Positions 1 through 64,000 of a stretch of DNA of 64,000 bases are shown in pieces (within the stretch, counting starts at the first letter, position 1; each line of letters starts with the position of its first letter). The DNA is from Alphaproteobacteria bacterium (lineage in GTDB: Bacteria; Pseudomonadota; Alphaproteobacteria; SMXS01): assembly GCA_028284945.1 (NCBI GenBank), contig JANQQJ010000009.1, forward strand, positions 62,001 to 126,000, given 5' to 3'. The notes beneath the pieces were generated by a model. The model ran no database searches, was not told where the DNA came from, and was given only the letters and a program-made list of their open reading frames with translations. Both the position numbers and the translations under genes were made by a program.

Positions 1-1202
1 AGTGGGAGAAGTCCCGCTTCATGGGCGTTGAACTGACGGGTAAGACGCTGGGCGTGATCGGCTGCGGCAATATCGGGTCGATCGCTGCAGAGCGGGCCGT
101 GGGCTTGCGCATGCGGGTGATCGCGTTTGATCCTTACCTTTCAACTGAACGGGCTGCCGATCTGGGTGTCGAAAAGGTCGAGCTGGATGATCTGTTCGCC
201 CGGGCGGACTTTATCACGCTGCATACGCCGCTGACCGATGGCACACGCGGCATCATCGACGCCGCCGCATTCGCTAAGATGAAAGATGGCGTGCGGATCG
301 TGAACTGTGCCCGTGGCGGCTTGATCGATGAAGCGGACCTGAAAGACGCGCTGGATAGCGGCAAGGTCGCAGGTGCAGCGCTCGACGTGTTCGAAGTTGA
401 GCCGGCGAAGGATAACCCCCTGTTCGGTCACGAAAAACTGGTCGCGACCCCGCATCTGGGTGCCTCGACTACCGAGGCCCAGGAAAATGTAGCGCTTCAG
501 GTTGCAGAACAATTGTCCGACTATCTGGTCGATGGTGCGGTCACCAATGCGCTCAACATGCCCTCCATCACGGCGGAAGAAGCGCCCCGGTTGCAGCCAT
601 ACATGGCGTTGGCGGGGCAGCTGGGCCGGTTGATGGGACAGATTACCGAGAGCAGTATCAAATGCGTGCGGATCGACTATGAAGGACAGGCGACAGAGCT
701 GAATACACGGCCCCTCAACGCCGTTATCCTGCAAAGCCTGCTGTCGCCAGTCCTGGACGTTTCAGTCAACATGGTGAACGCCCCTGTGGTGGCCAAGGAA
801 CGTGATATCGATGTCAGCGACAGCAAGCATAACCGTGAAGGCGCTTACCTGACCCTGATCCGGTTGACGGTGGAAACCGAGCATCGTGCGCGCACCATTG
901 AAGGCACGCTTTTTGCCGACCGCCAGCCGCGGATCGTCAACATCATGGGTATGGATGTCGAGGCGCAGCTGGGTGAGCACATGCTGTTCCTGGCCAATGA
1001 GGACAAGCCGGGCTTTATCGGCGCGCTGGGCACCCTGCTGGGTGAAGCCGGGGTCAATATTGCCAATTTTAACCTCGGGCGTGAGCGCGAAGGCGGTGGG
1101 GCGATTTCGCTGATCGACGTGGATCAGGCCATTTCCGATGACTTGCTGACCAAGGTTCGCGCGTTGCCGCATGTCGTGCAGGCACAAGCGATGACGTTTT
1201 AG
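1..1202 (+). CDS. serA: D-3-phosphoglycerate dehydrogenase, 5' end missing
   Basis: Oxidises 3-phosphoglycerate with NAD, the first step of serine synthesis in the cytosol. The frame is already open at base 3 (WEKSRFMGVELTGKT), so the gene starts outside the window; the ATG at 21 is internal. Seen: Rossmann motif GVIGCGNIG; the catalytic Arg (NCARGGLIDE), Glu (DVFEVEP) and His (TPHLGAST); an intervening domain; and a C-terminal ACT domain (from MLFLANEDKPGF), which in this family binds serine. This is the long form of SerA. It is followed 30 bases later by hisZ on the same strand. Confidence 0.96.
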   Translation, partial: WEKSRFMGVELTGKTLGVIGCGNIGSIAAERAVGLRMRVIAFDPYLSTERAADLGVEKVELDDLFARADFITLHTPLTDGTRGIIDAAAFAKMKDGVRIVNCARGGLIDEADLKDALDSGKVAGAALDVFEVEPAKDNPLFGHEKLVATPHLGASTTEAQENVALQVAEQLSDYLVDGAVTNALNMPSITAEEAPRLQPYMALAGQLGRLMGQITESSIKCVRIDYEGQATELNTRPLNAVILQSLLSPVLDVSVNMVNAPVVAKERDIDVSDSKHNREGAYLTLIRLTVETEHRARTIEGTLFADRQPRIVNIMGMDVEAQLGEHMLFLANEDKPGFIGALGTLLGEAGVNIANFNLGREREGGGAISLIDVDQAISDDLLTKVRALPHVVQAQAMTF

Positions 1203-1232
1203 GTCCGCTTCGGACGCTGTAGGCTACCCGCC

Positions 1233-2378
1233 ATGACCGATCCTGAAACACACGCCCTTCTGCCCGAAGGGCTTCACGATACGCTGCCGCCCGCTGCTGA
1301 GTTTGAGTTTCAAACCATCGCAACGCTGCTGTCCTGCTTTGCCCAATACGGCTATGAGCAGGTCGCGCCGCCGCTGGTGGAGTTCGAAGAAAGTTTGCTG
1401 GCCGGTGTAGGTGCGGCCGAAGGCCGGCGTATGTTCCGGCTGATGGACCCGGTTTCCAGCCGGATGATGGGCGTCCGCACCGATGTGACGACCCAGGTGG
1501 CGCGAATTGCCGCCACACGGCTGACTGGGTCACCACGGCCCACGCGGTTATGTTATGCGGGACAGGTTCTGCGGGTTGAGAGCGGGCAGCTTCGTTCCGA
1601 GCGGGAATTCGGACAGGTTGGTATTGAACTAATCGGCAGCGGATCGCTGAATGCCGAGGCTGAAGTGATCGGCCTGGCGGGTACAGCTCTGCAGGCGGTC
1701 GGGACCGGCGATTTTTCCGTCGATCTGACAGTGCCGAAATTGGTGCCGATGATTACCGCGGCGCTCGGGTTGTCGCCCTCCGATGCCGATGCTGCGCGAA
1801 TCGCTCTCGATGAGAAAGACATGGCCGCTATCACCGAAATTGGTGGTGCCGCGGGCAGCACGCTGGAGGCTCTGTTGCGGGCCGCCGGACCGGCTGACCG
1901 CGCGTTGGCCGCGCTGGGGGCTCTGGATCTGCCTTCTGAGGCGAAGATGTTGGTCGAGCAGTTGCAGGCGCTTGTCGATAGGCTGCATGAGCGCGCACCC
2001 GCCCTGACCCTAACGATCGACCCAGGCGAATTCCGGCGTTTCGAATATCACTCGGGCATCTGTTTCACAGTCTTCGCCAGCGGCGTCCCGGGTGAGATCG
2101 GGCGGGGCGGACGGTACGATGTGTCCGTCGAAGGCGGCACCGAGCCTGCGGTAGGGTTTACGGTCTATGTTGATGCGCTGTTGCGCTCGCTGCCGCGGCC
2201 GGCGCGTTCCAAATATGCGTATCTTCCGGCGGGCACACCGGCGGATGCGGGCCAGGCGCTGCGGGACGCAGGGTGGCGGACGGTTCAGGGCTTGGAAGAT
2301 GTCAGTGACGATGCTGGCGAGGCTCGGCGGCTGGGCTGCAGCCACGTCTATTCAGGCGGCAAGCCGGTGGAGGTTTAG
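1233..2378 (+). CDS. hisZ: ATP phosphoribosyltransferase regulatory subunit HisZ
   Basis: A histidyl-tRNA-synthetase-like protein that partners the short form of HisG in the first step of histidine synthesis. Seen: a class II synthetase-type core (LLPEGLHDTLPP near the N-terminus, the MFRLMDPVSSRMMGVRTD region, GRGGRYD near residue 290). At 381 residues it lacks the C-terminal anticodon-binding domain of true HisRS. No hisG lies in the window, so the partner must be elsewhere. The stop codon directly abuts the purA start, so the two are probably translated from one message. Confidence 0.9.
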   Translation: MTDPETHALLPEGLHDTLPPAAEFEFQTIATLLSCFAQYGYEQVAPPLVEFEESLLAGVGAAEGRRMFRLMDPVSSRMMGVRTDVTTQVARIAATRLTGSPRPTRLCYAGQVLRVESGQLRSEREFGQVGIELIGSGSLNAEAEVIGLAGTALQAVGTGDFSVDLTVPKLVPMITAALGLSPSDADAARIALDEKDMAAITEIGGAAGSTLEALLRAAGPADRALAALGALDLPSEAKMLVEQLQALVDRLHERAPALTLTIDPGEFRRFEYHSGICFTVFASGVPGEIGRGGRYDVSVEGGTEPAVGFTVYVDALLRSLPRPARSKYAYLPAGTPADAGQALRDAGWRTVQGLEDVSDDAGEARRLGCSHVYSGGKPVEV

Positions 2379-3671
2379 GTGGGAAACGTCGTGGTCGTGG
2401 GCTCTCAATGGGGCGACGAAGGCAAGGGTAAGATCGTTGATTGGCTGTCCGAACGGGCCGATATCGTTGTGCGGTTCCAGGGTGGGCACAATGCCGGTCA
2501 TACCTTGGTCGTCGGCAACACCACTTACAAGCTGAGCTTGCTGCCATCCGGTGTCGTACGTGGACGCCCCTCGCTAATCGGCAACGGCGTTGTGGTTGAC
2601 CCCTGGGCGCTGATGGACGAAATCGAGCGCCTGATGGACCAGGGGCTGGAAATTTCGCCTGAGACTCTGTTGATCGCTGAAAACGCGGCGCTGATCCTGC
2701 CGCTGCATGGCGAGCTGGACGCAATGCGCGAAGATGCGTCCTCGGACGAAACGAAAATCGGCACGACCCGCCGGGGCATTGGCCCGGCCTATGAGGACAA
2801 GGTGGGCCGCCGGGCGCTGCGGATTTGTGATCTGGGCGACCGCGCGGCGATTGAAGCTCGGGTTGATGCGCTGTTGGCGCATCACAATCCGCTTCGGCGC
2901 GGGTTTGACCGCCCTGAAATCGATCGCGCGGGACTGATCGACCAGATTGAAAAGATCGCGCAGCGCGTGCTGCCTTTTGCGGGCCCCAGTCTGCCCTTCA
3001 TGATCGAGGCCCGGCAATCCCGCAAACGGATTCTGTTTGAGGGCGCCCAAGGCACCATGTTGGATGTTGACCACGGCACCTATCCGTTCGTTACGTCTTC
3101 GAACACCGTGGCGGGGCAAGCGGCCAGCGGCGCTGGCATGGGGCCGGGTGCGCTGGATTACGTGCTGGGGATCACCAAGGCCTATACCACCCGCGTGGGT
3201 GAGGGGCCGTTTCCGACCGAACAGGACAATGAAGTGGGCCAGCAGCTGGGTGAGCGTGGCCATGAATTTGGCACGGTAACTGGGCGCCAGCGGCGGTGCG
3301 GTTGGTTCGATGCGGTGATGGTACGCCAGGCGATCAAGGTGGGGGGCATTGACGGCATCGCCCTCACCAAGCTCGATGTTCTGGACGGTATGCAGGAACT
3401 GCGGGTCTGTACCGGCTATCGCCTCGATGGGCAGGATATCGACCATCTGCCAGCAGCGGCCGACAAGCAGGCGCGGATCGAGGCGGTCTACGAAACCATG
3501 GAAGGTTGGTCCGATAGCACCCGGGGCGCGCGCAGTTGGGCTGATCTGCCGGCGACTGCGGTCAAATATATCCGCCGGATTGAAGAGCTGATTGAAACGC
3601 CGGTGGCCATGCTATCGACCAGCCCGGAACGTGAAGACACGATCCTGGTGCGCGATCCTTTTGCTGATTAA
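2379..3671 (+). CDS. purA: Adenylosuccinate synthetase
   Basis: Joins IMP and aspartate using GTP to give adenylosuccinate, the first committed step to AMP. The 430-residue length is typical. Seen: the P-loop-like GDEGKGK at about residues 11-17, HNAGHT at about 38-43, and the IMP/GTP-binding blocks [11 protein letters not shown] and [10 protein letters not shown]-like VGEGPFPTE. The start is GTG at 2379, immediately after the hisZ stop; GGAGG about 6 bases upstream, inside hisZ, serves as ribosome site. It ends 9 bases before the convergent vapC gene. Confidence 0.97.
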
Positions 3672-3680
3672 CGTCGTCTA

Positions 3681-4061
3681 CTAGGCGGACAGGATGTCAA
3701 TTTCATAGGAAGGAAGGCGCGTATCTCGCGTGACCAAGGTCAGGTTTTCAGCGATCGCCTGAGCGACCATGATCCTGTCAAATGGATCCCGGTGGTGGAG
3801 TGGTAGGCGCTTTATGATCTCGATATGGGACAGGGTTATCGGCAGCAATTCGAACCGGTTTTCGGTGAGCCTATCTTGTAGGTCTGATGGTGTACGAAGT
3901 TTGCCGGCATTCTCCTTGATCGCCAGTTCCCAGGGCGCGGCAATACTTACAAAAACTGAGGACTCCGCGCTGCTAATCTGATCACGTGCCGTTGCCGAAA
4001 TGTTTTCTGGGTCTTCCAACCACCAAAGCAGGACGTGAGAGTCGAGCAGAAGACCTTTCAA
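3681..4061 (-). CDS. VapC-type PIN-domain ribonuclease toxin
   Basis: Toxin half of a type II toxin-antitoxin pair; PIN proteins are Mg-dependent RNases that act on RNA in the cytosol. 126 residues, usual for VapC. Seen: the first acidic residue in LLLDSHVLLWWL, WELAIK in the middle, and the acidic pair in HHRDPFDRIMVAQA and VTRDTRL. The pattern HxDPFDR places it in the subgroup usually paired with Phd/YefM antitoxins. It overlaps the antitoxin by 4 bases (ATGA), indicating translational coupling. The cleaved RNA cannot be told from sequence. Confidence 0.9.
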   Translation of the reverse strand: MKGLLLDSHVLLWWLEDPENISATARDQISSAESSVFVSIAAPWELAIKENAGKLRTPSDLQDRLTENRFELLPITLSHIEIIKRLPLHHRDPFDRIMVAQAIAENLTLVTRDTRLPSYEIDILSA

Positions 4062-4339
4062 GTTTCGTCCTTGCCGGCATTAAACAAGTAGTCAGTTTCG
4101 CTTGAGTAAAATGACTCGATTATGTCTTCCGGTAGATCTTCTTCATAGTCGTCCGCATACCAGATTTTTCCCTTCCACTGACCGCCCTTGCGGGGTTTCT
4201 TAGTCTTTTCTGGTAGGGGGCCAAGACGCGCAATGGGTTTCCCGGCCTTGCAGATGATGATTTCTTCACCGGCAGCAGCTTGATCCACCAGTTTCGACAA
4301 CTGGGTCTTGGCTTCGTAGAGATTGTATTGAACGGTCAT
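4058..4339 (-). CDS. Phd/YefM-family antitoxin
   Basis: Antitoxin for the adjoining PIN toxin. 93 residues. The N-terminal Phd/YefM DNA-binding fold is visible (YNLYEAKTQLSKLVDQAAAGE, then IIICKAGKPIARLGPL); the C-terminal part (from about residue 50) is charged and likely wraps the toxin. It is the first gene of the pair, as usual for this type. A repeat-rich operator and a promoter lie directly upstream at 4350-4395, fitting autorepression by the antitoxin or complex. It sits downstream of rpoH on the same strand. Confidence 0.9.
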   Translation of the reverse strand: MTVQYNLYEAKTQLSKLVDQAAAGEEIIICKAGKPIARLGPLPEKTKKPRKGGQWKGKIWYADDYEEDLPEDIIESFYSSETDYLFNAGKDET

Positions 4340-4349
4340 GAGTATGCTC

Positions 4350-4395
4350 CTTGACCAACTTGGTCAAGATAAGCACTTGGTCAAGCTTGGTCAAG
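4350..4395 (-). promoter_or_regulatory. Autoregulatory operator/promoter of the toxin-antitoxin pair
   Basis: Seen on the + strand: CTTGGTCAAG three times, at 4359-4368, 4376-4385 and 4386-4395. With CTTGACCAA at 4350-4358 the first copy forms a 19-bp palindrome. Read on the minus strand, TTGACC (4394-4389), a 17-base spacer and TATCTT (4371-4366) make a plausible sigma-70-type promoter whose -35 lies in one repeat, whose spacer holds another, and whose -10 abuts the palindrome. The operator overlaps the last codons of rpoH. That the Phd protein binds here is inferred. Confidence 0.75.
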
Positions 4396-5305
4396 CTGTG
4401 GCGTGGTCCTCGCGCGCGCCTTCGGCCTCAATCTGGCGCTCGCGCATGGCGTTCTTCATCGCCTTTTGCAGCTTCTCGAACGCGCGCACCTCGATCTGGC
4501 GCACCCGTTCACGGCTAATGTCATAGACCTGGCTCAGGTCCTCCAGCGTCGATGGATCATCCTTCAGGCGGCGTTCTGTCAGAATATGCTTTTCGCGGTC
4601 GTTCAGCACATCCATGGCTTGCACCAGCAGATCACGGCGCAGGGTCATTTCATCGTCTTCGGCGAGACGCGATTCCTGGTCCATGCCTTCATCGACCAGC
4701 ATATCCTGCCATTCGGACTCGGAGTCCTCACGCAGGGGTGCATTCAGCGAACTGTCCTGCGCGGTCAGCCGCCGGTTCATGTTGACCACTTCGTCTTCTG
4801 ACACGCCTAGACGCCGGGCAATTTCCTCGACGTGGTCTGGCGTCAAGTCGCCCTCTTCAATGGCTTCAATCTGGCCCTTGATTTTGCGCAGGTTGAAGAA
4901 CAGCTTCTTCTGCGCCGCCGTCGTGCCCATTTTGACCAGCGACCAGGACCTCAGGACATATTCCTGGATCGAGGCGCGGATCCACCACATGGCATAGGTG
5001 GCCAGCCGGAACCCCTTTTCCGGATCGAAGCGTTTTACCGCCTGCATCATGCCGACATTGCCTTCGGAGATCAGCTCGCCCAAGGGTAGGCCATAGCCGC
5101 GATAGCCCATGGCAATCTTCGCCACCAGCCTCAGGTGGCTGGTCACCAGCTTGTGCGCGGCTTCGGTGTCTTCATGCTCCAGCCAGCTGCGGGCGAGCAT
5201 GTATTCCTCTTCCTTCTCCAGCATCGGAAATTTGCGGATTTCCTGCAGGTACCGGGAGAGGTTGCCTTCCGGGCTGATGACTGTGGGTAAGGATGCGCTC
5301 GCCAT
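4391..5305 (-). CDS. rpoH: RNA polymerase sigma-32 (heat-shock) factor
   Basis: Directs RNA polymerase to heat-shock promoters. 304 residues. Seen: region 2 (SEGNVGMMQAVKRFDPEKG, then FRLATYAMWWIRASIQEYVL), the RpoH box QKKLFFNLR at about residue 133, which separates RpoH from RpoD, region 3, and region 4 (LEDLSQVYDISRERVRQIE). The gene follows rluD by about 50 bases on the same strand. Its 3' end overlaps the operator of the downstream toxin-antitoxin genes. Confidence 0.96.
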   Translation of the reverse strand: MASASLPTVISPEGNLSRYLQEIRKFPMLEKEEEYMLARSWLEHEDTEAAHKLVTSHLRLVAKIAMGYRGYGLPLGELISEGNVGMMQAVKRFDPEKGFRLATYAMWWIRASIQEYVLRSWSLVKMGTTAAQKKLFFNLRKIKGQIEAIEEGDLTPDHVEEIARRLGVSEDEVVNMNRRLTAQDSSLNAPLREDSESEWQDMLVDEGMDQESRLAEDDEMTLRRDLLVQAMDVLNDREKHILTERRLKDDPSTLEDLSQVYDISRERVRQIEVRAFEKLQKAMKNAMRERQIEAEGAREDHATA

Positions 5306-5355
5306 GGGTCCCTCTAATCCTCGGCTAGGGTTAATTCGGGTTGGGTACGGGATAC

Positions 5356-6348
5356 CTAACCGGCGGTAAGCCGGTCAATAAGATGCTTGATGTCAGGTGG
5401 GGGTTCGCTGTTAAATTTCAAGACCTTGCCCGTAACAGGGTGGGTGAAGCCCAATACCGCCGCATGCAGCGCCTGGCGTCCAAATTGTTCAACAAATTCA
5501 CGGGCTTCGGGGCTTAACCCCCGTACCCGGCGGCCCCGCCCATAAACCGGGTCACCGATGACGGCATGGCCAATATGCGCCATATGCACACGGATCTGGT
5601 GGGTCCGGCCGGTCTCTAGCCGGCACTCGACTAGACTGGCATGGGGTTCGACCGGATCGCCGAACAGCTGGTCGACCCGGTAATGGGTGACCGCATGGCG
5701 GCCACTCTCGACAATTGCCTGTTTCTGGCGGTTGTGCCTGCTGCGGGCGGTGGGGGCGTCGATTGTGCCGCGCCTCGGCCTGGGCGCCTCCCACACAATA
5801 GCCAGATAGGCGCGTTCAATGTCATGGGTTGCGAATAGTTCGGCCAGTCCCTGGTGTGCCTCGTCAGTCTTGGCAACCACCAACAGGCCGGATGTATCCT
5901 TGTCGATCCTGTGAACGATACCAGGCCGTTTGATCCCGCCGATGCCCGATAGGCTGTCACCGCAATGCGCAATCAGTGCGTTGACCAGGGTGCCAGACGC
6001 GTGGCCGGCCGCCGGGTGAACCACCAGCCCGGCGGGTTTGTCGACGACAATCAGGTGTTCATCTTCGAACACGATATCCAGAGGTATGTCTTCTCCGGCG
6101 GGTTCGGGGTCGGCAGCGTCCGGAACCTGGACGTGGAAAGTGTCCCCAGGTTTGACCTTCATCGCGGCGTTCTCTATCGTCCGCGCCGTTTCCGGTCCGG
6201 TCTGGCGCACGCGGCCGTCGGCAATCAGCGCCTGGATTCGGCCGCGGGACAGGGCGGGCAGTGCGGTGGCCAGGGCCTTGTCGACACGGTCTCCATCAGC
6301 GTCCGGGGCAATCGTAACCGTCAGTTGATTGATTGAAGGATCATCCAT
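5356..6348 (-). CDS. rluD: 23S rRNA pseudouridine synthase, RluD type
   Basis: Isomerises uridines in 23S rRNA helix 69. Seen: an S4 RNA-binding domain (about residues 15-65) and the RluA/RluD catalytic core with HRIDKDTSGLLVVAK holding the catalytic Asp; most members have HRLDKD. A reading frame runs upstream to 6531, but the family-like N-terminus (MDDPSINQLTVTI) begins at 6348, giving 330 residues. That start codon overlaps the start codon of the divergent gene at 6347 (shared CATG). No good ribosome site precedes it. It leads into rpoH. Confidence 0.92.
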   Translation of the reverse strand: MDDPSINQLTVTIAPDADGDRVDKALATALPALSRGRIQALIADGRVRQTGPETARTIENAAMKVKPGDTFHVQVPDAADPEPAGEDIPLDIVFEDEHLIVVDKPAGLVVHPAAGHASGTLVNALIAHCGDSLSGIGGIKRPGIVHRIDKDTSGLLVVAKTDEAHQGLAELFATHDIERAYLAIVWEAPRPRRGTIDAPTARSRHNRQKQAIVESGRHAVTHYRVDQLFGDPVEPHASLVECRLETGRTHQIRVHMAHIGHAVIGDPVYGRGRRVRGLSPEAREFVEQFGRQALHAAVLGFTHPVTGKVLKFNSEPPPDIKHLIDRLTAG

Positions 6349-6697
6349 GGCCGAACAAGTGGACCAAAAAGAGCGGCTTGCCAAGGCTGCTGCCATCATC
6401 ATGGGTGTGCTGCTGATTGCCTCGATCGTGGTCTTTCTGGTGCTGATCCTGATTCGCTCACCGTTTGAGAGCGCGGAGAAAGAGCTGATTGAAGAAATCG
6501 TCGTGACCGATGCGCCAGTGGATCTGGGCAATCTCGATATTGAGATTCCTTATGGCGGTGAGGTTGTTAGCCTTGAGGCCACCCGCTACGAAATTCTCGT
6601 TCTGATCGACACACCGGATGGCCAGCAAGGGCTTGTCATCGACCGAAATAGCGGTAGTGTTCTGGCCCGTCTTCGCTTTAATCCGGGTTCGCCATGA
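6347..6697 (+). CDS. Small single-span membrane protein (DUF6476-like)
   Basis: 116 residues. One hydrophobic segment at about residues 14-36 (AAIIMGVLLIASIVVFLVLI) is followed by a soluble acidic domain ending in VIDRNSGSVLARLRFNPG. The start at 6347 has GAAGGA 6 bases upstream; the ATG at 6347 overlaps the rluD start on the other strand. It resembles uncharacterised alphaproteobacterial proteins of this size; the DUF number is from memory. The 4-base overlap (ATGA) with the JAMM metallopeptidase gene suggests joint expression. Function unknown. Confidence 0.75.
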   Translation: MAEQVDQKERLAKAAAIIMGVLLIASIVVFLVLILIRSPFESAEKELIEEIVVTDAPVDLGNLDIEIPYGGEVVSLEATRYEILVLIDTPDGQQGLVIDRNSGSVLARLRFNPGSP

Positions 6698-7119
6698 TCG
6701 ATATCCACCGTGACCTAAAGTCCATTATCCGATACCAGGCGGCGCACGCCTATCCGAATGAATGCTGTGGCATGCTGATCGGCACGCGAGACGGTGACAA
6801 GGTTACGGTTGTCGAGGTGGTTGCAGCACCCAACGTGTCGGAAAGCCCGGCCGATAGTTTCGAGATCGACCCGCAATCGCGCCTGACCTTGCAGAAATTG
6901 CTGCGTGGTACGCCCCGCGAAATCGTCGGACATTATCACTCGCACCCGGATGGAGAGGCCGCGCCGTCAGAGCGGGACCGCGAACAGTTGCTGGAGCCGG
7001 ACCTTTATTGGATTGTGGCCTCGGTCAATCAGGGTGGTGTGGGCGAGATGGGAATTTTCCGCTTCGATCAGGATGCGGCTGCTTTTGTGCCCGCCGAGGA
7101 AGCGCCCCAACCGGTCTGA
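6694..7119 (+). CDS. JAMM/MPN+ metallopeptidase (M67 family)
   Basis: Zinc isopeptidase-like domain. 141 residues. Seen: the catalytic Glu in NECCGMLIG near residue 24, and the metal site HYHSHPDGEAAPSERD, that is HxH, Ser and Asp in the JAMM arrangement. Bacterial members cleave sulfur-carrier or ubiquitin-like tails or are of unknown target; no ThiS/MoaD-like partner is next to it. Translationally coupled to the small membrane protein upstream. Confidence 0.85.
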   Translation: MIDIHRDLKSIIRYQAAHAYPNECCGMLIGTRDGDKVTVVEVVAAPNVSESPADSFEIDPQSRLTLQKLLRGTPREIVGHYHSHPDGEAAPSERDREQLLEPDLYWIVASVNQGGVGEMGIFRFDQDAAAFVPAEEAPQPV

Positions 7120-7127
7120 GTTTTTTC

Positions 7128-7157
7128 TTGATCGCTAGCGGGGCGAGCGCCTATTTA
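7128..7157 (+). promoter_or_regulatory. Possible tRNA-Glu promoter
   Basis: TTGATC (7128-7133), an 18-base spacer and TATTTA (7152-7157) stand 25 bases before the tRNA. The -10 match is weak, so this is a suggestion from position and partial consensus. Confidence 0.3.
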
Positions 7158-7182
7158 GAGCGCCCGTTCCAAACGGCCCTGC

Positions 7183-7258
7183 GCTCCCTTCGTCTAGTGG
7201 CCTAGGACGCCGCCCTCTCACGGCGGAAACAGGGGTTCGAGTCCCCTAGGGAGCGCCA
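7183..7258 (+). tRNA. tRNA-Glu (anticodon CTC)
   Basis: A full cloverleaf can be drawn: acceptor GCTCCCT pairs with AGGGAGC, the anticodon stem is CCGCC/GGCGG around loop CTCTCAC, giving anticodon CTC for Glu (GAG), and the T arm is AGGGG-TTCGAGT-CCCCT. Discriminator G is followed by an encoded CCA (7256-7258). It lies between the JAMM peptidase and the convergent oxidoreductase. Confidence 0.96.
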
Positions 7259-7273
7259 CTTCCTTACATGAAG

Positions 7274-8320
7274 CTATTGCGACGGGTCGTCAGCGACCTT
7301 GACGACGGTTTTGCCGAAGTTCGTGCCGTTCATCATCTCGATCAGCGCCTTGCCGGCGTTCTCGATCCCCTCGACGACATATTCTGCGTGTTTGAACGAA
7401 CCATCCTTGATCCAGCCGCCCACGTCGGCCTGGAACTGCGGGTAGAGGTCCAGGTGATCGGATACGATCACACCTCTTACGTTTAGCCGCTTCAGGGCAA
7501 TCTGGCGCAACAGCTCCATGGACGCGTCCTTGCCCGCCTGCGGCCCGTCATCATTGTAGGAGTCGATCAGGCCGCATATCACCATGGTGCCGTCCTGGTT
7601 CATGTTGTCGAGTGCCGCCCAGAAGATCTCGCCGCCCGCATTCTCGAAATTGATGTCGATACCGTTTGGGCAGGCCTCGGCGACCCGGGCTGACATGTTG
7701 CCCTCCAGCCGGTCCAGGCAGGCATCAAGGCCGAGTTCCTCCACGGCGAAGCGGCATTTGTCCGGGCCACTGGCGGTGCCGACAACGCGGCAGCCTTTGA
7801 TCCGCGCGACCTGTCCAACGACCGTGCCGACGCCGCCGGTGGCCGCTGAGACGAAGACCGTGTTGCCGGGTTGCGGATCGGCTTTGACGGTGAGGCCAGC
7901 ATATCCGGTGAGGCCGGGCATGCCCAGAACGCCTAGATGGGCTGAAATCGGCGCCAATGACGGGTCGACGCGCCGCAGTGCCTCACCGGGCATGACGCAG
8001 AAATCCTGCCAGCCGCCAAAGGTCGCCACGATATCACCGGCACTGAAATTCGGGTCATTTGACTCGACGACTTCGGCGATATTCTCTCCACCGATCGGCT
8101 GGCCCAGTTGAACCCGGTCCGCGTAACCGCCGGACAGATGCGCGCTCATCCGCGCCCGTATATAGGGGTCGACGGTCAGGTAAATGGATTTGCATAGTAC
8201 TTCGCCCTCCTTTGGCTCGGGCACCGGTCCGGTGATGATTTCGAAGTCACTGGCTTCAGGCATCCGGCCCTCGGGATATTCGCGAAGGGTCATTTGGCGG
8301 TTGGTGTAATTGCTGGTCAT
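7274..8320 (-). CDS. NADP-dependent oxidoreductase, CurA/prostaglandin-reductase type
   Basis: Medium-chain (zinc-free) reductase that reduces the double bond of enals/enones with NADPH. 348 residues from ATG 8320 (MTSNYTNRQ); the frame extends ten codons further but this start matches the family. Seen: N-terminal GroES-like half with YLTVDPYIRARM, nucleotide motif AATGGVGTVVGQVA at about residue 150, and NFENAGGE. No zinc-binding cysteines. A single gene, divergent from the small gene at 8435. Physiological substrate unknown. Confidence 0.88.
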   Translation of the reverse strand: MTSNYTNRQMTLREYPEGRMPEASDFEIITGPVPEPKEGEVLCKSIYLTVDPYIRARMSAHLSGGYADRVQLGQPIGGENIAEVVESNDPNFSAGDIVATFGGWQDFCVMPGEALRRVDPSLAPISAHLGVLGMPGLTGYAGLTVKADPQPGNTVFVSAATGGVGTVVGQVARIKGCRVVGTASGPDKCRFAVEELGLDACLDRLEGNMSARVAEACPNGIDINFENAGGEIFWAALDNMNQDGTMVICGLIDSYNDDGPQAGKDASMELLRQIALKRLNVRGVIVSDHLDLYPQFQADVGGWIKDGSFKHAEYVVEGIENAGKALIEMMNGTNFGKTVVKVADDPSQ

Positions 8321-8434
8321 GGTCGCTCCTGGATCAATGTCGAGCCTCAATCGGCCGGTTTCCTGCTGATCCTAATCAAGGACGCATCTATTTGTCCGGG
8401 ACAATATGCACCTCGCATTACGTTGAGGAGTGTC

Positions 8435-8653
8435 ATGAGCGCGCAAAAGGACTTGGTGCAGCCGCACATTGAAGCGTTGTTGGCTGAGGCAAAAGCGGGC
8501 AACGTGCCTACAGATTTGATCGGCCGGGAATTGCTGCAGCAGGCGATCGAGATTTTCCGGCTGGAGCGCAGCGATGACGATATCGCTAGCGAGCTAACCT
8601 TTACTGCAGAAAATCTGGATCCGGATACCGAGTTCACCTTCATGCGGCCCTGA
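8435..8653 (+). CDS. Small acidic hypothetical protein
   Basis: 72 residues, start ATG 8435 preceded by GAGGAG about 5 bases upstream. Mostly helical and acidic (EALLAEAKAGNVPTDLIGRE, later DDDIASELTFTAENLDPDTE). No domain recognised and no membrane segment. It stands alone between the divergent CurA-like gene and the SDR gene at 8723. A real gene is supported by the ribosome site and codon use; function unknown. Confidence 0.6.
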   Translation: MSAQKDLVQPHIEALLAEAKAGNVPTDLIGRELLQQAIEIFRLERSDDDIASELTFTAENLDPDTEFTFMRP

Positions 8654-8722
8654 CAGCGTTTCATCGAGAACCAAAGTGGACTAGCTTGTCCTCATTGCAT
8701 GAACGTAAGCGGGGGCTAGAGA

Positions 8723-9502
8723 GTGAAGAATCTATTCGATCTGACCGGCCGTGTAGGCCTGGTTACCGGTGGCAATGGCGGCATCGGTATCGGTATGGCC
8801 GAAGGCCTGGCGCAACACGGCGCCAGCACCGTGATCTGGGGCACCAATGCCGACAAAAATGCAGCCGCCGTGGCGCAGCTTGAGGCCCATGGCGGCGCGG
8901 TGCGGTCAGCCGTTGTCGACGTGTCGGACGAAGACGCAGTTAAAGCAGCGATGGCCGATATCCTAGAGGAGTTTGGACGCATCGACATCGCCATCGCGAA
9001 TGCCGGCATTTCAATCCGCCGAAAGAACCTGTTCGATATTTCAATCGAAGACTTTCGCCATATGGAAGACATCAACCTGCACGGCGTGCTGTTCACCCTG
9101 CGGGAGGCGGCGCGCCACATGGTCGAACGGGCGGAAAACGGTGACCCCGGCGGCTCGCTAGTCGGCATTGCCTCAACCGCTGCTGTGCACGGCGCGGCCC
9201 GCAACGAGCATTATGCGGCGACCAAGGGGGCGGTTGTCACCATGTGCCGGGCGATGGCTGTCGAGCTGGCGCGCTATCAGATCAGCGTCAACAGCATTTG
9301 TCCCGGCTGGGTACGGTCCGGCATGACCGAAGCCTCTCAGAAATGGGACAAATTCAACGACAACGTCATCAGCCGCGTGCCGATGAAGGGCTGGGCCGAT
9401 GGCGACGATTTCGCCGCTATCGCGGCTTACCTCGCCAGCCCCGCATCACGCTATCATACCGGTGACACGCTGGTGATCGACGGCGGGTATACGATTTATT
9501 GA
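8723..9502 (+). CDS. SDR-family oxidoreductase
   Basis: Classical short-chain dehydrogenase, 259 residues, GTG start. Seen: cofactor motif VTGGNGGIGIG at about residue 13, ANAG at about 89, the Ser in GIASTAA, the YAATK active-site pair, and a C-terminal DGGYTIY. First gene of a tight trio: its TGA overlaps the ATG of the chorismate mutase fusion (TGATG), which in turn overlaps the kinase gene the same way. Substrate not predictable; the family resembles 3-oxoacyl-ACP reductase and gluconate dehydrogenase. Confidence 0.88.
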   Translation: MKNLFDLTGRVGLVTGGNGGIGIGMAEGLAQHGASTVIWGTNADKNAAAVAQLEAHGGAVRSAVVDVSDEDAVKAAMADILEEFGRIDIAIANAGISIRRKNLFDISIEDFRHMEDINLHGVLFTLREAARHMVERAENGDPGGSLVGIASTAAVHGAARNEHYAATKGAVVTMCRAMAVELARYQISVNSICPGWVRSGMTEASQKWDKFNDNVISRVPMKGWADGDDFAAIAAYLASPASRYHTGDTLVIDGGYTIY

Positions 9503-10767
9503 TGCGCGCGCTGCTGCTGTCATTGCTGGTGCTGCTAGCTCAGGCCGGGCCAGCCGCGGCCACTGACCGCATGGTGTCATCAGAAGTCTTGCGGCTTACC
9601 GACCTGATTGCCTACCGGTTGGAGTTGATGCCGTCTGTCGCCGCCTGGAAGTGGCGCAATGATCGGCCGATAGAGGACCTGGCGCGCGAGGCCATTGTGC
9701 TGGATGCGGCCTCGGCGCGGGCTGGCGAACTGGGCCTCGATTCGAATTCGGCGAAAGCCTTTCTGGCCGCCCAGATCGAAGCGTCAAAGGCTGTACAGCA
9801 GATCAGTTTTGACCGGTGGCAGCGTGAGGGGTTTCCACCCGATCTGCCGGATCAGGACTTGAAGCGCCTGCTGCGGCCGGCGATCAGTGCCGCCGGGGAT
9901 GCCATCCTCGAGCAACTGGTGCTTGCCCGGCCATTGCTCGACGATCCGTGGCATCTTCAGGCGTTTACCGAAATTCTGGCGGCGCGGGCCAAAGCGATGG
10001 GGCTACAGCCTGAAACAGCGCAGGAGATTGTATCGGCCGCAGCCAATCTCTCCTTCGCCCCGGTACCGGCCACGCTGCTGGACCGTATTCTTCAGCAGGG
10101 CACGCTGCGCGTCGGAACAACGGGTGATTACGCACCGTTCAGTAGCGGCGGCAATGGCGACCTCAAAGGGATCGATATCGATCTGGCGCAGAATCTGGCG
10201 AACAGCCTGGGTGTTGAAATCGAATGGGTTGAGACAAGCTGGCCAAGCTTGATGGATGACTTCCGGGCCGGCGCGTTCGACATCGGCATGAGCGGGATCA
10301 GCCGCACGCTGGAACGCCAGCGGGACGGCTATTTCTCGCAGCCATACCACACCGGTGGCAAAACGCCGATTGTCCGCTGTGGCGAGGAAGCGCAGTTTGA
10401 TACGCTGGACGAAATCGACCGGCCTGATGTCCGCGTCATTGTGAATCCCGGCGGCACCAATCAGAGGTTTGTTGATGCCAATCTCGAAGACGCCGACGTG
10501 CGGGTCTTCCCCGACAACCGGACCGTTTTCGCCGAGATCGCCGAAAACCGCGCCGATGTCATGATCACAGATCAGATCGAGGTGCGGTTGCAGAGTTCTC
10601 TGATGCCGACGCTCTGTCCGGCGCTGGAAGGCACCTTCACGCACTCAGAAAAAGCGTTTCTGCTGCCCCGTGACCAAACTTGGTTGAATTATGTTAACGC
10701 TTGGCTGGATCAGGCAAAGGGAATGGGTCAGGTGCAGGAGGCATTTATACGTCATTTGGCACAGTGA
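9502..10767 (+). CDS. Secreted chorismate mutase (AroQ gamma) fused to cyclohexadienyl dehydratase (PheC-like)
   Basis: 421 residues with an N-terminal signal peptide (hydrophobic LLLSLLVLLAQAGPAAA), so likely periplasmic. Residues about 25-170 match the secreted AroQ-gamma pattern: RLELMPSVAAWKW, PIEDLARE, FLAAQIEASKAVQQ. From about residue 195 comes a periplasmic-binding-protein fold opening with LRVGTTGDYAPFS and matching PheC. Together these would turn chorismate into prephenate and then phenylpyruvate (or arogenate into phenylalanine). Alternatively the second half only binds an amino acid, since PheC and solute-binding proteins share the fold. ATG 9502 overlaps the upstream TGA. Confidence 0.8.
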   Translation: MRALLLSLLVLLAQAGPAAATDRMVSSEVLRLTDLIAYRLELMPSVAAWKWRNDRPIEDLAREAIVLDAASARAGELGLDSNSAKAFLAAQIEASKAVQQISFDRWQREGFPPDLPDQDLKRLLRPAISAAGDAILEQLVLARPLLDDPWHLQAFTEILAARAKAMGLQPETAQEIVSAAANLSFAPVPATLLDRILQQGTLRVGTTGDYAPFSSGGNGDLKGIDIDLAQNLANSLGVEIEWVETSWPSLMDDFRAGAFDIGMSGISRTLERQRDGYFSQPYHTGGKTPIVRCGEEAQFDTLDEIDRPDVRVIVNPGGTNQRFVDANLEDADVRVFPDNRTVFAEIAENRADVMITDQIEVRLQSSLMPTLCPALEGTFTHSEKAFLLPRDQTWLNYVNAWLDQAKGMGQVQEAFIRHLAQ

Positions 10768-11300
10768 TGGGCGCGGACACAGGACAGATCAATCGGGTCG
10801 CGATCGTCGGCAATATCGGGGCAGGCAAGACGACCCTGGCCCGGCATCTTGCCGTTACGCTGAACCTTCCCCTTCATGAATTGGACAAGGTTTTTTTCCA
10901 GCCGGGATACAAGGATATGCCCGCCGATGAAACGATCGGCCAATTCCGGCAGATTTTAGAGACAGACCGCTGGATCGTCGAAGGGGTGGAAAAGGCCCCG
11001 GTGCTGGAAATGGCGATTATGGCGGCTGACTTGGTGGTGATGATCGATTTGCCGCTGCCCGTGCATTACTGGCGAGCGGGCAGACGCCGTGTCTTGGCGC
11101 TCTGGCACGGTCATCCGGACGAGTTTCCGGTGAAGCGTGGCTGGCGGGAGGTGCTGGGCCAGTTCCGCACACTCTGGCGAGCCCACTGGCGGCTTGTCCC
11201 GCGTCTGAGGGAGACATTGACGCGTACTGGAGACACCACAGCAGTCCATCATCTCCGGTCCGGTAGGGCGCTGGACAGCTTTACCCACCAGTTCGATTGA
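10767..11300 (+). CDS. P-loop kinase-like ATPase (FlaR/topology-modulation type)
   Basis: 177 residues from ATG 10767, which overlaps the upstream TGA. Seen: Walker A GNIGAGKTT at about residue 15, a lid-like Arg-rich stretch WRAGRRRVL, and the hydrophobic strand LVVMIDLPLP. Similar to small adenylate-kinase-like proteins sometimes annotated as DNA topology modulation protein; the substrate is not established. Third gene of the SDR/AroQ-PheC operon. A shikimate-kinase role is tempting from context but nothing in the motifs supports it. Confidence 0.8.
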   Translation: MGADTGQINRVAIVGNIGAGKTTLARHLAVTLNLPLHELDKVFFQPGYKDMPADETIGQFRQILETDRWIVEGVEKAPVLEMAIMAADLVVMIDLPLPVHYWRAGRRRVLALWHGHPDEFPVKRGWREVLGQFRTLWRAHWRLVPRLRETLTRTGDTTAVHHLRSGRALDSFTHQFD

Positions 11301-11445
11301 GCCACCAGCATTGATGGCGTTGTTCGCGATCAATAATCGCGGCGCTCGGACGTGCCCTATTGGGTCTGCTGGGGTGGGGGGTAAGGCAGTCCGTTCATTC
11401 TGCACGGCTTGTGCTAGACTGGGCCAGGTTAAGGGGGAGAAATCA

Positions 11446-12207
11446 ATGAGCGTATTGGATCAGCTGCGGCTGGATGGACAGGTTGCCGTTGTGACCGGCG
11501 GCGGGCGCGGCATTGGCGAAGGCATTGCCCACGCGCTGAGTGACGCGGGCGCCGCTGTTGTGCTGGCGGCACGGCGGTCCGATGAGGTTGAGAAGGTCGC
11601 CGCCGATATCACTGCCAAAGGCGGACAGGCGCTTGCCGTGCCCACCGATGTGACCAACAGCCAGTCTGTCGATGCGCTGGCACAGGCCGCGGTCGACCAG
11701 TTCGGCAAGCTGAGCATTTGGGTGAGCAATGCCGGCGGGTCGCGGTTTATGGGCCCCTTAAGCGACGTGCCGATGCAGGCCTGGCAGGATTGCTTTGACC
11801 TGAACGTCACATCGATCTGGACGGGGACCAACGCAGCCTCCAAGCGGATGGCGGATGGGGGGTCGATCATCAATATCTCGTCGCACGCGGCGCGGGTCGC
11901 TGTCCCGGGCGCGGGGCACTACGCGGCATCCAAGGCGGCGGTGAACAGTCTAACCATGACTTATTCGCGCGAACTGGCGCCGAAGATCCGGGTGAATGCG
12001 ATTGAACCGGCCTTCATCCCGACGGAGGTGATGATGGATGCTCTGAAGCTGGAGGAGGGGGACCTGCCGAAGCTTCTGGAGCAGGCGCAGGTGCCCATCG
12101 GCCGCTTGGGCAAGCCGATGGATATCGGTGCCGCCGTTGTCTATCTGTCCTCCCCGGGGGCGAGCTGGGTGACTGGACAAATCTGGCCCGTGACGGGCGG
12201 GCTCTAG
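11446..12207 (+). CDS. SDR-family oxidoreductase
   Basis: 253 residues from ATG 11446, with AAGGGGGAGA just upstream; the open frame begins earlier at 11311 but the extension is not family-like. Seen: VTGGGRGIGEG, SNAGG, NISSHAA, YAASK active site and C-terminal TGQIWPVTGG. Followed 45 bases later by a RidA-like gene on the same strand, suggesting a shared catabolic role, though the substrate is unknown. Confidence 0.88.
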   Translation: MSVLDQLRLDGQVAVVTGGGRGIGEGIAHALSDAGAAVVLAARRSDEVEKVAADITAKGGQALAVPTDVTNSQSVDALAQAAVDQFGKLSIWVSNAGGSRFMGPLSDVPMQAWQDCFDLNVTSIWTGTNAASKRMADGGSIINISSHAARVAVPGAGHYAASKAAVNSLTMTYSRELAPKIRVNAIEPAFIPTEVMMDALKLEEGDLPKLLEQAQVPIGRLGKPMDIGAAVVYLSSPGASWVTGQIWPVTGGL

Positions 12208-12252
12208 CCAACTGGGTTGTGGTTGGCGTCTTTGAAATCAAGGAGAACGACT

Positions 12253-12639
12253 ATGGAAAAGAAAATGATCATGCCGCCGCACTTAAAGGCGCTGCACGAC
12301 AACTGGCATTTCTCGCCCGGTGTGCTGGTGGGCGACACGCTTTATGTTTCAGGCGCTATCGGATATCTGCCCGACGGGACCATCCCGCGCAACCCGACGG
12401 CGCAGTACATCGCCTGTTTTGAAAACATCAAGGCGGTGCTGGAAGAAGCCGGCGCCAGTTTCGACAATCTGGTCGAGATGAAAAGCTACCACACCGATCT
12501 GCAGCACAGCCTGGCCGATTTCGCAGAGATCAGGGACAGATATGTCACCGAGCCCTTTCCGACCTGGACGGCCATCGGCGTGCGAGAGCTGTCAAACCGT
12601 GATCTCGTTGTTGAAATAGATGGTGTCGCGAAACTATAA
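12253..12639 (+). CDS. RidA/YjgF-family protein
   Basis: 128 residues, ATG 12253 with AAGGAGAA about 6 bases upstream. RidA proteins hydrolyse reactive enamine/imine intermediates. Seen: GVLVGDTLYVSGAIG, NIKAVLEEAGASFDNLVEM and the C-terminal DLVVEIDGVAKL. The canonical RidA Arg near the C-terminus (in motifs like P.R) is not obvious: the region reads VTEPFPTWTAIGVREL, so this may be a non-archetypal subfamily member. Probably co-transcribed with the SDR gene upstream. Confidence 0.82.
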   Translation: MEKKMIMPPHLKALHDNWHFSPGVLVGDTLYVSGAIGYLPDGTIPRNPTAQYIACFENIKAVLEEAGASFDNLVEMKSYHTDLQHSLADFAEIRDRYVTEPFPTWTAIGVRELSNRDLVVEIDGVAKL

Positions 12640-12679
12640 AAAGAGGAAATGAAGTAAAAATTTCAATAAAATCTGAAAC

Positions 12680-12689
12680 AACTATAGTT
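12680..12689. promoter_or_regulatory. AACTATAGTT palindrome in the luxI leader
   Basis: A perfect 10-bp palindrome in the AT-rich segment before luxI. It could be half of a promoter or a regulator site; with such an AT-rich background it may also be chance. Confidence 0.25.
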
Positions 12690-12703
12690 AAAATAAAAAC
12701 ATT

Positions 12704-12721
12704 ACTATCTGATTAGCTAGT
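12704..12721. promoter_or_regulatory. Candidate lux box upstream of luxI
   Basis: ACTATCTGATTAGCTAGT is an 18-bp imperfect palindrome with 14 of 18 symmetric positions and a central GAT as in the lux-box consensus. It lies 42 bases before the luxI start. The outer half-sites differ from the classical ACCTGT/ACAGGT, so it is a candidate for one of the LuxR proteins encoded next door, not a proven site. Confidence 0.4.
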
Positions 12722-12730
12722 TGTTCATAC

Positions 12731-12753
12731 TTTTCCCCGATTTCTTCGGAAAA
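12731..12753 (+). promoter_or_regulatory. Hairpin just before the luxI ribosome site
   Basis: TTTTCC-CC-GA pairs with TCGGAAAA around loop TTTCT: 8 pairs with a two-base bulge, ending 10 bases before the luxI ATG and directly before its GAGG site (12755-12758). It may influence luxI translation; there is no T-run to make it a terminator. Confidence 0.35.
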
Positions 12754-12763
12754 CGAGGCGGGT

Positions 12764-13396
12764 ATGATTGATGTGGTGACGCCTGAACTAAGGCCGATGT
12801 ATGCGGACCAACTGGAACAGATGTTCCGCCAGCGATATGAGATATTTGTTGAGCAACTAGGGTGGGACTTGCCGTCGAAAGGCTGTGCTGAGCGGCTGGA
12901 GAAAGACCAGTTTGAGAGTGCCGACGCGATATACATGTTGGTTAGCAGTGATGGAATCACTGTCGAGGGTTCGGTTAGGATGCTGCCGACCAAAAAACCG
13001 CATATGATGTCAGAAGTTTTCCGGCACTTGTGTCCTAAAGGAGTGCCGCAAGGCGAATACGTCTGGGAAGTCTCGCGTATGTATGTTTGTGCTCCCCAAC
13101 GGTCCCGCGAGGAGCGAAGGGTTTTGGCACGTGCCCAGGCTATCGGGCTAATTGAATTTGGGCTTCTTTACGGGCTGGAGCAGATAACGTTTCAGACTTC
13201 GACTGACAAGATGCACCTGTTGGACAAGAATGGCTATGACTATGCTGTACTTGGGGACCCTGACCCGCAACCGGATGGAACGGAGAACGTCGCCTGTACA
13301 ATGTTTGTAAGTGTGGCGTCGCTGCACAAAATGAGAGCAATCCATCAAATAGATGGGCCTGTCATACACATGCCCCGCCGTCTGCTAGCTGCATAG
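12764..13396 (+). CDS. luxI: LuxI-family acyl-homoserine lactone synthase
   Basis: Makes an N-acyl-homoserine lactone signal from S-adenosylmethionine and an acyl-ACP (or acyl-CoA). 210 residues. Seen: RQRYEIFVEQLGWDLP with the conserved Arg, Phe and Trp, EKDQFESADAIY with the acidic pair, the conserved Arg in VEGSVRML, the Phe in SEVFRH, and the E-x-x-R pair in VWEVSRMYV. The acyl chain cannot be read from sequence. GAGG precedes the ATG. It heads an array of four luxR genes on the same strand; the region is more AT-rich than its flanks, consistent with transfer. Confidence 0.95.
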   Translation: MIDVVTPELRPMYADQLEQMFRQRYEIFVEQLGWDLPSKGCAERLEKDQFESADAIYMLVSSDGITVEGSVRMLPTKKPHMMSEVFRHLCPKGVPQGEYVWEVSRMYVCAPQRSREERRVLARAQAIGLIEFGLLYGLEQITFQTSTDKMHLLDKNGYDYAVLGDPDPQPDGTENVACTMFVSVASLHKMRAIHQIDGPVIHMPRRLLAA

Positions 13397-13431
13397 AGGG
13401 CAGGGTTCCAGCTAAACCTATTTCTCGCCAA

Positions 13432-13448
13432 AGCAGATACCATTTGCT
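13432..13448. promoter_or_regulatory. Imperfect palindrome upstream of the first luxR
   Basis: AGCAGATACCATTTGCT is a 17-bp inverted repeat (AGCA/TGCT and AT/AT arms) in the luxI-luxR gap, 36 bases before the first luxR start. Possible operator; no functional evidence. Confidence 0.25.
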
Positions 13449-13484
13449 AATGTTTCGCAACATGAGACTTTGATTGATGTGCCC

Positions 13485-14213
13485 ATGATCGATTTGGTCC
13501 AAGAATTCGTGGAAGCTAGCAGACAATCGGAAAGTGAAGACGTGCTTCACGCCCGATTTGGCGAAACCATATCTGAATTAGGGTATGATCGCTTTTGCGC
13601 GTGGTCGCTTGTGGACCCTCAAGTAAGGCCCGATGGTTCAGTGCTTCTCATGAACTATCCTGAGCGCTGGACGTCTCACTATCGTGAGCGGGAGTATTGG
13701 CGGGTTGATCCGACATATCGACTGGGTATGCAGGGCACGGTTCCTTTTTTGTGGACAGATGTAGTTGCAGACAAGGGCCTTACGGCTGCTGAGCGCCAGT
13801 TTATGCGCGAAGCAGGGGATGCCGGACTGCATTATGGGCTGACTGTTCCGGTTAGAGGTGGTCAGGTGCGCCCAGGTAACGTAACAGTTTATAGTGAGGA
13901 TCGGGAATTTGATCCCCGGGCAACTCACACGCTGCATTTGCTCTCCATATATTTGTATGAGGCAGCAAGCCGGATCAGTCTCGATCGCAGTAAGGAGAAT
14001 CCCTACGCTCCACTGGTGCCGTTGACGGTCCGGGAATGCGAATGCATCAAGTGGGCTGCCTTGGGTAAGACCGATTGGGAGATTGGAGAAATCCTGGGGA
14101 TTAGCCAATCGACCGCACATTTTCATATTGAGAAAGCCAAAAAGAAGTTTGGCGTTGCCACGAGAACCCAAGCGGTCGTTCAGGCGGTTGTGACCAATCA
14201 GATTATTCCATAG
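13485..14213 (+). CDS. LuxR-family quorum-sensing regulator, paralogue 1
   Basis: 242 residues, ATG 13485 chosen because MIDLVQEFVEAS aligns with the N-termini of paralogues 3 and 4; the frame extends five codons further. An N-terminal autoinducer-binding domain is followed by a LuxR helix-turn-helix. All ligand-pocket hallmarks (TraR numbering) are present: Trp57 and Tyr61 in RWTSHY, Asp70 in RVDP, Trp85 in FLWTD and Gly113 in HYGLTVPV. The DNA-binding domain (VRECECIKWAALGKT, ending RTQAVVQAV) has Glu178 and Gly188, with Ile at 182. It follows luxI by 88 bases and is the best candidate for the cognate receptor. Confidence 0.94.
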   Translation: MIDLVQEFVEASRQSESEDVLHARFGETISELGYDRFCAWSLVDPQVRPDGSVLLMNYPERWTSHYREREYWRVDPTYRLGMQGTVPFLWTDVVADKGLTAAERQFMREAGDAGLHYGLTVPVRGGQVRPGNVTVYSEDREFDPRATHTLHLLSIYLYEAASRISLDRSKENPYAPLVPLTVRECECIKWAALGKTDWEIGEILGISQSTAHFHIEKAKKKFGVATRTQAVVQAVVTNQIIP

Positions 14214-14226
14214 ACCTGCACCAGGT
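14214..14226. promoter_or_regulatory. ACCTG-CAC-CAGGT inverted repeat between luxR 1 and 2
   Basis: Perfect 5-bp arms identical to the ends of a classical lux box but with a 3-base instead of a 10-base spacer. It occupies the 21-base gap between the two genes. It could be a compressed operator, a small mRNA hairpin or chance. Confidence 0.3.
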
Positions 14227-14234
14227 TTTCGCGC

Positions 14235-14954
14235 GTGGCGTTTCGTATCGTTGGTGAGTTTCTGGATCGTGCGCACCATGCTGCTTCTGAGGCTATGTTG
14301 TGTGACCTTTTTGAAGCGTCACTTGGCAAGATGGGGTGCAATCGATTTTCGGCATGGTCGGATGACGCGCTTCATGGGAACTCGATGGGCGCGATTTCTA
14401 TTGAACAATTTCCCCCTCATTGGTTAGCGGAAGTTCTGGACCGTCAGACTTGGCGCATTGATCCAATACCGCGTCTTGGGCGCTTGACGGTCAGTCCGTT
14501 TTTGTGGACCGATCCACAAGTCGAAGCTCAGTTTGATGAAACTGAAAGGCTCTTTATGAAGGAGGCCGAAGCCGCTGGTGTTTCGGGGGGACTGTTCATA
14601 CCAGTTTGGTCCGCCGGTTCCACGCTCGGTAACGTGAGTGTATTTGCCGACGGCGAACCTGTTCATTCTGGTGCGGTTAATCGCCTACATAATCTTAGTG
14701 TCGTGTTCTACGAAGCCTTAAGGCGACTGAAAACAGTCGACGAGAAGATTGAGCCTAATGAGCTAGTGACAACCGAACGGGACTGTCTTTCCTGGTTGGC
14801 TCATGGCCAGGATGACTGGGAGATAAGCACCCTGCTGAATATCTCCGAAAACGAAGTTCGTATCCATGTTGGGCAAGCCATGCGCAAATTCGGTGTTCCC
14901 ACCCGCACGCAGGCTGTCGTTCAGGCCATCATGACGGGTCAGATTGTCCCCTAA
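14235..14954 (+). CDS. LuxR-family quorum-sensing regulator, paralogue 2 (Tyr61 lost)
   Basis: 239 residues, GTG start 21 bases after paralogue 1. Same architecture: autoinducer-binding domain, then LuxR helix-turn-helix. Trp57, Asp70, Trp85 and Gly113 are present, but where Tyr61 should be the sequence is HWLAEVLDR, giving Val. The DNA-binding half (TERDCLSWLAHGQDDWEIS) keeps Glu178, Leu182 and Gly188. In the family Tyr61 packs against the signal and hydrogen-bonds it, so altered ligand range or loss of ligand need is inferred. Confidence 0.93.
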   Translation: MAFRIVGEFLDRAHHAASEAMLCDLFEASLGKMGCNRFSAWSDDALHGNSMGAISIEQFPPHWLAEVLDRQTWRIDPIPRLGRLTVSPFLWTDPQVEAQFDETERLFMKEAEAAGVSGGLFIPVWSAGSTLGNVSVFADGEPVHSGAVNRLHNLSVVFYEALRRLKTVDEKIEPNELVTTERDCLSWLAHGQDDWEISTLLNISENEVRIHVGQAMRKFGVPTRTQAVVQAIMTGQIVP

Positions 14955-14960
14955 TAATCT

Positions 14961-14980
14961 TGGCCTGCGTTGGCAGACCA
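14961..14980. promoter_or_regulatory. 20-bp inverted repeat between luxR 2 and 3
   Basis: TGGCCTGC-GTTG-GCAGACCA has 8-bp arms with one mismatch and a CTG/CAG core. It begins 6 bases after the paralogue 2 stop and about 97 before the paralogue 3 start. Candidate operator for luxR 3, or a weak terminator hairpin. Confidence 0.35.
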
Positions 14981-15076
14981 ACTTTTATTTTCTGGCCCTT
15001 GCGGACGCTTGCGCACTGAACCCCATTTGGTACGGTTGGGTGGAAAGACAGTTTTGTGTGATTGCTGATTGATTGG

Positions 15077-15802
15077 ATGTTTCGCGAAGTAGAAGAGTTT
15101 CTTGAGGCAAGTCGCGCCGCCCAATCCGATAGCCAGATTGAGGCGATTTTCGCAAAGTCGATTGAGGCCTTGGGATTCGATGCATTCGTCGCTTGGACGG
15201 ACGGTACTGAGGGCATTGAGCTGCCCGGCGGCGTGAAATCCGACAATTTTCCGGAGGATTGGCTGTCCTATTATCTGGATCGCCAATATTGGTCGGTCGA
15301 TCCTATCTATCGCCTGGGTGTTAAGACACAGCATCCCTTCTTCTGGGGCGACCCGGCGTTTACCTCCCAGTTCAACCCGCGTGAAGTCGAGCTGATGGGA
15401 GAGGCTGCGCATGCAGGACTGCAGCAAGGCCTTGTTGTTCCGGTGCGTTATGCTAACGACCGTCCAGGCACCGTTTCGGTCTTGGGCGGTGCTGATCCAG
15501 GCAAGGGTGGGGCGGCGGTCAAGCTGCACAACCTTGCTGTATACTTTTATGGATTATTGCGTCGATCGTCGCAGCGCCGAAGTGCAAGGGGCTCTGAGTA
15601 TGCAGGTTGTCTGACACAAAGGGAGCGTGAGTGTTTGCTGTGGTTGGCCGCTGGTAGAACAGATTGGGATATCAGCGCCATCCTCGGCGTCAGCGAATCG
15701 GGCGTGCGTCTTCACGTCGCACGCGCGATGCGCAAACTTGGTGTTCCAACGCGCACACAGGCCGTCGCGCAGGCGATTATTACCTCACAGATCATTCCCT
15801 GA
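15077..15802 (+). CDS. LuxR-family quorum-sensing regulator, paralogue 3
   Basis: 241 residues, ATG 15077 (MFREVEEFLEAS) chosen by alignment with paralogue 4; a TTG lies five codons upstream. Ligand-pocket hallmarks are all present: DWLSYY (Trp57, Tyr61), SVDP (Asp70), FFWGD (Trp85) and QQGLVVPV (Gly113). Helix-turn-helix TQRERECLLWLAAGRTDWDIS is canonical with Glu178, Leu182 and Gly188. It has its own 122-base upstream gap with a palindrome, so may be transcribed separately from luxR 1-2. Likely a full, functional receptor. Confidence 0.93.
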   Translation: MFREVEEFLEASRAAQSDSQIEAIFAKSIEALGFDAFVAWTDGTEGIELPGGVKSDNFPEDWLSYYLDRQYWSVDPIYRLGVKTQHPFFWGDPAFTSQFNPREVELMGEAAHAGLQQGLVVPVRYANDRPGTVSVLGGADPGKGGAAVKLHNLAVYFYGLLRRSSQRRSARGSEYAGCLTQRERECLLWLAAGRTDWDISAILGVSESGVRLHVARAMRKLGVPTRTQAVAQAIITSQIIP

Positions 15803-15805
15803 GGC

Positions 15806-15818
15806 GCCTTACTAAGGC
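15806..15818. repeat. GCCTTA-C-TAAGGC palindrome after luxR 3
   Basis: A perfect 13-bp palindrome starting 3 bases past the luxR 3 stop codon, in the 171-base gap before luxR 4. Role unknown: operator, terminator stem or chance. Confidence 0.3.
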
Positions 15819-15973
15819 CAAATTATGCTGTGACGGTAATGGCTGGATTCTTACGGATCAGGCTAAGCTGTCCCGTTTTTTGGTTGCGAACGGATTTTGG
15901 CCGCAAAAGCCCTGTACAACCGAAACGCGTGGTTATAGTGTTTCAATACTGAGTCGATGGCCCACGGTTCAAT

Positions 15974-16690
15974 ATGTTTAGAGTTGTTCAGGATTTTTTA
16001 GATTCCGCGCTTGAAGCGCCCGATGAAGTCGCGCTCTGTAGCGCTTTCAGCCACGCCATTGATCAGGTCGGTTACAATCACTTTGCGGCGGGTTCAGCCC
16101 TGGGGTTTGTCGAGCGGCGCCCCGGCACAGTTTGGATACAGCGATATCCGGAAAACTGGGCTGAATACTATCTGGACCGCGAGTTTTGGAACATTGATCC
16201 CACGCTTCGGCTGATGCCCGAATATGGTGATCCATTCTTGTGGTCCGACCCGTCTTTGGCGCATCGTTTTACGCCTGAAGAAGAGGCGTTCATGGCAGAA
16301 GCCGCCGATGCCGGTGTGCGGGGCGGTGTCACCATCCCCATCAGGGGCGCCTTTATGTTTCCAGGCCAGGTTAACATTTATAGCAGTGAGGCAGAGGCGG
16401 CACCTCACGCTATCGCAAAACTTCACAACCTATCCGTGTATTTCTATGACCTGGCACGGCGCCTGTCCATGTCGGATCAGGGGGTAAGGCAACAACCCCT
16501 CAACGCGGCAGAGCGGGAATGCCTGCTCTGGGCCTCGCTCGCCAAACCGGATTGGGAAATCGCGGCATTGACCGGCGAGGCGGAGAAGAATGTGCGGCTC
16601 TGCATCAGGAACGCTCAGCAGAAACTGGGCGTATCGACCCGTGTTCAGGCCGTTGTGCAGGCGGTTTTGACCGAGCAGATCACGCTCTAA
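15974..16690 (+). CDS. LuxR-family quorum-sensing regulator, paralogue 4 (degenerate DNA-binding domain)
   Basis: 238 residues, ATG 15974. The ligand domain is intact: NWAEYY (Trp57, Tyr61), NIDP (Asp70), FLWSD (Trp85) and RGGVTIPI (Gly113). The DNA-binding domain has drifted: AERECLLWASLAKPDWEIA has Ala where Gly188 is nearly invariant, and the recognition-helix region TGEAEKNVRLCIRNAQQKL lacks the usual Ser and Thr/Ser-Val turn. The ligand-binding half is thus better preserved than the DNA-binding half, suggesting a signal sink or heterodimer partner (inferred). It ends in QITL, where the others end in QI(I/V)P. Confidence 0.92.
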   Translation: MFRVVQDFLDSALEAPDEVALCSAFSHAIDQVGYNHFAAGSALGFVERRPGTVWIQRYPENWAEYYLDREFWNIDPTLRLMPEYGDPFLWSDPSLAHRFTPEEEAFMAEAADAGVRGGVTIPIRGAFMFPGQVNIYSSEAEAAPHAIAKLHNLSVYFYDLARRLSMSDQGVRQQPLNAAERECLLWASLAKPDWEIAALTGEAEKNVRLCIRNAQQKLGVSTRVQAVVQAVLTEQITL

Positions 16691-16840
16691 CTCCTTAGAA
16701 ACCAAGGTTTTTACCGGCTGGGCCTATCAAACCTATCTGATCAGGTAGTAGGCACGTGACGCGCACTGACTAGACTGGTGAGCGTTACATCGTTGGGCCG
16801 GCCTCAGAGCCGCTTGGTTCTGGGCCACAAGGGTAACCTC

Positions 16841-16870
16841 GCCGGGCATGGGCCGATTTTGCCCCGGCGG
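16841..16870. terminator. GC-rich hairpin between luxR 4 and the sulfurtransferase
   Basis: GCCGGGCA pairs with TGCCCCGGC (one bulged C) around a roughly 12-base loop. It lies in the 229-base gap between the convergent luxR 4 and sulfurtransferase genes. No clear T-run follows, so termination is only a guess. The rest of the gap shows nothing I recognise. Confidence 0.3.
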
Positions 16871-16919
16871 GGTTGTCCTGTTTCTGTGTGGCCGGTACTG
16901 ATCGCCCAAGTTGATCGGG

Positions 16920-17780
16920 TCAGTCGATGGCCATCGGCATGTCGGGGTCTGCCGCCCAGTCCGACAGTGACCCGTCGTAAACCGCCACATTCTCATGACC
17001 GAGCAGCGTCAACGCGAAGGCGTCCTGCGTCGCGGCAATACCGCCGCCGCAATAGGTGATCACCCGTTCCGGGGTATCGGCTGGTGCTAAAGCGTCCTGC
17101 AAACTGTCTGCGTCCAGCAGCGTGTGATCCTCTGGATGGCTGAGCGCGACGGCGGGAATATTGATGGCGCCGGGAATATGCCCGCGCCGCGCCGCGATGG
17201 CGACCTCGCCGCGATACATTTGCTCCGTCAGGGAATCGATAATGCAAGTGGCACCGTCATCCATCGCCGCGCGCACCTCATTCTTACCGGCAAACAATTC
17301 GGGACGTGGGTTGGGGGTGAATGTTGCGTTGGGATAGGCCGAGGCATCGGTTGATACGGGCCGGCCCTCGGCTTGCCATTTATGCCAACCGCCATTCAGC
17401 ACCGCGGCATTGTCAAACCCCATCGCCCGCAGCATCCACCAGAAGCGCGTTGCCCACATCGGCGGCCCCGCGCAATAGAGCACGACGCGGCTATCGTTTC
17501 CGATGCCCACACGCCCGGCCGCTTCAGCAAATGCGTCAGGACCGGGCATCGTGAAGCGCAGTTCGCTCGCCGTGTCGGAAAAGGCTTCGACCAGATCGAT
17601 GAACCCGCTGCCGGGAATGTGACCCTTGTGCCAATGCTCTTGCCCGCTTTCGATCTGGACCGCGCCGTCCGCGCCCGGCGTCAGAAAGACCGTACAATCG
17701 AAAACACGCAGGCTTGAGTCCGTGAGTTGTTGTGCTAGGTCACCGGTCTCAATCAAGTATTCGGGATGTGCATACATCAT
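16920..17780 (-). CDS. Two-domain rhodanese sulfurtransferase (SseA-like)
   Basis: Transfers sulfur from thiosulfate or 3-mercaptopyruvate to an acceptor. 286 residues: an inactive N-terminal rhodanese domain (about 10-130) and a catalytic C-terminal one (about 160-280) with the cysteine loop ITYCGGGIAATQ. The loop CGGGIA resembles the CGSGVTA of mercaptopyruvate sulfurtransferases more than the thiosulfate type, so that substrate is favoured. ATG 17780 has GGGAGA just upstream. A single gene. Confidence 0.88.
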   Translation of the reverse strand: MMYAHPEYLIETGDLAQQLTDSSLRVFDCTVFLTPGADGAVQIESGQEHWHKGHIPGSGFIDLVEAFSDTASELRFTMPGPDAFAEAAGRVGIGNDSRVVLYCAGPPMWATRFWWMLRAMGFDNAAVLNGGWHKWQAEGRPVSTDASAYPNATFTPNPRPELFAGKNEVRAAMDDGATCIIDSLTEQMYRGEVAIAARRGHIPGAINIPAVALSHPEDHTLLDADSLQDALAPADTPERVITYCGGGIAATQDAFALTLLGHENVAVYDGSLSDWAADPDMPMAID

Positions 17781-17887
17781 GATTTCTCCCTTTTCCTCGC
17801 AGACAGCATATCGGATTCCGGCCTATCGCCGCCACGTTGGCGAACGTTATGACGCTGTGCTAAGAACCGCCGGCTTTCAGGACTTCA

Positions 17888-19417
17888 ATGTGGGGATCAA
17901 GAGTGAAACAGCAGCAGGATATTGTCGGCGTTCTGGGTGCCGGAGCCATGGGGCGCGGCATCGTTCAGATCGCCTTGGCCGGAGGCTATCAGGTGCGCCT
18001 GTTCGATGCGAACGCAGATGCGGTTAGTGATGCGGTCGCCTTTGTCAGCCGGATGCTCAATCGCGCCGCTGAAAAGGGGCAGATGGAGCAGGTTGAGGCG
18101 GATCAGGCCATCGCCAATCTCACCCCTGTGGACTCCATGGCCGGTTTCGCGGACTGCGATATCGTGGTTGAGGCGATTCTCGAAGATCTCGACATCAAGC
18201 AGAAAGTCTTCGCTGAGATGGAAGAGCACGTCTCTGAAAAGTGCATTCTGTCGACCAACACATCCTCTTTGGGGGTGACGGCGATTGCAGCAGCCTGCAC
18301 CCATCCTGAACGTATCGCCGGGTTTCATTTCTTTAACCCGGTGCCGCTGATGAAGGTGGTCGAGGTGGTGGAAGCCGTGCGGACCGATCCCAAGGTGACG
18401 GCGAAGTTGACAGAGTTTGCCCAGGAAATGGGGCACCGTCCCGTGGGTGCGAAGGACACGCCGGGATTTTTGGTCAACCACGCGGGCCGGGCTTTCGGGA
18501 CCGAGGCATTCCGTATTCTTCAAGAAGGTATCGCCGATTTTGCTGTCGTCGATGATGTCATGCGTGACGCGGCAGGCTTCCGCATGGGCCCGCTGGAGCT
18601 GCTCGACCTTACCGGTCTTGATGTCTCATTTGCGGTCATGAACAGCATCTATGATCAGTTCTTCCAGGAGCCGCGTTACCGGCCAAATGCGCTGGCCCAG
18701 CAGCGGGTAGATGCGGGTCTCTATGGTCGTAAGTCGGGTGGTGGTTTCTATCAATATGAAGATAACCGCCGGGTCCCGGTACCGCCGGCCAAAGCGCCTG
18801 ACACGCTTCCTTCGTCAATCTGGATCGGTGCTGCGTCAGACGCAGTCCAAACCTTGGTTCGTGACTTGTCAGGTGCCGCCGGTGTCACCGTCGAAGATGG
18901 CGATACGCCGACGGATAGCGCTCTTTGTTTGATTTCACCGATTGGCAAGGATGCCACGACCTCAGCGCTGGAACTCGGTATCAATCCTGAGAATACGGTG
19001 GCTATCGATCCACTGTTCGGGCTGGAGAGCCATCGAACGCTGATGACCACACCGGTCACGACGGCAGGGATGCGCGATGCGGCCCATGGCCTGTTCGGCA
19101 CCAGCCCGATCCCGGTTTCGGTGGTTCATGACAGTCCCGGTTTTGTCGCGCAGCGGATTGTCGCCTGCGTCGTCAATATCGGTGCCGACATCGCCCAGCA
19201 GCAGATTGCGACCCCAGAGGACATTGATCCTGCCGTCAGGCTCGGTCTCGGTTATCCGCGCGGGCCTTTGGAATGGGGTGATGAACTCGGTGCGAAGACC
19301 GTCCTCGATATTCTTGAAGCCATGTACGACTTCTATGGCGACCCCCGCTATCGTCCCAGCCCCTGGCTGAAGCGCCGGGCGCTGCTTGGGGTGTCGCTCT
19401 CGACAGCAGAAGGTTAG
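17888..19417 (+). CDS. 3-hydroxyacyl-CoA dehydrogenase (PaaH-like)
   Basis: Oxidises 3-hydroxyacyl-CoA to 3-ketoacyl-CoA with NAD. 509 residues, the length of the PaaH/PaaC type with duplicated C-terminal domains. Seen: Rossmann motif GVLGAGAMGRGI, STNTSSLG, the catalytic-His block GFHFFNPVPLMKVVEVV, KDTPGFLVNH, and a second C-terminal domain beginning SVVHDSPGFVAQR. The start may instead be GTG 17903 (VKQQQDIVG), which has GGGGA upstream. No partner phenylacetate genes are present, so general beta-oxidation is as likely. Confidence 0.9.
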   Translation: MWGSRVKQQQDIVGVLGAGAMGRGIVQIALAGGYQVRLFDANADAVSDAVAFVSRMLNRAAEKGQMEQVEADQAIANLTPVDSMAGFADCDIVVEAILEDLDIKQKVFAEMEEHVSEKCILSTNTSSLGVTAIAAACTHPERIAGFHFFNPVPLMKVVEVVEAVRTDPKVTAKLTEFAQEMGHRPVGAKDTPGFLVNHAGRAFGTEAFRILQEGIADFAVVDDVMRDAAGFRMGPLELLDLTGLDVSFAVMNSIYDQFFQEPRYRPNALAQQRVDAGLYGRKSGGGFYQYEDNRRVPVPPAKAPDTLPSSIWIGAASDAVQTLVRDLSGAAGVTVEDGDTPTDSALCLISPIGKDATTSALELGINPENTVAIDPLFGLESHRTLMTTPVTTAGMRDAAHGLFGTSPIPVSVVHDSPGFVAQRIVACVVNIGADIAQQQIATPEDIDPAVRLGLGYPRGPLEWGDELGAKTVLDILEAMYDFYGDPRYRPSPWLKRRALLGVSLSTAEG

Positions 19418-19418
19418 G

Positions 19419-20318
19419 TTAGGCGGGCTGAACAAGGTCCAGACTGCCGCCGATCGACAACCGAAATGGCGCCGGGTCGATAAAGTCGCCGTCGATTTCC
19501 ATCGCGTCGGCGTGAGCGATCTCAACCGACCGCGTTCGAACAAATGTGACGTCGGGCTGACGGGTGATTCTGCCTAGCCCAATGGCCAGCAGATAGCGTA
19601 CGAGATCAATACGCCGCGTACCCGGCAGAATACAGGCGATAAGCGATGGGTCCTCCAGCCGCGCGTCGCGCGCGACGATGTAACCACCACCAAAGTGCTG
19701 CCCCTTGGCGACTACGACCCAGCCTGAACGATAAGTCTGGCCGTCGATGGTGACGTCAAACAGCTTACGGGAACCGAAAAGCAACTCGCGTAGACCGGCC
19801 AGGGCATAGGCAGTCCGCCCCAACCGTTGTTTCAGACCAAGATCGACCTTTTCGACGACGCGCGCATCAAAGCCGATGCCGGCCATCATCAGAAAATGCC
19901 GTGCGCCTGCTTTTCCCAGGTGAATAGGATTGGCTTGGCCTTGGGTCAGCGTCCGTGCGACCAGTCCGGACCTCTGGCGCAAACCGATATCCCGTGCGAG
20001 CACATTGGCCGTGCCCATCGGAATAATGCCCAAAGGCACGGGGCCACCCAGCAATCCGTTGGCGACCTCGTTGATCGTGCCGTCGCCGCCGGCGGCCACG
20101 ACAATATGTGGTCTGGCCCCTTCGGGTCCTCTAAGCGCCGCGCGCGCCAGCTCTTCCGCGTGACCGGGATATTGCGTTCGCTGCAGCGCGACGTCTGCGC
20201 CGGATCGCTGCAGTTTTTGCAGGGTTTTGCGCAAGAATGCGGCCCGTTTCCTGCCTGCGGTCGGATTAAGAATAATCAGAATCCGCTTGCCATTACTGGT
20301 TCTTCTTTTGGGAGACAT
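19419..20318 (-). CDS. Diacylglycerol-kinase-family lipid kinase (YegS/BmrU type)
   Basis: Phosphorylates a diacylglycerol-like or sphingoid lipid. 299 residues from ATG 20318; a GTG at 20354 would add 12. Seen: LIILNPTAG near the N-terminus, the nucleotide motif AAGGDGTINEVANGL, and PLGIIPMGTANVLARD. Its stop is one base from the convergent dehydrogenase stop. Divergent from the LpxH-like phosphoesterase and near a glycosyltransferase, which together suggest envelope lipid work. Confidence 0.88.
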   Translation of the reverse strand: MSPKRRTSNGKRILIILNPTAGRKRAAFLRKTLQKLQRSGADVALQRTQYPGHAEELARAALRGPEGARPHIVVAAGGDGTINEVANGLLGGPVPLGIIPMGTANVLARDIGLRQRSGLVARTLTQGQANPIHLGKAGARHFLMMAGIGFDARVVEKVDLGLKQRLGRTAYALAGLRELLFGSRKLFDVTIDGQTYRSGWVVVAKGQHFGGGYIVARDARLEDPSLIACILPGTRRIDLVRYLLAIGLGRITRQPDVTFVRTRSVEIAHADAMEIDGDFIDPAPFRLSIGGSLDLVQPA

Positions 20319-20400
20319 AAATCTGTAACTTGTAGCCCATAGATTGCGTGACACTACATTTAGTGATGTCCTTGATCATTACTTAAAGAGTTACAGTTTT

Positions 20401-21342
20401 ATGATCAGACAGGCGGCCATCGTGGCACGGCAGATGATGCACGGCAGCGACGACATGCGTGGAGAGACTGTAGGAGACAGCGCTGGTTTGGGATCAGCGC
20501 GAATCCAGCAGCCGGAGGCCAGGCCGGTCCTTACCGAGGGCCAACTCAAATACCGGACGATCTGGATTTCAGATATTCACCTTGGCACCAAGGGCTGCAA
20601 GGCAGAATTTCTCCTGGATTTCCTGAAATATACAGAAAGCGAACAGCTCTATCTGGTTGGTGACATCATCGATGGCTGGCGGCTGAAAAAGACCTGGTTT
20701 TGGCCGCAAAGCCACAATGACGTAGTCCAGAAAATTCTGCGCAAGGCGCGTAAGGGCACTGAGGTCATCTATGTCACCGGCAACCATGACGAGGCGTTGC
20801 GTGACTTTGCCGGTCACTTTTTTGGCGGCGTGCTGGTGACTAACGAGATCGAACATGTTGGTGCCGACGGCCGCAAGTTACTCGTATTCCATGGCGATGC
20901 CTTCGATGCGGTCGTTAAACACGCCAGGTGGCTCGCCTTTCTGGGTGACTATGCCTATCACTCGGCGCTGACGGTCAATAGATGGGTCAACAATCTCCGC
21001 AACCGGTTGGGGTACCCATACTGGTCGCTGTCCGCCTATCTGAAACACAAGGTCAAGAACGCTGTTGAATATATCAGCCGGTTTGAAGACGCCGTAGCTC
21101 AGGAATGTGCGTCGCGGGGCCTAGACGGCGTTGTTTGCGGACACATTCATTTTGCCGAGATGCGTGAGATGCACGGCGTGCTCTATTGCAACGACGGTGA
21201 CTGGGTTGAAAGCTGTACCGCCCTGGTAGAGCATTTTGACGGCCGTCTCGAATTGGTGCACTGGGTCGATATCATGGACCGCTATGACTTCGAAGGCCGG
21301 CCCGTTCCCGATAACGTCCCGCTGGAACGTGTTCCCGCGTGA
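20401..21342 (+). CDS. LpxH-like UDP-2,3-diacylglucosamine diphosphatase family phosphoesterase
   Basis: Calcineurin-like metallophosphoesterase. The metal motifs appear in order: SDIHLG, VGDIIDGW, TGNHDE, FHGDAFD and CGHIHFAE. Members of this family hydrolyse UDP-diacylglucosamine in lipid A synthesis or related pyrophosphate lipids. Start uncertain: ATG 20401 gives 313 residues, a TTG at 20344 would give 332; the conserved domain begins only at about YRTIWISD. Followed 31 bases later by the glycosyltransferase. A lipid A role is inferred, not shown. Confidence 0.82.
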   Translation: MIRQAAIVARQMMHGSDDMRGETVGDSAGLGSARIQQPEARPVLTEGQLKYRTIWISDIHLGTKGCKAEFLLDFLKYTESEQLYLVGDIIDGWRLKKTWFWPQSHNDVVQKILRKARKGTEVIYVTGNHDEALRDFAGHFFGGVLVTNEIEHVGADGRKLLVFHGDAFDAVVKHARWLAFLGDYAYHSALTVNRWVNNLRNRLGYPYWSLSAYLKHKVKNAVEYISRFEDAVAQECASRGLDGVVCGHIHFAEMREMHGVLYCNDGDWVESCTALVEHFDGRLELVHWVDIMDRYDFEGRPVPDNVPLERVPA

Positions 21343-21373
21343 TATCCTTCCAAACGACCCCTCTGAGCAGCCC

Positions 21374-22438
21374 ATGAAGATCGCGATCGTTACAGACGCC
21401 TGGTACCCGCAGATCAACGGGGTGGTTCGGACTCTCGATACGACACGGCAGGAATTGGAACAATTGGGGCATCAGGTGCTGGTCATCAGCCCAGCGGACT
21501 TTTCCACTGTTCCATGCCCCACCTATCCGGAAATCAGGCTGGCCCTTATGCCGGGCCGCGGGATCAGGAAGAAGCTGGAAGCATTCGGTGCCGAGTCGAT
21601 CCATATCGCGACCGAAGGACCGCTAGGCTGGTCAGCCAGGCGTTATTGCAAGAAGCGGGATTTGCCCTTCACGACCGCCTTTCACACCCGGTTTCCTGAA
21701 TATGTTTCCGCCCGCTTTCGTATACCCGTCTCTTGGGGATACGCCGTGATGCGCTGGTTCCATAAGCCCGGCGCGCGGGTCATGGTGTCGACCGAGCGGT
21801 TGGGCGAAGAACTCGAGCAACGGGGATTCGGCGAAGCCGTGCTGTTCCAGCGTGGCGTTGACATCGACCTGTTCAGTCCCGCCAACGGCGATGAGACGAA
21901 TTTGCCACGTCCGATTCACACCTATGTTGGCCGGGTCGCCGTGGAAAAGAGCATCACAGATTTTCTCGATCTCGACCTTGAAGGCACCAAGGTTGTTGTG
22001 GGCGAGGGGCCACAGCTTGAGGAGCTGCGCCGCGACTATCCCGACGTCCAGTTTCCCGGCGCCCAGACGGGGACCGATTTAGCGCGCTACTTTGCCCAAA
22101 GTGACGTCTTCGTCTTTCCTAGCCGGACAGACACCTTCGGATTGGTGATGCTGGAGGCCATGGCCTGCGGCGTGCCTGTTGCCGCTTATCCGGTCCCCGG
22201 GCCCTTGGATGTTTTGGGGGACCGTGCCTGCCGAAGTGAGCGGTGCCCCAAAAACGCTGTCGGGTGCCTCTCCGACGATCTGGCCGATGCTATATCCGGC
22301 GCGCTGGCACTTGATCGGAATGCCTGCAGGGATTTTGCGCTTCTGTTCAGCTGGGAGGCATGTGCCAAGGAATTCGCCGCTAATCTGGAGCCTCTGCCCG
22401 GCGCGGCCTCGGCACCTGTTCCAATAGCTGCCGAATAG
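21374..22438 (+). CDS. Glycosyltransferase family 4 (MgtA-like mannosyl/glycolipid transferase)
   Basis: 354 residues from ATG 21374 (MKIAIVTDAWYPQINGVV). A GT-B fold enzyme that moves a sugar from a nucleotide donor to a lipid. Seen: N-terminal acceptor half with QINGVVRTL, donor-binding half with VGRVAVEKSI and the E-x7-E block FGLVMLEAMACGVPVAAY. Resembles alpha-mannosyl and sulfoquinovosyl/glucuronosyl diacylglycerol transferases. Likely in one unit with the upstream phosphoesterase; a glycolipid product is inferred. Confidence 0.88.
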   Translation: MKIAIVTDAWYPQINGVVRTLDTTRQELEQLGHQVLVISPADFSTVPCPTYPEIRLALMPGRGIRKKLEAFGAESIHIATEGPLGWSARRYCKKRDLPFTTAFHTRFPEYVSARFRIPVSWGYAVMRWFHKPGARVMVSTERLGEELEQRGFGEAVLFQRGVDIDLFSPANGDETNLPRPIHTYVGRVAVEKSITDFLDLDLEGTKVVVGEGPQLEELRRDYPDVQFPGAQTGTDLARYFAQSDVFVFPSRTDTFGLVMLEAMACGVPVAAYPVPGPLDVLGDRACRSERCPKNAVGCLSDDLADAISGALALDRNACRDFALLFSWEACAKEFAANLEPLPGAASAPVPIAAE

Positions 22439-22517
22439 AGCAAAATCCCGATTGCAGCGGCGCTATGCCTCGGCGTAGCGTTTGGATCTATGTCGTATCT
22501 CAAAACAGGAGCGGGGA

Positions 22518-23357
22518 ATGGGTGATCTGACAGGACGGGTTGTTTTGGTAACGGGCGCAGGGCGTCAGCGGGGCCTGGGCCGGGCCATGGCGTTGCGGCT
22601 GGCAGCCGACGGTGCCGATGTCGCGGTGTCGGCCTATCCACGCGATCCGTCCAGCTATCCCGCACATGAACAAGAGATGGGATGGAAGGGCGGCGAAAGC
22701 GTCGCTGAGGAAATCCGCGCCATGGGCCGTAAGGCGGTATCCATCGATTGCGACGTCACCGACCGGGACCAGGTGGAGGCGCTGATCGCCGGAACGGAAG
22801 AGGCTCTGGGGCCGCTCTATGGACTGGTCAATAATGCCGGGGTTGCCAGCGACGCAGGTGCAGCGCCGATCATCGAGATGGACGACGATCTCTGGTATTC
22901 GACGGTCGACGTGAACCTGAACGGCGTCTATCTGGTCTCCAAAATTGGCGCCAAAGCCATGCTTGACCATGGCGATGGTGGGACAATTGTAAACATCTCT
23001 TCAACGGCGGGACGGGTCGGCCTGGCCAATTACGGTGCCTATTGCGCGTCGAAATTCGGCGTGATCGGCCTGACGCAGCAGATGGCGCTGGAACTCGCGC
23101 AACAGGGCATTCGGGTTAACTGCATCTGTCCAGGTTCGACCGATACTGACATGATGGATGGCACCTTCCAGCGTACCGCCGATGTCATCAATATGGATTT
23201 TGACAAGGTCAAGGCCGGGGTTCGCAATGTCATCCCGATGCACCGGCAGGGGCTTCCGGAAGAACAGGCGGCGGCCGTCTCATTTCTGATGGGGCCCGAC
23301 GCTTCCTTTGTGACCGGCCAGACACTCAACGTCGATGGTGGCTTGCGGATGCAATAG
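22518..23357 (+). CDS. SDR-family oxidoreductase
   Basis: 279 residues from ATG 22518, with AGGAGCGGGG upstream. Seen: VTGAGRQRGLGRAMA (an extended glycine motif with two extra residues), NNAG, NISSTAG, YCASK and VDGG. The glycine-motif insertion and a loop at about residues 40-60 (YPRDPSSYPAHEQEMG) separate it from the other three SDRs here. Substrate unknown. Confidence 0.87.
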   Translation: MGDLTGRVVLVTGAGRQRGLGRAMALRLAADGADVAVSAYPRDPSSYPAHEQEMGWKGGESVAEEIRAMGRKAVSIDCDVTDRDQVEALIAGTEEALGPLYGLVNNAGVASDAGAAPIIEMDDDLWYSTVDVNLNGVYLVSKIGAKAMLDHGDGGTIVNISSTAGRVGLANYGAYCASKFGVIGLTQQMALELAQQGIRVNCICPGSTDTDMMDGTFQRTADVINMDFDKVKAGVRNVIPMHRQGLPEEQAAAVSFLMGPDASFVTGQTLNVDGGLRMQ

Positions 23358-23417
23358 GTCTCGTTGAGCGCTTGAGCCTCTGATAGGGAATGCTGATGCG
23401 TTTATCGCCAGATCAAT

Positions 23418-23503
23418 GTCATTGCGAGCGACCGAAGGAAGCGCGGCAATCCAGTGGTGGCCAAGCAGTGAGGTCTGGATTGCTTCGCTTCGCTCGCAAT
23501 GAC
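23418..23503. repeat. REP-like palindromic element (GTCATTGCGAGCG family)
   Basis: The left arm starts GTCATTGCGAGCG and runs to CGGCAATCCAG; the right arm is CTGGATTGC to GCTCGCAATGAC. The ends pair perfectly and the inside partly. This is a widespread proteobacterial palindromic repeat type. It sits between the convergent SDR and hydrolase genes, where it may work as a bidirectional terminator or mRNA stabiliser. Confidence 0.85.
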
Positions 23504-23516
23504 GAGTCAGTGAGTA

Positions 23517-24374
23517 TTAGCCAATCCTCGCTACGAACGCATCAATGGCCTGAAGCGCCTCAGGCTCATCCAATAGCGGTACATGGCCGCGGTTTGGCAC
23601 CGTGACCTGGATCAGGTCCGGCTTGCGTTTGACCATTTCATCAAAGGTTGGTTCGTCGAGAATATCTGACAGGATGCCGCGGATGGCGAGGGTGGGAATG
23701 TCGGCCATTCGGTCCCACAGGTCCCAGGGATCCCCCTGTGGTGTCGCGGTTTCGCGCACCGCGTCACCGATTTTCGGATCCATGTCCAGGCGCGGCACGC
23801 GAGTGTCGTCTTCACGGTAGCCGTTTCGCACCAGGGCCGGCCAACGGTCATCTGCGATGTCCGGCAGTGAGGCGCCATAGACCAGCTTGGCCTGTTTGAT
23901 CGCGTCGTCCCAGCTGGTCACCGGCGGCAATTTGCCGGTATAGGAACGGATGCGCTCCAGCCCTTCCTCGGCGACGACAGGCCCTACATCATTGAGAACG
24001 ACGCCGGCCAGTATGTCGGGTTTCATCGCGGCGACCACAAAACCGATCAGGCCGCCCAGCGAGGTCCCGATCCAGATCACCTTGTCGATGTTCAGATGGG
24101 CGAGCAGGGTGAACATGTCCTGCGCATAGGTAGCGGGATTGTAGTTCTTGTAGTTGGGGTCATAGTCAGAAAACCCTCGTCCGCGCAGGTCGGGACAAAT
24201 CACCCGCCGCTGGGCCGATAAATGTTGCGCCAGGTCGGTGAAGTCGCGTGAGTTCCGGGTAAGGCCGGGTACGCAGATTACTGGCGTGTTCGTCGAGGCC
24301 GGATCGCCATAGTCCCGGTAGAACAGGGTCAGCCCGTCATGGCTCTGATAGGTATCCGTGCTTGCGTCGCCCAT
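23517..24374 (-). CDS. Alpha/beta hydrolase
   Basis: 285 residues. Seen: oxyanion region VCPGLTRNSRDF-like VPGLTRNSRDFTD, PDLRGRGFSDYD, the nucleophile elbow GTSLGG (Ser) at about residue 105, and the catalytic His in VPNRGHVPLLDE. Resembles esterases and 3-oxoadipate enol-lactonase-type hydrolases. An AHL-lactonase role is possible given the nearby luxI, but nothing specific shows it. A single gene. Confidence 0.87.
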   Translation of the reverse strand: MGDASTDTYQSHDGLTLFYRDYGDPASTNTPVICVPGLTRNSRDFTDLAQHLSAQRRVICPDLRGRGFSDYDPNYKNYNPATYAQDMFTLLAHLNIDKVIWIGTSLGGLIGFVVAAMKPDILAGVVLNDVGPVVAEEGLERIRSYTGKLPPVTSWDDAIKQAKLVYGASLPDIADDRWPALVRNGYREDDTRVPRLDMDPKIGDAVRETATPQGDPWDLWDRMADIPTLAIRGILSDILDEPTFDEMVKRKPDLIQVTVPNRGHVPLLDEPEALQAIDAFVARIG

Positions 24375-24430
24375 TGGCGTGCTCCCTTGGTCTCATGGTC
24401 CCGGCCCACTATAGGGGGGCCGGGAGGCCG

Positions 24431-26677
24431 TTAGAAGCTGACACCGAGGGTGATCGACCAGGTAAACGGATCGCCGTAATAGGCGGTCTGAATGTTGCCG
24501 ACGCTCGAGAACTCCTGCGCGTCGGTTTTGTAGACCTCGTCGGTGATGTTCCTGAACGCGGTGATGAAGTACCAGTTGCCATCGTCTGGCTCCAAGGTCA
24601 GTGAGGCGTTCAACAACCAGAATCCGTCCTGGCTCAATACGTCGCGAATATCGACGCTCAGATAGTGGCGAGCTTTGTAGTTGCCATCCAGCCGGACCGT
24701 CGCGGTGCCCCAGTTCGAAATCTCCATCGTATAGGCGGCGCCCATCTGGATGGTCCATTTCGGTGCGAACGGAACTGGATCGTCGGACCGGTCGCGGAAC
24801 GCGTCCATGAATTCCTTATAGTTGGCTTTTAGATAGCCCAGGCTGCCGAACAGCAGGAACTCGTCGGTCACTTGCGCATTTAGTTCCAATTCGATGCCGT
24901 AGGTTTCGATATTGGCGGCGTTCAGTACCGGGAAAGCAAAGTCAGGCAGCGGTGCATCCGGGTCTAGGATCGCCGAGACGCGGGCCTGGAAATCTTTGTA
25001 GTCGTTGTAGAACGCAGCCAGGTTGGCGGTGACCCGCCGGTCGGCGAATTCCGCTTTCAGGCCAACTTCATAGGTCCAGACGAATTCGGGATCATAGGCT
25101 TCTTCTTCACCGGGCGCATTAGCACGGCCATTAAAGCCGCCGGATTTGAAGCCACGGGCAACCCGGGCATAGACCAGCAGGTCGTCGGTGGCCTGAAAGT
25201 CAATGCTGAAACTGGGCGTCACCGCATCCCAACTTTCGCGATCTTCGAAGGCGAACTGGTCGAACAGGGCGCCGCTGAGGATGGCATCGGTTGTCCGGAA
25301 GTACTTCTTGCGATCATACGAGTAGCGAACACCGCCGGAGATCGACAGCCGGTCGGTGATATCGAATGTCACGTCGACGAATGCGGCCAACGACGTGGTG
25401 TCCAGATCGTCGTCAATGGTGCGCAGGAACGTCAGCGGCGCACCGGCGAAAGTCAGAAAATCGTCGGCAAAAGCAAGCTGTTCGGAGACATTTTCCTCAT
25501 CCAGGTAATAGACGCCAAAGATCACGTCCCAGCGATCCTGTACGTAGTGGAACCGCAGTTCCTGGCTGAACTGGCTTTGGTCGATGCCGACAAAAACATC
25601 ACCGATTTCAAATGGCGTGGCGTCAATGTCGATATAGAAATCCGGCTTCAACTCGCGATAAGCGGTGATCGAGGTGATCGTCAGCGCGTCGCTGGCTTCC
25701 CAGCTCATCCGGAGTGAAATGCCCCAATGATCCAATTCTTGCCCGCGATCATCCGCGAACCCGGTCGAGCCTGTGAAGTCATACTCTGTGGTCGGTGCAG
25801 GGAGAATGGTCCGCGCCCCGAGCAGCAGGTCAACCTGCTGCAGATCTGACTCTTGCCGGCCAAGTGTCAATTCGGTGCGCTGCCGTGTGTAATCGAAGCT
25901 TAGGTCGGCATCGAAATTGTCCGTGGGGGTAAACACAATTGCAGCACGGGTGACGATCGTGTTGTCGTCATTAAACTTGCGGCCGGTTGCGGGGTCTTTG
26001 ACGATGCCGTCCCGGTTCGACGTCAGGAAGGACGCACTGAAGGCCACTTTGTCTTCAATGATCGGGCCACCGAAGAAGGCTTTGCCATCGACGCGGCCGA
26101 AGCGGCCGGCTGTGACCTCGCCAAAGGCTTCGAATTCATTACCCGGGCGGCGGGTCACCAGCTTGATCGCGCCACCGATTGTGTTCTTGCCATAGAGCGT
26201 GCCTTGTGGGCCGCGCAGGACTTCGATCCGTTCGATGTCGAAAATTTTGAAAAGTGCACCCTGAATCCGCGACATGTAGACGTCGTCCAGATAGACCCCG
26301 ACACCAGGGTCAAAGCTTTGCAGCGCGTCTGGTTGTCCGAGCCCACGGATGAAAATGTTTGCGCTCGACGAGGACCCGCGGCCGAGCACGATGTTTACAT
26401 TGGGAACAGAGACGCCGAGATCCTCAAGGTCGTTGGCGCCCATGTCTCGCAGGCTGAGCGCGCTGAAGGCGGTCACCGCAGCAGGAACCTGCTGCACAGT
26501 CTCTTCACGGCGCCGGGCGGTGATGGTCAGCGTTTCCGAGACTCTGTTGGCCGATGACTGATCGGGCGTCACGGCTGATGGATCAGCCTGGGCGGCCACG
26601 GGTGGGGCGGCCAACAGAGCCAGGCCAAAAACGGTGGGCAACAAGGTATGGCTGAGGCGGAACTCAGGACAAGTCAT
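24431..26677 (-). CDS. TonB-dependent outer-membrane receptor
   Basis: 748 residues. Signal peptide at the N-terminus (LPTVFGLALLAAPPVAAQA), a TonB-box-like ETLTITA at about residue 48, the plug domain (about 60-165: VPAAVTAF, IFIRGLGQPD, RIEVLRGPQGTLYGKNTIGG) and a long beta-barrel ending in aromatic Phe (TLGVSF), the usual outer-membrane signal. It belongs to the large family used for siderophores, sugars or hydrophobic substrates; the ligand is not evident. Divergent from a TetR regulator, with inverted repeats between them. Confidence 0.93.
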   Translation of the reverse strand: MTCPEFRLSHTLLPTVFGLALLAAPPVAAQADPSAVTPDQSSANRVSETLTITARRREETVQQVPAAVTAFSALSLRDMGANDLEDLGVSVPNVNIVLGRGSSSSANIFIRGLGQPDALQSFDPGVGVYLDDVYMSRIQGALFKIFDIERIEVLRGPQGTLYGKNTIGGAIKLVTRRPGNEFEAFGEVTAGRFGRVDGKAFFGGPIIEDKVAFSASFLTSNRDGIVKDPATGRKFNDDNTIVTRAAIVFTPTDNFDADLSFDYTRQRTELTLGRQESDLQQVDLLLGARTILPAPTTEYDFTGSTGFADDRGQELDHWGISLRMSWEASDALTITSITAYRELKPDFYIDIDATPFEIGDVFVGIDQSQFSQELRFHYVQDRWDVIFGVYYLDEENVSEQLAFADDFLTFAGAPLTFLRTIDDDLDTTSLAAFVDVTFDITDRLSISGGVRYSYDRKKYFRTTDAILSGALFDQFAFEDRESWDAVTPSFSIDFQATDDLLVYARVARGFKSGGFNGRANAPGEEEAYDPEFVWTYEVGLKAEFADRRVTANLAAFYNDYKDFQARVSAILDPDAPLPDFAFPVLNAANIETYGIELELNAQVTDEFLLFGSLGYLKANYKEFMDAFRDRSDDPVPFAPKWTIQMGAAYTMEISNWGTATVRLDGNYKARHYLSVDIRDVLSQDGFWLLNASLTLEPDDGNWYFITAFRNITDEVYKTDAQEFSSVGNIQTAYYGDPFTWSITLGVSF

Positions 26678-26709
26678 GGCGGTCTCTCCCTACCGGCTGT
26701 TTTTTTAAA

Positions 26710-26728
26710 CACTTGTTGAAAACAGGTG
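26710..26728. promoter_or_regulatory. Candidate TetR operator 1
   Basis: CACTTGTT-GAA-AACAGGTG: 8-bp arms with one mismatch, 19 bp in all, in the gap between the divergent receptor and TetR genes. Size and symmetry fit a TetR-family site. Confidence 0.5.
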
Positions 26729-26737
26729 GACATCTTG

Positions 26738-26754
26738 GTTGCAATCGTTGCAAC
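26738..26754. promoter_or_regulatory. Candidate TetR operator 2
   Basis: GTTGCAA-TCG-TTGCAAC: perfect 7-bp arms, 17 bp, 9 bases from the previous inverted repeat. The two have different half-sites, so they may serve different proteins. Confidence 0.5.
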
Positions 26755-26862
26755 TCGTCAAGAGTTTTTAATTGAACGTTGAAATAAAAAAATTGACTTC
26801 AATCAGTGTTCCGGGTCAGCTTTCTGGGCGTTTACGTACAAGCCGGATGGAGGGAGCGCATT

Positions 26863-27552
26863 GTGGTGAAGGCCCAACAATCTGGCCGGTCCGGGGGGTC
26901 CCGAAAGGGAGATGCAACCAAGCTGAAAATCCTGGATGCGGCAGAAAGCCTGTTTGCCCATAAGGGTTTTGATGGCGTCACCGTGCGGCAGATCACACGC
27001 GAGGCAGAGGTCGATGTCGCCTTGGTCAACTATCACTTTGGGACCAAGCGGGAGTTGTTTGACTCGGTGTTGATGCGCCGCGCAGAAGTGGTCAATCAGG
27101 ACCGCCTTGATGCCTTGCACGGCGTCAGCCGGGAAGCTGCGCCTGACGCCCCGACGGTTGAGGCGATTATTCATGCGTTTCTGGAACCCTTGCATCAGCG
27201 GGTGGCGAGCGCCGATTCAGGGTGGAAAGACTATTTTGCTCTCGTCGCCCAGGTGAACAGCTCACATGATTGGGGCGGGGAGGCGATGACCCGCTATTTC
27301 GACCCCGTCGTGCGGCAGTTTATGGTCGCTCTGCAGCAGGCATTGCCGGATTGTCCGCCGGAAAACCTCTATTGGAGTTATCACTTTCTGTCCGGTGCGT
27401 TGACGCTGTCCTTTGCGGAGACGGGACGTATCGACAATCTCTCCGCCGGGATGTGCCAGTCCACCGACCATGATGCGCTTTATCCTAGGATGGTGCGATA
27501 TTGTGCAGCCGGGTTTCAGGCGTTGTGTGAGCCGGCCGCACCGCAGAATTAG
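26863..27552 (+). CDS. TetR/AcrR-family regulator (CecR-like)
   Basis: 229 residues from GTG 26863 (a second GTG follows at 26866), with GGAGGG about 8 bases upstream; longer in-frame starts lack such a site. The N-terminal helix-turn-helix reads ILDAAESLFAHKGFDGVTVR, then VALVNYHFGTKRELFDSVL. The C-terminal ligand domain (about 90-220) is typical of the CecR/YbiH branch. Likely represses the divergent TonB-dependent receptor and/or itself through the inverted repeats at 26710-26754. Confidence 0.88.
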   Translation: MVKAQQSGRSGGSRKGDATKLKILDAAESLFAHKGFDGVTVRQITREAEVDVALVNYHFGTKRELFDSVLMRRAEVVNQDRLDALHGVSREAAPDAPTVEAIIHAFLEPLHQRVASADSGWKDYFALVAQVNSSHDWGGEAMTRYFDPVVRQFMVALQQALPDCPPENLYWSYHFLSGALTLSFAETGRIDNLSAGMCQSTDHDALYPRMVRYCAAGFQALCEPAAPQN

Positions 27553-27645
27553 GCCCGCTCGGTTGGTTTTGTGCTGACTCTCATTGAAGTCGTTGAGACG
27601 GACATGTAAGAGTTTCGGTCTATTTTCTAGCGCAGAAAGGCCCCT

Positions 27646-28317
27646 GTGTCTGACTCCAATGCCAATCCTGTTCTCGGACGCTGGGCAACGCTTGGTGAAG
27701 CGGCGCGCATCTTTGATGTCGAGCCAGAGAAGCTGCTGAAACAGCTTAAGCGCGGCAAGCGGCGGGGGACGCAGATTGGCAACAACTGGTTCGCCTATAT
27801 CGATCCGGAGACCGAAGCCACCGCCGGCGAACGAGATGCGGCAGCCTCGGGCGACACCCCCGGTCAGGCAGCAGCGATTGAAGAATTACAGCAGCAGAAT
27901 GCTGAACTTCGTGAGGCCGTTGCGCGGTTAGAAGAGGGTGACGTGCCTGAAGCACCGGCCGCTGAAGCACCAGCCGAAACCGGCCGCGAACGGGGTGTCG
28001 ATCTGATGCCGCTGGTCGACCGGATCGCTGAGCTGCACCAATCGTCCCAGGCGGAGATTGAGTTTCTACGCAGCGAACTGAAAGCGGTACGCGAGCAGCA
28101 TGCAGACGAAATGCGGCGCAAGGATATCCTGCTTCAGCAGGCGCACAAGTCGTTGCAGCAGGCGGTCCAGGCGCACCGGCCGCAACCCCTTTCGCCGCCA
28201 CGCGTATCGGGCGCAGAAATCGAGAAACTGCGCCGGGAGCGCACACAGACGACGCGGTTGTTGCGGGATATGTCGTCGCTGATGGCGGTCATGTACCGCC
28301 AGATCAAGAATCCATAA
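27646..28317 (+). CDS. Excisionase-like N-terminus with coiled coil, unknown function
   Basis: 223 residues, GTG start. Residues about 12-50 (WATLGEAARIFDVEPEKLLK, then KRRGTQIGNNWFAYI) look like an excisionase/MerR-type winged helix. After an Ala/Glu-rich linker, a heptad-like stretch (about 85-105 and 120-175) should form a coiled coil. The C-terminus is basic and helical (EKLRRERTQTTRLLRDMSSL). Possibly a nucleoid or plasmid-partition-like DNA-binding protein, but no family is recognised. Convergent with the tiny membrane ORF 7 bases away. Confidence 0.7.
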   Translation: MSDSNANPVLGRWATLGEAARIFDVEPEKLLKQLKRGKRRGTQIGNNWFAYIDPETEATAGERDAAASGDTPGQAAAIEELQQQNAELREAVARLEEGDVPEAPAAEAPAETGRERGVDLMPLVDRIAELHQSSQAEIEFLRSELKAVREQHADEMRRKDILLQQAHKSLQQAVQAHRPQPLSPPRVSGAEIEKLRRERTQTTRLLRDMSSLMAVMYRQIKNP

Positions 28318-28324
28318 TCCTGAT

Positions 28325-28477
28325 TTAGCTGCCGCGCACCAGCCGGACCAGCGCGTCGAAGATCATCAGCAGCAAATAGACGCTTAGCCCGAAAATAACG
28401 GCGATACAGAACGTCTTGAAATGGCCTTTGACCGACGACCAGAGCCGGGGCCATAGGGGTTCAGAGCTAGTGCTCAT
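28325..28477 (-). CDS. 50-residue single-span membrane protein
   Basis: Starts at ATG 28477, overlapping the TGA of the YdgA-like gene (ATGA), and ends with TAA at 28325-28327. Residues about 21-44 (KTFCIAVIFGLSVYLLLMIF) form one membrane helix, followed by a short basic tail DALVRLVRGS. The 4-base overlap with the upstream gene and membrane-like composition support a real small gene. Probably works with the YdgA-like protein; function unknown. Confidence 0.55.
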   Translation of the reverse strand: MSTSSEPLWPRLWSSVKGHFKTFCIAVIFGLSVYLLLMIFDALVRLVRGS

Positions 28478-30228
28478 TGACCGCCGAGCAGGTCGGGCCG
28501 GGGTACACCGTTTAAAACGAGCATTCCGTTTCGCAGTGTAGCGTCGACCACAAAGTCGTCGCCTTCACGACGGATCAGCGCTTGGGCCAGCATTCCATTG
28601 ACGCGTCCGCGCGCGGCGGTCTGGGCGAGTTGTTCCACCGCGTCGTCCGTTACCTCCCGCCCGGTTTCTTCAAGACTGGCGCGAATGGTGTCCAAGGTAT
28701 CGCGCGAGACGGCCCAGAGCACCGCGCTCTCAGAGGCCCTGGCCGATAGTGTCCCCTCCAGCCTGGTCACAATGGACACCGGCAAAAGCACGTTCAGAGG
28801 GTCGTCGCCTTCGATACCCAAGGAGGCCGTTGCGGTGGCGGTGCCTTCGGGAACATTCAGGGTCAGATTGTTCAGGTCCAGCCGCGTGTCGGGCGTTATC
28901 AAGGCGGGAAGGCTCAGCGCATAGGCGAGCCCCACGCGCTGTTCCTGCTGCTCCGGCGTCAGGCCCGACGTCGACGCGGCCAGTACTTCGCGGTAAAGAC
29001 TTGCCAATGCCTGCCCGTTGAGCCCCGTCAGTGACAGCTGAGCGGTGGTGTCGGTCAGCTCGAGTTCGTCTGATTTGAACGCGCGGACCATCTGTCGAAG
29101 ATCAACCCGCATGCCCCGCTCGTCAGCGGCGACGGCAATCTCCATATCCCCTTTAACAACCGTATCCGGCGCCTCAAGGTCACTCAGGACCGCGAATTTG
29201 AATTCCACCTGACCGTCAAACAGCGCAGTGATTTTCTCGGACAGCTGTTCAAGTGCGGGGCCGGGATCAGTGCCCGTTTCGGCCAAAGATCTTGTGGTGC
29301 TGCCATAGGCCGCCAGAAACTGCTCCATGGCATCAGCGGGGAGATTACTCAATGAAACCGTCCACGCCGTCTCGCCAATTTCGGCGCCTCCCGCCAATCC
29401 GCCGCTGACCCGAAGTTCGCTGGCCGCGTCGATGCGGCCTGCTGCGTCGCGCACCAGATCGGCGCGATAGGTTATGTCTTCAAAACGGTTTTCACCGGCT
29501 TCCGGGGTGTGGAAACGTATGTCGGGAATCGCAAACCCGGACTGTCCCAGCCACAAATGTTCACCGTGCAGGGTTTGTTCACCGGTCCACGTGATGCTGT
29601 CGATCATCATCATATTCTGATCGGTTTCAACGCGAAGCATCGGTGATCGAAGGTCGTATTGCACCTGCTTGCCATCGGTGATCAGGGTGGCTGCGATGCC
29701 GTCCCAGCGCACCGATCCGCCGTTTTCAAGCATGCCTGTGAAGGGCGGGTTTGTAAGCTCCGTATGCGATCCGCCGTCCAGGCCGTAACGGGTATCGACC
29801 GTAAAGAGGGCTGAACCACCCAGATACGCCGCCAGGACTTGAAGCAGGTCAGAGGGGGGCGTCACCTCGGTGCGGGCCTGGGCCAGGCCGAGGCCCGGCG
29901 CGCCGCCCGCTAGCAGGAGTGGGCCGTGCGTCAGGCGGTGAGTCAGTTTCCAGGTCTTGTCATTCGATGGCAGGCCGAATTCTGCCATGATCATATCGTA
30001 GGAGTCCGCGAGTTGGCCAAGGGGCTCGATCGTGCTGGTGGCGGTTGATGAAAACCAGCCGCGCTCATAAGACGTCACCGTGACCTTGTAGACGCCTGCC
30101 TGCTCTATCGTGTCGAATGACGCCCTTAGAGCGTCTTCGGCCTGTTTACCGACAAGGCCCGGGGCGCCGATCAACAGGGCAGCAAGGACCACCGCGATGA
30201 CTACAATGCCTATCAGGAGCTTCTTCAT
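28474..30228 (-). CDS. YdgA-like DUF945 family protein
   Basis: 584 residues. An N-terminal membrane anchor or uncleaved signal (KLLIGIVVIAVVLAALLIGA) is followed by the family block in which YERGWFSSTATSTI is characteristic of DUF945 (YdgA). The rest is a long periplasmic beta-rich region (DLRSPMLRVETDQNMMMIDS, etc.). Family role is not defined. It is followed by the overlapping 50-residue membrane ORF and stands divergent from nothing close; the 129 bases upstream show no clear motif. Confidence 0.8.
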   Translation of the reverse strand: MKKLLIGIVVIAVVLAALLIGAPGLVGKQAEDALRASFDTIEQAGVYKVTVTSYERGWFSSTATSTIEPLGQLADSYDMIMAEFGLPSNDKTWKLTHRLTHGPLLLAGGAPGLGLAQARTEVTPPSDLLQVLAAYLGGSALFTVDTRYGLDGGSHTELTNPPFTGMLENGGSVRWDGIAATLITDGKQVQYDLRSPMLRVETDQNMMMIDSITWTGEQTLHGEHLWLGQSGFAIPDIRFHTPEAGENRFEDITYRADLVRDAAGRIDAASELRVSGGLAGGAEIGETAWTVSLSNLPADAMEQFLAAYGSTTRSLAETGTDPGPALEQLSEKITALFDGQVEFKFAVLSDLEAPDTVVKGDMEIAVAADERGMRVDLRQMVRAFKSDELELTDTTAQLSLTGLNGQALASLYREVLAASTSGLTPEQQEQRVGLAYALSLPALITPDTRLDLNNLTLNVPEGTATATASLGIEGDDPLNVLLPVSIVTRLEGTLSARASESAVLWAVSRDTLDTIRASLEETGREVTDDAVEQLAQTAARGRVNGMLAQALIRREGDDFVVDATLRNGMLVLNGVPRPDLLGGQ

Positions 30229-30357
30229 CGCGAGCGGTCTTTCAGGGCCAGGGTTCTTGATGGAACGTTTGGAGGTTGGAAAAGTTGCGCCAGTCTAAGC
30301 GGTGTGCCCCTGAATTGAACAGTGCGAATAGGGTATTATCGTGTTGACAAAACGGCT

Positions 30358-31770
30358 TTACGGGTTCCGCCGCAACACCTTGCCGGGATTCATGATGCCT
30401 TGAGGATCGATCGCCTGTTTGATCCGCCGCATCAGCTCAACTTCGGTCGGCGACTTGTAGCGTTCGATCTCCTGGACCTTGAGCTGTCCGACGCCGTGTT
30501 CGGCGCTGATACTACCGTCCATATCGGCGACGATGTCGTGTACCACGCGGTTTATCTCTTCCCAGCGATCGAGGAAGGCCTGTTTGTCCGCGCCCTCTGG
30601 CTGACTCAGATTGAAATGGATATTGCCGTCGCCGATGTGCCCAAACGGGACAGGCCTGATACCGGGGATCAGCGCCTCGACGGCGGCGCCCGCCCGGTCG
30701 AGGAATTCGGGGATGCTGCTTATCGGTACCGAAATGTCGTGTTTGATACTGCCACCTTCGAACCGTTGGGCTTCCGAAAGGGCCTCGCGCAGCCGCCAGA
30801 GGCCAGCCCGCTGAGCCTCGGATTGCGCGACGACGCCATCGGCTGCGATCTGATCCCTTTCTGCTCGGACAAAGATTGATTCCAGTAGGTCTTTCAAATC
30901 GGGGTCTGTGGCGGCTGACGACAGGTCAATCAACGCATACCAATCATGTGGATAGACCAGTGGGTCGCGGCAGCCAGGCATATGCCGGATGACGAATTCC
31001 ATGCCGATCCGCGGCATGATTTCGAGGCTGGTCAGTGTATCGCCCGCAGCTGTGCGCGCCAGGCTCAACAGATCAATTGCGGCGGCGGGTGATGGAATGC
31101 CCAACAAGGCCGTCGCCGATTGAACGGTTTTGGGAAACAATTTCAGCGTGGCTGCCGTAATCACGCCCAAGGTCCCTTCGGCGCCCATGAACAGGTGTTT
31201 TAGGTCAAAGCCGGTATTGTCCTTGCGCAAGGAGCGCAAGCCATTCCAGATCTGTCCGTCGGGCAGCACCACTTCCAGCCCGAGCACAAGGTCACGGGCG
31301 TTGCCATACCGCAAGACCGTGTTGCCGCCGGCATTGGTCGACAACAGGCCGCCGATCTGGGCCGTCCCTTCCGATGCCAGGCTTAGTGGGAACAGCCGGC
31401 CGGCCTGATCCGCCGCCGCATGAACATCCGTGAGAATACAGCCTGCCTCGGCGGTCATCGTGTTGGCGTTGGCGTCCACCGCCCTGACGGTGTTCATACG
31501 GCCAAGCGACAGCACGATCTGGGATCCGGAGGAATCCGGCATCGCGCCGCCCGCCAAGCCTGTATGACCGCCCTGTGGGACAACCCCAATACCCTTTGAA
31601 TGACAATAGGAAAGGACTTCAGACACCTCGGTTGTGGATTGAGGCCGTGCGATCAGGGGGGTGATCCCCTGCCACCGGTCCCGCCACTCCGTCAGATGGG
31701 GCGCCATATCGGCGGGATCGTCGATATAGCCACCAGGCCCGAGGATGGATTTCAGTGCGTCCAGGTCCAT
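30358..31770 (-). CDS. FAD-linked 2-hydroxyacid dehydrogenase (D-2-hydroxyglutarate/D-lactate type)
   Basis: 470 residues from ATG 31770, overlapping the stop of the sua5 gene by one base (a GTG 31773 is possible). Seen: the PCMH FAD-binding fold (VPQGGHTGLAGGAMPD, LLSTNAGGNTVLRYGNARD) and the FAD-oxidase C-terminal domain with HIGDGNIHFN and SAEHGVGQLK. This combination is shared by D-2-hydroxyglutarate and D-lactate dehydrogenases; which one is not decidable here. Confidence 0.9.
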   Translation of the reverse strand: MDLDALKSILGPGGYIDDPADMAPHLTEWRDRWQGITPLIARPQSTTEVSEVLSYCHSKGIGVVPQGGHTGLAGGAMPDSSGSQIVLSLGRMNTVRAVDANANTMTAEAGCILTDVHAAADQAGRLFPLSLASEGTAQIGGLLSTNAGGNTVLRYGNARDLVLGLEVVLPDGQIWNGLRSLRKDNTGFDLKHLFMGAEGTLGVITAATLKLFPKTVQSATALLGIPSPAAAIDLLSLARTAAGDTLTSLEIMPRIGMEFVIRHMPGCRDPLVYPHDWYALIDLSSAATDPDLKDLLESIFVRAERDQIAADGVVAQSEAQRAGLWRLREALSEAQRFEGGSIKHDISVPISSIPEFLDRAGAAVEALIPGIRPVPFGHIGDGNIHFNLSQPEGADKQAFLDRWEEINRVVHDIVADMDGSISAEHGVGQLKVQEIERYKSPTEVELMRRIKQAIDPQGIMNPGKVLRRNP

Positions 31771-32741
31771 CACCTATCTCGTGGCGCCGCCGCACGGTCC
31801 AGCCGGTCGTTGATGGCGCGCCCCAAACCGATTTCCGGGACTGGCATCACGGCGATACACGCAGTGCCGGATGCGTCGAGATCACGCAGCATTCGGAACA
31901 GATTGGCGGCCGCTTCCCGCAGGTCGCCTGTGAGGCTCAGATTGGCGTATGGCGTTTGACCGGGGCGGGGTTCGCCGAATCCCAGTAGAACCTCACCCGG
32001 CCTTTGGTCGCGGGCGTTGAGGCGCAACTTTGCGCGCGGCGCATAGTGGCTCGCCAATTGGCCAGGGGCGGTGACTTGCGACGTCTGTGTAAATGCACTT
32101 ACTTTGACGCCGAGGCTGCTTTCAAGGTCCTCCATAGGAATTCCACCCGGGCGTAGAAGCCTAACCTCGTCACCCTCGACCGAAAGTATAGTGGACTCAA
32201 GTCCCACGCTACAGGGGCCGCCGTCGATCACAAGCGACAGAGGGAGGGCCTCAGCGACAGCGCTTGCCGTTGTCGGACTTAACCGTCCTGACGGGTTGGC
32301 GCTGGGGGCGGCTAATGGGTTTTTGTACGCCTCAAGCACGTCTCTGGCCACCGGATGTGCTGGTACACGTATGGCCAACGTGTCCAATCCCGCCGATGCA
32401 AGTAAGGAGACGGGACAATCAGGTCGCCTGGGCATAACCAGAGTAAGCGGACCCGGCCAGAATTCCCTGGCAAGTTTCTCCGCCAGGCTTGATACCACCA
32501 CCAGTGATCTGGCGGCATCCAGATCATGGCAATGGACAATTAACGGGTTGAACTGGGGCCGCTGCTTCAGCGCGAATATCTGCGCGACGGCGTCACCACT
32601 GGTCGCGTCAGCGGCTAGTCCATAGACGGTTTCCGTGGGCAGACCGATGGGATGACCGGCACGCAATAGCGCTACGGCGCGCTCTATCGTCGCGTCTGTT
32701 GGAGGCTGGATGGCAGCCTTATGATGCGTTGCTACAGACAT
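31770..32741 (-). CDS. Threonylcarbamoyl-AMP synthase (Sua5 type)
   Basis: Makes threonylcarbamoyl-AMP for the t6A modification of tRNA position 37. 323 residues from ATG 32741 (MSVATHHKA); the frame runs 22 codons further upstream without family similarity. Seen: the YrdC domain (GLPTETVYGLAADA, KQRPQFNPLIVH, SANPSGRLSPT) and a C-terminal Sua5 domain (ASHYAPRAKLRL, region from about 215), so the long Sua5 and not short TsaC. Overlaps the next gene by one base. Divergent from the MBL gene. Confidence 0.93.
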   Translation of the reverse strand: MSVATHHKAAIQPPTDATIERAVALLRAGHPIGLPTETVYGLAADATSGDAVAQIFALKQRPQFNPLIVHCHDLDAARSLVVVSSLAEKLAREFWPGPLTLVMPRRPDCPVSLLASAGLDTLAIRVPAHPVARDVLEAYKNPLAAPSANPSGRLSPTTASAVAEALPLSLVIDGGPCSVGLESTILSVEGDEVRLLRPGGIPMEDLESSLGVKVSAFTQTSQVTAPGQLASHYAPRAKLRLNARDQRPGEVLLGFGEPRPGQTPYANLSLTGDLREAAANLFRMLRDLDASGTACIAVMPVPEIGLGRAINDRLDRAAAPRDR

Positions 32742-32805
32742 TTGCGGCCCTACATAACCCAATTCGGCGTTGGTTTCCGCATCCTTCCTCCCTAGGATGC
32801 CCGCC

Positions 32806-33906
32806 ATGGATAAACCAATTCTCAGCTATCCGTGGGACGAGTTACCGCCCGCAGGAACCACCTCTGAAGTTGCGCCCGGCGTCCGGTGGCTGCAAATGCC
32901 GCTGCCTTTTGCCCTCGACCACATCAATCTCTACCTGATCGATGATGGCGACTCCTGGGCGATTGTCGATACCGGCATCCGCGGTGATGAGACCCGTGGC
33001 TATTGGGAACAGATCATCGCCAATGAACTTGATGGCAAACCCATTGGCAAGGTGATCGTGACCCACATGCACCCGGACCATGTGGGCCAGGCCGGGTGGC
33101 TCAGCCGCCATTTTAATGCAGAGTTCTGGATGTCGCGCGGTGAGTACTATTATGCGCGGGCGATTGAAGGGAGCAGTTCGGACGAATTTCAGGATGCGGC
33201 GATTGATTTTTTCCGCATGGGCGGCCTACCTCAGAAGACACTTGATCACATTCGCAAGTCGCGCTGGGGAAACTACCACAAGAGCGTTGAGCCGATTCCG
33301 ATTGGCTACCGCAGGCTCATCGACGGTGATGCGCTGACAATCGGTGGCAATGAATGGCGGATCGTAACGGGCAGCGGACATTCGCCCGAGCATGCGTGCC
33401 TTTATTGCGAGGAACTCGGCCTGCTGATTTCAGGGGATCAGGTGCTGCCGCGGATCACCTCCAATGTCAGCGTCAATCCGAACGAGCCGGAGGAAAACCC
33501 TCTGAAATTCTGGCTGGCGAGCCATGAAAAGTTCATGGGTCTGCCAGACACGGTGCTTGTGCTGCCGTCGCATAACAAGCCATTTTTTGGGCTGCACGCG
33601 CGGCTGCAGTATTTGATCGACCACCACGAGGATCGAATGCTCGCCGTTGAAGAGGAATGTACGACCGCTAAAACGGCCTATGAGTTGCTGCCGGTCATGT
33701 TTGAGCGTGAGCTGGATGATTTTCAAATGACCCTGGCGCTGGGCGAGTGTCTGTCCCATCTTCACCTGTTGATGGATCGGGGCCGGCTTTCTCGCGAAAT
33801 GTCCGCCGATGGCATATATCGTTACCTGAGTATCGACCCGTCCCTGGCACAGCGTGCGCATCCCGATACGCACGATCCCAAGGACGATGTACCGATCATG
33901 GTCTAA
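32806..33906 (+). CDS. MBL-fold metallo-hydrolase
   Basis: 366 residues, ATG 32806, with AGGA about 9 bases upstream. Zinc motif VTHMHPDHVGQAG, a later His in GSGHSPEHACLY, the bridging Asp in LLISGDQVLP, and SHNKPF. The C-terminal helical domain (about 255-366) resembles the LACTB2-like/hydroxyacyl-glutathione hydrolase subgroup. It precedes an acyl-CoA ligase by 24 bases on the same strand, suggesting a thioester-hydrolase or lactonase role; that is inferred. Confidence 0.87.
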   Translation: MDKPILSYPWDELPPAGTTSEVAPGVRWLQMPLPFALDHINLYLIDDGDSWAIVDTGIRGDETRGYWEQIIANELDGKPIGKVIVTHMHPDHVGQAGWLSRHFNAEFWMSRGEYYYARAIEGSSSDEFQDAAIDFFRMGGLPQKTLDHIRKSRWGNYHKSVEPIPIGYRRLIDGDALTIGGNEWRIVTGSGHSPEHACLYCEELGLLISGDQVLPRITSNVSVNPNEPEENPLKFWLASHEKFMGLPDTVLVLPSHNKPFFGLHARLQYLIDHHEDRMLAVEEECTTAKTAYELLPVMFERELDDFQMTLALGECLSHLHLLMDRGRLSREMSADGIYRYLSIDPSLAQRAHPDTHDPKDDVPIMV

Positions 33907-33930
33907 CGCATTAACTGATGGAGATCGGGG

Positions 33931-35745
33931 ATGGTTTATCCCTGGCTGAAAACATATCCCGAAGGGATCGATTGGAACCAGACGTTCGAGGCACGCCCTG
34001 TCTATGAGGCGCTGGAGGTGGGTGCCGCAGGCTGGCCGGGTAATGTTCATCTGGACTTTCTGGACCGGACATTCACCTTTTCCGACACGCTGAAACTGGC
34101 TAACCGGGCCGCCAAGGGGTTTCAGGCGCTCGGCGTCAAAAAGGGCACAAAGGTCGGGCTGTTTCTGCCCAACTGCCCGCAACAGGTGGCGGCCTATTAC
34201 GGTATTTTGAAAGCCGGCGGCACGGTGGTGAACTACAGCCCGCTCTATTCAGAGCCTGAATTGCTGTATCAGATCGAAGATTCCCAGACCGACATCATGG
34301 TCACGCTCGATCTGGAAGTGCTCTATCCCAAAATGCGCACGCTGCTGGACGAAAGCCGGGTGGAAAAACTGGTTGTCGGCAGCTTGCAGGACATGATGCC
34401 ACGCACCAAGGGGGTCTTGTTCTCGCTGCTGCGCCGCAAGAATATCGCCAAGGTCGACAGTGATGACAGGCACGTCTCCTGGGATACGCTTCTGGACAAT
34501 GACGGCGCCTATCAGCCGGTTGAAATCGATCCGGAAGAGGATTTAGCGATTCTTCAATACACCGGGGGTACCACCGGTACGCCCAAGGGCGCGATGCTGA
34601 GCCACGCCAACGTCTATATCAACGCGCTGCAGAACAAGGTCTGGCTCCAGGGGTTTGAAGAAGGCAAGGAAACAACAATCGGCGCCCTGCCGTTCTTCCA
34701 TGCCTTTGCGATGACGACCATGTTGGTCATGGCCACCATGACCGGGACCCGGATCATCCTGCATCCCCGGTTTGAGCTCGACGACATCGTCCGCGACGTG
34801 ATCCGCAAGAAGCCGACATCCCTGCCCGGGGTGCCAACGATGTTTACCGCGCTTGCAGACCATAAGGACACCAACAAGACCTCATTTGCCTCGCTCAAAT
34901 GGTGCATGTCGGGCGGGGCCCCACTACCCAATGAAGTGCGCGAGCATTTTGAATCAGTCACGGGGGCCAAGATCGTCGAAGGTTATGGCCTGACCGAGAC
35001 GTCACCGACGGCGGCCTGCGGCCTCCACTTCGGCCTTAACAAGAACGGATCGATTGGTCTACCGCTGCCGCAAACCAAGCTGATCATCGTCGACCGAGAA
35101 GACCCGACGCGGATTCTGCCCGTGGGTGAACACGGTGAAATCACCGTTGCAGGACCGCAGGTGATGAAGGGCTACTGGAACCGGGAGGACGCGACAGCAG
35201 AGACCATCGTCGACGGCCGCCTGCGCACCGGTGATGTCGGTTATATGGATGAAGATGGCTACACCTTCATCATCGACCGGATGAAAGACATGATCCTGGT
35301 CGGGGGCTTCAATGTCTATCCACGCTTTGTCGAAGAAGCGATCCACAAGCATCCGGCGGTGAAGGAAGTTACCGTCATCGGTGTGCCTGACGACTATACC
35401 GGGGAAGCGCCCAAGGCGTTTGTCGTATTGAAGGACGGCGAGGGCCCGGTCAGTGCGGAGGAACTCGATACGTTCCTGCGTGAGCATATCGGCAAGCACG
35501 AACTGCCGCGCGAGATCGAGTTCCGCGATGAACTGCCCAAAACCATGGTGGGCAAGCTATCGAAGAAGGAACTGGTCGCCGAAGAAGCAGCCAAGTTGAC
35601 TGAGGATGCGCCGCAGCTGCCTCAGGATGAAGTGGCCGTTGACTCCAATCCCAAGATTGAGGTGGAAGAAGTCGACCTAGCCAGTAGCGAGACAGCCGGG
35701 ACTGACGAAACTGAACCAGAAAAACGCGAGGTTGTTTCCTCGTGA
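33931..35745 (+). CDS. Long-chain acyl-CoA synthetase with acidic tail
   Basis: Adenylates a fatty acid and transfers it to CoA. 604 residues. Seen: YTGGTTGTPKGAMLSHANV (ATP motif), GYGLTETSP, TGDVGYMDEDGY, FIIDRMKDMI, and the catalytic Lys in PKTMVGKLSKKEL. After this the protein continues about 55 residues in an acidic, Ser/Thr/Glu-rich tail not typical of FadD. The stop overlaps the start of the deacetylase gene by 4 bases (GTGA). Confidence 0.92.
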   Translation: MVYPWLKTYPEGIDWNQTFEARPVYEALEVGAAGWPGNVHLDFLDRTFTFSDTLKLANRAAKGFQALGVKKGTKVGLFLPNCPQQVAAYYGILKAGGTVVNYSPLYSEPELLYQIEDSQTDIMVTLDLEVLYPKMRTLLDESRVEKLVVGSLQDMMPRTKGVLFSLLRRKNIAKVDSDDRHVSWDTLLDNDGAYQPVEIDPEEDLAILQYTGGTTGTPKGAMLSHANVYINALQNKVWLQGFEEGKETTIGALPFFHAFAMTTMLVMATMTGTRIILHPRFELDDIVRDVIRKKPTSLPGVPTMFTALADHKDTNKTSFASLKWCMSGGAPLPNEVREHFESVTGAKIVEGYGLTETSPTAACGLHFGLNKNGSIGLPLPQTKLIIVDREDPTRILPVGEHGEITVAGPQVMKGYWNREDATAETIVDGRLRTGDVGYMDEDGYTFIIDRMKDMILVGGFNVYPRFVEEAIHKHPAVKEVTVIGVPDDYTGEAPKAFVVLKDGEGPVSAEELDTFLREHIGKHELPREIEFRDELPKTMVGKLSKKELVAEEAAKLTEDAPQLPQDEVAVDSNPKIEVEEVDLASSETAGTDETEPEKREVVSS

Positions 35746-36677
35746 CCACGCTGCTGGTTTCGCATAATGACTGCCTCTATCACGACACGACACCGGCGCA
35801 TCCGGAGTCGCCGGACCGGTTGCGCGCTGTGCTGCGCGCCCTGGAAGACGAGCAGTTTCAGTATTTGGCGCGTGATGACGCGCCACTCGCGACGGACGAA
35901 CAGATTTTGCGCGCGCATCCGGCTGGCCATATCCAATGGATCGGCGCGTCGGTCGACCGGGCGGCGCAGGAGGATCATGTCTTTCTGGATGCCGATACCG
36001 TCGTGTCGCCCGGATCGTTTCTGGCCGCCCGTCGTGCCGCGGGGGCGGTCTGTCACGCGGTCGGGTCTGTTGCGCTGGGTGAGGCATCGAACGCGTTTTG
36101 CGCCGTCCGGCCACCAGGGCATCATGCGGAACAGACCAAGCCCATGGGCTTTTGCCTGTTCAACAATATCGTGGTTGGCGCGCTCGAGGCGCGAGAGAAA
36201 TACGGGTTGGAGCGCGTCGCCGTCGTCGATTTCGACGTTCATCATGGCAACGGCACCCAGGCGATGTTTGAGCGAGATCCGAAACTGTTCTTCGCGTCGA
36301 CCCACCAGTCACCGCTCTATCCCGGCACCGGTGCCGCAAACGAGCGCGGTGTGGGCAATATTCTGAACGTGCCGCTGGCACCCGGTGGTGACGGTGCGGC
36401 GCTTGAGGCGGCGCTGCGCGATGCGGTAGTTCCAGCACTTGAGGCGTTTGAACCTGATCTGATCATGATTTCTGCCGGATTTGATGGGCATAAGGGTGAC
36501 CCACTGGCCAATTTGAACTACGAAACCGAGGATTTTGGTATAGCAACAGAGCTGCTATGCGAGGCGGCACAGCGCTTGTGTCAGGGGCGTGTCGTCTCTA
36601 CCTTGGAAGGCGGATACAATCTAGGTGACCTCGCTGCCAGCGCGGCGGCGCACGTCGCTGCTTTGATGCGGTACTGA
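35742..36677 (+). CDS. Histone-deacetylase-superfamily amidohydrolase
   Basis: Zinc deacylase of the HDAC/acetylpolyamine amidohydrolase/acetoin-utilisation family. 311 residues, GTG start inside the end of the acyl-CoA ligase gene. Seen: RPPGHHAEQTKPMGFCLFNN, the zinc ligands in VDFDVHHGNGTQ and ISAGFDGHKGD, and the C-terminal catalytic-loop Tyr in LEGGYNL. The coupling to an acyl-CoA ligase is suggestive of acyl-lysine cycling of ligase activity, but the substrate is not determined. Confidence 0.93.
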   Translation: MTTLLVSHNDCLYHDTTPAHPESPDRLRAVLRALEDEQFQYLARDDAPLATDEQILRAHPAGHIQWIGASVDRAAQEDHVFLDADTVVSPGSFLAARRAAGAVCHAVGSVALGEASNAFCAVRPPGHHAEQTKPMGFCLFNNIVVGALEAREKYGLERVAVVDFDVHHGNGTQAMFERDPKLFFASTHQSPLYPGTGAANERGVGNILNVPLAPGGDGAALEAALRDAVVPALEAFEPDLIMISAGFDGHKGDPLANLNYETEDFGIATELLCEAAQRLCQGRVVSTLEGGYNLGDLAASAAAHVAALMRY

Positions 36678-36695
36678 ATAGGGAGAGTGGTGCCG

Positions 36696-36950
36696 ATGGC
36701 GGATCAACCCGCTGAATTACCGGAAGATATTGCTGCCATGACGTTCGAGCAGGCGCTTGCCGAGCTGGAATCCGTGGTCGGTAAGCTCGAAAGCGGGCAG
36801 GTTGGTCTGGAAGAATCGATCGACATGTATACGCGCGGGGCGTTGCTGAAACAGCACTGTGCCGCCAAGTTGGCGGACGCCCAGGCCCGAATTGAGAAGG
36901 TCGTGGTTACAGGCGACAAAATCACCGCAGAACCGGCTGATCTGGGCTAG
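36696..36950 (+). CDS. xseB: Exodeoxyribonuclease VII small subunit
   Basis: 84 residues from ATG 36696, with GGGAGAG about 9 bases upstream (a GTG at 36687 is possible). Helical; typical block MTFEQALAELESVVGKLESG, then EESIDMYTRG. Partner of XseA, which is not in the window. Leads into ispA-dxs, a frequent bacterial order. Confidence 0.94.
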   Translation: MADQPAELPEDIAAMTFEQALAELESVVGKLESGQVGLEESIDMYTRGALLKQHCAAKLADAQARIEKVVVTGDKITAEPADLG

Positions 36951-36958
36951 AGGCCGAC

Positions 36959-37864
36959 TTGACCGCAGCGACCGATATCGCCCTTCTCAGCGAAGAAATG
37001 GGCAAAGTTTCAAAAGCCATTGATGGCGCCCTGGGGCGGATTTTGCCGACGTCGGAAGGTCATGAAGCCCAGCTTTTCGAGGCGATGCGCTATGCATCGC
37101 TGGCTGGTGGCAAGCGGCTTCGGCCGTTTCTGGTTCTTGCCAGCGCCTCGTTGTTTGACGTCCCGACCGAGCGGTCGACCCGGGTCGCCTGTGCGCTGGA
37201 ATGCGTGCATACCTATTCGCTGGTGCATGACGATCTGCCGTGCATGGATGATGACGATTTGCGGCGCGGCATGCCGACCACTCACAAGAAGTTCGATGAA
37301 GCGACGGCGGTACTCGCGGGCGACGCGCTCTTGACCTATGCCTTTGAAATCCTTTCTGATCCGGAGACCCATCACGATCCGCTCGTGCGCGCGGAACTGG
37401 TTCATGCCTTGGCGAAAGAATCAGGCGGCCATGGCATGGCAGGCGGTCAGATGATCGACCTTCTGGCGGCTGATCACGAAATGGACATCGGCGAGGTCAC
37501 GCGGCTGCAGCAGATGAAAACCGGGGCGCTTATCCGGTTTGCCGTTGAAGCGGGCGGTATTATGGGCCGCGCAACGCGGGATCAGTTCCATGCCCTTCAG
37601 AACTATGCGCACGACCTTGGCCTGGCATTCCAGATCGTCGATGATCTGCTTGATGTCGAAGGCTCGGAAGAAGAGATGGGAAAAGCTGTTGGCAAAGACG
37701 CTGACGGTGGCAAAGCAACCTTTGTCTCCCTACTTGGAATAGAACGGGCCAGGACACAGGCCGATATGCTGGCGTCGCAGGCTGTCGTGCACCTGGACAT
37801 ATTTGACGATCGCGCCGAATTGCTGCGGCTATTGCCGCACTTCGTCGTGAACCGGCGTCATTAA
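36959..37864 (+). CDS. ispA: Polyprenyl diphosphate synthase (farnesyl/geranyl)
   Basis: Adds isopentenyl units to build C10-C15 prenyl diphosphates. 301 residues from a TTG at 36959, with no better start nearby (next ATG 36998). Seen: GGKRLRPFLV, first Asp-rich motif DDLPCMDDDDLRRG, KTGALIRF, second motif FQIVDDLLDVEG and the basic KATFVSLLG block. In the cluster xseB-ispA-dxs-tlyA. Confidence 0.93.
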   Translation: MTAATDIALLSEEMGKVSKAIDGALGRILPTSEGHEAQLFEAMRYASLAGGKRLRPFLVLASASLFDVPTERSTRVACALECVHTYSLVHDDLPCMDDDDLRRGMPTTHKKFDEATAVLAGDALLTYAFEILSDPETHHDPLVRAELVHALAKESGGHGMAGGQMIDLLAADHEMDIGEVTRLQQMKTGALIRFAVEAGGIMGRATRDQFHALQNYAHDLGLAFQIVDDLLDVEGSEEEMGKAVGKDADGGKATFVSLLGIERARTQADMLASQAVVHLDIFDDRAELLRLLPHFVVNRRH

Positions 37865-37876
37865 GGGAGGGACACC

Positions 37877-39805
37877 TTGAGTGAACCGACACCATTGCTG
37901 GACACAATCAACAGCCCGGCTGACCTTCGAAAGATAAAGACGAAGGATCTGCGTCAGGTCGCTGATGAGTTGCGGCTGGCAACTATCGATTCCGTATCGC
38001 GTACCGGCGGGCATCTGGGGGCTGGCCTAGGTGTTGTGGAACTGACAACGGCAATCCATCATGTGTTCAACACGCCTGAAGACCGGCTGATCTGGGACGT
38101 CGGGCACCAATGCTATCCGCACAAGATTCTGACCGGCCGCCGTGACCGCATGGATACCCTGCGTCAAGGTGGCGGCATTTCGGGTTTCACCAAACGGGCC
38201 GAGAGCGAATATGACCCGTTTGGCGCGGCACATAGTTCGACGTCGATTTCCGCTGGGTTAGGCATGGCCGTCGCGCGTGATCTGTCGGACGGCGACAACA
38301 ATGTCATCGCCGTTATCGGCGACGGGTCGATGAGCGCCGGCATGGCTTATGAAGCGATGAACAATGCCGGATCGATGGACAAACGGCTGATCGTTATCCT
38401 GAATGATAACGACATGTCGATTGCTCCACCTGTCGGCGCTATGAGTGCCTATTTGGCGCGACTGCTCTCGTCACGATCCTATCTCGGCATTCGCGAGATT
38501 ATGAAGCAGATCGCCAGCGTGTTCCCGCGCTCGATCGAAGCGCGTGCCAAGCGGGTCGAGGAATATGCCCGCGGCATGGCGACGGGCGGTACGCTGTTCG
38601 AAGAGCTGGGTTTCTATTATATCGGCCCGATTGATGGCCATAATCTGGATCATCTGCTGCCGGTTCTGAAGAACGCGCGCGACTCAAATCATGGGCCTGT
38701 GCTGGTTCATGTGGTGACCAAGAAAGGCAAGGGCTACCCGCCGGCAGAGGCGGCCGCCGACAAATATCACGGCGTCTCCAAATTCGACGTGGTCACCGGC
38801 ACCCAGGTCAAGGCCAAGGCCAATGCACCCAGCTACACCAAGGTGTTTGCCGGTGCGTTGATCAAGGAAGCCGAAAAAGACGACAAGATTGTCGCCATTT
38901 CAGCCGCTATGCCGTCCGGCACCGGGCTTGACCTGTTCGGGCAGGCCTATCCGGACCGGTGTTTTGATGTCGGCATTGCCGAGCAACATGGCGTCACTTT
39001 TGCGGCCGGTTTGGCCTCGGAAGGGTACCGGCCCTTTGCGGCGATCTACTCAACGTTCCTACAGCGCGCCTATGACCAGGTGGTCCACGACGTGGCGATC
39101 CAGAAGCTGCCGGTCCGGTTCGCCATTGACCGGGCCGGGCTGGTCGGCGCTGACGGCCCGACCCATGCGGGTTCTTTTGATGTGACCTATCTGTCGACCT
39201 TGCCCGGCTTTGTTGTGATGGCGGCATCGGATGAGGCCGAGCTTGTCCATATGGTGGCAACGGCGGCCCAGCTTGATGACCGCCCCTCTGCATTCCGTTA
39301 TCCGCGTGGGGAAGGCGTTGGCATCGATATGCCCGAAGCCGGCATTCCGTTGGAGATCGGTAAAGGCAGGGTGGTCCGCGAAGGCTCAAGCATTGCCCTG
39401 CTGTCGTTTGGTGGGCGGTTACAGCAGTGTCTGAAAGCGGCTGACTGGCTGGGCGGCCACGGCTTCTCGACCACTGTCGTCGATGCCCGGTTCGCTAAAC
39501 CGCTCGATCATGACCTGATCCGCCGGCTGGCCAAAGAGCATGAAGTTCTGCTGACCCTTGAAGAAGGCGCTATTGGCGGGTTCGGGTCTCATGTGACGCA
39601 TTTCCTCGCCGAGGATGGTTTGCTCGACAAGGGCCTGAAATTGCGCTCGATGGTGCTGCCGGACCGGTTCATCGATCAGGACAAGCCTGATCTGATGTAT
39701 GATGCTGCGGGCCTGAATGCCCCACAGATTGTCGAGAAGGCGTTGGGCACGCTGGGCCTCGATCAGGCCAAGATCGAGGATATTGTCCGCCAGCAGAGCG
39801 CCTGA
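37877..39805 (+). CDS. dxs: 1-deoxy-D-xylulose-5-phosphate synthase
   Basis: Condenses pyruvate and glyceraldehyde 3-phosphate with thiamine diphosphate, the first step of the MEP isoprenoid path. 642 residues. Starts with TTG ([18 protein letters not shown] fits the family) preceded by AAGGGAGGG. Seen: [13 protein letters not shown], ThDP motif [18 protein letters not shown], and transketolase-type [13 protein letters not shown]. Located between ispA and tlyA; the same order is common in bacteria. Confidence 0.96.
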
Positions 39806-39818
39806 CGGCCACCAATTC

Positions 39819-40559
39819 ATGGCCAAGAAACGCGTCGACGTGCTGCTCGTAGACCGGGGGCTGGCAGAAAGCCGCGCGCGTGCGCAGGCCCTGATCATGG
39901 CGGGTAACGTCTATTCGCAGACCCGGCGGATCGACAAGGCTGGACAGACCCTGGCTGAAGATGCCGACCTGGAGGTCAAAGGCCGCGACCATCCCTGGGT
40001 CAGCCGCGGCGGATTAAAATTGGCGCACGCCATTGATTACTTTGATCTCGATCTTGCTGGGAAGACAGCACTTGATGTCGGCGCGAGTACCGGCGGCTTT
40101 ACGGATGTCGCACTGCATCATGGTGCCGCATTGGTCTATGCGGTCGATGTCGGGCATGGGCAATTGGCCTGGAAGCTTCGTCAGGATGAGCGCGTTGTGG
40201 TGCTGGAAAAAACCAATGCGCGTTACCTGACGGCCGATCAGGTGCCCGAGCCAGTGGACGCAGTGGTCTGCGACGCCAGCTTCATCGGCCTGCAGACGGT
40301 TCTGCCGGCACCCATGGCACTGGCTGGACCTGGTGCCGCGCTAGTCGCGCTAATCAAGCCGCAATTCGAGGTGGGCAAAGGCCAGGTGGGGAAGGGTGGC
40401 GTCGTGCGGGATACGGTCCTTCATGAAGAGGTGTGTAATCGCATCGAGACTTGGCTTGACGGCCTTCCGGACTGGACCGTTACTGGATTGACTGAAAGCC
40501 CTGTTACGGGCCCGGAAGGGAATAGGGAATTCCTGATTGCCGCCAAAAAGTCGCTCTAA
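39819..40559 (+). CDS. tlyA: TlyA-family rRNA 2'-O-methyltransferase/hemolysin
   Basis: 246 residues from ATG 39819; the upstream frame extension overlaps dxs. N-terminal S4 RNA-binding domain (VDVLLVDRGLAESRARAQAL) and FtsJ-like methyltransferase (ALDVGASTGGFTDVALHHGA, VCDASFIGLQTVL, LIKPQFEVG). Members methylate 16S/23S rRNA; older names call them hemolysins. Follows dxs by 13 bases. Confidence 0.9.
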   Translation: MAKKRVDVLLVDRGLAESRARAQALIMAGNVYSQTRRIDKAGQTLAEDADLEVKGRDHPWVSRGGLKLAHAIDYFDLDLAGKTALDVGASTGGFTDVALHHGAALVYAVDVGHGQLAWKLRQDERVVVLEKTNARYLTADQVPEPVDAVVCDASFIGLQTVLPAPMALAGPGAALVALIKPQFEVGKGQVGKGGVVRDTVLHEEVCNRIETWLDGLPDWTVTGLTESPVTGPEGNREFLIAAKKSL

Positions 40560-40619
40560 TCAGGCCGGATTCGCGCATCATGCTTACAAGCATGCAGTTG
40601 GCTGCCTATATTGAAATCG

Positions 40620-41546
40620 ATGATTGTCGCTGAAGCGGTCACCTATGAATATCCGAGCGTCCGGGCGCTGACCGATGTCAGTTTCTCGGTCGAGGCTGGT
40701 GCCATCGTCGCGCTCATCGGGCCCAATGGTGCCGGAAAGACCACGCTGTTGCGGTGTCTCGCGGCTCTTGAACGTCCCTATTCCGGGCACATTACGATCG
40801 ATGGTGTGTCCACCGAGGCGGACCCTCGCGGGGTTCACCGGAAAATCGGGTATCTCTCCGATTTCTTCGGCGTCTATGAGGATTTAACGGTCCGGCAATG
40901 CCTGCATTATGCGGCTATGGCGGGCGGCGTAGAGACCGGCGCCGTTAAAGCTGCCATCAGCCGCACCGCAGAACGTGTCGAACTGGCTGACCGGCTTGAG
41001 ACCGTGGCGGGCACGCTGTCTCGAGGCCTTCGCCAGCGGCTGGGCATCGGGCAGGCCATGATCCATGGTCCCAGCACGTTATTGCTGGACGAGCCAGCAT
41101 CTGGCCTAGACCCTGAAGCACGGCATTCGCTTTCTCAGCTTCTCAAGGGGCTTAGTCAGGAGGGGACGACGTTGATGGTGTCGTCACACATCCTCTCCGA
41201 GTTGGAGGATTATGCCACCGAAGTGATTTTCATTCGCGAGGGACGCCTCGTCCAACACGGGCCGGTGGGTGGCGCAGACGTTGAAACCGTGCGCGTACGG
41301 CTCGATCTGTCGGAGCCTTCAGATCAACTGGTGCAGAGTCTTGAAGCCATGGCCGAGATCACGGTTGATGAGGCCGGGCCTTCTTCAGCGATCATCCGCA
41401 TGCCGGCTGACCCGGAGGTGCGCCAGTCGGTTCTTCAACGGCTGATCAGCGAGGGATTGGCGGTCAGCGGCTTTGCCGTCGAAAAAGAACGGCTGCAGGA
41501 ATCCTACCTGTCCTTCGTCGAAAATCTGGATGAGGGCAAGCCGTGA
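40620..41546 (+). CDS. ABC transporter ATP-binding protein (ABC-2 type)
   Basis: 308 residues from ATG 40620 (a TTG at 40611 is possible). Walker A GPNGAGKTT at about residue 36, signature GTLSRGLRQRLGIGQAM-type LSRGLRQRLG at about 138, Walker B LLLDEPASGLDPEA, and an extended C-terminal domain (about 215-308). The next gene starts with GTG overlapping its stop and encodes the membrane partner. The arrangement fits an exporter; substrate unknown. Confidence 0.92.
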   Translation: MIVAEAVTYEYPSVRALTDVSFSVEAGAIVALIGPNGAGKTTLLRCLAALERPYSGHITIDGVSTEADPRGVHRKIGYLSDFFGVYEDLTVRQCLHYAAMAGGVETGAVKAAISRTAERVELADRLETVAGTLSRGLRQRLGIGQAMIHGPSTLLLDEPASGLDPEARHSLSQLLKGLSQEGTTLMVSSHILSELEDYATEVIFIREGRLVQHGPVGGADVETVRVRLDLSEPSDQLVQSLEAMAEITVDEAGPSSAIIRMPADPEVRQSVLQRLISEGLAVSGFAVEKERLQESYLSFVENLDEGKP

Positions 41547-42880
41547 ACCCGGAAATCAAGCGCAGCGCCTGGGAAGAATTGTCGTTACGACGACTGATCG
41601 CCATGCCGTTGATTTTAGGGGCGATTTTCTCGCTGCCTGCAAGTCTTGGCGGCGGGACGGCGGATCTTGCGGCGGTTCTATTCATCGTGATCACGCTGTT
41701 CTGGGGCACAAGGCAGGCGGCAGACGCGGTGCCTACGGAAGTGTCGGAACGCACCTGGGACTGGCAGCGCCTGTCGACCTTATCAGCCTGGCAATTGACC
41801 TGGGGCAAGCTGTTCGGGTCGACCTTGTTCAGCTGGTATGGCGGGCTGATTTGCCTGATCGTTTTCGTTCTCGGCGATGAACAGCCTGATCTGGTCCGCG
41901 ACGCCTATATCATGGTGATCGCCAGCCTGTTGGCGCAAAGCGTCGCTTTCCTGCTTGGCCTTCAGACGGTGCGGCTGCGTGGCCACCGCACCCGTGTCGG
42001 TACACTGGTCAGTCAGCTCTTTGGCATCGTGATCGGGTTCTGGGCATTGCAGGCAGGTAATGTCTCGGACAGTCTGGCCGTGCTGTCGATGTTCACCGAC
42101 GGGATCACGCCTGCAATCGTTTGGTACGGATTCAGAATCGATCCGGGTCTCTTCGCCAATGTTTCATTAGTCTTGTTCCTGCTGTGGTCGGTGCTGGGCG
42201 GGTGGCGGCTTATGAAGCGGGAGCTACAATATCCGACGCGGCCCTGGGCCTGGCCCGCGTTCACCCTGTTCTGCTGTATCTATGCTGCGGGCCATTTTTC
42301 GCCCGGTGGCGATCTGATCGACCTGTTCGATCTGGATGTCTTCTCCGGCCGTTTGGTGGTGGCGGCCATTGTTTCGGGGCTGCTGACCTATGTAGCGCTG
42401 TTCTGGGAAGACAAGGACCCGGTTCAATTCCGCCGTCTGTTGCGCATGGCTGGTTCTGGCAAATGGGCTGCGGTTCTGGCCAATACGCAGAGCTGGATGG
42501 TGTCCTACGCGCTTACCATATTGATCGTGGTGGTCCTGCTGATCACGGCCAGCACCGGAGAAGTCGGCGGGGTTACCCTATGGGCGGCGATGATCGGGGC
42601 GTTGCTTTTTATGGCCCGTGATATCGCCATCAATCTCTATTTCTGGCTGGCGCCGCGGCCGGGCCGGGCCAATATCAGCACGCTGATTGCTTTGGGCATT
42701 CTCTATTGGGTGTTGCCGATTACCTTCAGCGTAGGGGGTGATGGCAGCCTCTTCCTGTTCTATTCCTTCGCACCGGCAGAGCCGTTCATGGTCTTGGCTG
42801 CGTCTGGCGTGCAGGCAGGCGTTATGGCGTTCGTGGTCATGCAGCGCTGGTCTGCACGGTTCGCCCTTCAGCCGTCCTAG
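41543..42880 (+). CDS. ABC exporter membrane subunit
   Basis: 445 residues, GTG start overlapping the end of the ATPase gene. About ten hydrophobic segments (e.g. AAVLFIVITLFW, VFVLGDEQP flank, LLTYVALFW, ILIVVVLLITAS, LIALGILYWVLPITFSVG). No conserved catalytic motif; assignment as permease rests on membrane content and coupling to the ATPase. Related alphaproteobacterial proteins are uncharacterised. Confidence 0.8.
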   Translation: MNPEIKRSAWEELSLRRLIAMPLILGAIFSLPASLGGGTADLAAVLFIVITLFWGTRQAADAVPTEVSERTWDWQRLSTLSAWQLTWGKLFGSTLFSWYGGLICLIVFVLGDEQPDLVRDAYIMVIASLLAQSVAFLLGLQTVRLRGHRTRVGTLVSQLFGIVIGFWALQAGNVSDSLAVLSMFTDGITPAIVWYGFRIDPGLFANVSLVLFLLWSVLGGWRLMKRELQYPTRPWAWPAFTLFCCIYAAGHFSPGGDLIDLFDLDVFSGRLVVAAIVSGLLTYVALFWEDKDPVQFRRLLRMAGSGKWAAVLANTQSWMVSYALTILIVVVLLITASTGEVGGVTLWAAMIGALLFMARDIAINLYFWLAPRPGRANISTLIALGILYWVLPITFSVGGDGSLFLFYSFAPAEPFMVLAASGVQAGVMAFVVMQRWSARFALQPS

Positions 42881-42883
42881 CCG

Positions 42884-44143
42884 ATGGCCATAGCAACGCT
42901 TGATGTCGAGATCACCGCGATTGGCGGGCAGGGTGACGGTCTGGCCCAAACTGACGCGGGCCTACTTTATGTCCCTCTAACGGTTCCCGGTGATGTCGCC
43001 CGTGTAATACCGGAAGCCAAGAAGGGAGAGGGGCAGGCCGCGCGGCTGGTCGATATCATTCGCTCCTCAGCCGATCGCCGGGAGCCGGCCTGCCGTCACT
43101 TCGGTGCCTGTGGCGGGTGTACCTTGCAGCATCTCTCTGACGGCATCTATGTGGAGTTCAAACGCGGACGGATTGTCGAGGCCCTTGCCCGCCGCGGGTT
43201 GCAGGGCGTTCCGGTTGCCGCCCCGATCCTTGTCCCACCCGGTACCCGGCGGCGGACGCGGTTCAGCGCCAGAACAGGCAATGGCGGTGTGATTCTGGGC
43301 TACAGCCAGCGGGCATCGCATCGGCTGGAAGATGTCTATCAATGCCCGGTGCTGGCACCAGCCCTGGAGGCCTTACTAACCGCGCTTCGAACGGCTCTGG
43401 AACCCATGTTGACCGATCAGGGGCCGATGCAGATAAGTGCTGTCGAGACGGATAGCGGGACAGACCTGGTCTTCGAGGCGAAGGACGAGCCCGGTCTGGA
43501 TATCAGGCGCGAGCTGGCCGACTTTGCTGAATCCGCAGATCTTGCCCGGCTGTCATGGTCCGCCGATGGTTTCACCGAAACCATCGTGCAACGCCGCGTC
43601 CCTGTGATCCGCTTCGGCGACCATCATGTGGCGTTGCCCGCGGGTGCGTTTCTCCAGGCCAGCAAAGAGGCGGAAGAGTGGATGGCGCAGTTTGCGCAGG
43701 ATCATATAAATACCGGGCCGACCGCTGATCTGTTCGCCGGGCTGGGGACGTTTTCTTTCAGGCTGGCCGATAAGGCATCTGTCACAGCATTTGAGACCGA
43801 TGCCGGAATGGTCGACGCGTTGCGTCAGGGCGCGCGGTCAAACAGGCTCGACAAGCTACGGGCGGAGCGGCGTGACCTCTTCCGCGACCCTGTGACACCG
43901 ATGGAACTTGGGGGCTATGAGGCTGTCGTTATCGACCCGCCGCGTGCCGGCGCCAAAGCGCAGAGTAAGGAACTGGCAGAGTCGACGGTGCCGCTGATCG
44001 TCGCCTTTTCCTGCAACCCGAATACTTTTGCCCGTGATGCGCGCATCTTGGTTGATGGGGGGTATCAGCTTGACCTGGTTGTCCCGATCGATCAGTTCCG
44101 CTGGTCGGCCCATGTCGAATTGGCCGCGGTATTCAGGCGCTAA
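42884..44143 (+). CDS. RumA/TrmA-family 23S rRNA (uracil-5-) methyltransferase
   Basis: 419 residues. Seen: N-terminal TRAM-like domain, an Fe-S cysteine set in CRHFGACGGCTLQH plus CPVLAP later, SAM motif ADLFAGLGTFSF, and the catalytic Cys in AFSCNPNTFARDA. The cluster-containing form methylates U1939/U747 in 23S rRNA (RlmD or RlmC), which one being open. Ends before a convergent gap filled by repeats. Confidence 0.9.
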   Translation: MAIATLDVEITAIGGQGDGLAQTDAGLLYVPLTVPGDVARVIPEAKKGEGQAARLVDIIRSSADRREPACRHFGACGGCTLQHLSDGIYVEFKRGRIVEALARRGLQGVPVAAPILVPPGTRRRTRFSARTGNGGVILGYSQRASHRLEDVYQCPVLAPALEALLTALRTALEPMLTDQGPMQISAVETDSGTDLVFEAKDEPGLDIRRELADFAESADLARLSWSADGFTETIVQRRVPVIRFGDHHVALPAGAFLQASKEAEEWMAQFAQDHINTGPTADLFAGLGTFSFRLADKASVTAFETDAGMVDALRQGARSNRLDKLRAERRDLFRDPVTPMELGGYEAVVIDPPRAGAKAQSKELAESTVPLIVAFSCNPNTFARDARILVDGGYQLDLVVPIDQFRWSAHVELAAVFRR

Positions 44144-44195
44144 TTGCTTTGCGCACTTTAGACCAGCAACCTCTGAGCACTCTTACTACTCAGTA

Positions 44196-44264
44196 GAAGA
44201 CGTTCGGCCTGAGGAGGGTTGAGTGTAACGAGACCCGTCTCGAAGGCTTCTGGCGAACGGCTTC
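44196..44264. repeat. Mosaic palindromic repeat, type 1 copy A
   Basis: Ends GAAGACGTTCG and CGAACGGCTTC pair at 10 of 11 positions. Interior begins GGCCTGAGGAGGG and contains CGAGACCCGTCTCG. Same end sequence as the type 1 copy at 55102. It is followed within 8 bases by a type 2 unit. In the gap between convergent genes. Confidence 0.8.
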
Positions 44265-44271
44265 TGTGAGG

Positions 44272-44378
44272 TTTTAGTCCGTACGCAAGGACCCCCTTCG
44301 ACGCCGCCTTGCGGCGTCGCTCAGGACAGGCTTCGAGACGCCCGCTAATGCGGGCTCCTCAGGGCGAACGGACTAAAA
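44272..44378. repeat. Mosaic palindromic repeat, type 2 copy A
   Basis: Outer arms TTTTAGTCCGTACGC (44272-44286) and GCGAACGGACTAAAA (44364-44378) pair at 14 of 15 positions. Between them are two internal hairpins: CGACGCCGC-CTT-GCGGCGTCG (44299-44319) and GCCCGC-TAAT-GCGGGC (44340-44355), separated by GCTCAGGACAGGCTTCGA. The same frame with different hairpins occurs at 55195-55299. Confidence 0.9.
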
Positions 44379-44396
44379 TGCATCCATGAGTTTCCG

Positions 44397-44792
44397 CTAA
44401 CGGCCGCGGCCGTAATTGGCGACCAGATAGTTGACGATAATCGTCTTTTCTTCCTCACCGAGCGGCAGCAGATTGCAGTCCAGCACCAGCTTGTCGACGG
44501 CCATATCCCACTCGGTCCGGCGCAGATTCTGCCGTTTGATCCAGCCCACTTTGAAGCAGCCGGAAAAAGCATAGTAGGTGTCTTCCCGGCCCAGTCCGGG
44601 TTTCAATCCGCCAAAGCTTCCGCTGTCACTTCGATTGATATCGCGGCCGAGGGTTCGTTCTTCGGGAATCGGGCTGTCATAGGGTTCGTAGCCTGGTTGG
44701 GCGGACGCGGGCGCAGCGTGGAAGGCTGCCACAACAAGGCCGACAACGGCGAATTTCGCGGCCAATCTAAGGATGGGGAACCTCCGGTCCAT
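44397..44792 (-). CDS. Heme-less paralogue of the adjacent cytochrome c
   Basis: 131 residues from ATG 44792, overlapping the cytochrome gene by 26 bases. Signal peptide (FAVVGLVVAAFHAAPASAQ). Closely follows the neighbour (GGLKPGLGREDTYYA, then RTEWDMAVDKLV, ending IVNYLVANYG), but where the neighbour has CATCH it reads FSGCF: first Cys and the heme His are both Phe. A new Cys appears at LVLDCNLLPL. It is therefore likely a secreted protein that cannot bind c-type heme. Role unknown; perhaps a partner or chaperone of the cytochrome. Confidence 0.8.
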   Translation of the reverse strand: MDRRFPILRLAAKFAVVGLVVAAFHAAPASAQPGYEPYDSPIPEERTLGRDINRSDSGSFGGLKPGLGREDTYYAFSGCFKVGWIKRQNLRRTEWDMAVDKLVLDCNLLPLGEEEKTIIVNYLVANYGRGR

Positions 44793-45138
44793 AGTGTTCG
44801 CCGAGATAATCGAGAATGAGTTCAAGTTCATCATCTTCAAGCGGCGGCACTTCGTTGTGCTCTGTCAGGCTGTCCAGGGTAATCGCCCATTCCTCGCGCG
44901 TCATGCGGCTGCGCGTAATGCGGCCTTCTGTATGGCAGGTAGCACAGGCATAGAAGGTTTCTTCGCGCCCCAGACCGGGTTTCAAACCACCCCAATCCTG
45001 CAAAAGTCTTTTCGGTTCCTCGACGGGCGGGATGGGGTTGCCGAACTGCTCGTCTGCCGGGGTTTCAGCCGGGGCGGCTATCGCGCCAGAAAAAACAGTC
45101 AGGCACAGCGCAAAGCCTGCCAGGGCAGCGAATCTCAT
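44767..45138 (-). CDS. Small secreted mono-heme c-type cytochrome
   Basis: 123 residues, start ATG 45138 with GGAGGAG about 6 bases upstream. Signal peptide to about residue 22 (FAALAGFALCLTVFSGAIA). One CxxCH heme site, YACATCHTEGR, at about residue 66; no clear methionine ligand beyond SRMTREEW. The rest is a helical dihaem-free class I-like fold. Followed, with a 26-base overlap, by its degenerate paralogue. Electron partner unknown. Confidence 0.85.
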   Translation of the reverse strand: MRFAALAGFALCLTVFSGAIAAPAETPADEQFGNPIPPVEEPKRLLQDWGGLKPGLGREETFYACATCHTEGRITRSRMTREEWAITLDSLTEHNEVPPLEDDELELILDYLGEHYGPEVPHP

Positions 45139-45211
45139 TTGGCTCCTCCAATCTTTTGAGAAGTGTACCGCATTCCCATGGCGAAATCATGGCGTTGCAG
45201 CGCTAGAGAGC

Positions 45212-46285
45212 TCAGGCGTTTTGGGCCCGGTGCCGCAGCAGGTGGTCGGCAAGAACACAGGCCATCATCGCCTCGCCCACCGGCACGGCGCGAATGCCAA
45301 CGCACGGGTCGTGGCGGCCTTTGGTCACAATCTCGGTTTCTTCGCCGCCGCGTGTAACTGTCTGGCGCGGCGTCAGGATCGATGACGTCGGTTTGACAGC
45401 GAAACGAAGGACGATCTCTTGTCCGGACGAGATCCCGCCCAGAACGCCACCGGCATTGTTTGATGTGAAGTCGGGCGTGTCGCCGTCGCCTGACCGCATT
45501 TCGTCGGCGTTTTCTTCACCGGTCAGCGCAGCCGCGGCAAAACCAGTGCCGATTTCGACCCCCTTGACGGCATTAATGCTCATCATTGCGGCCGCTAAAT
45601 CGGCATCCAGCTTGCCATAGACCGGCGCGCCCAATCCTGCCGGCACCCCGCTGGCGCGCACCTCGATCACGGCGCCGGCCGAACTCCCGGCCTTGCGCAG
45701 CCCGTCCAGATAGTCTTCCCAGAGTGCTGCCGCGTCGGCATCCGGGGACCAGAACGGGTTCAGGTCGACCTGATTCCAATCCCAGTTGTCGGCGTTGATT
45801 TCGTGCTGGCCGATACGCACCAGGGCACCGCGCACGGTGACGCTGTCGCCGAGGATTTTGCGGGCGATGGCGCCTGCGGCGACCCGCGACGCTGTTTCTC
45901 GCGCGGATGACCGGCCACCGCCGCGATAATCGCGGATGCCGTATTTGGCCATATAGGTATAGTCGGCGTGGCCGGGCCGGAACTTTTCGGCGATCTCGCT
46001 ATAGTCTTTCGAGCGCTGATCGACGTTTTCGATCATCAGCTGGATTGGCGTGCCGGTGGTCTGGCCCTCGAACACGCCGGAGAGGATGCGTACTTCATCT
46101 GGTTCTTTACGCTGTGTTGTGAAGCGCGACTGACCGGGTTTGCGGCGGTCCAGATAGTGTTGAATGTCGGCTTCGGTGAGCGGCAATAAGGGTGGCGCGC
46201 CATCGACGACACAGCCGATGGCCGGCCCATGGCTTTCGCCCCAGGTTGTCACCCGGAACAGATGGCCGAATGTATTGTGGGACAT
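45212..46285 (-). CDS. aroC: Chorismate synthase
   Basis: Makes chorismate from EPSP using reduced FMN, last step of the shikimate path. 357 residues from ATG 46285. Seen: [50 protein letters not shown] and [13 protein letters not shown]. Sits 4 bases after fabI on the minus strand. Its product is the substrate of the secreted mutase fusion at 9502, though the two loci are far apart. Confidence 0.97.
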
Positions 46286-46289
46286 GGGT

Positions 46290-47117
46290 TCAGTCCTGGG
46301 TCGACCCGCCGATAACAATATCGGGGGCGGATTCGTCTTTCATGCCGATAATATTGTATCCGCAATCGACGTGGTGCACCTCGCCTGTGACGGCTGTCGA
46401 CAGGTCGCTCAGCAGATATACCGCGGCACCACCGACCTCGTCGATGGAGACATTGCGGCGCAGGGGTGAGTTGTATTCGTTCCACTTCAGCAGATAGCGG
46501 AAGTCGCCAATCCCCGATGCCGCCAGCGTCTTGATCGGCCCGGCGGAGATCGCGTTGACGCGGATCCTGTCCGGCCCAAGGTCCTTGGCCAGATAGCGCA
46601 CGCTGGCTTCCAATGCGGCCTTGGCGACGCCCATGACGTTGTAGTGCGGCATCACCCGCTCGGCACCGAAATAGGACAATGTGACCAGGCTGCCGCCGTT
46701 CGGCATCAGCTTCTCCGCGCGCTGGCAAACCGCCGTGAACGAATAACAGGAAATGTTCATCGACATGGCGAAATTGTCCGCCGTGGTGTCCACATAGCGG
46801 CCACGCAGCTGATCCTTGTCGGAGAACGCGATGGCGTGAACGACAAAGTCAATCGTGCCCCACGCGTCTTTCAACGCGTCGAACGTCGCATCGATTGAGG
46901 ATTCATCGGTGACATCGCATTCAACAACCAGGCCGCTGCCGAGCGATTCCGCCAGCGGGCGCACGCGCTTCTCAAGCGCCTCACCCTGAAAGGTGAAGGC
47001 CAGTTCGGCACCCTGCTCATGCAGTTTCTGGGCAATACCCCAGGCGATGGAGCGATTGTTGGCAAGGCCCATAATCAGGCCTTTTTTGCCCGCCATCAGG
47101 CCGTTTGATGCGCTCAT
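46290..47117 (-). CDS. fabI: Enoyl-[ACP] reductase FabI
   Basis: NADH-dependent last step of fatty acid elongation. 275 residues. Seen: [17 protein letters not shown] near the N-terminus, [19 protein letters not shown] holding the catalytic Tyr-x6-Lys, and [11 protein letters not shown]. No GlyGxGxxG, as usual in FabI. First gene of a fabI-aroC unit. Confidence 0.95.
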
Positions 47118-47204
47118 TGGCTTGGATACTCAGCTGGTCCTAAGAAAGTCGGCGCATCCTACACCAAAGCCAAAACCGGTCAAACTTGTGCCGTCTGGGC
47201 CTGG

Positions 47205-47675
47205 CTAGCCGTTTTCTGCGGTCACCCACACCCCACGGCCGTTGCGGCAGGCGGTGGCATAGCCGGTAGAGGTGCTGCCGCCGGCAATGATGGTGTGCTG
47301 ATATTCACGGCAGGTGCGTCCCTGCATAGCAAAGCGCGGCTGAGGTACCACGGCGCCCCGGTTGCCCGAATTGGGGTTCACCCATTGCGTGGGGCGGCCG
47401 TCCTGGCCGCGTTCCAGCGCGCTTTGTGTGGTGTCCTCCAGCAGCGCACGGTCGCCTGAGGTCAAGAAGGTGGCGGCGTCACCGCCCACCTGCCGTCCAG
47501 CAATCTTGCCGATACCACCGTTTCCAGCCTCGCGCGAGGGTTCCGGCTCTCCCCTCTGGATATCAGGCGGTGGCGGCAGCGGTCTGCTGCTCTGGTAATA
47601 GGGCTCGGGTTGGCTGCTACATGCAGCAACAACAGCGGCGAGGGCCAGTGCCGCTGGAATCTTTGCAAATTTCAT
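47205..47675 (-). CDS. Lipoprotein with 17-kDa surface-antigen-like domain
   Basis: 156 residues. Signal with lipobox VVAACSS at about residue 19, a proline-rich linker, and a C-terminal domain (CREYQHTIIAGG, ACRNGRGVWV) like the RT0821/Lpp0805 or rickettsial 17-kDa surface family. Likely anchored in the outer membrane. Function unknown. Divergent from pdxH. Confidence 0.83.
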   Translation of the reverse strand: MKFAKIPAALALAAVVAACSSQPEPYYQSSRPLPPPPDIQRGEPEPSREAGNGGIGKIAGRQVGGDAATFLTSGDRALLEDTTQSALERGQDGRPTQWVNPNSGNRGAVVPQPRFAMQGRTCREYQHTIIAGGSTSTGYATACRNGRGVWVTAENG

Positions 47676-47808
47676 CGTTTGAACCTGTCTTCAACTCCCT
47701 ATTCATAAGAGATAAGGCAGCAATGCGGCAATGCTGTGGCAGGCCAGCTTGGCGTGCTGCTGAATAGAAGTTAAAAGCGGGCTCGTCGCCGACTTGAAAA
47801 GGGTAAAG

Positions 47809-48399
47809 ATGGCACTCGACAAGGACATGGACCCACTGGAGCGGTTTGAGGCCTGGTTTGCCGAAGCGCTGGACTCTGAGGCCGATGTGCCCGACGCCGT
47901 CGCGCTGGCAACGGCCGATGCCACCGGCATGCCTGCTGTGCGTATGGTGCTGCTCAAGGCCTGGGGGCCGGACGGATTCGTCTTTTATACCAATGCCGAA
48001 AGCGATAAGGGCCATGACCTGGTCGCCAATCCGCGTGCGGCGCTTTGCTTCCACTGGAAAACGCTTGGCCGTCAGGTGCGGATCAGGGGCGCGGTCAAAC
48101 AGGTGTCCGATCAGCAGGCGGATGCCTATTTCGACAGCCGCGACCGGGGCAGCCGGATCGGCGCGTGGGCATCACAGCAATCCCGGCCGCTTGAAGGCCG
48201 CTTTGCGCTGGAAAAGGCGGTCGCGAAATATGCCGCCAAATATGCGGTTGGCCAGGTTCCCAGGCCGGACTACTGGACCGGGTTTCGGATCATCGCATCA
48301 GAGATTGAATTTTGGCAGCACCGCGACCACCGCTTGCATGACCGATTGCGCTATCATCGGGCGGAGACCGGCTGGCAGGGAGAATGGCTATATCCATGA
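47809..48399 (+). CDS. pdxH: Pyridoxamine 5'-phosphate oxidase
   Basis: Makes pyridoxal 5'-phosphate with FMN and oxygen. 196 residues from ATG 47809 (AAAGGG upstream). Seen: [45 protein letters not shown] and the C-terminal [22 protein letters not shown]-type end (WQGEWLYP). Overlaps the start of the CDF transporter by 16 bases. PLP is needed by the class III aminotransferase later in the window. Confidence 0.94.
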
Positions 48400-49316
48400 A
48401 CCACCTAGACCGTGCCTCAATCGATATTGAGGCAGCGGCGCCGCTGATGAGGCGGGCGGCCTATGCCTCGATCACGGTCGCGGTGATTCTGATAACGGTG
48501 AAATTCGGTGCCGGGCTCTATACCGGTTCGATTGCAATTCTGTCGTCACTGGTCGACTCGGTGCTGGATCTGGTGGCATCGATCATCAACTTCATCGCCA
48601 TCCGCCAAGCCGTTCAACCGGCTGACCGCCAGCATCGGTTCGGCCACGGTAAGGCCGAGTCCCTGGGCAGCTTGATGCAGGGCGCGATCATCTTCGGGTC
48701 TGCTGCCTTTCTGCTGTTTGAAGCAGCCGCCCGCATTATCGACCCGCGCGACGTCGACCATGCCGAAGTGGGCATCGCGGTCATGGTTTTCTCGATCATC
48801 ATGACCTTTGGTCTGGTGGCCTATCAGCGGTCGGTGATCAAGCGCACGGGGTCGACGGCGGTGTCGGCGGATTCACTGCATTATGCGGGCGACCTGCTGA
48901 TCAATGTCAGCGTGATCGTGGCGCTGTTACTGGCGACCTATGGCGGCATCACCCACGCCGATCCGGTTTTTGCCTTCGCGATAGCCCTTTATCTCGGTTG
49001 GAATGCGTTCAGCATCGTCAAGCTGTCGCTCAGCGTGTTGATGGACCGTGAACTCGACGACAGCGAACGCGCAACCATCAAGGATATGGTGCTGGCCGTG
49101 GCTGGCGTGCGGAATATGCATGATCTGCGGACCCGGTCGTCAGGGCCGCAGGTTTTCATCCAGTTTCACATTGAATTGCGGCGCGATATCAGTCTGGTGG
49201 CGGCACACGACATTTCTGATGATATCGAGGACGTGTTGTTGGAAAAATATCCGGGGGCCGAGGTGATTATTCACGCGGACCCGGAAGGAATCGACGAGCG
49301 GCGAGATGAATTTTAG
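48384..49316 (+). CDS. Cation diffusion facilitator (FieF/YiiP type)
   Basis: Proton-coupled exporter of zinc, iron or cadmium. 310 residues: six membrane segments to about 215, then a cytosolic domain with [13 protein letters not shown]. Metal residues match YiiP: D-x3-D in VDSVLDLV (TM2) and H-x3-D in HYAGDL (TM5), with HRFGHGKAE. Start ambiguous: ATG 48384 lies too close to its AGGGAGA; ATG 48396 is as likely. Overlaps pdxH. Confidence 0.9.
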
Positions 49317-49325
49317 GGACGTCTG

Positions 49326-49676
49326 ATGATCAAAATCTATGGCATCAAGAATTGCGACACGGTCAAAAAAGCCCGTAAGTGGCTGGAGGCCGAAGGCATC
49401 GACCACCAATACCACGACTTCCGGACCGACGGGCTCGACGCCGAAACCCTCAAGGCGTGGTTGGAACAGATCGACCGCGATGTGTTGATCAATCGCCGTG
49501 GCACCACCTGGCGCAAGCTGGATGAGGCCGACAAGCAGGTTGAGTCGGATCAGGATGCTGTTGCCTTGTTGCTCGCGCATGAAGCGATCATCAAGCGCCC
49601 TGTCTTTGACAAAGCCGGGCAAATCCTCGTGGGATTCGGCGAAGACCAAAAAGAGGCCCTCTCCGCGCCACAATGA
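49326..49676 (+). CDS. ArsC/Spx-family protein (YffB-like)
   Basis: 116 residues. Thioredoxin-like fold with a single Cys in GIKNCDTVKKARKWLE, INRRGTTWRKL and IKRPVFDKAG. These features fit the YffB branch, a glutathione-linked thiol protein of unclear role, and not a proven arsenate reductase. Follows the CDF gene by 9 bases. Confidence 0.88.
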   Translation: MIKIYGIKNCDTVKKARKWLEAEGIDHQYHDFRTDGLDAETLKAWLEQIDRDVLINRRGTTWRKLDEADKQVESDQDAVALLLAHEAIIKRPVFDKAGQILVGFGEDQKEALSAPQ

Positions 49677-49717
49677 TACGCTTCGCTCATGGCCGGTGAC
49701 GTTAATTTGAGGCACGC

Positions 49718-51478
49718 ATGAACGATCAGCCATTTGAGCGGACCAACCGGTTCTTTCGCTGGGTTCTGGCGTGCGCCGGCCTGGCGCAGGGGCTGGGCTA
49801 TTACCTGTTGTTTGAAGTCGCAGATGACAGCGACTCGACCTTGGCCATTGCCCTCATGGTCTTTCTTCTGGTCGCGCCTCTGTCATTTCAGCTCAGCTTT
49901 GGCCTGGGCTCGGCGCTACGCACAGCGATTGCCAGCGTGGGATTCGGTGCGGTGTCGAGCCTGCTTTGGCTTTGGCTCGATGCCCGGCTGGACTGGGCTC
50001 CCGCTTCGCCACCGTTCCGCGATCATCTGTTCTTGTTTGCATGGACCATGACCGGCGGCGCCTACATCATTCTGCCCTTCATCCAGACCTGGCTCAGCGA
50101 AGGCGGCTGGCGGTTTCCCTATCCGCAGCTCTTCCGGTTCAGCTGGAACAACATTCTGGTTGCCGCGATCGCCGGTGTTTTTCTGGGGACATTCTGGCTG
50201 GTGCTGTTGTTGTGGTGGTCGCTGTTCGAACTGGTCGGCGTCAGTTTCTTTTATGACCTGTTCAGCGATGCGCTTTTTGCCTGGGTGTTCAGCGGCGGCG
50301 TTTTGGGGTTGGGCATCGCTATCGCGCGCGAAAACGAGCGGATTGTGCCGACATTTCGCCGCGTCGTCCTGACCCTTTTTCAGATATTGGCGCCGGTTCT
50401 GGCGGTCGCTGCGCTTTTGTTCCTGCTTTTCCTGCCCTTCACCGGTCTCGACCCGCTCTGGGAAACCAAGCGTGCCACGCCGATCCTGGTGGCGCTGATG
50501 TTCGCCGTCGTGCTGGCGGTTAATGCGGTGATTCAGGATGGGACGCTTGAAGAGCGGGAGAACCCCGTGATCGCCTGGCTGATTGCCACCGCCTTGCTGC
50601 TGTTGCCGGTCTATGCCGGGCTTGCCTTCTATTCCACATGGCTTCGGATCGACCAATATGGCGTAACGCCTGACCGCTATATCGCCCGGCTCGTGGTCCT
50701 GGCGGCCAGCGCGCATGTCATCGTCTATGCCGTGGCTGTCGCCGTCCGGCGGCTGGCGTGGCGGGATTGGGTCTGCCGCGCCAATCCTTATCTGGCGGCC
50801 GCCGTGGCGGCGGTTGTCTTGCTGCTGCAGACCCCGGTGCTGGACCCCTACCGCGCCACGGCGACGGACCAGTTCGCCCGGTTGATGGATGGCCGCACCG
50901 ATGTGGGGGCGTTCGATTTTGCGTTCCTGAAATTCAAGCTGGGTGAACCAGGCCGCGCGGTGCTGGCAGCGCTGAAAGAAACCAAGGACCATCCCGATCA
51001 GGCGCAGATTGACGCGGCGCTGGACCGGGTCCGAGATGCCGACTCCTATTACGAGATCGCTCGAAATCAACCTCGATTGCCATTGGATGACGCCAAACGA
51101 GCGCGGCAATCCTTGATCGTGAAACCCGCCGGAACCGATGTGAGCGACACGCTCTGGCGCTCTTTGGAGAGGCAGCACCAGTATCAACTGGAAAGATGCG
51201 CCGAAGGCAAAGCCGAATGCGGCGTGCTCGGGTTGGACGTTGACCGGGATGGCGGGCTCGAATTCGTCTTCTTGAATTCTGAACAGAAATATAATGCCTA
51301 TATTCACGACCCGGACAACAAACAGGCGTTTTCCTGGTTGAGTCCGATCCGTACAGGGGCCGATGTGACTGAAAAAGACGCAAGAGACCTTTGGAAGGCA
51401 TTTGTCGCCGGGGATTACGAAGTGGTCGAACCCACGCATTTTGATATACGCTTAGGCAATCAAGTCTTCTCATACTGA
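49718..51478 (+). CDS. DUF4153 multi-span membrane protein
   Basis: 586 residues. About ten hydrophobic segments in the first 370 residues (e.g. IALMVFLLVAPLSF, AALLFLLFLPFTGL, AAAVAAVVLLLQTP), then a soluble C-terminal part (about 380-586) with little similarity to anything recognised. Resembles DUF4153, seen in many bacteria, function unknown. Separate from the SDR gene that follows at 51492. Confidence 0.8.
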   Translation: MNDQPFERTNRFFRWVLACAGLAQGLGYYLLFEVADDSDSTLAIALMVFLLVAPLSFQLSFGLGSALRTAIASVGFGAVSSLLWLWLDARLDWAPASPPFRDHLFLFAWTMTGGAYIILPFIQTWLSEGGWRFPYPQLFRFSWNNILVAAIAGVFLGTFWLVLLLWWSLFELVGVSFFYDLFSDALFAWVFSGGVLGLGIAIARENERIVPTFRRVVLTLFQILAPVLAVAALLFLLFLPFTGLDPLWETKRATPILVALMFAVVLAVNAVIQDGTLEERENPVIAWLIATALLLLPVYAGLAFYSTWLRIDQYGVTPDRYIARLVVLAASAHVIVYAVAVAVRRLAWRDWVCRANPYLAAAVAAVVLLLQTPVLDPYRATATDQFARLMDGRTDVGAFDFAFLKFKLGEPGRAVLAALKETKDHPDQAQIDAALDRVRDADSYYEIARNQPRLPLDDAKRARQSLIVKPAGTDVSDTLWRSLERQHQYQLERCAEGKAECGVLGLDVDRDGGLEFVFLNSEQKYNAYIHDPDNKQAFSWLSPIRTGADVTEKDARDLWKAFVAGDYEVVEPTHFDIRLGNQVFSY

Positions 51479-51491
51479 GTCTTTTGCAACC

Positions 51492-52235
51492 ATGCCGTCG
51501 AATGAACCACGAAAAACCCTGATCCTGACCGGCGCCAGCCGGGGCATCGGTCATGCGACGGTGAAGCGCTTTTCCAGTGCAGGGTGGCGGGTGATCACGT
51601 GTTCGCGAATGGCGTTCTCCGAAGACTGTCCTTGGGACGGTGGTGAAGAAAACCATGTTCAGATCGACCTCTCCGATCCGGAAGACCGGGCCCGCGGGAT
51701 TGACGATATGCGTGAACGGCTTGAAGGCGGCGAGCTGAACGCGTTGGTGAACAATGCCGGGATTTCGCCCAAGCATGAGGGCGGTGGCCGTATGAGTACG
51801 CTCGATACGCCGCTTGAAGCCTGGCAGCAGGTCTATGAAGTCAATCTGGTTGCGCCGCTTTTGCTGGCGCGCGGGCTGTTGGAGCCGCTGCGTGCGGCCA
51901 AGGGCGCCATTGTCAATGTCACCTCGATTGCCGGCAATCGGGTCCACCCGTTCGCCGGCAGCGCTTATGCCACCTCCAAGGCCGCCCTTGCCGCGCTGAC
52001 CCGCGAAATGGCCGCTGACTTCGGCGCGGAGGGGATCCGGGTCAATGCCATTGCACCGGGTGAGATCGACACCTCGATTCTCTCTCCAGGCACGGAAAAG
52101 ATTGTCGAGGGCTTGCCGCTGCATCGGCTGGGCACGCCGGAAGAGGTCGCCAAGGCGATTTACTTCCTCTGTTCCGAACAGGCCAGCTATGTCACGGGCG
52201 CTGAACTGCACGTCAATGGCGGGCAGCACGTCTAA
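51492..52235 (+). CDS. SDR-family oxidoreductase
   Basis: 247 residues. Seen: LTGASRGIGHATV, NNAGISPKHEG, NVTSIAGN, YATSK and C-terminal VNGGQHV. 13 bases after the DUF4153 gene and 11 before the next small gene. FabG-like, substrate unknown. Confidence 0.88.
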   Translation: MPSNEPRKTLILTGASRGIGHATVKRFSSAGWRVITCSRMAFSEDCPWDGGEENHVQIDLSDPEDRARGIDDMRERLEGGELNALVNNAGISPKHEGGGRMSTLDTPLEAWQQVYEVNLVAPLLLARGLLEPLRAAKGAIVNVTSIAGNRVHPFAGSAYATSKAALAALTREMAADFGAEGIRVNAIAPGEIDTSILSPGTEKIVEGLPLHRLGTPEEVAKAIYFLCSEQASYVTGAELHVNGGQHV

Positions 52236-52246
52236 CAGGAACTTCC

Positions 52247-52579
52247 GTGACCAAAATCAAACTCAACAAGCTGCAGAACCGTACGCTCGCCTTGTTGCAG
52301 GAGCTGGCCAAACATCCAGAAACTGCAATGACCGATGAGGCGACGGGCGAAGTCACGATCGCCCAGATGCCGCATGCCCATGGCGATCATATGCATATTG
52401 GCGAATTTGTTGTTTCCAGCCGCGATGCCAGCGGCTTCACCAATGAGGCGGTGTGGGTTGCACTGGAACGCAAGGGCCTTGCCCGTTCGAACTTCCCGAT
52501 TGCCATCACACTGACCGAGGCGGGCCTCGGCCACGACACCGGTCTGCTCGAACCCATGACAGAAAAATCAGATCACTAG
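52247..52579 (+). CDS. Small His-rich-loop protein, unknown
   Basis: 110 residues, GTG start. Contains HAHGDHMHIGEFVV at about residue 42, a dense set of His/Asp that could bind a metal, and a C-terminal segment with TEAGLGHDTGLL. No family recognised; it resembles proteins found beside SDR/crotonase genes in alphaproteobacteria only loosely. Flanked by SDR and crotonase genes in the same direction. Confidence 0.65.
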   Translation: MTKIKLNKLQNRTLALLQELAKHPETAMTDEATGEVTIAQMPHAHGDHMHIGEFVVSSRDASGFTNEAVWVALERKGLARSNFPIAITLTEAGLGHDTGLLEPMTEKSDH

Positions 52580-52597
52580 GACATTCAGGGGAAATCC

Positions 52598-53467
52598 ATG
52601 ACTTATGAAGCCATCAAGACCGAGGTGAAGGACCGGGTCCTCACCATCACGCTCAACCGGCCGGACCGGCTGAACGCGTTTAACTTTGAGATGCAGCGCG
52701 ACATGGTCGACGCCTTTACCAAGGTAAACGACGATGATGAGGTCCGTGCGGTGATTGTGACGGGCGAGGGCCGCGGCTTCTGTGCTGGCGCTGATCTGGG
52801 CGCGGGTGGGTCGACATTTGACGTCAACAAACGCCCCAGTATCGATCCCGTAGGCCCCGGTGGCCTGTGGCGCGATGGCGGGGGCCGGGTAACGCTGGCG
52901 ATCTTTGAATGCCTGAAGCCGGTGATCGCGGCCTGTAACGGTCCGGCCGTAGGCATCGGCGCCACCATGCAGCTGCCGATGGACATCCGCCTCGCGTCGA
53001 CTGAAGCGCGCTATGGCTTTGTGTTCGCCCGCCGTGGTCTGGTCATGGAGGCGTGCTCAAGCTGGTTCCTGCCACGCCTCGTGGGGATTGAGCAGGCCGC
53101 CAAATGGGCCTATTCCGGCCGTGTGTTCCCGGCCCAGGAAGCCCACGACGGTGGGCTGGCCTCTGAACTGCTGGCGCCGGAGGATCTGTTGCCGCGGGCC
53201 AACGAAATTGCCGCGGAAATTGCCGAGAACACATCGGCGGTCTCCGTCGCGCTGATGCGCCAGATGATGTGGCGCATGCTGGGCGCCGACCATCCGATGG
53301 AGGCGCACAAGGTTGACAGCCGTGGGATCGCCACGCTGGGCGCCATGGCCGATGCAAAGGAAGGCGTCGAATCCTTCCTTGAGAAGCGTGAAGCCAATTA
53401 CACGCTGAAGCCGTCGGAAGACATGCCGGGCTGGTTCCCTTGGTGGGACGAGCCGCGCTTCGGCTAA
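52598..53467 (+). CDS. Enoyl-CoA hydratase/isomerase (crotonase)
   Basis: 289 residues. Seen: oxyanion block GEGRGFCAGADLG at about residue 55-68 and the second motif GLVMEACSSWFLPRLVG, with Glu in the catalytic position (the usual form is GLxPEGGSSW). Acts on an enoyl-CoA; chain length unknown. In the same direction as the small protein before and the GNAT gene after. Confidence 0.9.
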   Translation: MTYEAIKTEVKDRVLTITLNRPDRLNAFNFEMQRDMVDAFTKVNDDDEVRAVIVTGEGRGFCAGADLGAGGSTFDVNKRPSIDPVGPGGLWRDGGGRVTLAIFECLKPVIAACNGPAVGIGATMQLPMDIRLASTEARYGFVFARRGLVMEACSSWFLPRLVGIEQAAKWAYSGRVFPAQEAHDGGLASELLAPEDLLPRANEIAAEIAENTSAVSVALMRQMMWRMLGADHPMEAHKVDSRGIATLGAMADAKEGVESFLEKREANYTLKPSEDMPGWFPWWDEPRFG

Positions 53468-53473
53468 GCCGCG

Positions 53474-53935
53474 ATGACCCTGAAGATCACAAAAGACGAT
53501 CTTCAGGGTGCAGACATCATTGCCCTGCTGCAACGGCATCTCGACTTCTCGCGTGCGGTGACGCCGCCTGAAAGCATCCATGCGCTTGACCTCGACGGGC
53601 TGCGCGCATCGGATGTGACCTTCTGGTCCGCCTGGTCAGAAGACGGTCTTATGGGCTGTGGCGCTCTGAAAGAACTCAACCCGCGTCATGGCGAGATCAA
53701 ATCCATGCATACCGCCGAAGAGGCGAGAGGTTGGGGAATCGGCTCGGCGATCCTGAAGCATATAATCTCGGTTGCGGAGGGTCGGGGATATGCCAGGCTC
53801 AGTCTGGAAACCGGGACCCAGGACGCGTTTGCGCCCGCACGCGCGCTCTATGCGGGGCATGGCTTTGAAGCCTGTGGCCCCTTTGCCGACTACGGCCCTG
53901 ATCCGAACAGTCACTACATGACCATGATGCTTTAG
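53474..53935 (+). CDS. GNAT-family N-acetyltransferase
   Basis: 153 residues. Acetyl-CoA motif EEARGWGIGSAILKH and the following helix with EGRGYARLSLETG, then ALYAGHGFEACGPF. Substrate unknown. Starts 6 bases after the crotonase stop. Confidence 0.88.
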   Translation: MTLKITKDDLQGADIIALLQRHLDFSRAVTPPESIHALDLDGLRASDVTFWSAWSEDGLMGCGALKELNPRHGEIKSMHTAEEARGWGIGSAILKHIISVAEGRGYARLSLETGTQDAFAPARALYAGHGFEACGPFADYGPDPNSHYMTMML

Positions 53936-54027
53936 AGTTGGATTTCGTCCGCGAACCTTAACTTGCTCCTTCCGCCCTTCTGTGGCCCAATTGGCTCGGG
54001 CAGGGGCGGTGTCATAAGGGGTGAGAT

Positions 54028-55083
54028 ATGGGCACGCTCAAACTAACGACCTGGAATATCGAATGGCTGGATAAGCTGATGCGTACTCTGGATGATCCGG
54101 GGGCATCGAGCCAGACCAGGCAGAACGCGCTGATGCGCGCTGCTGCAATCCAACAGGAAATCGAAGAGATCGACGCGGATATCCTCTGCATGGTCGAAGG
54201 GCCGAACGGCGAAGACAAAATCACCCGCTTTTGTGCCGATCACCTGAACAATGATTATGTGCCCGTGCTGCGCTCGGGCGACCCGTACCGCCAGAACGGC
54301 AGGCAATGGATTTGGTTTCTTGTCAAGCCTGCGCTGGCGGATAAGGTCTCGCTGTTGCCCGTCGAAACCTGGCGCACCTATGCAGATAACGTTGCGCCAG
54401 AGGGTGAGGGCGGCAAGAAATGGCCGGTGCACTACTGGGGGGCGCTCGATACGGCGCGGCATGGCCACTATCGGCATCCGCAGGTTCTGGTGCTGGATCA
54501 TGATGGGACCCGGGTCGAATTCATCGGGCTGCACCTCAAAAGCAAATTCGTCCGGACCGGCCGCTTCCACGGTACCCCTTCGCAGAAACAGGACTATGTC
54601 GAAGAGGCGATCAAGGCGCGGATCAAGCTGGCGACCGAGGCGCTGGATGTCCGCCGCTATATCGAGCACCGGTTTCTGCAGGAAGAGGACCCGGCGATCT
54701 TTGTCCTGGGAGATTTGAATGACGGCCCAGGCAAGGAATTGTTCGAACGACAGTTTCTGTTTTTCGACCTGCTGTCGAACATTCAAGGCGATGTGTTTTT
54801 CGCCCGTAAGTTCCTCAATCATGCCCTGTTTGACTATCGCCAGGAATTGCGATGGAGCGTGCATTTCAAGGACAAGATAGATCCAAACCGTGATCCGCAC
54901 ATCCTGCTGGACCACATTCTGTTCACACAAGGGCTGGTGAATGACTCACTGCCGCTACAGGTCGAGTCGGGCGCGGGGCTGATCGAGCACGAAATTCATG
55001 ACCGGATTAATTCAACGCTGAACAGCAAACAGGAAACCGGCGACCACAAGCCGGTTTCCGTCTTGATTACGACGCAGGATTAG
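54028..55083 (+). CDS. Endonuclease/exonuclease/phosphatase-family protein
   Basis: 351 residues. Metal and catalytic motifs: TTWNIEWL at the N-terminus, VEGPNGEDK, VLGDLNDGPG, and GDHKPVSVLI at the end. No signal peptide. Could be a nuclease or a phosphodiesterase. A single gene, ending before the repeats at 55102. Confidence 0.88.
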   Translation: MGTLKLTTWNIEWLDKLMRTLDDPGASSQTRQNALMRAAAIQQEIEEIDADILCMVEGPNGEDKITRFCADHLNNDYVPVLRSGDPYRQNGRQWIWFLVKPALADKVSLLPVETWRTYADNVAPEGEGGKKWPVHYWGALDTARHGHYRHPQVLVLDHDGTRVEFIGLHLKSKFVRTGRFHGTPSQKQDYVEEAIKARIKLATEALDVRRYIEHRFLQEEDPAIFVLGDLNDGPGKELFERQFLFFDLLSNIQGDVFFARKFLNHALFDYRQELRWSVHFKDKIDPNRDPHILLDHILFTQGLVNDSLPLQVESGAGLIEHEIHDRINSTLNSKQETGDHKPVSVLITTQD

Positions 55084-55101
55084 GCGATCGCCCAGTAATA
55101 G

Positions 55102-55183
55102 AAGCCGTTCGGCCTGAGCCTGTCTAAGCCTGTCCTGAGCGACGCCGCAAGGCGGCGTCGAAGGGGCTTCCTGCGAACGGCTT
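55102..55183. repeat. Mosaic palindromic repeat, type 1 copy B
   Basis: Arms AAGCCGTTCG (55102-55111) and CGAACGGCTT (55174-55183) pair perfectly. Interior hairpin CGACGCCGC-AAG-GCGGCGTCG (55140-55160) is the exact reverse complement of the hairpin in the type 2 copy at 44299. Next to a type 2 unit; between convergent genes. Confidence 0.9.
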
Positions 55184-55194
55184 TGTCGAGCCCT

Positions 55195-55299
55195 AGCACC
55201 CGTTCGGAACGACCCCCTTCGGCTCGCCCGCCTGGCGGCGGGCCGCTCAGGACAGGCTTCGACTACTCGCTTTGCTCGCGCTCAGGGCGAACGGGTGCT
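55195..55299. repeat. Mosaic palindromic repeat, type 2 copy B
   Basis: Arms AGCACCCGTTCG (55195-55206) and CGAACGGGTGCT (55288-55299) pair perfectly. Frame ACCCCCTTCG, GCTCAGGACAGGCTTCGA and CTCAGGGCGAACGG is shared with the copy at 44272, but the first hairpin here is GCCCGCC-TGGC-GGCGGGC (55226-55243) and the second insert differs. Confidence 0.9.
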
Positions 55300-55310
55300 G
55301 ATGTCACCGC

Positions 55311-56156
55311 TCAAGTCACCGACTCAAAATCCATGCCGATATCGACCGCCGGCGCCGACTGGGTCAGACGGCCGACCGAGATGAAATCGACGCCGGTTTC
55401 GGCAATGCCGCGGATCGTGTCGAGCCGAACGCCGCCTGAGGCTTCCAGCGGGATGCGCCCGTCGGTCACGGCAACGGCCTCGCGGAGCTGGTCCAGGCTC
55501 ATATTGTCGAGCAGCAGGCTGTCCGCCCCGGCCTCCAGCGCCTCGCGTACCTGGTCCAGCGTATCGCATTCAACCTGAACCTTGAGGTCCGTGTGGCTGC
55601 GACAAGCATTGATGGCCGCGGTCACGCCACCGGCGACAGCCAGATGGTTATCCTTGATCATCACCGCGTCATAAAGGCCCATGCGGTGGTTGGTCCCGCC
55701 ACCCATTTTGACGGCATATTTCTCTAATGTGCGCAGGCCAGGTGTGGTTTTGCGTGTGTCCAAGACGCGCGCGCCGGTTCCCTTTATTTCGTCTACGTAA
55801 ATCCGCGTTTGGGTCGCGATGCCGGACAGATGCTGCAGGATGTTAAGCGCCGATCGCTCCGCCGTAAGAAGGCCGCGCGCTTTTCCGGTCACGCGGGCGA
55901 TGACAATTCCTCTTGAAACATCGTCGCCATCCCGGTGGTTTGTGTCGATTTCCAGATCGGGGGTCAGCCGTTTCATGATGGCCAGCGCGATCGGCAGACC
56001 GGCAACGATCATACGTTCCCGCGCGTTCAAGGCAGCCAGAAACCGTGCGCCTTCAGGAATGGTGGCGTCAGCGGTAACGTCGCCGCTGCCGACGTCTTCG
56101 GCGAGCGTGCGGGTAATAAAGTCGTCCAGTTCCTCAGGCGGAAGCGGCTGCTGCAT
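55311..56156 (-). CDS. nadC: Nicotinate-nucleotide pyrophosphorylase (carboxylating)
   Basis: Turns quinolinate and PRPP into nicotinate mononucleotide. 281 residues from ATG 56156, which lies inside the 3' end of nadA (23-base overlap); the longer frame is not family-like. Seen: LAEDVGSGDVTADA, RKTTPGLRTLEKYAV, GGGTNHRMGLYDA and VQVECDTLDQVREAL. Second gene of a nadA-nadC unit; nadB is not in the window. Confidence 0.95.
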   Translation of the reverse strand: MQQPLPPEELDDFITRTLAEDVGSGDVTADATIPEGARFLAALNARERMIVAGLPIALAIMKRLTPDLEIDTNHRDGDDVSRGIVIARVTGKARGLLTAERSALNILQHLSGIATQTRIYVDEIKGTGARVLDTRKTTPGLRTLEKYAVKMGGGTNHRMGLYDAVMIKDNHLAVAGGVTAAINACRSHTDLKVQVECDTLDQVREALEAGADSLLLDNMSLDQLREAVAVTDGRIPLEASGGVRLDTIRGIAETGVDFISVGRLTQSAPAVDIGMDFESVT

Positions 56157-57168
56157 CGCGGATCGGCTGCGCGGGCGGTGACATATCGAGCATCCGCTGA
56201 ACGGACTGCAGCGCCTTGACACGGATGTCTTCGGGCACCTCGATCTGCGGGGCCAGATTCGCCAGGCTTAGATAGAGCTTCTCCATGGTGTTCAATTCCA
56301 TGAACGGGCAGTTGTTGCAGTTACACTCGCCATCCGCGCCTGGTGCCCCGATGAAGGTCTTGCCCGGCGCCAGTTTTTCCATCTGATGGATGATGTGCGG
56401 CTCGGTCGCGATGATGATGGTTTGCGCGTCCGTCTCGGTGACGAATTTCAGGATCGACGAGGTGGAGCCAATGTGATCGGCATGGGCCAGGATGGCTTCC
56501 GGGCACTCCGGGTGTGCGGTTACCGGGGCATCCGGGTTTTCGCCCATTACCTTGATCAGTTCGCGTTCAGAGAACTGCTCATGGACAATGCAGCTGCCGG
56601 GCCACAGGGTCATATCGCGGCCTGTCTTGCGCGCCAGATAGGCACCAAGGTGCCGGTCCGGGGCGAACAGGATCGGTGTGCCTTCGGGAATTTGTTCGAC
56701 GATCGCCTGCGCGTTGGTGGAGGTGACGATGATGTCAGACAGTGCCTTCACCTCTGCCGAACAGTTGATGTAGGTGAGCGACACGTGGTCCGGATGTTCC
56801 TTGCGGAACTTGGCGAACTCGTCCGGTGGGCAGGAATCTTCCAGGCTGCAGCCGGCCGCCATATCTGGCAGCACCACGGTTTTTTCCGGACTCAAAATCT
56901 TCGCTGTCTCGGCCATAAAGCGGACACCGCAAAACGCGATCACATCGGCGTCCGTATTGGCGGCCTTGCGCGACAGGTCCAGTGAATCGCCGACAAAGTC
57001 GGCGATATCCTGAATTTCAGGGTCTTGATAATAATGCGCCAAAATCACCGCATTGCGCTCTTTTCGCAACCGGTCGATTTCAGCGGCCAGATCGATAAAC
57101 GGATCGATCTCGGTCACGTTCAGTGGCTCAAGGTTGCCCTTGGGCCGGTCCAGAACAGTGGTGCTCAT
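56134..57168 (-). CDS. nadA: Quinolinate synthase
   Basis: Iron-sulfur enzyme making quinolinate from iminoaspartate and dihydroxyacetone phosphate. 344 residues. Seen: AHYYQDPEIQDIADFVGDS, the cluster cysteines in AAGCSLEDS, PGSCIVHE and ECNCNNCPFM, and HPECPEAI. Iminoaspartate could come from NadB or an aspartate dehydrogenase elsewhere. Overlaps nadC. Confidence 0.96.
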   Translation of the reverse strand: MSTTVLDRPKGNLEPLNVTEIDPFIDLAAEIDRLRKERNAVILAHYYQDPEIQDIADFVGDSLDLSRKAANTDADVIAFCGVRFMAETAKILSPEKTVVLPDMAAGCSLEDSCPPDEFAKFRKEHPDHVSLTYINCSAEVKALSDIIVTSTNAQAIVEQIPEGTPILFAPDRHLGAYLARKTGRDMTLWPGSCIVHEQFSERELIKVMGENPDAPVTAHPECPEAILAHADHIGSTSSILKFVTETDAQTIIIATEPHIIHQMEKLAPGKTFIGAPGADGECNCNNCPFMELNTMEKLYLSLANLAPQIEVPEDIRVKALQSVQRMLDMSPPAQPIRDAAAASA

Positions 57169-57218
57169 ATTGTCCCCTGGGGCCGGGCCCCATCGTTACA
57201 GCGTTGGTAACATTGCAT

Positions 57219-57245
57219 CTTGTGCATGAATCGCAGATTCACAAG
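57219..57245. promoter_or_regulatory. Inverted repeat upstream of nadA
   Basis: CTTGTGCATGAATC and GATTCACAAG pair as CTTGTG/CACAAG and AATC/GATT with a 4-base bulge. It lies about 50 bases upstream of nadA, between it and the aminotransferase gene. Possible operator or leader hairpin; no match to a regulator I can name. Confidence 0.3.
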
Positions 57246-57277
57246 GTTTTTCGCCCGCAAAGCAGGGTTGCGTGTGT

Positions 57278-58645
57278 CTAAACCTCTGTTTTTTCTATGT
57301 CATCCAGCGCGGCGCTAAACCGGTCAAATAGGCTGTCGATCTGCGCCTCGGTGATGATGAGCGGTGGGCAAAGCGCCAGCACGTCGCCGATGGCACGGAC
57401 CATTAGCCCGTGTTTTTGGCAGGCTTCCAGGGTCTTCAGACCGATGATGCGTTTTGGGTCGAAGGCTTGTTTGGTCGCCTTGTCTTCAACCAGTTCAACG
57501 CCGCCCATCAGGCCCGCGCCCAACCGGGCCTCACCCACCAGCGGGTGATCGGCAAAGGTGGCCAGCCGCTCCTGAAAGGCGGGGATCACGCTGCGCACAT
57601 GGTCCAGAATGTTACGTTCTTCATAGATTTCCAACGTCCGTAATGCGACAGCGGCGCACACGGGGTGACCGGCATAGGTGTTGCCGTGGCCCAGGCTGCC
57701 GATCTTTGTCGACTGATCGATCATCGCGTCATGCATATAGGACGGCACGGTGACCGCGCCGATCGGCAGATAGGCCGATGACAGCGCCTTGGCGCAGGTG
57801 ATCATGTCGGGCTGCATATCAAAGGTCTGGCAGCCCCAATATTCGCCCGTCCGCTGGAACCCGGTGATGACCTCATCAGCGACCAGCAGCACATCGTATT
57901 TTTTCAGCACTGCCTGGATTTTCGGGAAATAGGTTTCCGGCGGTACGATCAACCCGCCAGCACATTGAACAGGCTCGGCAAACATGGCCGCCACCGTATC
58001 GGGGCCCGCGCGCAGGATCAGCTGTTCCAGCATCTCGGCCATCCGGGTAGCGAAGTCTTCGTGGCTTTCGCCCGGTTCGGCGACCCGGTAATGGTGCGGG
58101 CATTCGGTATGCAGGAAACCGGGCAGTGGCACATCCCAGTCGGTGTGATTGATCGGCAGGCCGCCGACACTGGCCGAAGCCACAGTGACCCCGTGATAGG
58201 CTTTCATCCGCCCGATGATTTTTTTCTTTTCGGGCCGTCCGATGGCGTTGTTGTAGTACCAGATCAGCTTGATCGCGGTGTCGTTCGCGCCCGATCCGGA
58301 CCCGACGAAGAACACACGGGCCGTATCGACGGGTGACAGCTCCTTCAGTTTCTCCGCCAGCTCAATGACCGGCCCGTGACTGCGGCCCAGGAACAAATGG
58401 CTGAACGACAGCTTCTCCATCTGTTCGGTCGCGGCCTTGACCAGTTCTTTCTCGCCATAGCCAAGCGCCGTGCACCAAAGGCCAGCGACGCCTTCCAGGT
58501 ATTCTTTGCCGTCTGCGTCATAGAGGTAACAGCCCTCACCCCGGTCAATCACCAGCGGGCCAACCTCGCGGTGCCGGTCCAGATTGGTATAGGGGTGGAT
58601 AACGCTTTCAATGTCGCGCGCTTCGAGGGAATTCGGATTGAGCAT
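57278..58645 (-). CDS. Class III omega-aminotransferase
   Basis: 455 residues. Seen: FVGSGSGANDTAIKLIWYY, VLLVADEVITGFQRTGEY and the PLP lysine in ITCAKALSSAYLPIGA. Resembles beta-alanine/omega-amino acid:pyruvate transaminases. 12 bases after the MBL gene on the same strand. Amine substrate unknown. Confidence 0.92.
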   Translation of the reverse strand: MLNPNSLEARDIESVIHPYTNLDRHREVGPLVIDRGEGCYLYDADGKEYLEGVAGLWCTALGYGEKELVKAATEQMEKLSFSHLFLGRSHGPVIELAEKLKELSPVDTARVFFVGSGSGANDTAIKLIWYYNNAIGRPEKKKIIGRMKAYHGVTVASASVGGLPINHTDWDVPLPGFLHTECPHHYRVAEPGESHEDFATRMAEMLEQLILRAGPDTVAAMFAEPVQCAGGLIVPPETYFPKIQAVLKKYDVLLVADEVITGFQRTGEYWGCQTFDMQPDMITCAKALSSAYLPIGAVTVPSYMHDAMIDQSTKIGSLGHGNTYAGHPVCAAVALRTLEIYEERNILDHVRSVIPAFQERLATFADHPLVGEARLGAGLMGGVELVEDKATKQAFDPKRIIGLKTLEACQKHGLMVRAIGDVLALCPPLIITEAQIDSLFDRFSAALDDIEKTEV

Positions 58646-58656
58646 CGGTTGGCCTT

Positions 58657-59535
58657 CTAAACTGCCGAATAGGTGTCATCGCCGCCGGCGCGGACGCGTC
58701 CGGTTTCTTCCATGTGAATCAGATGTGCCTTTACCGAGCGCCCGGCGGCCGGGTGCAGGATTTCCGGGACAGCCGTATACATGATCTTCACCATCGACGG
58801 AATGTCGCGGACACCCTTGTTCAGGCAGTCCATAATCTGGTTCTCCCGGTCTTCCCGATGCGCGATATAGGCTTCGACAAAGGGCCGGGGTTCCAGGATC
58901 GGCGCGCCATGGGTTGGCCAATAGGTCTTGTCGTCCCGGTCGAGCAGCAGCCGAAGCGCAGCCATATAGTGAGTCATATTCCCGTCCGGCGGTGAGATGA
59001 CCGAAGTCGACCAACCCATGACGTGATCGCCGGTAAACAGCGCCTTTTCTTCGAGGTAGGCGTAGCAGACATGGTTGGAAATGTGCCCCGGCGTATAGAG
59101 CGCTTCGAATGACCAGCCGTCACCCTCAATGATGTCACCGTGGCGTACTTCCTGATCGGGAATGAACTCCCAGTCCCCCGCCTCTTCGACCTGCTCGCCT
59201 GGCTTGCCGACCTGTGGGCCATAGCCAAACGTCTTGGCGCCGGTCGCTGCTTTGAGTTGCCTTGTGCCCGGCGAATGATCCATATGGGTGTGGGTGATTA
59301 GAATATGGGTGATGGTTTCCCCATCCAGCCCGGCCAGAATGGCGTCAACATGCTCGGGCATATCCGGGCCGGGATCGATGACGGCGACATTGCCTTTGCC
59401 GATCACATAGGTGCCCGTACCGGTATAGGTGAAGGGACCGGGATTGTTGGCGATGACGCGGCGGATGCCGGGCGCCACCTGCTGCATGACGCCATATTCG
59501 AATTCGATTTCTTTGACGAAGGGGATTTCGGTCAT
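58657..59535 (-). CDS. MBL-fold metallo-hydrolase (LACTB2-like)
   Basis: 292 residues. Zinc motif ITHTHMDHSPGTRQL, FTGDHVMGW and the C-terminal short helix domain (VKAHLIHMEETGRV). Such proteins are lactamase-fold hydrolases of thioesters, lactones or RNA. Upstream neighbour of the aminotransferase gene; an AHL lactonase role cannot be claimed. Confidence 0.87.
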   Translation of the reverse strand: MTEIPFVKEIEFEYGVMQQVAPGIRRVIANNPGPFTYTGTGTYVIGKGNVAVIDPGPDMPEHVDAILAGLDGETITHILITHTHMDHSPGTRQLKAATGAKTFGYGPQVGKPGEQVEEAGDWEFIPDQEVRHGDIIEGDGWSFEALYTPGHISNHVCYAYLEEKALFTGDHVMGWSTSVISPPDGNMTHYMAALRLLLDRDDKTYWPTHGAPILEPRPFVEAYIAHREDRENQIMDCLNKGVRDIPSMVKIMYTAVPEILHPAAGRSVKAHLIHMEETGRVRAGGDDTYSAV

Positions 59536-59544
59536 GGGGTGGTT

Positions 59545-60000
59545 TTACTCTCCAGCAGCGGCATCGCCGGCAGGGGCGGGCGTCCAGACATAGGACTGAC
59601 AAACGAATAACACGCAGCCTGACACTTTCAGGTCGCCATTCTCCAGTATTTTCAGTTTTGAATCATAGGTTTTGCCGTCATCGGTGTTGTAGATGCTGCC
59701 ATTCTTCCAGCGGCCATCGCCCTTGTATTCGAAACCGCTGAACAACTGTAGGCCCAGCAACGGACGGGTCTGGAGCGCCGGGTCCTTGTTGTTGACGTCG
59801 AGCGGCGGCGGGCCCTCGTGATCCGGGCTCAGCGCGGAAACATAGCCGCAAACCAGGTCGCTATCCGCGCAGCGTTCGACCGTTACATAACCGCCCTTAT
59901 GGGTCAGCCATTCCTTGAACAGCCGGTTTTCTTCACTGGCCATGACCGGACTGCTGATAGCAAGCGCTGTTAGAATCCATGCACCAAACACAAGCCGCAT
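59545..60000 (-). CDS. DUF2147 secreted protein
   Basis: 151 residues from ATG 60000 (GGGAGATCAGCC upstream). Signal peptide FGAWILTALAISSPVMA. The body carries the DUF2147 pattern: WLTHKGGYVTVERC, LLGLQLFSGFEYKGDGRWKNG and GSIYNTDDGKTYDSK, ending SGCVLFVCQSYVW. Lipid- or envelope-related by family context; exact role unknown. Starts 91 bases from a double SOS-type box on the opposite side. Confidence 0.82.
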   Translation of the reverse strand: MRLVFGAWILTALAISSPVMASEENRLFKEWLTHKGGYVTVERCADSDLVCGYVSALSPDHEGPPPLDVNNKDPALQTRPLLGLQLFSGFEYKGDGRWKNGSIYNTDDGKTYDSKLKILENGDLKVSGCVLFVCQSYVWTPAPAGDAAAGE

Positions 60001-60090
60001 GGCTGATCTCCCTTTGTCTCCGGAGGGGGAGTGTGGGGCTTCGTGCGGCGGATGCAAGTTTTTCGAGATATGTCTTGCGTTAGCCTAAAT

Positions 60091-60123
60091 GTTCTGTTTA
60101 TGTTCTTGGAACAAATATAGAAC
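60091..60123. promoter_or_regulatory. Double LexA-type SOS box
   Basis: GTTC-TGTTTAT-GTTC (60091-60105) and, three bases on, GAAC-AAATATA-GAAC (60109-60123). Each is the direct-repeat GTTC-N7-GTTC (or its reverse complement) that LexA of Alphaproteobacteria binds; the two are inverted relative to each other and match at 12 of 15 positions. A further GAAC follows at 60124-60127. It lies in the 153-base gap between the divergent DUF2147 gene and the small membrane ORF. Confidence 0.8.
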
Positions 60124-60153
60124 GAACTGACATATAGACGAGTAGGAGCCATC

Positions 60154-60357
60154 ATGTCCGCTGACACCATCAACGCACTGTGCTGGGTAATGATAGCCGT
60201 GATCTGGGCGTTCGTGCTGATCGGCGGCTGGCGGACGATTGGCGAGTTGCGGACCGTTCTACACGAGCGCCGCGAGGCCTCCAGGGACTGTTCTAACTCT
60301 GCAGCACAGCTTGCAGGCGCTCGGCCAGGGCGTCCTTACGGTACGGTTTGGGGATAA
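60154..60357 (+). CDS. Small membrane protein ORF, possibly SOS-controlled
   Basis: 67 residues. Strong AGGAG 7 bases before the ATG. Residues about 9-29 (LCWVMIAVIWAFVLIGGW) form one membrane helix; the rest is basic (RTVLHERREASRDC) with no recognised domain. Its 3' 65 bases overlap the end of the histidine kinase gene on the other strand. It starts 31 bases after the double LexA-type box, so damage-induced expression is inferred. Small membrane proteins of this kind can block division (SidA of Caulobacter), but no sequence similarity is claimed. Confidence 0.5.
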   Translation: MSADTINALCWVMIAVIWAFVLIGGWRTIGELRTVLHERREASRDCSNSAAQLAGARPGRPYGTVWG

Positions 60358-62890
60358 GTTCAGCCCGGCCATCTTCAAAGGCTTCACGGAACGCGTCGCT
60401 TTCCGAATAGCCGGACGTGAACAGCACCTTGATGCCGGGGAATTCTTCCTTGGCCGCCTTTGCGATTTCAAAGCCGCCCAGTCCCCCGGGCAAGACAAGA
60501 TCGGTGAACAGCAGATCGATATGGGTAAGGTCGTCCAGCAGGGCGATCGCCGATGGACCGTCGGCGGCCTCGTGGGTCTGATACCCCATCCGGTTCAGCA
60601 AGACGACGGAGAGTTGGCGCAGGTCCTCATCGTCTTCGACGACCATAACCACCTCTTTGTTGCCTGGCGGGGCAGTAACGGATTCGCCATTGATATGTGC
60701 TGCTTGTGGCTGGTCTGCACATTTCGGCAGGAACATATGGATTGATGTTCCCCGGCCCGGCGTTGTGTCGATATAAATGTGGCCGTCGGATTGTTGCACG
60801 AAGCCGTACACCATGCTGAGCCCCAGCCCGCTGCCGGTCCCCACTTCTTTGGTGGTGTAAAATGGCTGAAACGCGTTTTCGACCACTTCCGCCGGCATGC
60901 CGGTGCCGCTGTCCGATACGCTGACTTTCAGATATTCGCCCGCCGGCACGACGGAGTTGTGCCGGATCAGGTTTTCTTTAAGCACGACGTTCTGCGTCTT
61001 CAATACCAGTTGCCCGCCCCGCGGCATGGCATCGCGGGCGTTCAGCGCCAGATTGAGAATTGCATTTTCCATCTGGCCTGGATCGACGGAAACCGACCAT
61101 GCCAGATCATCCAGATCCGTTTCGACACTGATGATCTCACCCAGCGTCCGCTGCATCATGCCGCTCATGGATTGGAGCAGCTTGTTGATCTCGGTATTGA
61201 CCGGTTTCAGCGGCGTTTTCCTGGAAAAAGCCAGCAACCGTTGCGTCAGTTCCGCGCCACGCCGTACAGACCTCAGGCTGGCCTCAATGAACATCGAATG
61301 GTCTTCGCTATCGCTTAGCTGTTCGCGCAGCAGTTCCAGATTTCCCGAGATGACACCAAGAAGATTATTGAAGTCATGGGCGATGCCGCCGGTAAGCTGC
61401 CCAAGCGATTCAAGCTTTTGAGTATGTTGCAGGGCTTCTTCGGCCTGTTGCCGCTCTGTGATGTCATTGATCATTACCTGACGCGCCGGCGCGCCATCCC
61501 AGTCCACGGAGCGGGCATTCACTTCCAGCCATATGGTCGAGCCATCATCGCGGGTGGCGCGGATTTTTAGCCGCTCCGCGATATCATGGTTGAAGAAACG
61601 GTCCCGGGCATCAGCGCTGCTCGGATCGATAAAATCGCCGACCTGACGGCCGGTCATTGCAATGGCGTCGGTCCCAAACAGGTCCGCGGTCGCTTTGTTG
61701 ACATAGACGATGGTCGCGTCCCGGTGGATCATCACGCCCTGAAGCGACCCCTCGATCAGGTTGCGGAACTTGGTTTCGGTCTGCTCAACGGCTTTCTGAG
61801 CTTGCCGCCGTTCCGTCGAATCGCGAATAACGGTGATACGGCCCAATGGTACATCGTCAGGGCCGCGCCATGCGCTTACGGACACATCGACGTTCCGCAT
61901 GGTGCCATCGGGGCGGGTGTAGGTGGTTTTTTCGTACCAGCTGCCGGTCTTTTCAATCTCGGCATTGATCTGAGCAATGTACGACGCTTGATCTTCATGC
62001 TCCGGGGCCAGTGCACGAACGTTTGATCCGATCATCTGGTCCCGCGGGATCTGATAAATCGAGCAGGCCGACTCGTTGCAGTCGAGAATCGAACCTGCCA
62101 GATCGGAAATCACGACGCCCTCGCCAACCTGCTGCATGACGATGGCTTGACGCTGAAGAATTTCTTCTGCGGCCTTCCGGCTCGTGACGTCCTGCAGCGT
62201 AACTTGCCAGGCAGGCGCCCCTTCCCATTCAACCTCGGCATTGGCGACTTCCGCCCAATAGATTTTTCCGTCGGGCAAGACAAGCCGCACTTCCCACAGG
62301 CCGATTTCGTCGCGGCCTGTGCGCTCTTCAAAAGTCGGTATCTCGTCCTCGGGCACGAAACTTCGAATGTTCTGCCCGATGAAAAACTCCGCAGGAATCT
62401 TGGTGTGCTCGCTGAGGGCATTGTTGACGAACAGGATCTTCTCATCCCGGTGGATAACAATGGGGGCCGCAGCCTGGTTAATCAGACGGCGGTAGTTGGA
62501 GTCCCAGGTCGATGATGCCTTCGCTGTGCTGTGATGGTCTTTCGAGAAAACTGCCAGATTGAGCTGCCGGGTGAGCGGCTTCAGCCTCAAAATCAGGTTT
62601 TGGGAGCCTTTAAGCTTTATCGGCGCATTATGTGCGTCAATGCCGGTGAGCAACTGGCGCGCCGAGCAGGGGCCATCGCCGAAGTCGCCACGTGCAGCAC
62701 AGGCGGCGAGGACCTCTTCGAACGACTTTTGATCCCCGAACAGGTGCACAGGAAGGTCCAACAGGCCCGGTAATATCTCGTTCCACGCGATCATTGTGTG
62801 TGTTCGGTCGAAGACACACACGCCTTCATCAAGCTCGTTCAACAAGCTATCGCGAAGATGATTCCAACTGAATGTTCCGAAGTCGCCCAC
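60293..62890 (-). CDS. PAS-domain hybrid sensor histidine kinase
   Basis: 865 residues from GTG 62890, which has GGGGGA 6 bases upstream; TTG 62902 would add four. No membrane segment, so cytosolic. Order: an N-terminal PAS-7-like domain (about 15-120), three PAS domains (about 130-240, 250-360, 370-480), HisKA with phospho-His in GGIAHDFNNLLG (residue about 505), HATPase (NLALNARDAM, SGTGMP, GSGLGLSMVYG) and a C-terminal receiver with phospho-Asp in LLFTDLVLPGG (about 797). The signal is unknown. No partner response regulator adjoins. Confidence 0.93.
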   Translation of the reverse strand: MGDFGTFSWNHLRDSLLNELDEGVCVFDRTHTMIAWNEILPGLLDLPVHLFGDQKSFEEVLAACAARGDFGDGPCSARQLLTGIDAHNAPIKLKGSQNLILRLKPLTRQLNLAVFSKDHHSTAKASSTWDSNYRRLINQAAAPIVIHRDEKILFVNNALSEHTKIPAEFFIGQNIRSFVPEDEIPTFEERTGRDEIGLWEVRLVLPDGKIYWAEVANAEVEWEGAPAWQVTLQDVTSRKAAEEILQRQAIVMQQVGEGVVISDLAGSILDCNESACSIYQIPRDQMIGSNVRALAPEHEDQASYIAQINAEIEKTGSWYEKTTYTRPDGTMRNVDVSVSAWRGPDDVPLGRITVIRDSTERRQAQKAVEQTETKFRNLIEGSLQGVMIHRDATIVYVNKATADLFGTDAIAMTGRQVGDFIDPSSADARDRFFNHDIAERLKIRATRDDGSTIWLEVNARSVDWDGAPARQVMINDITERQQAEEALQHTQKLESLGQLTGGIAHDFNNLLGVISGNLELLREQLSDSEDHSMFIEASLRSVRRGAELTQRLLAFSRKTPLKPVNTEINKLLQSMSGMMQRTLGEIISVETDLDDLAWSVSVDPGQMENAILNLALNARDAMPRGGQLVLKTQNVVLKENLIRHNSVVPAGEYLKVSVSDSGTGMPAEVVENAFQPFYTTKEVGTGSGLGLSMVYGFVQQSDGHIYIDTTPGRGTSIHMFLPKCADQPQAAHINGESVTAPPGNKEVVMVVEDDEDLRQLSVVLLNRMGYQTHEAADGPSAIALLDDLTHIDLLFTDLVLPGGLGGFEIAKAAKEEFPGIKVLFTSGYSESDAFREAFEDGRAELIPKPYRKDALAERLQAVLQS

Positions 62891-63027
62891 GGATTCCCCC
62901 AAGCCAATTTCTTGACGCTTGGCCGTTGAACCCGCTGAAAAACGGCAAATAAGCCGCTGACAGCGTCAACGGCCAGAACGTCACAGAGTGACATTCAGTT
63001 CCCAGAAGCGGAGACAATACAACAATT

Positions 63028-63051
63028 CCGCCGGAAAATGCAAACCGGCGG
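63028..63051. terminator. Hairpin downstream of the MarR gene
   Basis: CCGCCGG-AAAATGCAAA-CCGGCGG: perfect 7-bp arms. It lies about 54 bases past the MarR stop on the minus strand, and is followed there by AATTGTTGT, not a clean T-run. A second short stem, GTCCC-GGC-GGGAC, is at 63076-63088. Weak terminator candidate. Confidence 0.4.
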
Positions 63052-63104
63052 TAACGTCGCTACCAGGACAGTCATGTCCCGGCGGGACGGCGAATTGTGG
63101 TCGA

Positions 63105-63608
63105 TTAACGGTCTGTGGCGTGAAGATTCCGGTAAATCCGGTGTAGAAGCTGCTGTAATTGAGCCACTTCTTCCGGCGTAAACCCTTCAATCGCGCCGCG
63201 TTCCTGAACGTGCGCCTCGGGGATCAGGGTTTCAACCAGTTCCCGGCCCTTATTGGTCAGGGCTGCATTAACGGTCCTGGCATCACCGCCGACTCGCTCC
63301 CGCCTGATGAAGCCTTCTTCCTCCAGGCGGGTAATCATGCGTGACACGGTCCAAAGTTCGATGCTGGTGAACTCTGAAAGCTCGCCGATGCGCAGCGTAT
63401 CGTGCTGATAAAGCGATGCCATCAAGCGCCAGGTGGTGATCGTCATGCCATGCTCTTTAAGCGTGTTGCTGAAAGAGCCCGCGACGCGCGTTGCCGCGCG
63501 GTTCAACAGGAAGGGCACAAAACGGTTCAGGTCAAATGATGCCGCCTGCGCGCCTGCGCCACCGATCTGTGTGTCAATCGACTCATCTGACTGTGAATTC
63601 TGAGACAT
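63105..63608 (-). CDS. MarR-family transcriptional regulator
   Basis: 167 residues. Winged helix visible: IGELSEFTSIELWTVSRMIT, LEEEGFIRRE and the wing GDARTVNAALT. Regulators of this family repress or activate neighbouring genes in response to small molecules. Upstream of the histidine kinase on the same strand, about 200 bases away; downstream of the truncated hydrolase, with only 47 bases between them. Confidence 0.9.
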   Translation of the reverse strand: MSQNSQSDESIDTQIGGAGAQAASFDLNRFVPFLLNRAATRVAGSFSNTLKEHGMTITTWRLMASLYQHDTLRIGELSEFTSIELWTVSRMITRLEEEGFIRRERVGGDARTVNAALTNKGRELVETLIPEAHVQERGAIEGFTPEEVAQLQQLLHRIYRNLHATDR

Positions 63609-63655
63609 GGTGTTGCTCGTTTTCGTCGGTTGGATGTGTTGTTAAATATTAGGGG

Positions 63656-64000
63656 TTAAGAGGCTTTAAGCAGGCCCAGGTTCGGAACCGCATATCTGGT
63701 CGGTGAAAAGGCCTGCCACGTCGGGATCGGTTCAGCCAGCCGGTCTGCAATGGCCAGGTGAACAAAAGAATTCACGGTCATGCCCATGTGAGATCCCGGT
63801 GCGGCGATATTCTCCCTTGGCGAGGTAGAGGGTTGGTCGAGATATTCGTCTGGAATTTGCGCCGCTGCAACCGATACCACGGCATCCAGGGGACTATAGA
63901 TCGACACAAGCGCAACGCCTTCGGGCGGTTCGTCGCGGGACGCGCGTTTGAAACCGTTGCCCCGCGTCGCCTTATAGACGGCACTGACAGCTGAATTCAC
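63656..64000 (-). CDS. Alpha/beta hydrolase (lipase-like), N-terminus outside window
   Basis: 114 residues of the C-terminal part; the frame is open at the right edge, where the true start lies beyond. Catalytic Asp in VSIYSPLDAVV and catalytic His in AAPGSHMGMTV match the pattern of triacylglycerol-lipase-like hydrolases, and LAIADRLAEP follows as usual. The nucleophile Ser would be in the missing part. Confidence 0.75.
   Translation of the reverse strand: MNSAVSAVYKATRGNGFKRASRDEPPEGVALVSIYSPLDAVVSVAAAQIPDEYLDQPSTSPRENIAAPGSHMGMTVNSFVHLAIADRLAEPIPTWQAFSPTRYAVPNLGLLKAS

Follow-up and report, generated by a model that had tools for sequence, protein, structure and literature searches.

A luxI gene followed by four tandem luxR paralogues in an alphaproteobacterial genome

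Tandem luxR genes beside a single luxI have been described in Sphingobium, where the order luxR-luxR-luxI is designated topology T (PMC4288048), and the same work refers to a tandem luxR topology (N) described earlier in roseobacters. We also observed luxR-luxR-luxI in the SYK-6 plasmid pSLPG. Twin luxR solos have been described in a census (PMC4357305), and Photorhabdus carries large clusters of tandem PAS4-LuxR genes (PMC4235431). In addition, a LuxR paralogue can inhibit the main receptor through a heterodimer, as TrlR does with TraR and QscR with LasR and RhlR (PMC13043044). A survey of multi-circuit genomes found the nearest relative within the same genome for only about 1% of LuxR proteins (PMC3386692), indicating that new LuxRs are seldom seen to arise by recent local duplication.

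Layout of the array and comparison with described systems

We analysed a stretch of 64,000 nt (the window). The preliminary description had reported a luxI gene and four consecutive complete luxR genes on one strand with no intervening gene, and the open reading frames and Pfam matches confirm this arrangement at positions 12764-16690, all on the + strand:

12764..13396, + strand: luxI, predicted AHL synthase, 210 codons (PF00765, 74 bits)
13470..14213, + strand: luxR R1, 247 codons (PF03472, 99 bits; PF00196, 54 bits), WYDPWG pocket motif intact
14235..14954, + strand: luxR R2, 239 codons (PF03472, 67 bits; PF00196, 50 bits), Tyr61 replaced by Val, recognition helix changed
15062..15802, + strand: luxR R3, 246 codons (PF03472, 83 bits; PF00196, 60 bits), pocket motif intact, recognition helix resembling that of R2
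15974..16690, + strand: luxR R4, 238 codons (PF03472, 83 bits; PF00196, 26 bits), pocket motif intact, HTH altered

The spacers luxI-R1, R1-R2, R2-R3 and R3-R4 are 73, 21, 107 and 171 bases long. Judged from the N-termini of R2 and R4, ATG 13485 and ATG 15077 are the more likely starts of R1 and R3, and with them the first and third spacers become 88 and 122 bases.

The luxI gene is predicted to encode an acyl-homoserine-lactone synthase. Its product exceeds the PF00765 cut-off of 24 bits by a wide margin, matches several solved AHL synthases (E 1e-19), and carries the catalytic residues R24, F28, W34, D48, R72, F86, E102 and R105 when read in sequence, with Glu51 at the second conserved Asp position. 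Both PF03472 and PF00196 score above the curated Pfam cut-offs in all four receptors, whose solved relatives include LasR, QscR, TraR, RhlR, CviR and SdiA. NCBIfam gives placement in the AHL-synthase and LuxR families only, none of the proteins reaching an equivalog cut-off. An assembly of near-identical copies is ruled out by the mutual identity of R1-R4 (36-45%), and chance frames are ruled out by four long two-domain frames that fall in one well-supported clade.

The host genome (3.56 Mb, 44 contigs, 99% complete) holds two luxI genes and seven Autoind_bind genes, four of the latter in the array. Its nearest named relatives are alphaproteobacteria, and the organism is assigned to that class accordingly. 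A second luxR/luxI pair lies on contig C11, and in the tree its receptor groups with LasR-like receptors, unrelated to the array. The neighbours of the array encode an SDR, a RidA-like protein, a rhodanese (downstream of the array) and a 3-hydroxyacyl-CoA dehydrogenase; none of these was found next to the orthologous luxI in G001 or G003, two other genomes of the family. The GC content of the array is 52-57%, and both its GC and GC3 are below those of nearly all long frames of the window, which may reflect foreign origin or relaxed codon bias. We looked for a relative of the array in viral contigs, as a sign of mobile or viral origin, and found none. Elsewhere in the window, a chorismate mutase type II domain is fused to a family 3 solute-binding domain (9499-10767), perhaps forming an exported mutase-dehydratase.

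The array resembles the Sphingobium system in that several diverged luxR genes (about 50% identical there) form a same-strand tandem next to a single luxI, and one of the two Sphingobium LuxRs also has V at Tyr61. However, the two Sphingobium receptors lie upstream of luxI and are followed by phyH and virB, whereas the four receptors here lie downstream of luxI, belong to a different LuxR clade and adjoin no conjugation genes. The gene order of topology T, luxR-luxR-luxI-phyH-X-virB, is therefore not that of the array, which starts with luxI, continues with four luxR genes and has the rhodanese gene downstream. Twin luxR solos share the adjacency of luxR genes, but they comprise two genes and luxI is not nearby. 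The Photorhabdus clusters are likewise large tandem LuxR-type sets, but they have a PAS4 sensor domain instead of a lactone-binding domain, and no luxI.

The preliminary description stated that no such layout was known. This holds for the four-receptor version, as the literature searched (papers open without subscription) contained no example of a luxI together with four luxR genes, but it does not hold for tandem receptors beside luxI in general, because the two-receptor form is the one described in Sphingobium. The four-receptor array is an extension of that known layout. Among the matches listed for 386 genomes of the class and 397 of the phylum (overlapping samples, about 780 genomes in all), there is no other run of at least three Autoind_bind genes. 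As a separate observation, four tandem LuxR-like genes occur at L017:4989-7988, and two each in L018, L020, L021 and L013. The pocket residues are degenerate in those of L017, L018, L020 and L021, and no luxI was detected in the flanks of any of the five loci (within 6 kb for L017).

Origin of the array

The maximum-likelihood tree places R1-R4 in one clade with the topology (R1,(R4,(R2,R3))) in two separate analyses. The support (bootstrap/SH-aLRT) is 100/97 for R1-R4, 99/98 for R2+R3+R4 and 97/92 for R2+R3. A clade of R1 with the nearest two outside LuxRs (those of HF-Din21 and G003) is rejected by the AU test (p 0.015). Together, these results indicate that local duplications of the cognate receptor gave rise to the array. 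The preliminary description had proposed tandem duplication, with separately acquired receptors in unrelated branches as the contrary outcome; the well-supported single clade bears out the former. R1 has the shortest branch of the four. The end branches span 0.4-0.9 changes per site, and the frames are all intact.

The closest relatives of R1 outside the genome, and of this LuxI, are found in the MAG HF-Din21 (L010) and in G003 (L116), and in both the luxR adjoins a luxI. A single receptor is seen in each, unlike in the array; the gene order is the same in G003 (luxI then luxR, on one strand) and reversed in HF-Din21 (luxR-luxI). G001 has the same order as G003 as far as its contig reaches. 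The nearest relatives and this single-receptor order indicate that the expansion to four has so far been seen only in this lineage. In G003, we also noted two luxR 3' ends that are 96% identical on two contigs (L163:1-477 and L164:1398-1874). They represent either strain variants or a second tandem copy, and look like an assembly bubble of strain variants rather than a second array.

Divergence and possible roles of the receptors

Six pocket residues are conserved in LuxR proteins, W57, Y61, D70, P71, W85 and G113 (PMC10134790). All six are kept in R1, R3 and R4, and R2 has V at 61. The pocket-lining positions differ among all four receptors, with 9-11 of 24 in common with R1, in an alignment whose N-terminal half is uncertain. 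The HTH residues E178, L182 and G188 are all present in R2 and R3, while R1 has I at 182 and R4 has A at 188. Among the four DNA-binding domains, that of R4 is the most altered: in addition to the Gly188 to Ala change, a conserved His is replaced by Cys and the helix-capping Ser by Ala, and the domain scores 26 bits to GerE. The identity of the DNA-binding domain to outside LuxRs is 45-63% for R1 and 34-48% for R4, mostly higher for R1. AlphaFold2 nevertheless predicts a complete LuxR fold for R4, with a mean pLDDT of 87 and all four HTH helices, and Foldseek matches this model to full-length TraR, QscR, LasR and RhlR. The overall TM-scores are low, which would be expected from a different arrangement of the two domains. 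With its predicted fold intact, R4 is not to be called HTH-less.

The whole is probably best explained as a single-signal, multi-receptor quorum-sensing locus. The starting point would be a luxI-luxR pair, a layout that two other genomes of the family still show, and the tree shows its expansion within this lineage by successive tandem duplications of luxR. R1, with its intact motif and short branch, would have stayed the cognate receptor, and R2, R3 and R4 have diverged from it both in the pocket for the signal and in the helix that recognises DNA. The latter three would most likely recognise the same acyl-homoserine lactone or a related one, and would then bind other promoters or form heterodimers with R1. 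Split roles among R1-R4, as put forward in the preliminary description, are plausible from the sequences, being consistent with the Y61V change in R2, the HTH changes in R4 and the differing recognition helices. R4, as the receptor with the most altered HTH, would be the foremost candidate for a dampening partner of R1. The inhibition by TrlR and QscR is the model proposed for this role; however, TrlR is without a DNA-binding domain and QscR is an unlinked solo, whereas R4 keeps a predicted folded HTH and is linked to luxI.

The strong pocket-lining differences also suggest that R2-R4 may read other ligands. In the strict form of this alternative, which we regard as rather doubtful, R1 alone serves the LuxI signal, and R2-R4, which are linked to luxI only because of their origin there, are receptors for other ligands such as foreign lactones or non-lactone signals. 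The absence of Tyr61 from R2 and the wide pocket-lining differences among the four agree with it, as does the response of LuxR solos with changed W57/Y61 to plant signals (PMC10134790), but R3 and R4 retain the full WYDPWG motif, and shared control is suggested by the linkage to luxI and by the palindromes on either side. The locus places four sister receptors next to a single synthase, and a closely related pair of the ancestral type can be compared with it, so that the evolution of receptor specificity, of receptor-DNA specificity and of heterodimer interference can be tested directly within one locus. It lends itself naturally to testing how a single signal may be read in several ways.

Flanking palindromes, hairpins and a proposed regulatory circuit

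An operator-like palindrome, AAAAAC-CTAYCTNATNAGGTAG, is present at both edges of the array, and two hairpins bear on the limits of its transcripts:

12705..12720, + strand: lux-box-like palindrome CTATCTGATTAGCTAG, 43 nt upstream of the luxI ATG, with an A-tract upstream
14955..15076, + strand: R2-R3 gap, with a weak hairpin and T-run at 14969-14982
16733..16748, + strand: second lux-box-like palindrome CTATCTGATCAGGTAG, 42 nt after the R4 stop
16829..16880, + strand: strong GC-rich hairpin (-31.6 kcal/mol, z -3.0)

The 16-mer CTANCTNATNAGNTAG has only two exact copies in the 3.56-Mb genome, both flanking the array, compared to about 0.08 copies expected from base composition; a reversed-pattern control gave one match per strand. 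Because the motif was initially derived from the window and G003, the host-genome count alone is circular, and independent support comes from its recurrence in G001, from the further sites in G003 and from its absence from genus g3. Among relatives with an orthologous luxI, G003 has four sites and G001 two. No exact match was found in any of the seven genomes of genus g3 of the same family, whose luxI genes are of other kinds or more distant. The presence of the palindrome thus tracks that of this luxI across 10 genomes.

When the sites are aligned in one orientation, an upstream A-run is common to all. Two of the relatives' sites lie 5' of genes for PAS-containing sensors (a histidine kinase in G003), and one G003 site precedes a REC-EAL gene that immediately follows luxR. 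This REC-EAL gene has only a 29% identical relative in the host genome. A further site follows an FAH-family gene; this is seen in two genomes (L159:1501-1516 and L160:1501-1516), with an imuA-type DNA-repair-like gene farther on, as judged by eye. A palindrome before luxI was looked for in G001 and G003, and none is there. By position and distribution, the palindrome is a plausible lux box operator candidate. That the palindromes are instead bidirectional terminators appears unlikely: some copies in G001 and G003 are flanked by A-runs and T-runs in a terminator-like manner and one pair directly follows the FAH gene, but three sites are located 5' of the gene towards which they point, and in that orientation would terminate no gene, only one side retains the A-run, the luxI-side copy has no following T-run, and the motif tracks this luxI.

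If the palindromes are operators, one or more of the receptors would act through these sites at the two ends of the array. Autoinduction of luxI and the array would run through the first site; the second would either promote a short transcript or be the trace of a promoter that was once a target. No + strand gene lies close downstream of the second box. The hairpin at 16829-16880 is likely, from its predicted folding, to be a terminator, either for the transcript of the array or for a short one of about 100 nt driven by the box. No Rfam match was found in the region up to E 1. The hairpin at 14969-14982 is a possible transcription break between R2 and R3. A terminator in that gap was considered and rejected, the terminator-like match being without folding support (z -0.96).

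A fuller version of the single-signal reading is offered tentatively, as a possibility: one signal would be decoded by four receptors that differ in pocket, DNA specificity and heterodimer partner, with feedback through the flanking operators and a short box-driven downstream RNA. If true, graded or combinatorial outputs would be obtained from one signal. It is quite improbable that the extra luxR copies are neutral, decaying leftovers of duplication without a present role, as none of the four frames is broken despite 0.4-0.9 changes per site on the end branches and R4 is predicted by AlphaFold2 to fold fully, although the HTH of R4 scores low (26 bits) and HTH loss is evident in a different luxI-linked LuxR of the same family.

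In two other genera of the family, we also observed LuxR proteins with an intact pocket motif and a decaying or truncated HTH (L117:6677-7375, L118:7588-8274, L120:6889-7497, L121:6390-7112 and L125:6270-7007). The member in L121 is split between two frames. A luxI adjoins the gene in four of the five cases, and none was detected near that of L125. These proteins possibly represent a progressive conversion to a DNA-binding-free receptor.
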